From an uncultured Clostridia bacterium (lineage in GTDB: Bacteria > Bacillota > Clostridia > UBA1381): a stretch of DNA of 33,651 nt. The position numbers were made by a program, and so were the translations under genes. The notes under the pieces are model-generated. The model had not been told where the DNA came from, did no database searches, and saw only the letters and a program-made list of their open reading frames with translations. This document shows positions 1-33,651 of the stretch, one piece after another; the first letter of the stretch is position 1; every line of letters begins with the position of its first letter. The stretch spans positions 1 through 33,651 of the forward strand of contig CALXWJ010000053.1 in assembly GCA_944392335.1 (NCBI GenBank). Reading direction: 5' to 3'.

Positions 1-21
1 GGCACCCCTTTGGAAACCCCG

Positions 22-77
22 GACAACAAAACAGGCGGTATGCTGCCCTCTCCGGGAGCATACCGCCGTTTGTTGTC
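22..77. repeat. Long imperfect hairpin in a GC-rich edge segment
   Basis: The arms at 22-48 and 54-77 pair almost throughout (GACAACAAA, then GGCGGTATGC, then CCC, with small bulges) around a short TCTCC loop. The first 100 bases are 61% GC, far above the AT-rich genes that follow. No T-run follows the stem on either strand, so it is not a standard intrinsic terminator. It may be the tail of a neighbouring mobile element or a structured RNA end; that is inference. Confidence 0.6.
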
Positions 78-139
78 AGCAGCCCGTTTCACGGTCTGCG
101 TGTAGTTCCTTGTAAACTGACCTAAAAAGGAGTATATAT

Positions 140-547
140 ATGTCGGTTTCAAGCATAAAAGCAACATTATATTGTGATATTAAAAAAGTGTGGGATGTCG
201 TTACAGATGTTAGAAATTATCCTACATGGCGCAGTGATTTAAGCAAAACGGAAATTTTAAATGAATATCAGTTTATTGAATATACGAAAAGCGGATATGC
301 CACAACATTTACTATCACTTTGACAAAGCCGTACAAACAATGGGAATTTGACATGGATAACAGCAACATAAGTGGTCACTGGGTCGGTGTTTTTTCACAA
401 GATGGAGATATTACAACGGTTGCATTTACCGAAAACGTAAATACAAAAAAATGGTTTTTAAAGCTGTTTGTCCGTTCTTATTTAAGAAAACAACAGAAGC
501 AATTTATTGCAGATTTAAAACTGAATCTACATAGAAAAGAGGAATAA
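140..547 (+). CDS. SRPBCC (START/Bet v1-like) family protein
   Basis: A 135-aa cytoplasmic protein with the look of the SRPBCC helix-grip fold. It opens with a beta strand, has an early helix (D-I-K-K-V-W-D-V-V-T-D-V), then the family-typical N-Y-P-x-W near residues 27-30, a run of alternating strands, and a C-terminal amphipathic helix. Such proteins bind hydrophobic ligands in a central cavity; the ligand here cannot be read. There is no signal peptide. An AAAGGAG ribosome site precedes the ATG. The next gene starts 2 bases after its stop, so the two are probably co-transcribed. Confidence 0.8.
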   Translation: MSVSSIKATLYCDIKKVWDVVTDVRNYPTWRSDLSKTEILNEYQFIEYTKSGYATTFTITLTKPYKQWEFDMDNSNISGHWVGVFSQDGDITTVAFTENVNTKKWFLKLFVRSYLRKQQKQFIADLKLNLHRKEE

Positions 548-549
548 AC

Positions 550-1068
550 ATGAAAAAGAAATTATTAATAGCAATTTTAGCTGTTATAATTTGCATTATT
601 GGAGTTTTCGCATATAATTTTTGTTTAACCTCAAATGGTGATACTGTTGAAAGCAGAGAAAAAATACTAAACAAGGCAATTTCAAGAGGAAATGACTGGA
701 CTATAGCAAAAGAAATTGAACTGGACGGTTATATTATTAGTGGAGCGTATAGTACAGACAATAAATCTACACTTGCAATTTTCAAACCGGCCGGAAATAG
801 CAGTTATGAATTTCTTACATCAATAAATCGAAATAGTGAAGATATTATTATTGGTGGTTCAGTAATAAATGGTAATTGGTATGATTTAATCTGGTTTAAT
901 GGGGCAAAAACAGAACATGCGGAAATTACATATACAATTAACGGAGAAATACAAGATACATTATGGCGCGATACTAAAAATATGGATATTATCTATTTTG
1001 AAAATCCAGAAAAAGAATACTCCATTCATGCTGTTTACTATGATAGTAACGGAAATAAATACGAATAA
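550..1068 (+). CDS. Membrane-anchored or secreted protein of unknown function
   Basis: A 172-aa protein with a K-rich start and one hydrophobic segment (about residues 4-24), so it is exported or tethered by its N-terminus. The rest is a soluble, beta-rich domain with an I-N-G-N-W-Y-D-L-I-W-F stretch near residue 110. There is no lipobox cysteine right after the hydrophobic stretch; a Cys at about 25 (N-F-C-L-T) does not fit the lipobox well. An AGAGGA ribosome site lies 6 bases before the ATG. I do not recognise the family. It follows the SRPBCC gene by 2 bases. Confidence 0.8.
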   Translation: MKKKLLIAILAVIICIIGVFAYNFCLTSNGDTVESREKILNKAISRGNDWTIAKEIELDGYIISGAYSTDNKSTLAIFKPAGNSSYEFLTSINRNSEDIIIGGSVINGNWYDLIWFNGAKTEHAEITYTINGEIQDTLWRDTKNMDIIYFENPEKEYSIHAVYYDSNGNKYE

Positions 1069-1128
1069 AAAACTTGTAAATTTAACATCGTAATTCTATT
1101 AAGAAATAGATATAGGAGATGATAACTT

Positions 1129-1620
1129 ATGAGAAAAATATTGTATGTCTTGACTGTAATTATTATAATTTTTACTCTTTCAGCTTGCGGTTCAAGAAGT
1201 TCGCAGGATATAGTTTCTGATGAACTTGATATTAATGCATCCACAGGAATTGAATTGTCAAACGAAGATACTCATGGCGGGTTTCACGGTGACGGTACTA
1301 CCTACATTGCGCTTAGTTTTGATGATGATACAGTATTAGATGAGATTAAAGAAAACTCGAACTGGAATGCATTCCCTCTTGACAAAACTGTACAGGCTTT
1401 AGTTTACGGAATATCTGATGAAACAGGCAGCATTGGTCCATTTTTGACTGATGGGAATGGTAATGTATTGGTGCCGGAAATAACGAATGGTTTTTACCGT
1501 TTAATTGATCGGCATACGGACAAAGGCACAGATATTTTGAGTCGTACATCGTTTAATTTTACCGTTGGATTGTATGATACTGATACAAACACGCTGTATT
1601 TTTGTAAGCTTGATACTTAA
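1129..1620 (+). CDS. Putative lipoprotein, unknown function
   Basis: A 163-aa protein with a clear lipoprotein signal: charged start, hydrophobic core, then the lipobox L-S-A-C with Cys20 as the predicted lipidated residue, followed by G-S-R-S-S. The mature domain is acidic and rich in Asp and Thr, with no motif I recognise; it would sit on the outer face of the membrane. A GGAG site at 1115-1118 precedes the ATG. It is co-directional with its neighbours and may be part of a long read-through unit. Confidence 0.85.
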   Translation: MRKILYVLTVIIIIFTLSACGSRSSQDIVSDELDINASTGIELSNEDTHGGFHGDGTTYIALSFDDDTVLDEIKENSNWNAFPLDKTVQALVYGISDETGSIGPFLTDGNGNVLVPEITNGFYRLIDRHTDKGTDILSRTSFNFTVGLYDTDTNTLYFCKLDT

Positions 1621-1647
1621 TATATGATATTCTGAGGAGAATGTTTT

Positions 1648-1821
1648 ATGGATACTGTTTTAGCAATATTGTTTGGGGTGTTTATATATTTTGTTTTTTG
1701 CCTTATTATTGCAGGTTTGCGTGCTCTGTTTTCCAAACCGAAAAAAAGAAAAGATAATTTCAAAAAAACTTTTTGGTGTTTTTTCCTTGAAACATTTAAT
1801 CCTTTTCAGTGGTTTAGTTAA
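1648..1821 (+). CDS. Small membrane protein, 57 aa
   Basis: A short frame from ATG 1648 to TAA 1819-1821. A GAGGAGA ribosome site at 1634-1640 supports this start. The protein begins M-D-T-V-L-A-I-L-F-G with one long hydrophobic segment (about residues 4-28), then a basic stretch K-P-K-K-R-K and an aromatic tail ending F-Q-W-F-S. It is likely a single-pass membrane peptide with a cytoplasmic tail. Function is unknown. Size and position match the other tiny membrane genes in this chain. Confidence 0.65.
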   Translation: MDTVLAILFGVFIYFVFCLIIAGLRALFSKPKKRKDNFKKTFWCFFLETFNPFQWFS

Positions 1822-1864
1822 TTATAATTTTTTTATGAAATTGATTTAATAAAGTGAGGCAGCT

Positions 1865-2512
1865 ATGAGCTTTTTAAAAAATGTGAGAACTCCTGAAAAA
1901 AGGTATCCGGTAAAAAAACAGATTGCTATTACAGTAGGTGTTTTATTGATTGGGATATTGCTTGGAACATTTTCGAAATTTTTGGATTACAGACAGGCAG
2001 AACTTCCGTCATTTCTGATGTCTGTGGATCAAGCTTTAAACTTACATAATTTTCTGGGAGTTTTTGCACCGTGGATCATTATTGCAGTATATATTTCCGT
2101 AAAAAGTGATACGCCGTTAAGAGCCGGAATAAATGTATTTATCTTTTTTGCGGGAATGGTTACGAGTTATTATCTGTATTCCAATTTTGTCGCAGGTTTC
2201 TTCCCGCGCAGTTATGCTATGACGTGGGGCGCTTTAAGTTTAATTTCGCCTATTTTAGCATTTATCTGTTGGTATGCAAAAGGTAAGGGATGGGTTTCAT
2301 TAATTATTTCATCGGGGATTTTGGCGTTTATTATTAACAGCACACTTTCATATGGAATGTGGTATGTTGACATTCCATCATTGCTGCACTTGGTAATGTT
2401 GATTTTAGGAATAGTGATTTTGCGCAGATCAATAAAAGAAACTGTTTGTATTATTGGAATTTCAGTACCCTTTGCTATTATACTAAAGATGATAATACCA
2501 TTTTGGATTTAA
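1865..2512 (+). CDS. Multi-pass membrane protein (possibly DUF6518)
   Basis: A 215-aa protein with about six or seven membrane segments after a basic cytoplasmic start (E-K-R-Y-P-V-K-K). Features include G-I-L-L-G-T-F near residue 33, F-A-P-W-I near 68, and S-Y-G-M-W-Y near 162. The pattern resembles small DUF6518-type membrane proteins, but this is from memory and uncertain. No transport or catalytic motif is visible. A GTGAGG site precedes the ATG. Confidence 0.75.
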   Translation: MSFLKNVRTPEKRYPVKKQIAITVGVLLIGILLGTFSKFLDYRQAELPSFLMSVDQALNLHNFLGVFAPWIIIAVYISVKSDTPLRAGINVFIFFAGMVTSYYLYSNFVAGFFPRSYAMTWGALSLISPILAFICWYAKGKGWVSLIISSGILAFIINSTLSYGMWYVDIPSLLHLVMLILGIVILRRSIKETVCIIGISVPFAIILKMIIPFWI

Positions 2513-2564
2513 TAAATAATTGTTAAAGTTTCAAAACTTAAATTACAGGAAAAGAGGGATAAAC

Positions 2565-3362
2565 ATGGATACAACATATATTGTAAATTTCTATAACAAT
2601 TATGACGAAGACAACCGTTTAGCCTTAAGGCATGGTTCTGTTGAGTTTTTAACGACAATGAGATATATAGAGAAATACTTAAAGCCGAACAGTAAAATTA
2701 TTGAAATTGGTGCAGGTACAGGACGGTATTCTCATGCATTGGCACGTCAGGGATATGAAGTGGACTCAGTAGAACTGGTGGAACATAATATAGAGGTATT
2801 TAAAAAGAATACCCTGCCAAATGAGTTAATTACTATCCGGCAAGGCAATGCGATGGACTTATCTGAGTTTGGTGATAATCAGTATGATATCACTCTGCTT
2901 TTGGGTCCGCTCTATCATCTTTACGATAAAGAGGATAAGCAAAAGGCGCTTAGCGAAGCGATTCGTGTAACAAAGCCTGGCGGGGTTATATTTGCCGCTT
3001 ATGTGCTATCGGACGGATGTCTTCTTGATGAAGGTTTTCATCGCGGGAATATTAATGTGAAAGATTATATTAGGGACGGGCTGATTGACGGCAAAACTTT
3101 TACAACGAAATCGCAGCCAAAGGATTTGTTTGAACTTGTCCGCAAAGAAGATATTGATGATTTAATGTCTGCTTTTTCCGTTACACGGCTTCATTATGTA
3201 GCAACTGACGGCTGTGCACTTTTTATGCGAGAGGCAATTGATGCAATGGATGATGAAACATTTCAGTTGTATTTGAAATACCACTTTTCCACTTGTGAGC
3301 GTGAAGATTTTTTGGGCGTTTCAAGCCATGCGGTCGATATATTTCAAAAAAATCCGGTATAA
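2565..3362 (+). CDS. Class I SAM-dependent methyltransferase
   Basis: A 265-aa cytoplasmic enzyme with the Rossmann methyltransferase fold. Motif I is I-E-I-G-A-G-T-G-R at residues 46-54. The acidic end of strand 2 is Glu70, motif II lies around G-N-A-M-D (94-98), motif IV is Y-D-I-T-L-L-L-G-P-L (108-117), and the post-motif is T-K-P-G-G (136-140). The methylated substrate is unknown. ATG 2565 was chosen because an AGAGGG site (2553-2558) lies 6 bases before it; an in-frame TTG 45 bases earlier has no such site. It sits between a membrane protein and a GNAT gene. Confidence 0.92.
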   Translation: MDTTYIVNFYNNYDEDNRLALRHGSVEFLTTMRYIEKYLKPNSKIIEIGAGTGRYSHALARQGYEVDSVELVEHNIEVFKKNTLPNELITIRQGNAMDLSEFGDNQYDITLLLGPLYHLYDKEDKQKALSEAIRVTKPGGVIFAAYVLSDGCLLDEGFHRGNINVKDYIRDGLIDGKTFTTKSQPKDLFELVRKEDIDDLMSAFSVTRLHYVATDGCALFMREAIDAMDDETFQLYLKYHFSTCEREDFLGVSSHAVDIFQKNPV

Positions 3363-3383
3363 AATGGGTTTGGAGTGAGCTTG

Positions 3384-3827
3384 GTGGAAATTAAAGAAGT
3401 AAAAGAAAACAAAAAACAATATCTATCTCTTCTACTGTTGGCAGATGAGCAAGAGAACATGATTGACCGTTATATTGAAAAAGGAACCATGTACATATTG
3501 AACGATAACGGTGTGAAATGCGAGTGTATCGTTACAGATGAGGGATTCGGAATTCTAGAAATTAAAAACATTGCAACAGTCCCGACACATCAAGGAATGG
3601 GCTATGGCAAAGCCTTGATATCATTTATTGCAGATCACTATAAATTAAAGTATGATGTTTTGCAGGTTGGGACAGGAGACGTTCCGTCTACCGTAGGATT
3701 TTATAAGGCGTGCGGATTTGAGTATTCCCATAAACTCAAAAACTTTTTTACCGATAATTATGATCATCCTATATATGAAGATGGTGTGCAATTGGTTGAT
3801 ATGATTTACTTAAAAATGAAGCTATAA
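3384..3827 (+). CDS. GNAT family N-acetyltransferase
   Basis: A 147-aa GNAT enzyme that would transfer an acetyl group from acetyl-CoA to an amine. The acetyl-CoA pyrophosphate loop is visible as Q-G-M-G-Y-G at about residues 70-75 after the strand I-A-T-V-P. A typical motif B follows at V-G-F-Y-K-A-C-G-F (104-112). GTG 3384 was chosen because GGAGTGA (3372-3378) sits 5 bases before it; GTG 3375 lies inside that ribosome site. The substrate is unknown. It follows the methyltransferase gene closely. Confidence 0.9.
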   Translation: MEIKEVKENKKQYLSLLLLADEQENMIDRYIEKGTMYILNDNGVKCECIVTDEGFGILEIKNIATVPTHQGMGYGKALISFIADHYKLKYDVLQVGTGDVPSTVGFYKACGFEYSHKLKNFFTDNYDHPIYEDGVQLVDMIYLKMKL

Positions 3828-3851
3828 ACCAGAATTATTGAAGGTGTTGTT

Positions 3852-4814
3852 ATGATAGAAATATTATTTAGCGAAAGTGCTGCCGCAAGTCTTTCGGTTG
3901 CGGCTTGCAATGGTAAAAATATAGGCGGAGTCAGTTCTGCAATTATTGTGGGTGAAGACGGAGAAAGTCAGGCTTCAAATCAGGAAGAAATTCAAAAAAT
4001 GATTCGGGAGCATGAAGAAAAAGAACGTATAAATTGGGAAAAAGCAATTCCTATTGAAATCGACCGCAAAGATATTCTTTGTTTTCCAGTTGCGCTGAGT
4101 ATTGGGGATATTACAGAACAAGAGTTAGGAAAGCAACGTAATGCGGCACTTCAAAAGCTTATGAGCATTTATCCTGACGATATAAAACCGGCGGCTTTAG
4201 AGATGATAGACACTGCAAAAAAAAGTTTAAAGGAGTTGTTTAAATGCACTGAAAAAGGAGAAGCAATCAGAGTTTGGACAAGCGATATTCCGGATGAAGC
4301 CTGCGGATTTTGTTGGTTAATAGATCAGTTAAAGTCTATCGGCTTTGAAAATCTTGATATTACATATGTAAAGCTTCCGGATTTTCATGTAATGCCTGAT
4401 GGTACAGTTGTACTATACTCAGGCTGGGGCGAAGTAGCTCCGCATCAGTGGGGACATTTGGCATCTTATGGGCAAAAACTTCCCGTTAACTATATGTATG
4501 CCTTATCTTTTCGTTGGCAGCAATTAAAAAAAGAAAATGCACCGCTTAGAGCTGTGGTTAACCGTCAGCTCGTAAGTGTTCCCGAAACCTTTTATGATTC
4601 ATTTATTCTTCGTGAATTGGAGGATCAGGGTGATGAGTTTATGGAAGCAAATTTAATAGGAAAAGTTATTGGAAAGTATTCAATTGGGATATCGGATAGT
4701 CTTATTGCTTTGAGGATAGATAGTTTTATAAATGACGGTATGTTAAAACCGATAACACAGGCAAAGCCTGAAGATCCTTCTTATCACAGAATGCTAAGAA
4801 AGGTTGAAAGATAA
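3852..4814 (+). CDS. DUF1835/DUF3658 domain protein
   Basis: A 320-aa soluble protein. The N-terminus has the DUF1835 signature F-S-E-S-A-A-A-S-L (residues 6-14) and continues with W-T-S-D-I-P-D-E-A-C-G near 143-153. The C-terminal third has the DUF3658 pattern, from L-R-A-V-V-N-R-Q-L-V-S-V-P to a predicted helical end with I-G-I-S-D-S. The two domains occur together in many Bacillota proteins; their biochemical role is not established to my knowledge. The next small gene starts 5 bases after the stop, which suggests translational coupling. Confidence 0.88.
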   Translation: MIEILFSESAAASLSVAACNGKNIGGVSSAIIVGEDGESQASNQEEIQKMIREHEEKERINWEKAIPIEIDRKDILCFPVALSIGDITEQELGKQRNAALQKLMSIYPDDIKPAALEMIDTAKKSLKELFKCTEKGEAIRVWTSDIPDEACGFCWLIDQLKSIGFENLDITYVKLPDFHVMPDGTVVLYSGWGEVAPHQWGHLASYGQKLPVNYMYALSFRWQQLKKENAPLRAVVNRQLVSVPETFYDSFILRELEDQGDEFMEANLIGKVIGKYSIGISDSLIALRIDSFINDGMLKPITQAKPEDPSYHRMLRKVER

Positions 4815-4818
4815 TAGT

Positions 4819-4983
4819 ATGGAAAAAATTTTACTTATCTTGGCAATTATCTTTATGGTTTTCACGTTTGCCGGCACAGGTTATGTAATCTACAATCACG
4901 GAACAGTAAATGCAGGATACGCTGCTATTCCTATGGTGCTTGCCCTTGCCTGTTTAGCGGGATATAGAACCCTAAAAAGGTAA
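4819..4983 (+). CDS. Small membrane protein, 54 aa
   Basis: ATG 4819 lies 5 bases after the DUF1835 stop, and the frame ends at TAA 4981-4983. The protein starts M-E-K-I-L-L-I-L-A-I and has two hydrophobic segments (about 3-24 and 32-48) joined by a Y-N-H-G-T-V-N-A-G-Y loop, with a short basic end Y-R-T-L-K-R. The ribosome site is weak, so translation may depend on coupling to the gene before it. It looks like a conserved two-pass small protein of unknown role. Confidence 0.7.
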   Translation: MEKILLILAIIFMVFTFAGTGYVIYNHGTVNAGYAAIPMVLALACLAGYRTLKR

Positions 4984-5002
4984 GGTATAACGGAGGTAGA
5001 AA

Positions 5003-5233
5003 ATGAAAAAGTTAAATAATTTTCTAAACATTCTAATAGGTACATTTATTGGCGTATTTATTGGACATGGAATTTATGTGTACTATGATTTTAAAACACA
5101 TCCTGATTTATATGCTATGAATTCTGCACCTTGGTATACAAGTATTTTGGTGTATGGAATATTTACGCTAGTCGTTATTTTAGTTGTTATTATTGCAAAA
5201 ATCTTAATCAAGAGATACGTGACAAAGCATTAA
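5003..5233 (+). CDS. Two-pass small membrane protein, 76 aa
   Basis: Starts at ATG 5003 behind a GGAGG site. Segments at about residues 8-27 and 48-68 are hydrophobic. They flank a polar loop with Y-D-F-K-T-H-P-D-L-Y and S-A-P-W-Y-T, and the protein ends with a basic tail (K-R-Y-V-T-K-H). The loop resembles a widespread unnamed family of Bacillota small membrane proteins, by memory only. No function can be assigned. Confidence 0.8.
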   Translation: MKKLNNFLNILIGTFIGVFIGHGIYVYYDFKTHPDLYAMNSAPWYTSILVYGIFTLVVILVVIIAKILIKRYVTKH

Positions 5234-5360
5234 CATCTTTTGTAACTTAGCAAATACAAATAATAAAGAATAATCAGCATTTTAAAGTATAGCTACATAA
5301 GTTTTTGGAAGAAATGATATCTGATATATCCCCAAACAGTTTCTACGGAGGAAAAGTGAA

Positions 5361-5702
5361 ATGGAACACGGTGATTATATTGCAGAGTGTTGTGATTATT
5401 ACGAATGGCGAGAAATTATGGCAGAGGAATTGTCCTCTGCTAGCGCATTTGAAATTCATTGCTGGAATGAAGAACATGAGTGTATTGATCTTGCTATGCA
5501 GTTTGGAAGCAGAAAAGATTACAAATGGGACTATGGTATAGTTATAGCAGGAGAAGTCAATCCGAAATTTATAAATTGGCTAATGGGGTTGCCAAAACCT
5601 ATCGATACTGAGATTTATAACAAAATGACACCGTTTTTCACTATCGCTTTGGATAATGGATTTTGCTCAGCGCATTACGGAACAGAACTATCGAAAGAAT
5701 AG
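5361..5702 (+). CDS. Hypothetical cytoplasmic protein, 113 aa
   Basis: A soluble, acidic 113-aa protein with several Cys residues (C-C-D-Y-Y-E-W near residue 10; H-C-W-N-E-E-H-E-C near 33-41) and no membrane segment. A GGAGG site at about 5347-5351 precedes the ATG. I do not recognise the family. It abuts the next gene, whose likely ribosome site overlaps this stop codon, so the two are probably translated together. Confidence 0.75.
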   Translation: MEHGDYIAECCDYYEWREIMAEELSSASAFEIHCWNEEHECIDLAMQFGSRKDYKWDYGIVIAGEVNPKFINWLMGLPKPIDTEIYNKMTPFFTIALDNGFCSAHYGTELSKE

Positions 5703-5711
5703 GTGAATCAA

Positions 5712-6098
5712 ATGTTTATGAAATTCAAATCAAACGAAGAAAGGCGTGCTTACGGCGGTTCTGATTTCATCGAAATACAGTATTGCACACTGCCAAATGG
5801 AACTTTAGACAAAGAAATTGTGGATGCAGTCCATAATTGGGATTTATCGTCGCTTTTTATATTCGGAGATGATTTTCAAAGGTTTTATAATGAATACAAA
5901 GAAATCATCGGCAACGGTCTTTACAGTAATTTGCATGAAGGATCCATTGATTATTGTGGAATCAATTATTACAGCCGTGAAAAAACAATAAAAATAATTG
6001 AACGATTGAAAGAACGTAAACCTGAGGAATTTGAAATCTTACTTGATTGGCTGCTTAGCGACTTAAAGTATAATGGGTTTTACATTTTAGGAGTATAA
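5712..6098 (+). CDS. Hypothetical protein, 128 aa
   Basis: A soluble protein opening M-F-M-K-F-K-S-N-E-E-R-R-A-Y, with a central aromatic-rich part (F-I-F-G-D-D-F-Q-R-F-Y-N-E-Y) and a helical end. ATG 5712 was chosen because AGGTG (5701-5705), overlapping the previous stop, lies 6 bases before it; GTG 5703 is inside that site. The family is not recognised. It is probably coupled to the gene before it. Confidence 0.75.
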   Translation: MFMKFKSNEERRAYGGSDFIEIQYCTLPNGTLDKEIVDAVHNWDLSSLFIFGDDFQRFYNEYKEIIGNGLYSNLHEGSIDYCGINYYSREKTIKIIERLKERKPEEFEILLDWLLSDLKYNGFYILGV

Positions 6099-6125
6099 TT
6101 TAATTTATTTAAAGGAGTGTTTGCG

Positions 6126-6470
6126 TTGAAAAAAGTAAAAATAACGGTTTTAAAAACCACTTTTGATAAAGAATTAGCGGAAGAATATGGTGCAGATGGA
6201 TTAACAGCATGCCCTATGATGAAAGAAGGACAGGTATTTTATGCGGATTATGCAAAACCGGATGGCTTTTGTGATGAGGCATGGAAAGCAATTTATCAGT
6301 ATGTTTTTGCACTGTCGCACGGATCGGATAAAGAACTGTTTTATTATGGCGACTGGATCAGAAAACCGGGGGTTGCAATATGCAGCTGTAATGACGGTCT
6401 AAGACCTGTTATTTTTAAGCTTGAGGCAACCGATAAAAATTCAGAAATAGATTATACTCCGGTGAGATGA
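6126..6470 (+). CDS. TIGR04076 family protein
   Basis: A 114-aa protein with the features of TIGR04076 proteins: K-V-K-I-T-V-L-K near the start, then C-P-M near residue 31, F-C-D-E-A-W, and the conserved C-terminal block I-C-S-C-N-D-G-L-R-P-V-I-F. Two Cys in I-C-S-C and one in C-P-M could bind a metal, but this is inference. The start is taken as TTG 6126 because AAAGGAG (6111-6117) ends 8 bases before it; GTG 6117 overlaps that site. The function of the family is not known to me. Confidence 0.85.
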   Translation: MKKVKITVLKTTFDKELAEEYGADGLTACPMMKEGQVFYADYAKPDGFCDEAWKAIYQYVFALSHGSDKELFYYGDWIRKPGVAICSCNDGLRPVIFKLEATDKNSEIDYTPVR

Positions 6471-6488
6471 CCTGAAGGAAGTGAATAT

Positions 6489-6659
6489 ATGTGGATATAT
6501 TTTATACCTGTTATAATATGTGTTGTTATTTCATTGTTTTCAAATAAAATTGATGATTATTTTCAATGCAACAAAACACTTAAAAAAGTTATAATTACTT
6601 TTTCCTGTGGAATAATAGCGGTCTGTATGATTGCTGCTGTATTACCTGTGATTTTGTAA
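6489..6659 (+). CDS. Small membrane protein, 56 aa
   Basis: ATG 6489 follows an AAGGAAGTG ribosome site by about 5-7 bases; the frame ends at TAA 6657-6659. It encodes two hydrophobic segments (about residues 2-18 and 34-55) separated by a polar link S-N-K-I-D-D-Y-F-Q-C-N-K. It is likely a two-pass membrane protein. No homology is recognised. It is the third tiny membrane gene of this size in the chain. Confidence 0.65.
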   Translation: MWIYFIPVIICVVISLFSNKIDDYFQCNKTLKKVIITFSCGIIAVCMIAAVLPVIL

Positions 6660-6687
6660 AGCGTATCTATAAAGGAGTCCAATAAAG

Positions 6688-6978
6688 ATGAAAGAAAAAT
6701 GGAAAAAAGGTATCGAAATTATAGTAGAATCCATTAACTTTATAATAATTACATATGCTCTTTCAAGTATGGCTATGTCTTTTCGTACAAGCCAGGTATA
6801 TATCTTGTTTTTTGCATCAAATGTATGGTTGATTGGACGATATGGAACACAATTAAAAAAAGCCACAGGAAGCTGGTTGCTGACTGCAATTATATTTTGC
6901 CTCAGCTTCGGGGTTTTCTGCCTTATTACATACTTTGCAGGATATATTGACGGTAATATTGTTCAGTTTAATAAATAA
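6688..6978 (+). CDS. Membrane protein, 96 aa
   Basis: A small protein with a basic start (M-K-E-K-W-K-K-G) and three probable membrane segments at about residues 12-31, 37-52 and 63-85. A basic G-R-Y-G-T-Q-L-K-K link lies between the last two, and there is a polar end. An AAAGGAG site precedes the ATG. Function is unknown. It ends 12 bases before the kinase-like gene and is probably co-transcribed. Confidence 0.78.
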   Translation: MKEKWKKGIEIIVESINFIIITYALSSMAMSFRTSQVYILFFASNVWLIGRYGTQLKKATGSWLLTAIIFCLSFGVFCLITYFAGYIDGNIVQFNK

Positions 6979-6990
6979 GAGGGATAATTT

Positions 6991-7485
6991 ATGAAACAAT
7001 TATATTTAATAGGTGGCACAATGGGAGTTGGTAAAACAGCGGTATGTCAAAGATTAAAAAGGCTTTTGCCAAACAGTGTATTTCTTGATGGGGACTGGTG
7101 CTGGGATTCGGATCCGTTTTGTGTTACAGAGGAAACAAAGAAAATGGTGATAGATAACATATGTTATCTTATCAATAATTTTATACGATGCTCCGCATAC
7201 AATAACATTATTTTTTGCTGGGTGATGCACGAGCAAAGCATTATTGATACTATATGTAATAAGCTTAATGTTGAGAACTGTAATGTAAAAACTATCTCTT
7301 TATTGGCTGATGAAAAGAACTTAAGAAAGCGTATACAGGGAGATGTTAATGCGGGAATACGATCTGTTGATGTGCTAAACAGAAGTATTGCCCGTATGCC
7401 TCTTTATGAAAAATTAAACACTATAAAAATAAACACCAATAATAAATCCATAGCAGAAATTGCAGACGAGATTACAAAACTTTAA
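6991..7485 (+). CDS. P-loop kinase-like ATPase
   Basis: A 164-aa single-domain P-loop protein. The Walker A loop is G-G-T-M-G-V-G-K-T at residues 8-16, followed by F-L-D-G-D-W-C-W-D near 31-39 (a likely acidic substrate-binding strand as in small-molecule and nucleotide kinases). A lid-type basic stretch (N-L-R-K-R-I-Q-G-D) is near residue 110. It probably phosphorylates a small molecule, but the substrate cannot be read. The AGAGGG ribosome site is good. It is the last of the short soluble genes before vanZ. Confidence 0.82.
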   Translation: MKQLYLIGGTMGVGKTAVCQRLKRLLPNSVFLDGDWCWDSDPFCVTEETKKMVIDNICYLINNFIRCSAYNNIIFCWVMHEQSIIDTICNKLNVENCNVKTISLLADEKNLRKRIQGDVNAGIRSVDVLNRSIARMPLYEKLNTIKINTNNKSIAEIADEITKL

Positions 7486-7578
7486 TAATAACAACCGAAT
7501 TTATATGATTGGATACGAATTGTAAATATAAAAGTTTTGGGATTAAGCAAATTACAATTAAAAATAGGAGAAATTTTT

Positions 7579-9000
7579 ATGCATGACTTTTTGAGATATA
7601 TTTTGCAGCTGCTTCAGAGAGGAATAATCTTTGCCGTACCTGTCATACTGGTTTTTGCTGTTGTTTTAGCTGTCATATGGCTGATTTTACGAAAAAAGCA
7701 TCGTCCGATGCCGTGGAAAAAGATCGTTCTGTCGTTTGTTTTGTTGGGCTGGTTTGCAGTGACTGTGTTCGCCACTCTATTAAGGGGTGTCCCAGGGTTC
7801 AGGCAATGGAATTTTCATTTTTTAATGGCATGGAGAGAGGCTTGGAATCAGTTCTCGCTTCAGGCGTGGCTTAATGTGCTATTGAACGTTGCCCTTTTCG
7901 TTCCTCTTGGCATTGTACTTCCTTTGCTTGCACGGGCATTTAGAAAATGGTATTTGATGCTTGCAGCCGGGTTTGGAATGACGCTGTTTATAGAGATTGC
8001 TCAACTTGTTACAGCAAGAGGCATTTTTGATATTGATGATTTGGTAACAAATACTTTAGGAGCAATGCTTGGCTGGAGCATTATTATGATTATTCTGACA
8101 ATAGCTGAGCGAAAATGGGAGAAACGATGTTTTACATATGTGTGTGTACCGGCTGCGCTTGTAATAGTCTTTTCCGGCATATATATAGGTTATGTTGTAC
8201 AGCCATACGGAAATTTACCTGACGCAGCTTCCGTCACCGCAAATTTAGACTCGGTAAAATGGGAATTAAAATTCAATCCAGATGATATGGCAGAAAAAGC
8301 ACAAGTATATAAAGCCGGGAGATTAAACCGGGAAGAAGCTGAACAGTTTGGAAAAGAATTGGCTGACAAAATGGATATTGAGTTTGGAGATGTCTACTAT
8401 TATGATGACACCATCATATTTGCCAATCATTCTACCGGAGACTTTTTAAATCTGAACCAGCTTGACGGCACGTGGGAGTACACCATTGGCAGAGAAAAGG
8501 CTCCTGTTTACGAAAAAAGTTTGTCAGATATCAGTAATGAAGATGTTTTAACCGGGCTTTCGGGTCTGGGAATTGAAATTCCGAAAGACGCACAGTTTGA
8601 AATACAAATATCTGAAGATGACGGATTGGGTACAGCAAGTTATACAGCGGAGTTTGTTCCTGTTGAAGACAAACTGCTTTACGGAACATTGAACTGTAAC
8701 TTCCGCTTTGAAAATGGAAAAACAACAATGGATAGAAAAATCAAAAATTCCGTTGTTGAACTTTTACCATGCAGCGAGGATCCGATTATATCGCAGAAAC
8801 AGGCAGTAAACGAATTGTGCCAAGGGCATAGCTTCAGTGGTGTAGTATTAGAACATCTTAATGCAGGAGAAATCAGTATTCTCTCTTGCTCATTGGACTG
8901 GATAGCAGATACTAAAGGCTTTTATCAACCCGTATACTGTTTTGAATTACAAGTAGGTGAACAGGAAACAATTAAAGATTATATTCCTGCCCTAAAATAA
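7579..9000 (+). CDS. VanZ family protein with a large extracytoplasmic C-terminal domain
   Basis: A 473-aa membrane protein. The N-terminal half carries the VanZ domain: membrane segments at about 15-38, 48-68, 100-118, 124-144 and 160-176, with the conserved N-x-x-L-F-V-P-L-G (103-111) and the E-I-A-Q-L...F-D-I-D-D-L-x-x-N-x-x-G block (139-161). A further segment (about 187-208) leads to a 260-residue soluble tail that would face outside. VanZ proteins are linked to low-level teicoplanin and lipoglycopeptide resistance; many copies have unproven roles. The tail is much longer than in minimal VanZ. ATG 7579 follows AGGAG (7566-7570). The Bce-type regulator starts 60 bases on. Confidence 0.9.
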   Translation: MHDFLRYILQLLQRGIIFAVPVILVFAVVLAVIWLILRKKHRPMPWKKIVLSFVLLGWFAVTVFATLLRGVPGFRQWNFHFLMAWREAWNQFSLQAWLNVLLNVALFVPLGIVLPLLARAFRKWYLMLAAGFGMTLFIEIAQLVTARGIFDIDDLVTNTLGAMLGWSIIMIILTIAERKWEKRCFTYVCVPAALVIVFSGIYIGYVVQPYGNLPDAASVTANLDSVKWELKFNPDDMAEKAQVYKAGRLNREEAEQFGKELADKMDIEFGDVYYYDDTIIFANHSTGDFLNLNQLDGTWEYTIGREKAPVYEKSLSDISNEDVLTGLSGLGIEIPKDAQFEIQISEDDGLGTASYTAEFVPVEDKLLYGTLNCNFRFENGKTTMDRKIKNSVVELLPCSEDPIISQKQAVNELCQGHSFSGVVLEHLNAGEISILSCSLDWIADTKGFYQPVYCFELQVGEQETIKDYIPALK

Positions 9001-9020
9001 TTTTATATAACCAAGGGAAT

Positions 9021-9026
9021 TATAAT
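9021..9026 (+). promoter_or_regulatory. Possible -10 element before the first response regulator
   Basis: TATAAT at 9021-9026 lies 35 bases before the response-regulator ATG, in a 60-bp AT-rich gap after vanZ. No good -35 is seen at 16-18 bp, so this is weak evidence for a separate promoter; read-through from vanZ is also possible. Confidence 0.35.
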
Positions 9027-9060
9027 TTTTATTATTGCGTATTTAGGAAGAAGAAATGTT

Positions 9061-9732
9061 ATGTATAGAATTTTAATTATCGAAGACGATGAAACAATCG
9101 CTCATGAAATAAAAAAACAACTGCAGTTATGGGGACTGGAAGCGGAATGTGTAAAAGATTTCAGAAACATAATGCCTTTCTTTACACAATATGATCCGCA
9201 TCTGGTACTGCTTGACATATCTCTCCCGTTTTTTAACGGGTATCATTGGTGCAGCGAAATAAGGAAGGTTTCAAAGGTGCCGGTTATATTTATATCATCG
9301 GCCTCCGATAACATGAATATAGTTATGGCAGTCAATATGGGGGCGGATGATTTTATAGCAAAACCATTTGACCAAAACATTCTCATTGCAAAGATACAGG
9401 CAATGCTTAGAAGAACATATGATTTTGCAAAAGCCGTACCTGTACTGGAGCACAGAGGCGCATTATTAAACACCGGTGATAACACCCTTGCTTTTGAGGG
9501 TAGGAGTATAGAACTGACTAAAAATGAGTATAGAATTTTGCTTGCACTTATGGAGAGCAAAGGAAAAATCGTAAGCCGCGAAAAACTTATGGAAAGATTA
9601 TGGGAAACCGATAGCTTTGTGGATGACAACACCTTGACGGTGAATATTAACCGCCTGAGAAAGAAATTGGACGCTGCGGGACTTGTTGATTTTATTACCA
9701 CAAAAATAGGAGTAGGATACTTAATCAAATAA
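9061..9732 (+). CDS. OmpR/PhoB-type response regulator (BceR-like)
   Basis: A 223-aa two-domain regulator. The receiver domain (about 1-117) has the acidic pocket E-D-D near residue 8 and the phosphoacceptor Asp52 in L-L-D-I-S-L-P, with the conserved Lys in F-I-A-K-P-F-D near 101. A winged-helix DNA-binding domain fills 130-223, including L-T-K-N-E-Y-R-I-L and V-D-D-N-T-L-T-V-N-I-N-R-L-R-K-K-L. The partner kinase starts 14 bases after its stop. Its place before a BceAB-type transporter, and the TTACA-N4-TGTAA palindrome before that transporter, indicate it controls peptide-antibiotic export. The inducing peptide is unknown. Confidence 0.94.
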   Translation: MYRILIIEDDETIAHEIKKQLQLWGLEAECVKDFRNIMPFFTQYDPHLVLLDISLPFFNGYHWCSEIRKVSKVPVIFISSASDNMNIVMAVNMGADDFIAKPFDQNILIAKIQAMLRRTYDFAKAVPVLEHRGALLNTGDNTLAFEGRSIELTKNEYRILLALMESKGKIVSREKLMERLWETDSFVDDNTLTVNINRLRKKLDAAGLVDFITTKIGVGYLIK

Positions 9733-9746
9733 AGGAGATGAATGTT

Positions 9747-10736
9747 ATGCAGTTTTTGAAAATGTATATACAAAAGCGTTTAGTTTGCATTTTGGTTTTT
9801 CTCCTTTTTACCGCGATATTTCTTTGTGCTTTTTTCCTTTATGATCTTCCGCTGGGTGCTGTTATATATCCTGCTGTTGTTTGTATTGTATTAGGTTTAA
9901 TTTTCCTTTTTTTTGATATTCGAAGTGCCGCAACAAAACATAATAAGCTTTTGCGGCTAAGCCATCTTACATCATCATTGATGGAAGACTTCCCGAAAAT
10001 TATTTCTCAGGATGATGAGGATTATCAGAAAATAATCGAGCAGCTTAGACAGGAACAGCACAAGCTAAGAGCAGATGTGGACAAATGTTATCGGGATATG
10101 ACAGACTATTATACAATATGGGTGCATCAGATCAAGACGCCTATTGCCGCAATGCGTCTGATTCTTCAGGGCGAGGATTCTGCTGTTTGCGGGCAGCTTT
10201 TGCAGGAACTTGTGCGTATTGAGCAGTATGTACAAATGGTGCTTGTATTTTTAAGACTTGATTCTGATTCCGGAGATTATGTTTTTGCACAAACCGATTT
10301 GGATTCTATAATTAAAGAGTCCGTTAAGAAGTTTTCAGGTCAGTTTATCAGAAAAAAACTGTTTCTTAATTATTCACCTTGCCATATCAGCGTACTGACA
10401 GATGAAAAATGGCTTTCCTTTATTATAGAACAAATCTTGTCAAACGCACTAAAATATACACAGACCGGAGGTATTACAATAGAAATTGAGAAACCGCTTA
10501 CGCTCTGCATCCGTGATACAGGAATAGGAATCGCGCCGGAGGATCTGCCCCGTGTGTTTGAAAAAAGTTATACCGGATACAACGGACGCAAGGATAAAAA
10601 GGCAAGCGGACTCGGATTATACCTGTGTAACCGAATCTGTACAAATCTGGGGCATAGCATTACCATAAACTCCTCTCTTGACAGCGGTACGGTTGTTAAA
10701 ATCCATTTGGAACAACAAAAGTTGAATGTAGAATAG
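9747..10736 (+). CDS. Intramembrane-sensing histidine kinase (BceS-like)
   Basis: A 329-aa kinase with two membrane helices (about 13-33 and 38-56) joined by only a few residues (Y-D-L-P-L-G). This is the hallmark of kinases that do not sense a ligand directly but respond to their ABC transporter. The phospho-acceptor is His127 in W-V-H-Q-I-K-T-P. The ATP-binding domain shows S-N-A-L-K-Y-T (N box), D-T-G-I-G-I-A-P-E-D (G1) and G-L-G-L-Y-L (G2). ATG 9747 is preferred over ATG 9738 because GGAG (9734-9737) would abut the latter and is 9 bases before the former. By analogy with Bce systems it should form a complex with the downstream permease. Confidence 0.94.
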   Translation: MQFLKMYIQKRLVCILVFLLFTAIFLCAFFLYDLPLGAVIYPAVVCIVLGLIFLFFDIRSAATKHNKLLRLSHLTSSLMEDFPKIISQDDEDYQKIIEQLRQEQHKLRADVDKCYRDMTDYYTIWVHQIKTPIAAMRLILQGEDSAVCGQLLQELVRIEQYVQMVLVFLRLDSDSGDYVFAQTDLDSIIKESVKKFSGQFIRKKLFLNYSPCHISVLTDEKWLSFIIEQILSNALKYTQTGGITIEIEKPLTLCIRDTGIGIAPEDLPRVFEKSYTGYNGRKDKKASGLGLYLCNRICTNLGHSITINSSLDSGTVVKIHLEQQKLNVE

Positions 10737-10758
10737 CATCTTACAAAAATGTAAGATG
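10737..10758. promoter_or_regulatory. BceR-type operator, perfect inverted repeat
   Basis: CATCTTACA (10737-10745), spacer AAAA, TGTAAGATG (10750-10758): nine perfect base pairs. The core TTACA-N4-TGTAA is the pattern known for BceR-type regulators (TNACA-N4-TGTAA). It starts right after the kinase stop codon and lies 52 bases before the -10 of the transporter genes, a suitable activator position. A third half-site, TGTAAG, lies at 10771-10776, 21 bp after the first TGTAAG. Confidence 0.8.
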
Positions 10759-10809
10759 ACGCAGAGGAAATGTAAGCCAAATCGATGGCGGTTTATTTCC
10801 TTTTTTTGA

Positions 10810-10815
10810 TATAAT
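10810..10815 (+). promoter_or_regulatory. -10 element of the Bce-type transporter promoter
   Basis: TATAAT at 10810-10815, 32 bases before the ATPase start, with an AAGGAGG ribosome site in between. The region 17 bp upstream has no recognisable -35 (around GGCGGT), as expected for a promoter that needs an activator bound at the upstream palindrome. Confidence 0.7.
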
Positions 10816-10846
10816 GGGTTTACAAAAAGCAAGGAGGAATTTTTAA

Positions 10847-11611
10847 ATGAGTATTTTAGAAGTAAATGCGTTAAAGAAAATATACACTTCACGTTTCGGC
10901 GGTAATCAGGTGCAGGCGCTTTCTAATGTCAGCTTTCAGGTTGAAGAAGGTGAATATGTTGCAATTATGGGTGAGTCAGGCTCCGGAAAGACTACTCTTT
11001 TGAATATTTTGGCAGCCTTTGATAAACCTACAGGAGGCAGTGTTCGATTGGATGGTAAAATGATGTCTGAAATCAAGGAATCAGAAGCGGCAGCATTTCG
11101 CCGTAATTACCTGGGATTTGTTTTTCAGGAATTCAATTTGCTGGATACATTTTCGATTGAGGATAATATTTATCTTCCGTTGGTTCTTTCAAGAAAAAAA
11201 CCGGATGAAATGAAACAGAAACTTATGCCTATCGCAAAACAGCTTGGTATAACGCAAATATTAAAGAAATATCCCTATGAAGTGTCGGGTGGACAAAAAC
11301 AGCGAGCAGCAGTTGCAAGAGCACTTATAACAAGTCCCAGACTGATTCTGGCAGACGAACCGACAGGAGCGTTGGATTCAAAATCAACCGATGAGCTTTT
11401 GCGTTTATTCGGAGAAATCAATAAAAACGGTCAGACGGTTTTGATGGTGACACATTCCGTAAAGGCGGCAAGCCATGCCGGCAGGGTTTTGTTTATTAAA
11501 GACGGTGAGGTGTTTCATCAGATTTATCGTGGAAACAGTTCTGATATAGAGATGTATCAGAAAATTTCCGACAGCCTTACAATGCTTGCATCAAGGGGGG
11601 ATACAAAATGA
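10847..11611 (+). CDS. ABC transporter ATP-binding protein (BceA-like)
   Basis: A 254-aa nucleotide-binding subunit of the MacB/LolD-type class. Walker A G-E-S-G-S-G-K-T-T is at 42-50, Q-loop Gln94 in F-V-F-Q-E, signature V-S-G-G-Q at 146-150, Walker B L-I-L-A-D-E at 166-171, and the switch His in M-V-T-H-S near 205. ATP binding and hydrolysis would drive the neighbouring permease, which in Bce systems frees lipid-bound targets from peptide antibiotics such as bacitracin. It overlaps the permease gene by 4 bases (ATGA at 11608-11611), so the two are translationally coupled. It follows the predicted operator and promoter. Confidence 0.95.
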   Translation: MSILEVNALKKIYTSRFGGNQVQALSNVSFQVEEGEYVAIMGESGSGKTTLLNILAAFDKPTGGSVRLDGKMMSEIKESEAAAFRRNYLGFVFQEFNLLDTFSIEDNIYLPLVLSRKKPDEMKQKLMPIAKQLGITQILKKYPYEVSGGQKQRAAVARALITSPRLILADEPTGALDSKSTDELLRLFGEINKNGQTVLMVTHSVKAASHAGRVLFIKDGEVFHQIYRGNSSDIEMYQKISDSLTMLASRGDTK

Positions 11612-13662
11612 AAAATGGATTCTTCCGGACGCTTGCATGGATGGGAATAAAGAAAAATAAAAAACTGTATCTTCCATATATACTTACCTGTATGGGTATG
11701 GTTATGATGTGCTATATTATTTCTTTTTTATCCTTGTCGCCGACATTTAAAAATATGTCGGGAGGATCAACAGCTCAGATATATCTTGGCGTAGGCTTTA
11801 GTGTATTGTGCGTATTCTCTTTAATTTTTCTGTTTTACACAAATTCCTTTCTGATTAGAAGAAGGCGAAAAGAATTAGGCTTATACAATATTTTAGGTCT
11901 TGACAAGAAAAATATTGCCGCAGTTTTATTTTGGGAAACATTGATTAGCGCCGTTATTTCATTGACAGGAGGATTGACGTTCGGCATACTGTTTTCAAAA
12001 TTTTCCGAGTTGGCAATGGTAAAAGTATTAGGCGGAACAACAGGCTTTGCGTTTACGATAGGCATAGAGTCAATATTTAGAACCGCACTGCTCTTTTTGG
12101 GTATTTTTGCTGTAATTTATATCAGTTCAATTTTAAAAATTCATCTTACAAACCCAATTGAGCTTTTAAAAAGCGAAAATACAGGAGAAAAACCACCGAA
12201 AGCAAATTGGTTCCTTGCAATTTTGGGCGTAGTGCTTCTTGCTTACGCATATTACTTGGCAGTAACAATTGAAGATCCTGTTACGGCGCTGTATCTTTTC
12301 TTTGTGGCTGTTATTATGGTAGTAATTGCAACATATATGCTATTTGTCTCAGGTTCTGTTACCCTTTGCCGGATATTGCAAAAAAACAAACGTTATTATT
12401 ACAAAACAAACCATTTTGTGTCGGTTTCCTCTATGGCTTACCGTATGAAACGAAACGGTGCAGGTCTTGCTTCAATTTGTATTCTTTGTACTGCGGTGCT
12501 TGTTATGGTATCGTCAACTATTTGCCTGTATATAGGTGCTGAAGACAGTTTAAGAACAAGATATCCGCGTAACATCAATCTGGATGCTGTTGTCAGCAAT
12601 GTGGATTTGCTTAGTGGTGAACAGACGGTAAAAGTACAGGAACTTACCGATAAAATTGTTGAACAAAACAGTGCACAAAAAGAGAATATCCTTCAGTATA
12701 GGACAGCTGCTTTTGGCGGAATGCTGATAGAGAATAGAATTATTTTTGATAACTCTGTCTATGAGGGCAGCCTGGAAAATATATCGGACATCTGGCAAGT
12801 CTTTATCGTTCCTGTTTCTGATTATAACAGTTTGATGAATAAAGAAGAATCGCTGTCTGCCGGAGAAGTGATTATATATACGACAAAGGAAATAGAGTAT
12901 GAATACGATACAATTCAGATTGGTGACACAGAGCCGCTTAAAATAAAAAAGAAAGCTGATGATTTTGTAGCTAACGGAATAGATGCTATGCAGATATTTC
13001 CCACAATGTATCTGTTTGTAGAAAATATAAATGAGATAATAGAGCCGATAAAGGAGTATACGTTGGAGGATAACGGCATAGGCTTGGTTTCATTGCACTG
13101 GCTGTATGGGTTTGATTTGTCGTGTGATGAGAAGACGCAGATTGCAATTCAAGATCAGATTTCACAACAGATATCATTAATAGAAAAGCAGTCTGATGAA
13201 TTTTCGTTCTTTCATGTTCTTGCCGAAGGTTCAGCAAAAGAACGTGACGGTTTTTATGCAAGATATGGCGGAATGTTCTTTTTGGGAATTTTGCTTGGTC
13301 TCGTCTTTATTACAGCGGCAGTTTTGATTATATACTATAAACAAGTGTGTGAAGGCTATGAGGATCAATCAAGATTTGAAATCATGCAGAAGGTGGGTAT
13401 GACAAAAAAAGAAATAAAAAGCAGTGTCAATTCACAAATTCTGACCGTGTTTTTTATGCCGCTGATTACTGCAGGAATACATCTGGCTTTTGCCTTTCCG
13501 TTAATTAAAAAGCTTATGTTGTTATTCAATTTGACAAATATTTCTCTTTTGGCTATGGTAACAGCAGTATGCTATATCGTATTTGCGGTATTTTATGTAT
13601 TGGTATACAAAATTACTTCTCATTCCTATTTTTCAATTGTAAGCGGTGAACGAAATGAATGA
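11608..13662 (+). CDS. ABC transporter permease (BceB-like, 10 TM)
   Basis: A 684-aa membrane protein in the size range of BceB permeases. Membrane segments are seen near 20-40, 55-75, 105-130, 150-170, 198-218, 225-250 and 285-308. A large extracytoplasmic domain (about 310-540) follows, and three more segments lie near 550-575, 605-630 and 640-665. An N-terminal FtsX-type stretch (Y-N-I-L-G-L-D-K-K-N-I) resembles the coupling helix that contacts the ATPase. The large domain is the usual sensing and target-binding part. Which antibiotic it handles cannot be told. The 4-base overlap with the ATPase gene makes the pair certain. Confidence 0.94.
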   Translation: MKNGFFRTLAWMGIKKNKKLYLPYILTCMGMVMMCYIISFLSLSPTFKNMSGGSTAQIYLGVGFSVLCVFSLIFLFYTNSFLIRRRRKELGLYNILGLDKKNIAAVLFWETLISAVISLTGGLTFGILFSKFSELAMVKVLGGTTGFAFTIGIESIFRTALLFLGIFAVIYISSILKIHLTNPIELLKSENTGEKPPKANWFLAILGVVLLAYAYYLAVTIEDPVTALYLFFVAVIMVVIATYMLFVSGSVTLCRILQKNKRYYYKTNHFVSVSSMAYRMKRNGAGLASICILCTAVLVMVSSTICLYIGAEDSLRTRYPRNINLDAVVSNVDLLSGEQTVKVQELTDKIVEQNSAQKENILQYRTAAFGGMLIENRIIFDNSVYEGSLENISDIWQVFIVPVSDYNSLMNKEESLSAGEVIIYTTKEIEYEYDTIQIGDTEPLKIKKKADDFVANGIDAMQIFPTMYLFVENINEIIEPIKEYTLEDNGIGLVSLHWLYGFDLSCDEKTQIAIQDQISQQISLIEKQSDEFSFFHVLAEGSAKERDGFYARYGGMFFLGILLGLVFITAAVLIIYYKQVCEGYEDQSRFEIMQKVGMTKKEIKSSVNSQILTVFFMPLITAGIHLAFAFPLIKKLMLLFNLTNISLLAMVTAVCYIVFAVFYVLVYKITSHSYFSIVSGERNE

Positions 13663-13699
13663 TATAATATAAAAATAATTCCAAAAATGCAAAGCATAC

Positions 13700-13728
13700 T
13701 TGACATTTCTCCTCTCGCATGATATACT
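13700..13728 (+). promoter_or_regulatory. Sigma-A promoter of the Xre/ABC operon
   Basis: TTGACA (13700-13705), exactly 17 bases, then TATACT (13723-13728): a near-perfect vegetative promoter in the 112-bp gap after the Bce-type permease. The predicted start site falls inside the palindrome that follows at once. Confidence 0.88.
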
Positions 13729-13760
13729 AAGCATATGGAAAGCAAACTTTCCATATGCTT
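13729..13760. promoter_or_regulatory. Palindromic operator at the Xre operon start site
   Basis: AAGCATATGGAAAG (13729-13742), loop CAAA, CTTTCCATATGCTT (13747-13760): 14 perfect base pairs. It abuts the -10 on one side and the AAAGGAGGGAG ribosome site on the other. Placement over the start site fits repression, most simply by the Xre protein encoded next. As RNA it would also form a hairpin just before the ribosome site, so a leader effect is possible. Confidence 0.75.
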
Positions 13761-13774
13761 AAAGGAGGGAGATT

Positions 13775-13978
13775 ATGAAAAACCGGCTGGAAGAGATCAG
13801 GAAAAGTCAAGGTATCAAACAGGAAGAGCTTGCGGCAGCCCTTGAAGTTTCAAGACAAACTATCGGATCACTTGAAAACGGCAGATATAATCCTTCCATA
13901 ATTTTGGCGTTTAAAATCGCAAGATATTTCAATATGAGAATTGAAGATATCTTCATTTATGAGGAGGATGAGCAATGA
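13775..13978 (+). CDS. Xre-family HTH transcriptional regulator
   Basis: A 67-aa protein made almost only of a Cro/C1-type helix-turn-helix. It reads K-N-R-L-E-E-I-R-K, then Q-E-E-L-A-A-A-L-E-V-S-R-Q-T-I-G-S-L-E-N-G-R-Y-N-P-S (about 17-42), then the typical M-R-I-E-D-I-F-I-Y end. Short regulators of this type usually dimerise on palindromes and repress their own operon; the palindrome at 13729-13760 is the obvious candidate target. It overlaps the next gene by 4 bases (ATGA, 13975-13978) and so heads the operon through the ABC genes. Confidence 0.95.
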   Translation: MKNRLEEIRKSQGIKQEELAAALEVSRQTIGSLENGRYNPSIILAFKIARYFNMRIEDIFIYEEDEQ

Positions 13979-14406
13979 ACAAAAAGGCAGGAATGTATAT
14001 AACATCTGTTATAGGGGTTCTGTTACTTATAGCTGGACTGATGGTGTTAAAATTTGTGGAAGAACCAACAGGATTTATTCGTGTTTTACCTTACATATGT
14101 ATTGGAGTGGGATGCGGTCTTTTCGGGCATGGCATGGGTGAAATTGCAAGCGGACGATTACTTAAAAACAGTCCGGAGATTGTAAAACAAATGGAAATAG
14201 AAAAAAATGACGAACGGAATATTGTGCTTGCAGCCCGTTCCAAGGCAAAAGCTTTTGATATGATGACCTTCGTATATGGCGCGTTGATGCTCTCTTTTGC
14301 ACTGATGCAGGTAGAGCTTGCGGCGGTGCTGCTGCTGGTAGCGGCATATTTGTTTGTGGAAGGATATGCAATATTTTGCCGATTTAAGCTTGAAAAGGAG
14401 ATCTGA
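13975..14406 (+). CDS. Four-TM membrane protein of the Xre operon
   Basis: A 143-aa protein with membrane segments at about 8-26, 34-57, 95-112 and 114-135. A cytoplasmic linker holds the conserved-looking E-K-N-D-E-R-N-I near residue 76. Linkers of this kind are common in small membrane proteins encoded beside short Xre regulators; I cannot name the family with certainty. It starts within the regulator stop codon and ends 3 bases before the ABC ATPase start, so all four genes form one operon. It may sense membrane state for the regulator, but that is inference. Confidence 0.85.
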   Translation: MNKKAGMYITSVIGVLLLIAGLMVLKFVEEPTGFIRVLPYICIGVGCGLFGHGMGEIASGRLLKNSPEIVKQMEIEKNDERNIVLAARSKAKAFDMMTFVYGALMLSFALMQVELAAVLLLVAAYLFVEGYAIFCRFKLEKEI

Positions 14407-14409
14407 TCA

Positions 14410-15129
14410 ATGAATAACAATATAAAATTTATCATAGACCATTTATCAAAAAGCTTTGAGAAAAAAGAGGTTTTAAAGGATATAGATTTTACCTTTGAAA
14501 AAGGAAAGATTTATGGTTTGCTGGGACGAAACGGCGCAGGAAAGACCACACTGTTTAACTGCTTAAACCGTGATTTAAAGGCGGACAGCGGAGACTTTTT
14601 CTTTGAAGAAAACGGGCAACGCCGAGAGGTAAAGGCAGATGACATTGGTTATGTCCTCTCAACTCCTACTGTGCCGGAGTTTTTGACAGGACGGGAATTT
14701 TTAAAATTCTTTATAGACATCAATGAAAAATCAATTACAGATAAAAAGTCTATTGACGAATACTTCGATTATATGAGTATTTCCCCTGCGGATCGTGATA
14801 AGCTGTTAAAAGACTATTCGCACGGTATGAAAAATAAAATGCAGATGCTTGTAAATATAATAGCAAAGCCCAACATTCTGCTTTTGGATGAACCGCTTAC
14901 TTCTCTTGATGTAGTGGTTGCGGAAGAGATGAAACAGCTCCTTAGAAACTTAAAACAAGAGTGCATTATTATTTTTTCTACACATATTCTTGATCTTGCT
15001 CTTGATTTGTGTGATGAAATTGTATTGTTAAGCCATGGAGAACTGGAACTTGTGGAAAAAGTGAGTCTTGATAATAAGGACTTTAAGGATAAGATAATTG
15101 AAGCATTGAGGGAGGACGGGAATGAATAA
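14410..15129 (+). CDS. ABC transporter ATP-binding protein
   Basis: A 239-aa ATPase subunit. Walker A G-R-N-G-A-G-K-T is at 39-46 and Walker B N-I-L-L-L-D-E at 155-161, with a switch His in S-T-H-I-L near 196. The signature motif is degenerate: Y-S-H-G-M (136-140) in place of L-S-G-G-Q, a variant seen in some exporters of the bacteriocin, antibiotic and Ecs type. It overlaps the permease gene by 8 bases (15122-15129). The substrate is unknown. Confidence 0.93.
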   Translation: MNNNIKFIIDHLSKSFEKKEVLKDIDFTFEKGKIYGLLGRNGAGKTTLFNCLNRDLKADSGDFFFEENGQRREVKADDIGYVLSTPTVPEFLTGREFLKFFIDINEKSITDKKSIDEYFDYMSISPADRDKLLKDYSHGMKNKMQMLVNIIAKPNILLLDEPLTSLDVVVAEEMKQLLRNLKQECIIIFSTHILDLALDLCDEIVLLSHGELELVEKVSLDNKDFKDKIIEALREDGNE

Positions 15130-16696
15130 AACACTCAAAATCTCCTTTGCGCTGAAAAATACATACCGTGTAAACAGTATATTATACGCTTTAAAGCAGA
15201 TGCTGATTTTAAAAAAGATATTGCCTTCTGCATTATACGGAGTAAAGGGCTTAAAAATATTTGCAAATATTCTGTCGGTTATATGGGAGTTTCTTTCAGC
15301 CTTTTTGGGAAAGCTTCTTTATATCTTCTGTATTTACGGGGTAATTTTTTTCGGGTATGACGGATATTCAAATAAAAGTGAATTGTTTTTGCATATGCTT
15401 TTGTTTCTAACCGTCATAGGTGCATTTTTAAATACCAATTTATTTAATCCCACAAAGGAAAAATATTATGCGGTGTTTCTTATGCGCATGGATGCAAAGC
15501 AGTATGTTTTAATCAACTACGGCTACGCCATTTTAAAAGTGATAATTGGTTTTTTGCCTTTTATGTTTTTAATGCGACCACTTTTGAATGTTCCGCTGTG
15601 GCTGAGTATTGTATTGCCTTTTTCCATTGCGGGACTAAAGCTTTTTGTTGCCGCCTCGTCGCTTTGGGATTATGAAAAACGAGGATTTGCATATAACGAA
15701 AATAAGCTTGGAAAATTTTTGTGGGCTTTTGTGGCTTTGATGATTATTCTTTCAGGCGGACTGCCGGCAGTAGGGATAGCGATTCCTCAGATTGCAAGCA
15801 CAACATTGTTTATTTTATTTGTGCCATTGGGAATTGTCGGGGCTTTAAAGGTTATCAGATTCAATGAATACAAAGCAGTATTTCAGGATTTATTTTCACA
15901 GACTCAACCGTTTGCAGACAGAAAAACACAGGCTTTAAGAAAGCAGTCAGAAAAACATATATCGACTGACACAAGCATAACAAGCAGCCGCAGAGGATTT
16001 GAATACTTAAATGAGTTATTTATAAAAAGACATAAGGATATTCTTTGGAGTGCGTCAAAGATGATTACATATGTCTGTATCGTGTTAACTGTTGGAGTTA
16101 TAATAGCCTCTTATTTGTTCCCCGAAATTAAGGAAACAACAAACCATCTGATATTAAACTGGCTTCCGTATTTTGTGTTTATTATGTATTTGATAAACCG
16201 CGGAACCGGCTTTACACAGGCATTGTTTGTAAACTGCGATCACAGCCTTTTGACGTACCCGTTTTATAAGCAGCCGGGAATGATTTTGAAATTATTTGCT
16301 ATCCGGCTAAGAGAAATTATGAAAATTAATGCTCTGCCGGCTTTAGTTATAGGTGTAGGGTTAGCGCTTTTGCTGTTTGTGACAGGAGGAACTGACAATC
16401 CGTTAAATTATGCAGTCATAATTGTATCAATTCTATGTATGAGCGCATTTTTTTCCGTACATTACTTAACGATATATTATCTCATGCAGCCATATAATGC
16501 CGCAACGGAAATAAAAAACGGTATGTATCAGGTTGTAAAAATCGCAACATATTTTGTTTGCTACTACATGATAAGAGTAAGAATGTCAACCATCATTTTC
16601 GGGACACTTACAATTGTGTTTTGCATTTTATATTGTATTATTGCTTGTATATTGGTTTACCGCCTTGCACCGAAAACATTCAGGTTAAGACAGTAA
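15122..16696 (+). CDS. ABC transporter permease
   Basis: A 524-aa membrane protein with roughly ten hydrophobic segments, mostly paired with short loops (for example near 60-80, 90-105, 138-158, 200-220, 225-240, 312-335, 343-358, 400-420, 430-452 and 480-505). A long basic cytoplasmic stretch (about 255-300) separates the halves. No large outside domain is seen, so it differs from the Bce-type and FtsX permeases in this window. Its partner is the ATPase encoded just upstream. GGGAGGAC (15110-15117) is the ribosome site, inside the ATPase gene. The substrate is not known. Confidence 0.9.
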   Translation: MNKTLKISFALKNTYRVNSILYALKQMLILKKILPSALYGVKGLKIFANILSVIWEFLSAFLGKLLYIFCIYGVIFFGYDGYSNKSELFLHMLLFLTVIGAFLNTNLFNPTKEKYYAVFLMRMDAKQYVLINYGYAILKVIIGFLPFMFLMRPLLNVPLWLSIVLPFSIAGLKLFVAASSLWDYEKRGFAYNENKLGKFLWAFVALMIILSGGLPAVGIAIPQIASTTLFILFVPLGIVGALKVIRFNEYKAVFQDLFSQTQPFADRKTQALRKQSEKHISTDTSITSSRRGFEYLNELFIKRHKDILWSASKMITYVCIVLTVGVIIASYLFPEIKETTNHLILNWLPYFVFIMYLINRGTGFTQALFVNCDHSLLTYPFYKQPGMILKLFAIRLREIMKINALPALVIGVGLALLLFVTGGTDNPLNYAVIIVSILCMSAFFSVHYLTIYYLMQPYNAATEIKNGMYQVVKIATYFVCYYMIRVRMSTIIFGTLTIVFCILYCIIACILVYRLAPKTFRLRQ

Positions 16697-16733
16697 AATT
16701 GATGTAAATATATTTAGAACAGGAGAGATAAAA

Positions 16734-19256
16734 ATGAAGAAAAAAATTATTTCAATCGCACTTTGTGCGCTTATGCTTGCCAATATGTCGGCAGTATTGG
16801 CGCAGGATGAAGAAACAATTCGGTTCCATGACAAGACTTTTAGTGTTTCGGAATTATCACAGGAAACTGTAGAATGGCTTGAATGGTACAACAGTCTTTC
16901 GGAAGAGGAACAGCTTAAAACAAGCTATGTTCCATCAGAACTGTTAGATTATGAGGTGACGGATACATCTAATGCTCCGGCAGGGGATTATGCCACAAGG
17001 GGCGAGGTAGCGCAAATGCTTTTAACTGCAGCAGATGACTATAACCCCGATGTGGTAAAAGAGGATATTATCAAAGGATATGATGACGGCGAGCTTCATG
17101 AAGATTGGAGCGTTACCCGCGCGGAAGCGCTTGTGATGTTAAAGCGTGCATTCGGAGAACTTCCCGAACCTACAGGGTACAATGCAATGGTCGCACTTCC
17201 GGCGGAAAGTTTTTCCGATATTCCCGAATGGGCAAAAACAGAGCTTAGTGATGTGTTTGACGCAGGGATAGTCGCAGGAACATCCGAGGGAATTTTTTCT
17301 CCTGACGAGAATGTGACAAAAGAGCAGATGGAATTATTTATTGAGCGTGTGTATTCCCTGTTCGGAACAAATTTAAAGGATGACTTTTATGCGGCTGTTA
17401 ATAAAGATACCTTAAACAGCCTTGAAATACAGCCGGGCAGAGTGATGAGCGGAACACTGTATGATTTGCAGGATAAGAGCACGGAAGATGTTAACGCTAT
17501 CCTTTCAGAAATTATAGGTAAGACGTTCGAAAAAGGTACAAAAGAACAGAAAATTGCAGACTTTTATCAAAGCGTTGCCGATATGGATTCAAGAAACAAA
17601 GAAGGCATAGAGCCTATTAAGCCATATCTTGAAATGATAGACAACGCACAAAATATTGATGATTTGATTAAAGTACAAAGCACTGTTTCAAAAGATTTAT
17701 ACATTGCACAGTTTATGGGATTTGGACTGACCGTTGATTTAAAGGACAGTAACAGCTATATGCTTGTTTTCTCCGTATCTTCTCCGACACTTCCAAAGGA
17801 TACGTACCTAAACGGAACCCAGCAGCAGATAAATGCTTATCATGAATATATTAAGACATTGTATATGCTTGGCGGTGAAACAGAAGAAAATGCCGAAAAA
17901 CAAGCAAATCAGTTTTTTGAGATGGAAAAGCTGATGGCACAGTCTATGCTTGATGCCGCAGATTCCGGAAATGTTGACAAGGTATACAATATCTATACAA
18001 TGGATGAAATAAAGGCAATGTTCCCGGAAGTTGACATGGACACAGTTTTCGCCGATTCAGGTCTTAAATCAGAAGATGATATAATTATTGGGGATACCGG
18101 TCTTACAAAAGCATATGCGAAATATTTTAATAATGATAATATCGACACATTAAAATCTGCCGCAAAGCTGTCGCTGCTGCAAGGCTGGGGAGGGGCGTTT
18201 AATCAGGAATTTATAGATGCGTCAGATAAATTCAACCAGGACTTTATGGGCGTATCGGGAAGCTATACACCGGAGGAACGCGCTCTTCTTACAGTGCAGA
18301 ACACCATGCCTGACTATATCGGAGAACTTTATGCTGAAAAGTATTTCACTGAAGAGGCAAAGCAGGATGTTGAAAAAATGGTAAAGGACATTATTGAAGT
18401 TTACAGAAACCGCATACAAAACCTTACCTGGATGAGTGATGAAACAAAGCAAAAAGCGCTTAAAAAGCTTGATACCATGAAGATAAAAATCGGTTATCCA
18501 GACAAGTGGGAAACGGCTATAGATAATGCAGAGATAAAATCCACAACCGATGGAGGCAGCTATTTTACAAATATGCTTTCAATACTTGCGGCACAAAAAG
18601 AAGAAACCTTGGAGCTACAGGGTACGGCTGTTGATAAAACACAGTGGATGATGTATCCGTTTACCGTGAATGCCTGCTATAGTGCAATACAGAATGATAT
18701 TACTTTCCCGGCGGCAATTTTGCAGGCGCCGATGTATGATGTAAACGCTTCCTATGAACAGAATTTAGGCGGTATCGGTTATATCATAGCCCATGAGATT
18801 ACTCACGCATTTGATAATAACGGTGCAAAATTTGATGAAAACGGAAACGCCGCTGACTGGTGGACTGAAGAAGATTATGCGGCATTTAATGCGCTTTGCG
18901 AAGATATGATCGAATTTTATGATGGTGAAGAAGGTATACCGGGGATACCGATGAACGGCACACTGACCTTGAGTGAAAATGTTGCCGATAACGGTGCTGT
19001 TGCTTGTATTACAGAAATCGTTGCAGGACTTGAAAATCCTGATTTTGAAACGCTTTATAAGAGTATGGCAAACTGCTGGGCATCGGTAGCAAACCGTGCA
19101 TATTATCAGTATGCGGCGCAGGCAGATTTGCACAGTGCAGATAAACTAAGAGTAAACAGAGTTTTGGTAAACTGTGATGAATTCTTTGAAACATTTGATA
19201 TTGGAGAAACCGACGGAATGTGGGTGGCTCCCGAAGATAGAGTTAAAATTTGGTAA
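16734..19256 (+). CDS. Secreted M13 (neprilysin/PepO-type) metallopeptidase with SLH repeats
   Basis: An 840-aa exported zinc peptidase. Residues 1-23 form a signal peptide (cleavage likely after V-L-A). Two SLH-like repeats follow (about 84-140 and 158-210; A-T-R-G-E-V-A-Q-M-L and S-D-I-P-E-W-A.. A-G-I-V-A-G), which would bind the protein to cell-wall polymer. The peptidase part starts at D-D-F-Y-A-A-V-N-K near 216. The catalytic site is H687-E-I-T-H691, with Glu748 in E-N-V-A-D as third zinc ligand and Asp752. These enzymes cut short peptides. Placed beside peptide-resistance transporters, it could degrade antimicrobial or signal peptides at the cell surface; that is inference. Confidence 0.95.
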   Translation: MKKKIISIALCALMLANMSAVLAQDEETIRFHDKTFSVSELSQETVEWLEWYNSLSEEEQLKTSYVPSELLDYEVTDTSNAPAGDYATRGEVAQMLLTAADDYNPDVVKEDIIKGYDDGELHEDWSVTRAEALVMLKRAFGELPEPTGYNAMVALPAESFSDIPEWAKTELSDVFDAGIVAGTSEGIFSPDENVTKEQMELFIERVYSLFGTNLKDDFYAAVNKDTLNSLEIQPGRVMSGTLYDLQDKSTEDVNAILSEIIGKTFEKGTKEQKIADFYQSVADMDSRNKEGIEPIKPYLEMIDNAQNIDDLIKVQSTVSKDLYIAQFMGFGLTVDLKDSNSYMLVFSVSSPTLPKDTYLNGTQQQINAYHEYIKTLYMLGGETEENAEKQANQFFEMEKLMAQSMLDAADSGNVDKVYNIYTMDEIKAMFPEVDMDTVFADSGLKSEDDIIIGDTGLTKAYAKYFNNDNIDTLKSAAKLSLLQGWGGAFNQEFIDASDKFNQDFMGVSGSYTPEERALLTVQNTMPDYIGELYAEKYFTEEAKQDVEKMVKDIIEVYRNRIQNLTWMSDETKQKALKKLDTMKIKIGYPDKWETAIDNAEIKSTTDGGSYFTNMLSILAAQKEETLELQGTAVDKTQWMMYPFTVNACYSAIQNDITFPAAILQAPMYDVNASYEQNLGGIGYIIAHEITHAFDNNGAKFDENGNAADWWTEEDYAAFNALCEDMIEFYDGEEGIPGIPMNGTLTLSENVADNGAVACITEIVAGLENPDFETLYKSMANCWASVANRAYYQYAAQADLHSADKLRVNRVLVNCDEFFETFDIGETDGMWVAPEDRVKIW

Positions 19257-19272
19257 GTGATATACAGTAAAA

Positions 19273-19306
19273 AATATTCCTGCCATTATGGCGGGAATAT
19301 TTTTTT
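19273..19306 (+). terminator. Intrinsic terminator after the M13 peptidase
   Basis: AATATTCCTGCC (19273-19284) pairs with GGCGGGAATATT (19290-19301, one G-T pair) around ATTAT, and a run of T follows to 19306. It lies 17 bases after the peptidase stop and before the next promoter. Confidence 0.88.
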
Positions 19307-19338
19307 GTATTTTAATATAATTAAATTAACTTTTAGTA

Positions 19339-19366
19339 TTGACTTTAATAATATTTATGTTATAAT
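19339..19366 (+). promoter_or_regulatory. Promoter of the DUF2089 operon
   Basis: TTGACT (19339-19344), 16 bases, TATAAT (19361-19366). It lies 41 bases before the DUF2089 ATG and is almost fully covered by the palindrome at 19343-19380. Confidence 0.8.
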
Positions 19367-19380
19367 AAATATTATTAAAG
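19343..19380. promoter_or_regulatory. 16+16 bp perfect palindrome over the DUF2089 promoter
   Basis: CTTTAATAATATTTAT (19343-19358), six-base spacer GTTATA, ATAAATATTATTAAAG (19365-19380); every base of the arms pairs. It runs from the -35 through the -10 to the likely start site, so a protein bound here would block transcription. The DUF2089 protein encoded next, which has a helix-turn-helix, is the natural candidate. The arms are AT-rich, but a 16/16 match with C and G at the ends is unlikely by chance. Confidence 0.72.
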
Positions 19381-19406
19381 ATAAAATAAAAGGAGGTTTA
19401 AAATAA

Positions 19407-19709
19407 ATGAATGCAAATGACATTCCTGAATGGATTCTCGCTTTAGAATCAGAAGACTTGGCTTTCCTAAAAAACTTTGTTTTAAAATCGGGCTCATTAA
19501 AAGAAATTTCTAAGCTGTATGAAGTGTCTTATCCAACAGTCCGGCTTAGATTGGATAAGCTTATTCAAAAAATTGAACTGAATGATCGAAAAGAGGAAGA
19601 GCCATTTTCAAAATTCATTAAAGGGTTAGCGGTTGATTCACGAATTGATTTAGAAACCGCAAAAATTATTATTGATAAATATAAACAGGAAAAGGAGAAA
19701 AAATCATGA
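19407..19709 (+). CDS. DUF2089 family DNA-binding regulator
   Basis: A 100-aa protein. The core S-G-S-L-K-E-I-S-K-L-Y-E-V-S-Y-P-T-V-R-L-R-L-D-K-L (about 29-53) is a helix-turn-helix typical of DUF2089 proteins. An acidic link and a C-terminal helical part (S-R-I-D-L-E-T-A-K-I-I-I-D-K-Y) follow. DUF2089 proteins are often found beside small membrane proteins and are thought to be regulators; their ligand is unknown. The ribosome site is AAAAGGAGG. The stop overlaps the next ATG by 4 bases (19706-19709), which ties it to the small membrane genes. Confidence 0.9.
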   Translation: MNANDIPEWILALESEDLAFLKNFVLKSGSLKEISKLYEVSYPTVRLRLDKLIQKIELNDRKEEEPFSKFIKGLAVDSRIDLETAKIIIDKYKQEKEKKS

Positions 19710-19981
19710 AACATTGGATTATAGTGATCATTGCGATTGCATTGTTTTTCTTACACGAGCGGTTAAGCGCAACAAAATATTGGTTTTTAGGTGGCCTACT
19801 TCCTTTAGCGGGCATTGGTGTGGCAATATATCAACTCATTATTCTTAAAACAACTTTATCAACAACGAATATCATCGCATACATTGTTTTCTTTGCTGTA
19901 TCGTTCCTTCTCTGGATTGTAGGTAGGTATGAGTATAAGCAGAAAGAAATAAATAAAATGAAAGCAAAAGATATTCAATGA
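19706..19981 (+). CDS. Small membrane protein, MKxKD-tailed paralogue 1
   Basis: A 91-aa protein with three hydrophobic segments (about 4-20, 27-46 and 55-72). The motif W-F-L-G-G-L-L-P-L marks the start of the second, and the basic tail ends E-I-N-K-M-K-A-K-D-I-Q. The three later paralogues share the G-G-x-x-P turn and the M-K-x-K-D tail. It overlaps the DUF2089 gene by 4 bases. Function is unknown; the tail faces the cytoplasm if the first segment starts inside. Confidence 0.85.
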   Translation: MKHWIIVIIAIALFFLHERLSATKYWFLGGLLPLAGIGVAIYQLIILKTTLSTTNIIAYIVFFAVSFLLWIVGRYEYKQKEINKMKAKDIQ

Positions 19982-20011
19982 GAAATATAAATAGGAAAAG
20001 GAGAAGTAATC

Positions 20012-20302
20012 ATGATGGAGTTAGTTGTTGGATTTGCTGTTGCTGCTATACTTTTAATTTTAGAATATATTTTGTGTACAAAATTAAAAAGTCCTCTTTG
20101 GGGCGGAATTATTCCCGTCTTAATTCTTGTAGGAACGATTTGTCTTTTTGTCGGTGGCAGAATTCCTCTGGAAACAAGATATTTATTCCCGTTTGTAATT
20201 CTTAACACCTTATTTTTTGGAGATTGGGGAACAGGCAGAGATAAATACAGGAAAATCAAACAAGCAGAAATGGAGCGAATGAAAGTTAAAGATTTTCAAT
20301 AA
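20012..20302 (+). CDS. Small membrane protein, MKxKD-tailed paralogue 2
   Basis: A 96-aa relative of the gene before it: three hydrophobic segments (about 4-22, 28-48 and 57-71), the turn motif L-W-G-G-I-I-P-V-L, a longer polar link after the third segment (G-D-W-G-T-G-R-D-K-Y), and the tail A-E-M-E-R-M-K-V-K-D-F-Q. AAAAGGAG precedes a double ATG (20012 and 20015); either may be used. It is separated from paralogue 3 by a disturbed 172-base gap. Confidence 0.85.
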   Translation: MMELVVGFAVAAILLILEYILCTKLKSPLWGGIIPVLILVGTICLFVGGRIPLETRYLFPFVILNTLFFGDWGTGRDKYRKIKQAEMERMKVKDFQ

Positions 20303-20474
20303 GTAGTAAAGCCATCGGAGGCAGTCATTAGCGAAGATGAACGGCACATGCGTGTTGCTGTTGATAACTCCGTCTTGCTTTTCTGGTAGACGGTTGACTA
20401 TTTCAAGATATGAGTATAAGTAAAAACGTTCAAGTAAAATGCAAGCAAAAATATATAAATAAGGAGGATAATTT
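20303..20474 (+). pseudogene. Gap with the decayed tail of a fifth paralogue and an unexplained insert
   Basis: The stretch 20407-20455 matches the 3' end of paralogue 1: TATGAGTATAAG is identical, followed by a degenerate copy of the AAAATGAAAGCAAAAGATAT tail, now broken by stop codons (Y-E-Y-K, stop). It reads as the remnant of a lost paralogue. The preceding 20312-20395 is richer in GC and looks like neither the paralogues nor other parts of the window; I cannot identify it. The ribosome site for paralogue 3 (AAGGAGG) closes the gap. Confidence 0.6.
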
Positions 20475-20750
20475 ATGCATACAGTCATTACTTTTATTAT
20501 TGCTATTATAGTAATTGTGTTCCATTATTGGGCATGCCGCAGACGCCCTAAATATTGGTATGTGGGAGGTATCATTCCGGTTTTATGGTTTGGATTGAAT
20601 ACTATTTTATTTTTAAATGGAAAAATTAACTTTCATGAGGACTGGAAAATGCTTGTTTTTCCAACCGTTATTATTTTATTAATGTGGATAGAAGGTTATC
20701 AGGCATCAAAGAAAAAAGAAATTGAAAAAATGAAGGCAAAAGATATTTAA
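20475..20750 (+). CDS. Small membrane protein, MKxKD-tailed paralogue 3
   Basis: A 91-aa protein with the same plan: first segment about 4-18, a basic R-R-R-P-K-Y-W link, the turn motif Y-V-G-G-I-I-P-V-L-W, two more segments (about 29-46 and 57-72), and the tail E-I-E-K-M-K-A-K-D-I. AAGGAGG precedes the ATG. Of the four it is closest to paralogue 1 in the turn and tail. Function is unknown. Confidence 0.85.
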   Translation: MHTVITFIIAIIVIVFHYWACRRRPKYWYVGGIIPVLWFGLNTILFLNGKINFHEDWKMLVFPTVIILLMWIEGYQASKKKEIEKMKAKDI

Positions 20751-20782
20751 TTTTTATTTTATAGAAAGGAATTTATATTGAT

Positions 20783-21055
20783 ATGAGAACACTATTAGTA
20801 TTGATAATAACCCTTATTATCTTGGCAGTGCAGTTTCATTTCGGTTTACGCAAAAAAAAGGTGTTTGGATCTATGATGCCTATTATTATGACGATGTTAT
20901 TTGTATACTTAAGCGTAAGCGAAAAGACAACTACATATATCTTAACTGGAGTTACATCTATTGCCGCTATAATTATTGTGTGGACTATAGGTTATATTAA
21001 ATCATCAAAATACGAGAAGGATGAGATTGAACATATGAAATCAAAGGATCTTTAA
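20783..21055 (+). CDS. Small membrane protein, MKxKD-tailed paralogue 4
   Basis: A 90-aa protein, the most divergent of the set. The turn reads V-F-G-S-M-M-P-I-I, with Ser replacing the second Gly. It has three hydrophobic segments (about 4-18, 28-46 and 52-69) and the tail D-E-I-E-H-M-K-S-K-D-L. The GAAAGGA ribosome site fits. It is the last gene of the DUF2089 array, followed by a strong hairpin. Confidence 0.85.
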   Translation: MRTLLVLIITLIILAVQFHFGLRKKKVFGSMMPIIMTMLFVYLSVSEKTTTYILTGVTSIAAIIIVWTIGYIKSSKYEKDEIEHMKSKDL

Positions 21056-21071
21056 AATTCAGTCTTAAGTT

Positions 21072-21114
21072 TTTTAACATCACCCGCACAATAACTGTGC
21101 GGGTGATGTTAAAA
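21072..21114. terminator. Strong 19-bp hairpin between convergent genes
   Basis: TTTTAACATCACCCGCACA (21072-21090), loop ATAAC, and its exact complement at 21096-21114. It lies between the end of the small-membrane array and the end of sdpI and probably ends transcription both ways. The T-run is on the 5' side and the A-run on the 3' side, the reverse of a textbook terminator, so the mode of action is less certain. Confidence 0.65.
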
Positions 21115-21116
21115 CT

Positions 21117-21758
21117 TTATATTCCTTTTTTATACAGCCAATAGGAATAAATCGTCGGTATGAAACAAGCAATCAATGCCAAGGCAAACATAACTCCTGA
21201 TACATATCCGCCGAAGAAAGACGCAACAATCATGCATAAACCGGATATCACAAACATTTTTCCTCCAAACCGATGTGTTCTGTCCCAGTTTTCTTCACTG
21301 TTTAAAGTCCATGGCAGTTTTATTCCCATTGTATAGTTTTGTCTGCATTTCGGAAGATAATTTCCCATTAAGACGAATAGGATGCCTATTAAAACAGGTA
21401 TAAATCTTGTTAAATTAATAGAGCTGTCAAGTGCATACGAAATGGTCACACATTGTATGAAAACACTTAGTATCGGTATAACCCATCTTGTTATTGATTT
21501 AAGTCTACCGTCCATTCCGCGTTTTTTTGGATCGACCTCAAGCATTCCGGCACAAAGAATAAACAGACCTACCATAACAGCGGGGATTCCGAACAATGCA
21601 AATTCACGGCTGCTATAATCATCCGGCTGAAAATTAAAGTCAAAATGTGTTGCCACCTGATCTGGCATTTTGTTGTAAAATACTGCGCCGATTATAAATG
21701 GTATCAGGCATACTGCAAGCTGTATTATAAAACTTCTGTTTTTAAATAAATTTTTCAT
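21117..21758 (-). CDS. sdpI: SdpI family immunity/signalling membrane protein
   Basis: A 213-aa protein of the DUF1648 + SdpI type. An N-terminal segment leads into the DUF1648 pattern M-P-D-Q-V-A-T-H-F-D near residues 31-40. Five further segments follow, and the C-terminal half has the SdpI block N-Y-T-M-G-I-K-L-P-W-T-L-x-S-E-E-N-W-D-R-T-H-R. In Bacillus subtilis SdpI gives immunity to the SDP toxin and, when bound to toxin, captures the repressor SdpR. ATG 21758 was chosen because GGAGTG (21770-21765) is its ribosome site; GTG 21767 lies within it. No SDP toxin genes are seen here. Confidence 0.92.
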   Translation of the reverse strand: MKNLFKNRSFIIQLAVCLIPFIIGAVFYNKMPDQVATHFDFNFQPDDYSSREFALFGIPAVMVGLFILCAGMLEVDPKKRGMDGRLKSITRWVIPILSVFIQCVTISYALDSSINLTRFIPVLIGILFVLMGNYLPKCRQNYTMGIKLPWTLNSEENWDRTHRFGGKMFVISGLCMIVASFFGGYVSGVMFALALIACFIPTIYSYWLYKKGI

Positions 21759-21807
21759 ATAAATCACTCCGTTCCCTTGTGTTGTAATTCATTTTAATAC
21801 CTAAAAT

Positions 21808-22083
21808 TTATTCTGATTTCTTTCCGTCTTTAAATTGTGTGAACCACATCATGACATCTTCAAAGACAGATGTATTCAGTTTATAGAAAATATAATTTTT
21901 TTCCTTTTCTTCCGTTATCAATCCGGCTTTTTTTAATATTGACAAATGATATGATACGGTGGCGTTTGTCATGTCAAAGCAAGAGGCTATCTCTCCGGCA
22001 GATTTTTTGCCATTGCGAAGCATAAGCAGTATTTCACGCCTTACATCATCTGACAAAGCCTTAAATGTTTCCTGAAATCCCAT
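21808..22083 (-). CDS. sdpR: ArsR-family repressor (SdpR-like)
   Basis: A 91-aa winged-helix protein. F-K-A-L-S-D-D-V-R-R-E-I-L near the start and N-A-T-V-S-Y-H-L-S-I-L-K-K-A-G-L-I as recognition helix are typical of the SdpR branch of ArsR. No metal-binding Cys cluster is present; the single Cys is in the helix before the recognition helix. ATG 22083 gives a better distance to GAAAGGGAC than ATG 22089. It lies just upstream of sdpI on the same strand and behind a perfect palindrome, so it very likely represses both genes. Confidence 0.93.
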   Translation of the reverse strand: MGFQETFKALSDDVRREILLMLRNGKKSAGEIASCFDMTNATVSYHLSILKKAGLITEEKEKNYIFYKLNTSVFEDVMMWFTQFKDGKKSE

Positions 22084-22100
22084 AGGCATTGTCCCTTTCG

Positions 22101-22132
22101 CAATCTATTTAGAAAATTTTCTAAATAGATTG
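22101..22132. promoter_or_regulatory. 32-bp perfect palindromic operator of sdpRI
   Basis: CAATCTATTTAGAAAA at 22101-22116 is followed directly by its exact complement to 22132, with no spacer. It begins inside the -10 of the sdpR promoter (minus strand) and covers the start site. This is the expected place for SdpR autorepression. Confidence 0.85.
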
Positions 22133-22157
22133 TATCACGTGAGATATCAATTGTCAA
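22129..22157 (-). promoter_or_regulatory. sdpR promoter
   Basis: On the minus strand, TTGACA (22157-22152), 17 bases, TACAAT (22134-22129). A canonical promoter overlapping the edge of the 32-bp palindrome. Confidence 0.88.
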
Positions 22158-22162
22158 TAGAC

Positions 22163-22185
22163 ATGATAAAAAATGTTTTTATCAT
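22163..22185. repeat. Inverted repeat between sdpR and HU promoters
   Basis: ATGATAAAAA (22163-22172), spacer ATG, TTTTTATCAT (22176-22185). It lies just upstream of the sdpR -35 and between the two divergent promoters. It may be a regulatory site or a by-product of AT-rich sequence. Confidence 0.5.
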
Positions 22186-22217
22186 AAGAAATGGATCCAG
22201 AGAAAAATAATATATGC

Positions 22218-22246
22218 TTGTTAAAAAGCCTCAAATATGCTATAAT
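22218..22246 (+). promoter_or_regulatory. Promoter of the HU gene
   Basis: TTGTTA (22218-22223), 17 bases, TATAAT (22241-22246), 33 bases before the HU start codon. An AAAGGAGGT ribosome site follows. Confidence 0.82.
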
Positions 22247-22279
22247 AATGAAAAAAGAAGAATTGAAAGGAGGTACACA

Positions 22280-22552
22280 ATGAATAAGTCAGAATTAGTG
22301 GCAGCTATTGTTGAAAAAACCGGATCTACAAAAAAAGATGCTGAAGCAATTATGAATGCAACTTTTGAGGCTATATCAGATGCACTTGCAAATGGAGATA
22401 AAGTTTCACTGATTGGCTTTGGTAACTTTGAGGTTAGAGAACGTGCTGCTCGTGAAGGTAAAAATCCTCAGACTGGAGAAAAAATTCAAATCGCTGCATG
22501 TAAAGTTCCTGCCTTTAAACCAGGTAAGGCATTAAAAGATCGCGTGAAATAA
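22280..22552 (+). CDS. hup: HU family DNA-binding protein
   Basis: A 90-aa histone-like protein of normal length. It shows the N-terminal helical part [10 protein letters not shown], the conserved [15 protein letters not shown]-x-N-P-Q-T-G-E (about 46-68) with the DNA-intercalating Pro in the arm, and the end [13 protein letters not shown] bends and compacts DNA and assists site-specific recombination. ATG 22280 follows AAAGGAGGT; an upstream ATG at 22214 lies before the promoter -10 and is not used. A terminator separates it from the convergent recombinase. Confidence 0.96.
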
Positions 22553-22566
22553 TTTTTAGCATGATA

Positions 22567-22605
22567 AAAACGGTTGAATGTAAATATACATCAGCCGTTT
22601 TTTCC
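22567..22605. terminator. Bidirectional intrinsic terminator
   Basis: AAAACGGTTGA (22567-22577) pairs with TCAGCCGTTTT (22591-22601); the loop contains a further TGTA/TACA pair. T-runs follow on both strands, so it can serve both HU and the convergent recombinase gene. Confidence 0.85.
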
Positions 22606-22606
22606 T

Positions 22607-23437
22607 TTATAAGCGATTAGCTTTATCTTTCATTTCTTTGGCGGTGGGATTGCTGTAAATAAGTGTAGTTTGAACATTACTGTGTCCAGCCTGATTTGCC
22701 ACCTCATGAATAGAATATCCGTTTTCCAGTGCATTCGAACAAAAATAGTGCCGCAGTGTTTTTGGTGTAATAGAATCCGAATATTTGTTAAATATCTGAT
22801 TGATACGGGATGGTGTCAGTTTTTCTTTTTGGCGGCTTACAAACAAATATGGACTTTCTGAATTTCGTTCTTTCAAGTATTCACGAATTGCATGGACGAC
22901 CTTATCATTTATATACACTATTCTCTGCTTGCTGCCTTTGCCTATTATCCGGATTTCTTTTGATATAAGGTCTACTTGATCCAGTCTGAGAGAAATGCAC
23001 TCACTTCGTCTAATACCTGTATAAACATAAAGTGTAACAATCGCATAATCTCTTTTGCTGCCAAACTCCAGCAATTTTTGTCGGAATGCTTCCACATCTT
23101 TCTTCTCCACTGTACATGGACTGGCATACTGGATCTGGATTTTCATAAAATCACTGTCCAATACTGCCGGCTCTGCTTGGTACTCATTCTCCAATAAATA
23201 AGCGTTTAAAGTTTTAAGTGAAGAAATATGGTTATTTACTGTTCGAGGATCGTATTGTTTAATGTTACGCATGTATGAGATATATTCCAATACATTCGCG
23301 CGGTACAGCCGAGCTGGTTCTTCGCCAAAACTATCAAGGCACCACTTGAAAAATAAGCTGACATTTCTGCAATATGTTTTGACAGTGTTTTCGGATTTGC
23401 CGCTTTCTTTTAAATAGTCACAAAATTTCTCTATCAT
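22607..23437 (-). CDS. Tyrosine recombinase / integrase (XerC/D-like)
   Basis: A 276-aa site-specific recombinase. An N-terminal SAM-like DNA-binding domain spans about 1-95 and the catalytic domain about 108-276. Active-site residues are Arg143 (G-I-R-R-S-E), Lys167 (G-K-G-S-K-Q-R), Arg229 (T-L-R-H), His252 (A-G-H-S-N) and nucleophile Tyr261 (T-L-I-Y-S). The first His of the usual H-x-x-R is replaced by Lys226, a variation found in some family members. The frame is intact. There are no other phage or conjugation genes nearby, and its upstream region holds repeated sequences that may be its sites or operators. Confidence 0.93.
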   Translation of the reverse strand: MIEKFCDYLKESGKSENTVKTYCRNVSLFFKWCLDSFGEEPARLYRANVLEYISYMRNIKQYDPRTVNNHISSLKTLNAYLLENEYQAEPAVLDSDFMKIQIQYASPCTVEKKDVEAFRQKLLEFGSKRDYAIVTLYVYTGIRRSECISLRLDQVDLISKEIRIIGKGSKQRIVYINDKVVHAIREYLKERNSESPYLFVSRQKEKLTPSRINQIFNKYSDSITPKTLRHYFCSNALENGYSIHEVANQAGHSNVQTTLIYSNPTAKEMKDKANRL

Positions 23438-23504
23438 TTTTTATCTCTTCCTCCTATCTTCTTTATTATAATTACACCGGAAGAAAAGATGATCTGCAAC
23501 AAAA

Positions 23505-23615
23505 TAATTGTGTTTAACTCATTTTTTATATTTGTATATATAATTGTGTTTAACTCAACTGGGTTATGAGTATTAAAAAAAGACGGCAGTTAAACACAAT
23601 TAACATTATGTTTAA
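23505..23615. repeat. Direct and inverted repeats upstream of the recombinase
   Basis: TAATTGTGTTTAACTCA occurs twice in the same orientation, at 23505-23521 and 23541-23557 (17/17 identical, 36 bp apart). Its reverse complement AGTTAAACACAATTA occurs at 23588-23602 (15/15). ATTATGTTTAA at 23605-23615 is a 10/11 match in the first orientation and forms an inverted pair with the third copy around a 4-bp centre. These could be recombinase-binding sites, an attachment site, the ends of a small invertible segment, or operators. Confidence 0.75.
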
Positions 23616-23657
23616 TAGTTTAAGTTTTATTTTTTTGCATTAATATATACAATTCAC

Positions 23658-23676
23658 AAGTTTTAAGTAGAACTTG
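23658..23676. repeat. Inverted repeat overlapping the -35 of the GPP34 promoter
   Basis: CAAGTT (23658-23663) and AACTTG (23671-23676) around TTAAGTAG. The right arm enters the TTGACA element, so bound protein could affect polymerase entry. The arms are short and the call is tentative. Confidence 0.4.
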
Positions 23677-23702
23677 ACAATATAACAGAAATGTGATATA
23701 TT
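23674..23702 (+). promoter_or_regulatory. Promoter of the GPP34-MerR-RR-HK operon with a dyad in the spacer
   Basis: TTGACA (23674-23679), 17 bases, TATATT (23697-23702) with an extended -10 TGA just before it. Between the two boxes sits a dyad, ATATAACA (23680-23687), GAAA, TGTGATAT (23692-23699), with 7 of 8 pairs. Its core TAACA-N4-TGTGA is one base off the BceR-type TNACA-N4-TGTAA. The place between -35 and -10 is also where MerR proteins bind, and both a MerR and a response regulator are encoded in the operon. Confidence 0.8.
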
Positions 23703-23710
23703 TATATCGT

Positions 23711-23738
23711 AAGTAGTAAGTAATAAGTAGGAAGTATT
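23711..23738 (+). repeat. Four tandem heptad repeats AAGTANN at the transcript start
   Basis: AAGTAGT, AAGTAAT, AAGTAGG and AAGTATT run without gaps from 23711 to 23738, starting just after the predicted start site and ending 14 bases before the AGGAGG ribosome site. Seven-base periodic repeats may bind a regulator in an array; no known site is matched. Confidence 0.65.
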
Positions 23739-23764
23739 TAAAATAAATTTTTAGGAGGTTTATC

Positions 23765-24415
23765 ATGATTAATTTATCACTTTCGCAGGAATATTTGATG
23801 TGTGCACTAAATGATAAAGGTAAAATACCAACCTTCAACCTTGAACGGGTTATTGCCGTTGCCGCGTCCGCAGTTGCAGAACTTATGATGGACGATATCG
23901 TTGTTTCGGATGGGAAAAAGCTGTCTGTAAAAAAAGTTTTACCGGCAGAAAAAAGTTATCTTAACCCCGTTTATAATTTTATCGAGAAAAAAGAGCATGT
24001 TGGATTCAGAACAGTGGTAGAACATTTTTCCTTTACATTGTCAAGCAAAAATATTGATGAATTATTTGATTCAATAGGCAATTCCCTTGTTCTGGCAGGC
24101 TGTGCACAAAAAGAAAAAAGCGGGATGCTCGGCAATAAAAATGCATATATACCCGATTTAAAAACTGTTGACAATATTATTCAAAACATCCGTGCGGAAA
24201 TTTTAGAAGAGGGAGAATTGACTGAAGATATCGCTGCTCTGACAGCGATTCTGGACAAGACGGGAGAGCTTATGAAGTACTTTTCTTCATATGAAAAAAA
24301 GACTGTAAAACAGCGTCTGAAGGAAATTAAGAATAACCCGGAAAATAAAGAAATTGCGAAAGTAATCAATTATGTAGAGGAACTTATGGTGGTTATTATC
24401 GTTTCGGCTACCTGA
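23765..24415 (+). CDS. GPP34 (GOLPH3-like) family protein
   Basis: A 216-aa soluble, mostly helical protein. The start L-S-L-S-Q-E-Y-L-M-C-A-L-N-D-K-G-K-I-P, the helix A-A-S-A-V-A-E-L-M-M-D-D-I-V-V and the general length match the GPP34 family. Its eukaryotic member GOLPH3 binds phosphoinositide on Golgi membranes; bacterial members are common in actinobacteria and some Bacillota, with little known of their role. Here it is the first gene after a strong promoter and is followed by MerR, a two-component pair and an ABC exporter, so a membrane or stress role is plausible. The family call is by eye, at fair confidence. Confidence 0.75.
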   Translation: MINLSLSQEYLMCALNDKGKIPTFNLERVIAVAASAVAELMMDDIVVSDGKKLSVKKVLPAEKSYLNPVYNFIEKKEHVGFRTVVEHFSFTLSSKNIDELFDSIGNSLVLAGCAQKEKSGMLGNKNAYIPDLKTVDNIIQNIRAEILEEGELTEDIAALTAILDKTGELMKYFSSYEKKTVKQRLKEIKNNPENKEIAKVINYVEELMVVIIVSAT

Positions 24416-24433
24416 TAAAGGAGAGAGAAAATT

Positions 24434-24721
24434 ATGTCAAGACAAAGAAGTATGGCAGCCATTTTATCCTCTGACTTTGTGACGATCGGCGAATTGGTGC
24501 GTCTTACCGAAACACGGTACAGCACGCTGAAATTTTATACAGAGGAGGGCTTTTTGCCATTTGAGCAGGAGGATCAAAGGCTAACACGACGGTATCCGAG
24601 AGAAGAAACTGTGAAAAGAATCGAATATATAAAAAAATTAAGAGAAAACGGAAAAACCATTCCCCAAATAAAGGAGATATTAAAACAGGACGGCAATACA
24701 AAGGGCGGTGAGACAAAATGA
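24434..24721 (+). CDS. MerR-type HTH regulator, short
   Basis: A 95-aa protein with a MerR-like winged helix: F-V-T-I-G-E-L-V-R-L-T-E-T-R-Y-S-T-L-K-F-Y-T-E-E-G-F-L-P (about 15-42), then R-R-Y-P-R-E-E-T-V-K-R-I-E-Y-I-K-K-L-R-E-N-G. It ends soon after the DNA-binding part, with no long effector domain, so it may act as a small dimer or with a partner. It overlaps the response regulator gene by 4 bases (ATGA, 24718-24721). A possible target is the dyad in the operon promoter. Confidence 0.88.
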   Translation: MSRQRSMAAILSSDFVTIGELVRLTETRYSTLKFYTEEGFLPFEQEDQRLTRRYPREETVKRIEYIKKLRENGKTIPQIKEILKQDGNTKGGETK

Positions 24722-25404
24722 AACGCATCTTTTTTGTGGAAGACGATCAAAGCCTGATAAACGGATTGTCCTTTGCATTGAAAAAGCAGGGATATGATAC
24801 GGACATCGCCCGAACAAAACAGGAGGCAGAAATGCTTTGGACAGAGGATAAATACAATCTGGCAATTCTTGATGTATCTTTGCCCGATGGTTCAGGCTAT
24901 GAGGTTTGCAAAAAAATCCGCAGAACATCTAAAATTCCGATCATGTTTTTAACAGCAGCTGATGAGGAAACGGATATTATTATGGGACTTGATATAGGCG
25001 GCGATGATTATATAACAAAGCCTTTTAAATTAGCCGTGCTGATGTCAAGAATCAATGCGCTTCTCCGGAGAAGCAGTAATTTTAATCAGGAAGATGCGGA
25101 GCTTGCCTCAAATGGTATAACGGTAAAGCTTTTAAAGGGCAAGGTATATAAAAACGGCTCACCAATTGAGCTGACTGCGAGCGAATATAAACTTTTATGT
25201 ATGTTTATGGAAAGTCCCAATATCGTTTTATCGGCGGAACAGATTTTAGGCAGATTGTGGGACTGCGATGAAAATTATGTGGATAACAATACGCTTACCG
25301 TATATATTCGAAGACTGCGCACAAAGATTGAAGATGATCCGGGTAACCCTAAGATGATATTGACGGTTCGTGGGATGGGATATAAATGGAATACAGGTGT
25401 ATAA
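24718..25404 (+). CDS. OmpR/PhoB-type response regulator
   Basis: A 228-aa regulator. The receiver domain has E-D-D near residue 8, phosphoacceptor Asp52 in L-D-V-S-L-P-D-G, and the conserved Lys in Y-I-T-K-P-F near 101. The winged-helix domain (about 130-226) shows L-T-A-S-E-Y-K-L-L and V-D-N-N-T-L-T-V-Y-I-R-R-L-R. It starts inside the MerR stop and ends 1 base before the kinase start, so MerR, regulator and kinase are tightly coupled. It likely drives the ABC genes through the palindrome at 26428-26445. Confidence 0.95.
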   Translation: MKRIFFVEDDQSLINGLSFALKKQGYDTDIARTKQEAEMLWTEDKYNLAILDVSLPDGSGYEVCKKIRRTSKIPIMFLTAADEETDIIMGLDIGGDDYITKPFKLAVLMSRINALLRRSSNFNQEDAELASNGITVKLLKGKVYKNGSPIELTASEYKLLCMFMESPNIVLSAEQILGRLWDCDENYVDNNTLTVYIRRLRTKIEDDPGNPKMILTVRGMGYKWNTGV

Positions 25405-25405
25405 A

Positions 25406-26443
25406 ATGAAAATAATAGATACGAAACAAAATAAAATCTGTTTTTGTGTAATGCTTGGGTTTGCTGCACTTTTTGTTATCATATCTGCTTTGTTTTTGTA
25501 TTTTAAACTGCCGAATGCTGCGGTATATATTTTCATATCCGCATTGTGTATGGCGCTGGTATTCTTAAGTGTATGGCTCTTTTATTTTAAGGCACAGAAT
25601 AAAATCATTGAGAATGCGGCAGGGAAAATCAGGGCATTTACAGCAGGCGACACAAACATCCGTATTGAATGCGAAAAAGAAGGAGAGCTGTATAAGCTGT
25701 TTCATGAGATAAATTCTTTGGCTTCCATACTGAACGCACATGCAGAAAATGAGCTTTTATCAAAGCAGTTTTTAAAAGATACCATATCCGACATATCACA
25801 CCAGTTAAAAACGCCGCTGACGGCTCTTAATATATACAACGGTCTTTTGCAGAATGAATCAAATGATAAGACGGAGATAAAAGAGCTTACCGACCTGACA
25901 GAGCAGGAGCTTGACCGGATAGAAACGCTAGTAAAAAATCTTTTGAAAGTAACTAAATTCGACGCAAAAACGATTGTGCTGAATAAAACGACAGAAAATG
26001 TATCGGATTTGATGCTCCAAGTCAAAAAACATTTTGATTTTCGAGCCAAGCAGGAAGAAAAGAAAATAATATTAGATGGTGATAATTCCATACTTTTGCC
26101 ATGCGACCGAGACTGGATTTTGGAGGCGGTCGATAATATAGTGAAAAATGCCCTTGACCATACAGATAAAGGCGACATGATCCGTATAGAATGGAAACAG
26201 TTTGCGTCTGTTATTCAAATTGTAATTAAAGACAATGGCAATGGGATTCACCCGGAGGATTTGCCGCACATCTTCAAACGTTTTTACAGGAGCCGTTTTT
26301 CTCAGGATACGCAGGGGATCGGTTTGGGATTACCGCTTGCTAAATTGATTGTTGAAGCGCATAACGGAACAATCGAGGTTGACAGCAAGCTTGGCATAGA
26401 AACCGTATTTACGTTAAATTTTTTAATTCCTACAAAATTGTAG
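25406..26443 (+). CDS. Sensor histidine kinase with a minimal sensing region
   Basis: A 345-aa kinase. Two membrane helices (about 11-33 and 38-61) are joined by a very short loop (F-K-L-P-N), so there is no sizeable outside sensor; this suggests intramembrane or transporter-linked sensing. A HAMP-like linker leads to His132 (I-S-H-Q-L-K-T-P). The ATPase domain has N-A-L-D-H-T (N box), D-N-G-N-G-I-H-P-E-D (G1) and G-I-G-L-G-L-P-L (G2). ATG 25406 follows AGGTG at 25395-25399. Its stop codon lies within the operator of the downstream transporter genes. Confidence 0.94.
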   Translation: MKIIDTKQNKICFCVMLGFAALFVIISALFLYFKLPNAAVYIFISALCMALVFLSVWLFYFKAQNKIIENAAGKIRAFTAGDTNIRIECEKEGELYKLFHEINSLASILNAHAENELLSKQFLKDTISDISHQLKTPLTALNIYNGLLQNESNDKTEIKELTDLTEQELDRIETLVKNLLKVTKFDAKTIVLNKTTENVSDLMLQVKKHFDFRAKQEEKKIILDGDNSILLPCDRDWILEAVDNIVKNALDHTDKGDMIRIEWKQFASVIQIVIKDNGNGIHPEDLPHIFKRFYRSRFSQDTQGIGLGLPLAKLIVEAHNGTIEVDSKLGIETVFTLNFLIPTKL

Positions 26444-26445
26444 GA
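26428..26445. promoter_or_regulatory. TACA-N4-TGTA operator before the second ABC transporter
   Basis: TCCTACA (26428-26434), AAAT, TGTAGGA (26439-26445): seven perfect pairs. The layout equals the first Bce-type operator (TACA-N4-TGTA at the kinase stop codon), and a further half-site TGTAGG lies at 26461-26466, 22 bp after the first. Probable target of the response regulator encoded upstream. A -10 such as TATTGT (26477-26482) follows but is weak. Confidence 0.7.
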
Positions 26446-26514
26446 TAAAATTCATCTTGCTGTAGGGTTTGTGTGATATTGTATAGGTATCATAGAGAAA
26501 GGAATTATGAAGTT

Positions 26515-27198
26515 ATGGATTTATTGGAAGTAAAATCACTGTATAAAACCTACGGCAGTGGCGAAACAGCTGTAAAAGCATTAAAAGATGTTAGCTTTTC
26601 CGTCCCCAAAGGCGAGTTTGTTGCTGTGGTTGGAGAATCAGGAAGCGGAAAATCTACGCTTTTAAATATGATAGGAGCACTGGACACCCCTACATCAGGC
26701 AAAGTTTTTATTGACGGAAAAGACATTTTTACCATGAAAGACAGCAAGCTGACGATTTTCCGGCGCAGAAATATCGGATTTGTTTTTCAGTCATTTAATC
26801 TGATTCCGGAGCTTACTGTGGAACAAAATATTATATTCCCTGTCCTTTTGGATTATAAAAAACCCGATACAAATTATCTTGAGGAGTTGCTTACGGTTTT
26901 AAATTTAAAAGAACGCCGTAACCATTTACCAAATCAGCTAAGCGGTGGGCAGCAGCAAAGAGTCGCTATAGGGCGCGCATTGATGACTCGCCCCACACTG
27001 ATATTAGCTGACGAGCCTACCGGAAATCTTGATACGCAAAACAGCAGTGAGGTAATTGCGCTGTTAAAAGAAGCTTCAAAAAAGTATGAGCAGACAATTA
27101 TCATGATTACGCATAACCGTTCGATTGCGCAGACAGCCGACCGCATATTGCAGATTTCGGACGGAGTGCTTACCGATTTCGGGAGGTGTCGGGAATGA
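26515..27198 (+). CDS. ABC transporter ATP-binding protein (MacB/LolD type)
   Basis: A 227-aa ATPase subunit. Walker [10 protein letters not shown] is at 40-48, Q-loop Q92 in F-V-F-Q-S, signature L-S-G-G-Q at 142-146, Walker B L-I-L-A-D-E at 162-167, and the switch His in M-I-T-H-N near 200. ATG 26515 lies 11 bases after AAAGGA (26498-26503), a little far; ATG 26507 is out of frame and opens only eight codons. It overlaps the permease gene by 4 bases (ATGA, 27195-27198). It belongs to the group that powers FtsX-like permeases for peptides, lipoproteins or antibiotics. Confidence 0.95.
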
Positions 27199-29516
27199 GA
27201 AGTTATTTAAGCCTTATCCCGATTTCCGCAAAAATCCATAAGCGACAAAACCGTATGACGCTACTGTGTATCATTATCGCGGTCTTTCTGGTAACTGCTG
27301 TTTTTTCCATGGCAGATATGGCGGTAAGAATGGAGATGGAGCGATCAAAACAAAAGCAGGGCAACTGGCATATTATGCTGAATGGTGTACCTGAAGGAAC
27401 AGTAGAAAAAATTCTTGAACGCAAAGACATCGTATTATCTTCTCATTATAATACTATCAATTATAAAATCAATGAAGATTACTATATCGACGGTAAAAGA
27501 ACGGCAATCTGCGGTGCAGACTCCAATATTACCGAAATTATAGGTGGATTCACAGAGGGACGTTATCCACAGAATAGTCATGAAACAGTGCTGACCGCAA
27601 ATGCCAAAACCTATTTTGGAATCGGTATCGGGGATGAAATCACCTTAAATATGCCAAAAGGCGATAAGGTTTACGTGGTTACCGGTTTTAATGATGATAT
27701 ATCCAAGGTTATGTATTACGACTCTGTGGTTGCGTTTGTCAATATGGAGGCATTTGATGAAATAACAAGGGAGCAGACCTCAGACAGTGCAGAATACGTC
27801 ACCTATATCCGATTTTCAGACAACACAGATATTAGGAAAGCAGTTTCACAGATTAAGGAACAATATGGCTTAACGGATGAACAAATAGGACAGAATACTG
27901 CTATTTTAGGTTTGCTCGGTTACAGCGATAATTCGTATGTACTCGGCTTGTATCTTGTGGCGGCAGTTCTGTTTGTTCTGATACTAACAGCCGGAGTATT
28001 TATGATTGCTGGCAGTATCAATACCAACGTGGCAGAGCGATCAAGATTTTTCGGTATGCTTAGGTGTACGGGCGCAAGCAAAGCGCAGATTAAAAGGTTT
28101 GTAAGGCTTGAGGCATTAAACTGGTGTAAGACAGCAATCCCTGTCGGCGTTATACTCGGTATTGTGATTACATGGGGGCTATGCGGTATACTTCGTATTG
28201 TAAGCAGTGAGTTTTCATATATCCCTGTGTTCGGAGTAAGCGTTATAGGAATTGTATGCGGAATTATTGTAGGAATACTAACCGTATTGATTGCTGCACA
28301 GTCGCCGGCAAACCGTGCCGCAAAGGTTTCACCGATTGCTGCGGTATCAGGCAGCGTAGAAAATATGAAACGGGTACGTCATGCGGCTAATACAAAATTT
28401 ACAAAGATAGATACAGCACTCGGTATACATCATGCTGTCTCGGCAAAGAAAAATATGTTTCTTATGACAGGTTCCTTTGCCTTGAGTATCATACTGTTTT
28501 TAAGCTTTTCCATTGTAGTAGACTGGGTAAATCATGCTCTAAATCCGCTAAGGCCATACGCACCGGATTTTTCGGTTCTGAGCGCTGACCGTTCTTGTTC
28601 AGTAAATCGTGATTTTGCTGAAGAAATCGGCAAAATTACCGGAGTGAAAAATGTGTTTGGCAGAATGTATCAGAATATCCCGGCAACGATTAATGATACT
28701 ATTGGCAGCATTGATCTGATCTCATATGAAGAAAAACAGTTTAATTGGGCAAAACAAGATGTGATGAGTGGTGATTTATCAAAGGTGTATGGTGATAGTA
28801 ATTATGTTATTACAGTTTTTGATAAAAGCAATACGCTTGCTGTCGGAGATAAAATAGAGTGTGAAAATGGCACGTTAGAGGTTGCCTGCGTTCTATCAAC
28901 CAGCCCCTTTGAGACGACTGAAATACCGACAGTTATTACCTCCGAGGAAACATTTGAGAGATTAACAGGACAAAAGGATTATGCGGTTATTGATGTGCAG
29001 TTTACAAAAGATGTAACGGATGACAGCGTGAATCAGATTAGAAATTTAGCCGGAGAAGGTTTTGAATTCTCTGACCGACGGTTAAGCAATGCCGAAACAA
29101 AAAGCACCTATTGGGCGTTTTCGTTGTTTGTATATGGATTTCTTGCAGTCATCGCTCTGATTTCAGTTTTCAATATTATAAACAGCATTTCCATGAGCGT
29201 TTCGGCAAGGATTAGGCAGTACGGCGCTATGCGTGCTGTGGGAATGGATACAAAACAAGTCTCAAGAATGATTTCAGCGGAAGCCGCGACATATGCGGTG
29301 TCAGGGTGCTTTGTGGGATGTATAATCGGTTTACCGCTGCATATGTTTTTATTTGAAAAAATGATCACTAACTATTTCGGAGATGCCTGGAGTTTTCCTA
29401 TAGGTGCATTAGCTGTTATTTTGGCTCTTATGCTCATGTCATCAGCTGCGGCAGTATATAAGCCGGCTAAGCGTATTAAAAATATGGCTGTAACCGATAC
29501 AATAAATGAATTATAG
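27195..29516 (+). CDS. FtsX/MacB-type ABC transporter permease
   Basis: A 773-aa permease with two FtsX-like halves. A first helix (about 20-42) is followed by an outside MacB-type domain (to about 245) and three helices near 252-275, 303-330 and 340-370. A second helix near 415-437 is followed by another outside domain (to about 640) and three last helices near 645-668, 690-715 and 735-757. The plan differs from the one-domain Bce-type permease in this window. ATG 27195 follows GGGAGG (27181-27186) and overlaps the ATPase stop. A terminator closes the operon. The substrate is unknown, probably a membrane-active peptide by analogy. Confidence 0.94.
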
Positions 29517-29525
29517 TTGACCATG

Positions 29526-29553
29526 AAAAAAGCTGCTTTCGGGCAGCTTTTTT
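29526..29553 (+). terminator. Intrinsic terminator after the FtsX-type permease
   Basis: AAAAAAGCTGC (29526-29536) pairs exactly with GCAGCTTTTTT (29543-29553) around TTTCGG. It stands between convergent genes and, being A-rich and T-rich on opposite sides, can act both ways. Confidence 0.92.
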
Positions 29554-29567
29554 AAGTAAAAACATCT

Positions 29568-30614
29568 TTAACCTTTAATAACAATATCGTGTAATCTTGT
29601 ATCTGTAATAAACCTGTTCCTTCTGGGATCTCCCTCAGCTCTATAAATCATTAGATTTTCCAAATCAAAGACCGAACTCCATACAGTTTCAAAATCAGGA
29701 TCATAGTCATACTGACACATAAATCCATATTTCCCTTTTAAAAGCTGCTGAGTAGTTTCGACTATATCATCTTTTATGTGTTTTTGAAAACTGTCTATAA
29801 CGGTTTGATATCTTTTTTCTGAATCGTAATCGTCACCGTTTGCTGCATCGTATTGTTTCATTTCACAAGATGTAAAACTGTTTACAGTACATACGATGTG
29901 GTCATTGCCACAACAAATTGGTTTACGAAGTCTTTTTGTAAATGGAGTACACTCAGCAACAACCATTTCAGCTGTTTTGTCAGCGAGCAGAATATTACAG
30001 TTAGAGGCTATCGGAAGATCATTAAGTAAAGAAATTGCAGATTTAACGCCATCGGCTTTTTCGAGCAAATATCTTACAATAAAACACGAATTAAACCCGG
30101 GCATGATTTGTTTAAGGTCCGTCATAACAAATGTCATAGCAACAGCTAATCCATGCTCGTTGAGTCCTTCTTCACCATTTATAAAAGAGGAAGTTGTAAT
30201 ATTAAATCTATTGCCATTTATCGGAGCATATATTTCGCTTTTGGAACCTTTTTTTAAATACGGCGGTAAATCGTTGTTTCGGCCATAGATGACACGTCCG
30301 TTTTTAGAATAAGCAAAAGCGGTACACCCTCTTATCTCGGCAGGGATATTCTCATCTAAATTATACATACAACAGCCCATGCACAGCATCCAGGAAGCAA
30401 ACTCTGTGTAGTCAACTTCTATTGTATCGCTTACGCCTCTTATTTCATCACATACTTCAGGAAAAAATGTATTTAATATTTTTTCGCTTTTCATTCCGTG
30501 CTCAAGCTGGAAATTATCAAGATGAATCGGAAATAAAACATTATTCCGTTTAAAAATCAATCCGCGCTTGACACCCATTTCGTAGTGATCGCCTTTTAGC
30601 CTTAAATGATACAT
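29568..30614 (-). CDS. C45-type Ntn-hydrolase (acyltransferase/amidase family)
   Basis: A 348-aa N-terminal-nucleophile hydrolase of the C45 (AAT) group, related to penicillin acyltransferase and distant to choloylglycine hydrolases. The predicted self-cleavage point is E-I-R-G-C97-T-A-F, with Cys97 as nucleophile after cleavage. G-R-N-N-D-L (about 111-116), G-E-E-G-L-N-E-H-G-L-A-V-A-M-T (about 147-161) and V-C-T-V-N-S-F (about 240) match the family core. It would cut a linear amide bond in a small molecule; the substrate is unknown. There is no signal peptide, so it acts in the cytoplasm. Its ATG overlaps the stop of the AraC-type gene (TAATG), so the two are coupled. Confidence 0.88.
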   Translation of the reverse strand: MYHLRLKGDHYEMGVKRGLIFKRNNVLFPIHLDNFQLEHGMKSEKILNTFFPEVCDEIRGVSDTIEVDYTEFASWMLCMGCCMYNLDENIPAEIRGCTAFAYSKNGRVIYGRNNDLPPYLKKGSKSEIYAPINGNRFNITTSSFINGEEGLNEHGLAVAMTFVMTDLKQIMPGFNSCFIVRYLLEKADGVKSAISLLNDLPIASNCNILLADKTAEMVVAECTPFTKRLRKPICCGNDHIVCTVNSFTSCEMKQYDAANGDDYDSEKRYQTVIDSFQKHIKDDIVETTQQLLKGKYGFMCQYDYDPDFETVWSSVFDLENLMIYRAEGDPRRNRFITDTRLHDIVIKG

Positions 30615-31483
30615 TATTTTTTCTCCTTATCTTTTTTTATGGCGATCCATACTTCAGAATAACCGTTTGCCGGAATATTTTCATATATTGGATAAACTTC
30701 TATATCCGGCAGTCCCGCATACTCATATCCTGAAAACGGGAGCCACTCAGTAAAAAATCTTCTGAAGACTTTTTTTACATCTTCCTTAAAGTCGCCGTTA
30801 TTTTCAAAGATTACCCAATCGGACTCAGGTATTTCATATTCAAACATACCGGAAGACACAGGCATATCAGTAGAAACAGCAATATAATAAAAGAATTGCT
30901 GTTGTGATTGATATATGCTTACTCCAAGTATTCCTTGAGGAGCTTGATTTGAAAGCATGCATATCTTAGAAAAATTGCCGTTGTTTAATGTAGTTTCCCA
31001 AAATAAAGGCACAGCCTGCTGATTTTTGTCCATATTATCAGATAATGGTGTACGTACCCCCACAATGCGCATAGGCGGCTTTTTTTCAATATGATATGAC
31101 ATTGCGGTTTCGCCTGTTACTTTAACTGAAAAGTGCAGCGGCGGGTATGAGTTAAGCGTATTGCCAACCTTTTTTGCATCATTTGGCGTGATATTATGAA
31201 CACTTCGGAACGCTCTGTTAAACGCTGTAGGTGATGTGTATCCATATTTTAAGGCAATGTCTATTACTTTGGCGTCTGTTCTTTGAAGTTCAAATCCGGC
31301 CTGTGTCATTCGTCTGCGCTTTATATATTCGGAAAGAGAAATTCCTGCAATATAAGAGAACAAGCGCTGAAAATAAAATGTTGAGCAGCATGCACGCCGC
31401 GCGGCTTCGTCATAGGATATGTCGTTTTGTAAATTGCTCTCGATATAATCAATTGCTAAGCTTAGTTTATTCAGCCATTCCAT
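30614..31483 (-). CDS. AraC-family regulator with a GyrI-like effector domain
   Basis: A 289-aa regulator. The N-terminal AraC DNA-binding domain (about 5-105) has two helix-turn-helix units, including Y-D-E-A-A-R-R-A-C-C-S and the conserved I-A-L-K-Y-G-Y-T-S-P-T-A-F-N-R-A-F. The C-terminal half (about 125-285) resembles the GyrI/Rob-type small-molecule-binding domain (P-P-M-R-I-V-G-V-R-T-P-L; E-V-Y-P-I). ATG 31483 was chosen because GGAGGA (31496-31491) lies 7 bases before it. It is coupled to the Ntn-hydrolase gene, so the ligand may be a substrate or product of that enzyme. Confidence 0.92.
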   Translation of the reverse strand: MEWLNKLSLAIDYIESNLQNDISYDEAARRACCSTFYFQRLFSYIAGISLSEYIKRRRMTQAGFELQRTDAKVIDIALKYGYTSPTAFNRAFRSVHNITPNDAKKVGNTLNSYPPLHFSVKVTGETAMSYHIEKKPPMRIVGVRTPLSDNMDKNQQAVPLFWETTLNNGNFSKICMLSNQAPQGILGVSIYQSQQQFFYYIAVSTDMPVSSGMFEYEIPESDWVIFENNGDFKEDVKKVFRRFFTEWLPFSGYEYAGLPDIEVYPIYENIPANGYSEVWIAIKKDKEKK

Positions 31484-31573
31484 ATATGAATCCTCCATAC
31501 CAATAAGTGTATCAAACAATAGAACATTTGTCCTCTCTTTTTCTGCTATCTTTTGTGAACATATAAATATGAG

Positions 31574-31614
31574 AACGGTTAATATGAACAAACATACTAT
31601 TCATATTAACCGTT
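31574..31614. repeat. 15-bp inverted repeat between the third kinase and the AraC-type gene
   Basis: AACGGTTAATATGAA (31574-31588) and its exact complement (31600-31614) around an 11-base loop. A T5 run follows only on the plus strand, while both flanking genes are on the minus strand. It can be a terminator of the kinase operon without a U-tract, or an operator for the AraC-type gene whose promoter must lie in this 141-bp gap. Confidence 0.65.
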
Positions 31615-31624
31615 TTTGTAATGA

Positions 31625-32941
31625 TTAATTTATGGGGAATGTCATTATAACACAAAAACCATGATCGTTATGCGCTTCAAAGGTTCCGCCGTGAACCGAG
31701 ACAATGCGATATGCCATCGGAAGTCCTATGCCATGTGCTGTTTTTGGTATGGTCTTGATATTTTCTATAACGCTGTCGGGAACGCCGGCTCCGTTATCAC
31801 AAATTTCAATAATAACACTGCCGTTTCGCTCCTGTTCTGTAATCGTTATTGTGCAACCCTCCTTATTGTGTGTAACAGCGTTATTTATAATGTTAAACAA
31901 CGCCCGTTCAAGGAGGTTTTCATCGCCTGAAATTGTTGAACTTTCTGATTTTAAATTCAATTCAATAGAAAATATTTCAGCAAGTCCGTTATTGATAATT
32001 TCTGCTGTAACCTTACGAATAAGAGGGCAGATTCTTACAGGCTGTTTCTTTGAAGGCTGCATATCATACTCCATAGATGAGATAAGATTTAGATCTTCTA
32101 TGAGTTTTTTGATTTTCATACTGTTTGATACGATTACCGAAGCTCTTTGCCTGTTGTTTTCTGATAATTCGGCATTTTCGGCAAGTGTTTCAGCGTAGCC
32201 GGCAATGACCGACAGCGGTGTTCTGATATCGTGTGAAATCCCTGTGATCCAATTTTGCCGTGCTTGCTCACGGATATTTAGCGCAGTATTTTTACGCTCA
32301 ATCGCAGCTGATGTGATATTGATGTTCTGGTAAGTATCTTTAAATATTCCTCTTTCTTTTAGTTTTACAGGCTTTTCTGCACGAAGGTTATTGATGCTTT
32401 TTGTAAGCTCGGATATTCTGCGATAAAGGTTTATACCAAATATGCTGGCAATCACCGCCGCAAGAAAAAGATTAAAAAGCAAAACGTATATAAGCCTTTG
32501 CGGAAGACTGTCAAACCAGCTCATAGAATATTCCATTTCATATTTGCCGACGGCATTCTTAGGCTTTCCCATGACAATAAGCCCGTAATCTTCTATTCTT
32601 GTATATACGGGATAGTCATTTAAAAACCATCTGGTCATACGTGCAATATCGTTTAGAGTGTATTTATCCGGTACTTCTGACGGTTTGTTCTGTTCCCATA
32701 CCACATTGCCGCCTTCATCTATCAGCATACACCAGTACCCATCCGGAAGGTCTACAGTCCTTTTTCCTGAATCAAGCTGCTTGCTGATTTGGTTAAGGAG
32801 CTCTGTCTGAACGCCTGCTATTGGCGACATATCGCTGCCGACAAAGGCAAAGCCCAAAAAGTTTATAATCATAAGTATGGTTGCAATAACACCCGCTGTT
32901 ATAGAAAACAATATCAAGATTTTAATAGCAGTTTTATTCAT
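31625..32941 (-). CDS. Sensor histidine kinase with an extracytoplasmic sensor domain
   Basis: A 438-aa kinase. Membrane helices lie at about 8-33 and 149-171, with a sensor domain of about 115 residues between them on the outside (D-G-Y-W-C-M-L-I-D-E-G-G-N-V-V-W is PAS- or Cache-like). A HAMP region (about 172-225) leads to His237 in G-I-S-H-D-I-R-T-P. The ATPase domain has N-N-A-V-T-H-N (N box), D-N-G-A-G-V-P (G1) and G-I-G-L-P-M (G2). It overlaps the regulator gene by 8 bases. Unlike the other two kinases here it has a real outside sensor; the signal is unknown. Confidence 0.93.
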   Translation of the reverse strand: MNKTAIKILILFSITAGVIATILMIINFLGFAFVGSDMSPIAGVQTELLNQISKQLDSGKRTVDLPDGYWCMLIDEGGNVVWEQNKPSEVPDKYTLNDIARMTRWFLNDYPVYTRIEDYGLIVMGKPKNAVGKYEMEYSMSWFDSLPQRLIYVLLFNLFLAAVIASIFGINLYRRISELTKSINNLRAEKPVKLKERGIFKDTYQNINITSAAIERKNTALNIREQARQNWITGISHDIRTPLSVIAGYAETLAENAELSENNRQRASVIVSNSMKIKKLIEDLNLISSMEYDMQPSKKQPVRICPLIRKVTAEIINNGLAEIFSIELNLKSESSTISGDENLLERALFNIINNAVTHNKEGCTITITEQERNGSVIIEICDNGAGVPDSVIENIKTIPKTAHGIGLPMAYRIVSVHGGTFEAHNDHGFCVIMTFPIN

Positions 32942-33638
32942 TGTTTATCACCAGCTTGTATCCAAGTCCTTTTACTGTAATAATATTTTTCGGAGACGAT
33001 GGCGTTTTCTCTATCTTTTCACGCAAATGCCGTATATGAACCATCAGGCTGTTTTCGTGTCCGTAATAATCCTCGCCCCATGCCGCAAGGCAAAGCGCGT
33101 CGTTTGTAACGATTCTGTTTTTATTTTCCCACAGCTTTTTTATCAGAATTACTTCTTTTGCAGTGAGAGAGAAAACAGAATCGTTTGAAATGATCTGTGC
33201 ATTAGTAATATCAATTGTTTTTTCACCAATCATAAATTTTGTTTCTTTTTCGTTTGACGGATAAGCACGCTTTAAAAGCGCACGGATGCGAAGCACAAGC
33301 TCTTTGGGCAAAAACGGTTTTGTTACGTAATCGTCAGCGCCAAGTCCTAATCCCCGGATGCGGTCGTCAGGTTCACCTCGTGCAGTAAGAAAAATAACCG
33401 GCGCATTTGAAATCTTACGCAGTTCGTTATACAGCATAAACCCGTTTCCGTCAGGGAGATTAACATCAAGAACAAAAAGCGATATGGTTTGAGCTTTTGC
33501 GATAGAAATCGCTTTTTTACAATTTTCTGCGGTGCATATATTAAAAAAGCCTTCGGAAAAGAGAATATCCTCAATCATCCGAAGCAATTCTGTTTCATCA
33601 TCTACGATGAGTATTTTTTTATTAAGTAATTCGTCCAT
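32934..33638 (-). CDS. OmpR/PhoB-type response regulator
   Basis: A 234-aa regulator. The receiver part has D-D-E near residue 13, phosphoacceptor Asp58 in F-V-L-D-V-N-L-P-D-G, and Lys in Y-V-T-K-P-F near 106. The winged-helix domain follows, with L-T-A-K-E-V-I-L-I and H-E-N-S-L-M-V-H-I-R-H-L-R-E-K-I. The gene is complete: ATG 33638 follows AGGAGG at the very end of the window. It pairs with the kinase that overlaps its end. No transporter lies downstream within the window; the target genes may lie before 33651. Confidence 0.94.
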   Translation of the reverse strand: MDELLNKKILIVDDETELLRMIEDILFSEGFFNICTAENCKKAISIAKAQTISLFVLDVNLPDGNGFMLYNELRKISNAPVIFLTARGEPDDRIRGLGLGADDYVTKPFLPKELVLRIRALLKRAYPSNEKETKFMIGEKTIDITNAQIISNDSVFSLTAKEVILIKKLWENKNRIVTNDALCLAAWGEDYYGHENSLMVHIRHLREKIEKTPSSPKNIITVKGLGYKLVINNE

Positions 33639-33651
33639 AAGAATTCCTCCT

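Follow-up and report, generated by a model that had tools for sequence, protein, structure and literature searches.

The tyrosine recombinase gene and the repeats upstream of it in the window (the whole 33,651-nucleotide stretch of Clostridia DNA analysed here) probably form a stand-alone site-specific recombination module of the TnpI type, comprising one tyrosine recombinase and its own irs-like site (Table 1). On the best reading of the sequence, this module was acquired from a mobile element and has been kept under purifying selection in the chromosome. The closest known systems are found in Tn3-family transposons. In Tn4430, the irs consists of IR1, IR2, DR1 and DR2 just upstream of tnpI, with recombination at IR1-IR2, while the TnpI of Tn5401 binds at its site and modulates its own expression; a survey of 190 Tn3-family transposons in 2020 contained only three with TnpI/irs (PMC7157771). 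The four-motif layout defined there was found upstream of the window recombinase. The window resembles Tn4430 and Tn5401 in having a single tyrosine recombinase with a four-motif site directly upstream (an inverted core plus DR1 and DR2), to which expression is probably tied, a likeness drawn from the published layout. Tn4430 itself was sought by a 38-bp end sequence, which gave end-like matches and no tnpI locus in the stretches examined.

Table 1. Features of the recombination module and its flanks (positions in the window)
Feature	Position	Strand	Basis or remark
HU-family nucleoid protein gene, convergent neighbour	22271-22552	+	PF00216; adjacent in G064 too
Tyrosine recombinase gene, TnpI-like, 276 aa, intact	22607-23437	-	ORF and PF00589
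Ribosome-binding site AGGAGG of recombinase gene	23450-23455	-	Direct reading
Probable recombinase promoter, just downstream of DR2	23471-23499	-	Consensus match only
-10 TGTAAT, 17 bp from -35	23471-23476	-
-35 TTGCAG	23494-23499	-
DR2, accessory motif copy, 18 bp, identical to DR1, 36-bp period	23504-23521	-	Repeat search
DR1, accessory motif copy, 18 bp, 36 bp from core	23540-23557	-	Repeat search
Predicted core recombination site IR1-IR2, 26-bp palindrome, arms 11+4+11	23590-23615	-	Homologs with the same palindrome
Core arms	23605-23615 and 23590-23600
4-bp core spacer, GTTA in gene direction	23601-23604
Junction segment	23616-23686	.	G064 and G850 carry 5.5-6.6 kb extra here, absent in the window
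GPP34-domain gene, divergent, operon head; context, outside module	23765-24415	+	PF05719

The recombinase is complete, as the preliminary description had proposed, and its open reading frame is intact. A profile search identified PF00589 and SAM-like N-terminal domains, and the catalytic set was assigned by motif as R143, K167, K226 (the H/K position), R229, H252 and Y261, giving the tyrosine recombinase with complete catalytic residues that is characteristic of TnpI/irs. R143, K167, R229, H252 and Y261 are invariant in the homolog alignment. Comparison with the homologous locus L021 gave a dN of 0.035 against a dS of 0.376, which indicates purifying selection on the protein. Among general models and structures, XerA, XerC and XerD come closest, with XerA (4a8e) as the nearest solved structure by profile comparison. 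However, the protein scored below every NCBIfam cut-off (177.7 vs 220 bits for XerA), and it is not recognised as an XerC, XerD, XerS or XerA equivalog. The Xer/dif systems (XerS/difSL, XerH/difH and archaeal XerA) share the short two-arm core, but the window module has its own DR1/DR2 accessory sites in place of a bare dif of 28-31 bp. Furthermore, its recombinase is rare and patchy (at E 1e-60, 2/95 genomes of the order, 11/393 of the class and 11/398 of the phylum), which fits horizontal arrival.

Read in gene direction, the order is core, DR1, DR2 and gene, with each step measuring 36 bp. The core reads TTAAACATAAT-GTTA-ATTGTGTTTAA (23615-23590, two inverted arms), and GAGTTAAACACAATTA is contained in both direct repeats (23557-23540 and 23521-23504). 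These were initially described as two 17-bp direct repeats 36 bp apart; the 36-bp step (start to start) stands, while the length is 18 bp at 100% identity. The exact 15-bp inverted copy (23588-23602) and the degenerate fourth copy (23605-23615) were located as described. The 18-bp direct repeat exceeds the longest repeat of every one of 200 dinucleotide shuffles (mean 9.2, maximum 13). Taken by itself, the 15-bp inverted match is within chance, as AT-rich shuffles reach 22, but the four-copy arrangement scores 63/66 against a shuffle maximum of 49. This score and the recurrence of the arrangement upstream of homologs uphold the earlier link between the repeats and the recombinase.

The regions upstream of recombinase homologs were searched for the core, DR1 and DR2 in genome collections, plasmids and viral contigs. 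A four-part site was found at 29 loci, including the window and 28 homologs of 34-93% identity in chromosomes, plasmids and phages, a count that holds several near-copies, so that the independent cases are fewer. At each of these loci, the score exceeds the best of 15 shuffles of that locus by 6 or more. In the majority, the core is of the 11+4+11 form, DR1 follows after 36 bp and DR2 with a 36-bp period; the exceptions (47/36, or 46-47 with a 24-bp period) are shifted by roughly one turn of the helix, which would fit contacts between proteins. The motif is TTAAACAYAAT in the relatives of the window, TTCAACATAGT in pBM19 and pGEOTH02, TGCAACATAAT in phages and CGCAACAAAAT elsewhere. Mean identity among copies is 0.89 within a locus and 0.75 between loci, and none of 5000 permutations was as high (15 loci, kinship ignored). 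Since the letters vary by lineage yet change together in all four copies, the four-part site is very likely the recombinase's own.

In a quick tree, 23 of the 24 site-bearing rows fall in one clade of 27 (SH-aLRT 98); the tree has several long branches and its deeper placements are unsure. The same upstream search recovered no four-part site at five further recombinase-like genes in the genome of the window and no clear one in the sub-clade L019, L020 and L026, where the recombinase is kept. By eye, two decayed direct repeats about 36 bp apart remain in L020. A fixed-geometry search also gave no clear four-part site for the plasmid recombinases L080-L085 and L087 (about 30% identity), and related repeats at other spacings were seen by eye or repeat search in L053, L056, L086 and L088. 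The exact core pattern was absent from the viral contigs scanned, while a protein-based scan of viral contigs did find homologs. As a separate observation, a sortase gene (PF04203) directly follows the recombinase in gut relatives (L009 5841-6614, L014 5828-6601, L020 3983-4786), as does one assigned by resemblance in L057 (839-1645), and the recombinase-sortase pair is kept across recombinase identities of 68-78% to the window.

These comparisons bear on the inversion switch that was first proposed for the neighbouring operon, whereby the recombinase would flip 23505-23615 and alter the expression of flanking genes. Inverted copies do exist, and known clostridial invertons are driven by tyrosine recombinases according to the literature. 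However, order, orientation and, within the shifts given above, spacing are fixed at the 28 other loci, none of which is inverted. The strain comparison that had been suggested as a source of orientation variants returned a single orientation in the near-identical L009, L011, L012 and L013 and in the close relative G850 (91-97% identity). In addition, conservation is as high in the direct copies DR1/DR2 as in the inverted ones, the likely recombinase promoter lies outside the segment, and the segment, at about 100 bp, is very short for an inverton, as had been recognised at the outset. The 'inverted copies' are best taken as the two arms of the recombinase core and the direct repeats as accessory sites. 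On the sequences compared, the inversion switch is highly improbable, although a rare inverted form may exist.

The relation of the module to Tn3-family transposons is clearest in L061, a viral contig that carries a Tn3 transposase (PF01526 plus DUF4158) and a recombinase with 43% identity to that of the window and the same site geometry. Its transposase, recombinase and site all lie between 44-bp inverted repeats (1692-1735 and 5897-5940), and the outermost TATTA is directly repeated at the two ends, which fits a 5-bp target duplication. The transposase, terminal repeats and shared site geometry indicate that this clade member serves an intact Tn3-family transposon as its resolvase, and its place inside the 27-row clade relates the window recombinase to a transposon-borne TnpI. 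L088, a distantly related tnpI-tnpA pair from a Legionella plasmid, has DUF4158 in its transposase and direct repeats 46 bp apart, and differs from the window in its motif and probably in its spacing. Unlike TnpI/irs, the window module is chromosomal, beside the HU gene, and has neither a transposase nor terminal repeats. No Tn3 transposase (PF01526) was found in its own genome, and no convincing terminal inverted repeats flank the recombinase gene in the window; a Tn3 remnant in the window was rejected as a candidate on these two grounds, and carriage by a Tn3 transposon (tnpA, terminal inverted repeats) was not found for the module. Nor does the ORF list of the window contain a transposase, relaxase or phage gene, in agreement with the initial view of a recombinase without other mobile genes. 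Judged by its sequence, the window module works like TnpI/irs in a family that includes transposon TnpI, and is itself no resolvase of a Tn3 transposon.

The chromosomal setting is shared with relatives. As previously described, the recombinase faces a divergent operon, headed by the GPP34 gene and containing MerR, response-regulator, kinase and ABC-transporter genes (the last three named by eye). A GOLPH3-like (GPP34) protein at the head of a MerR/two-component/ABC-transporter operon in a bacterium is an observation in its own right. G064 has an 80% identical GPP34 homolog on the same contig and the same setting as the window, with ArsR, SdpI and HU genes on one side and GPP34 on the other, and G850 agrees as far as its short contig reaches. 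The extra DNA of G064 and G850 between core and GPP34 encodes peptidase, sigma factor and anti-sigma genes, and the homology of the window to L008 and L021 stops at 23614-23615. Most simply, the window lineage appears to have lost a stretch of about 5.5 kb between the core and GPP34. Recombination at the core was considered as the cause of this junction and rejected; ordinary deletion is likelier, given that the relatives simply carry the 5.5-6.6 kb and have no second core at its far end. Two further observations concern the same genome. At 19407-21055 of the window, a DUF2089 gene is followed by four membrane proteins of about 90 aa that resemble tandem paralogs and end in KMKAKDIQ, RMKVKDFQ, KMKAKDI and HMKSKDL. 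An S-layer-domain peptidase query gave 99 matches in the genome, nearly all in the SLH region, an unusually large SLH set.

The preliminary description also offered an attachment site, which would make the gene an integrase and the repeats an attP-derived junction of an integrated mobile element. Such a reading would accord with homologs in phages and plasmids and with the DNA beyond the core, which differs between the window and its relatives. However, this difference is best read as the 5.5-kb deletion, with no second core at the other end, and the chromosomal neighbourhood is common to three genomes. An integrated element would have two junctions, but a genome-wide search allowing up to 3 mismatches gave a single core (in a 99-contig draft, where a plasmid with a second site could escape notice), which makes this explanation very unlikely; what survives of the earlier claim is the recombination site. 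Moreover, the phages L059 (3914-5837) and L060 (1541-3474), as well as L022 (3670-5834), have an ordinary tyrosine integrase gene upstream of the module of site and recombinase. This arrangement in two phage contigs and one genome suggests that integration and resolution are tasks of separate enzymes.

The site and the putative promoter stand in one of two arrangements, both recognised by consensus match only. In the window's gut relatives, TTGYAN-17-TGTAAT occurs at the same place just after DR2. In phage, plasmid and transposon members (L022, the second-best match, L025, L031, L049, L055 and L059-L062), the -35 match falls at a fixed position in the core arm nearer the gene (core +21/22), with the -10 match before DR1 (core +44/45). 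With a putative promoter at or beside the site in both arrangements, bound recombinase could affect its own transcription, and the module is probably self-regulating. It has also been suggested that the repeats are operators of the recombinase gene; as a full explanation, the protein would have given up recombination and would act as a repressor of its own gene and perhaps of the divergent operon. This is unlikely, though it survives as a lesser alternative, as the site lies at the putative promoter, Tn5401 TnpI regulates transcription (PMC7157771) and the genome yielded no partner site. Against it, purifying selection maintains the catalytic residues, the core retains two arms and a spacer, and the GPP34 operon is adjacent in the window lineage only.

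The TnpI-type module is proposed to act as follows. Recombinase protomers would occupy both arms of the inverted core, the place of strand exchange, and also DR1/DR2 as accessory sites. If a circular molecule held two such sites in direct orientation, they would synapse by way of DR1/DR2 and the molecule would be split into two circles, with the accessory repeats favouring resolution over inversion or fusion. Binding beside or over the promoter would limit expression of the recombinase itself. Binding, strand exchange, resolution and autoregulation are all inferred. A single core copy provides no partner site in a monomeric chromosome, and in the absence of a transposase the module could act only on duplicated copies or survives as a captured piece. 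Such copies could be present in chromosome dimers or be supplied by a plasmid or other mobile element with the site.

Self-contained recombinase modules are known from other replicons. Cre/loxP of phage P1 and the Xer-like recombinases of plasmid prophages are believed to maintain a circular replicon as a monomer (PMC8026635, PMC2409434). Both resemble the window in being self-contained. The window differs in its chromosomal location and in its direct-repeat accessory sites, which loxP is not known to have. It is conceivable, though unlikely, that the host has domesticated on its chromosome a resolvase of transposon type, together with the accessory-site filter, for a purpose of its own, such as chromosome dimer resolution or regulation of neighbouring genes, with no transposon involved.

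A TnpI-type module would replace the tempting, and probably wrong, reading of this region as an inversion switch. It would also extend the recombinase-plus-site unit to a wider portable module carried by plasmids, phages and chromosomes of Bacillota, a novelty that is provisional and judged against the open-licence literature. The natural series of motif variants, which change in step with the protein, offers material for working out how tyrosine recombinases recognise specific DNA, and the same variants could be used to test how accessory sites choose resolution over inversion.
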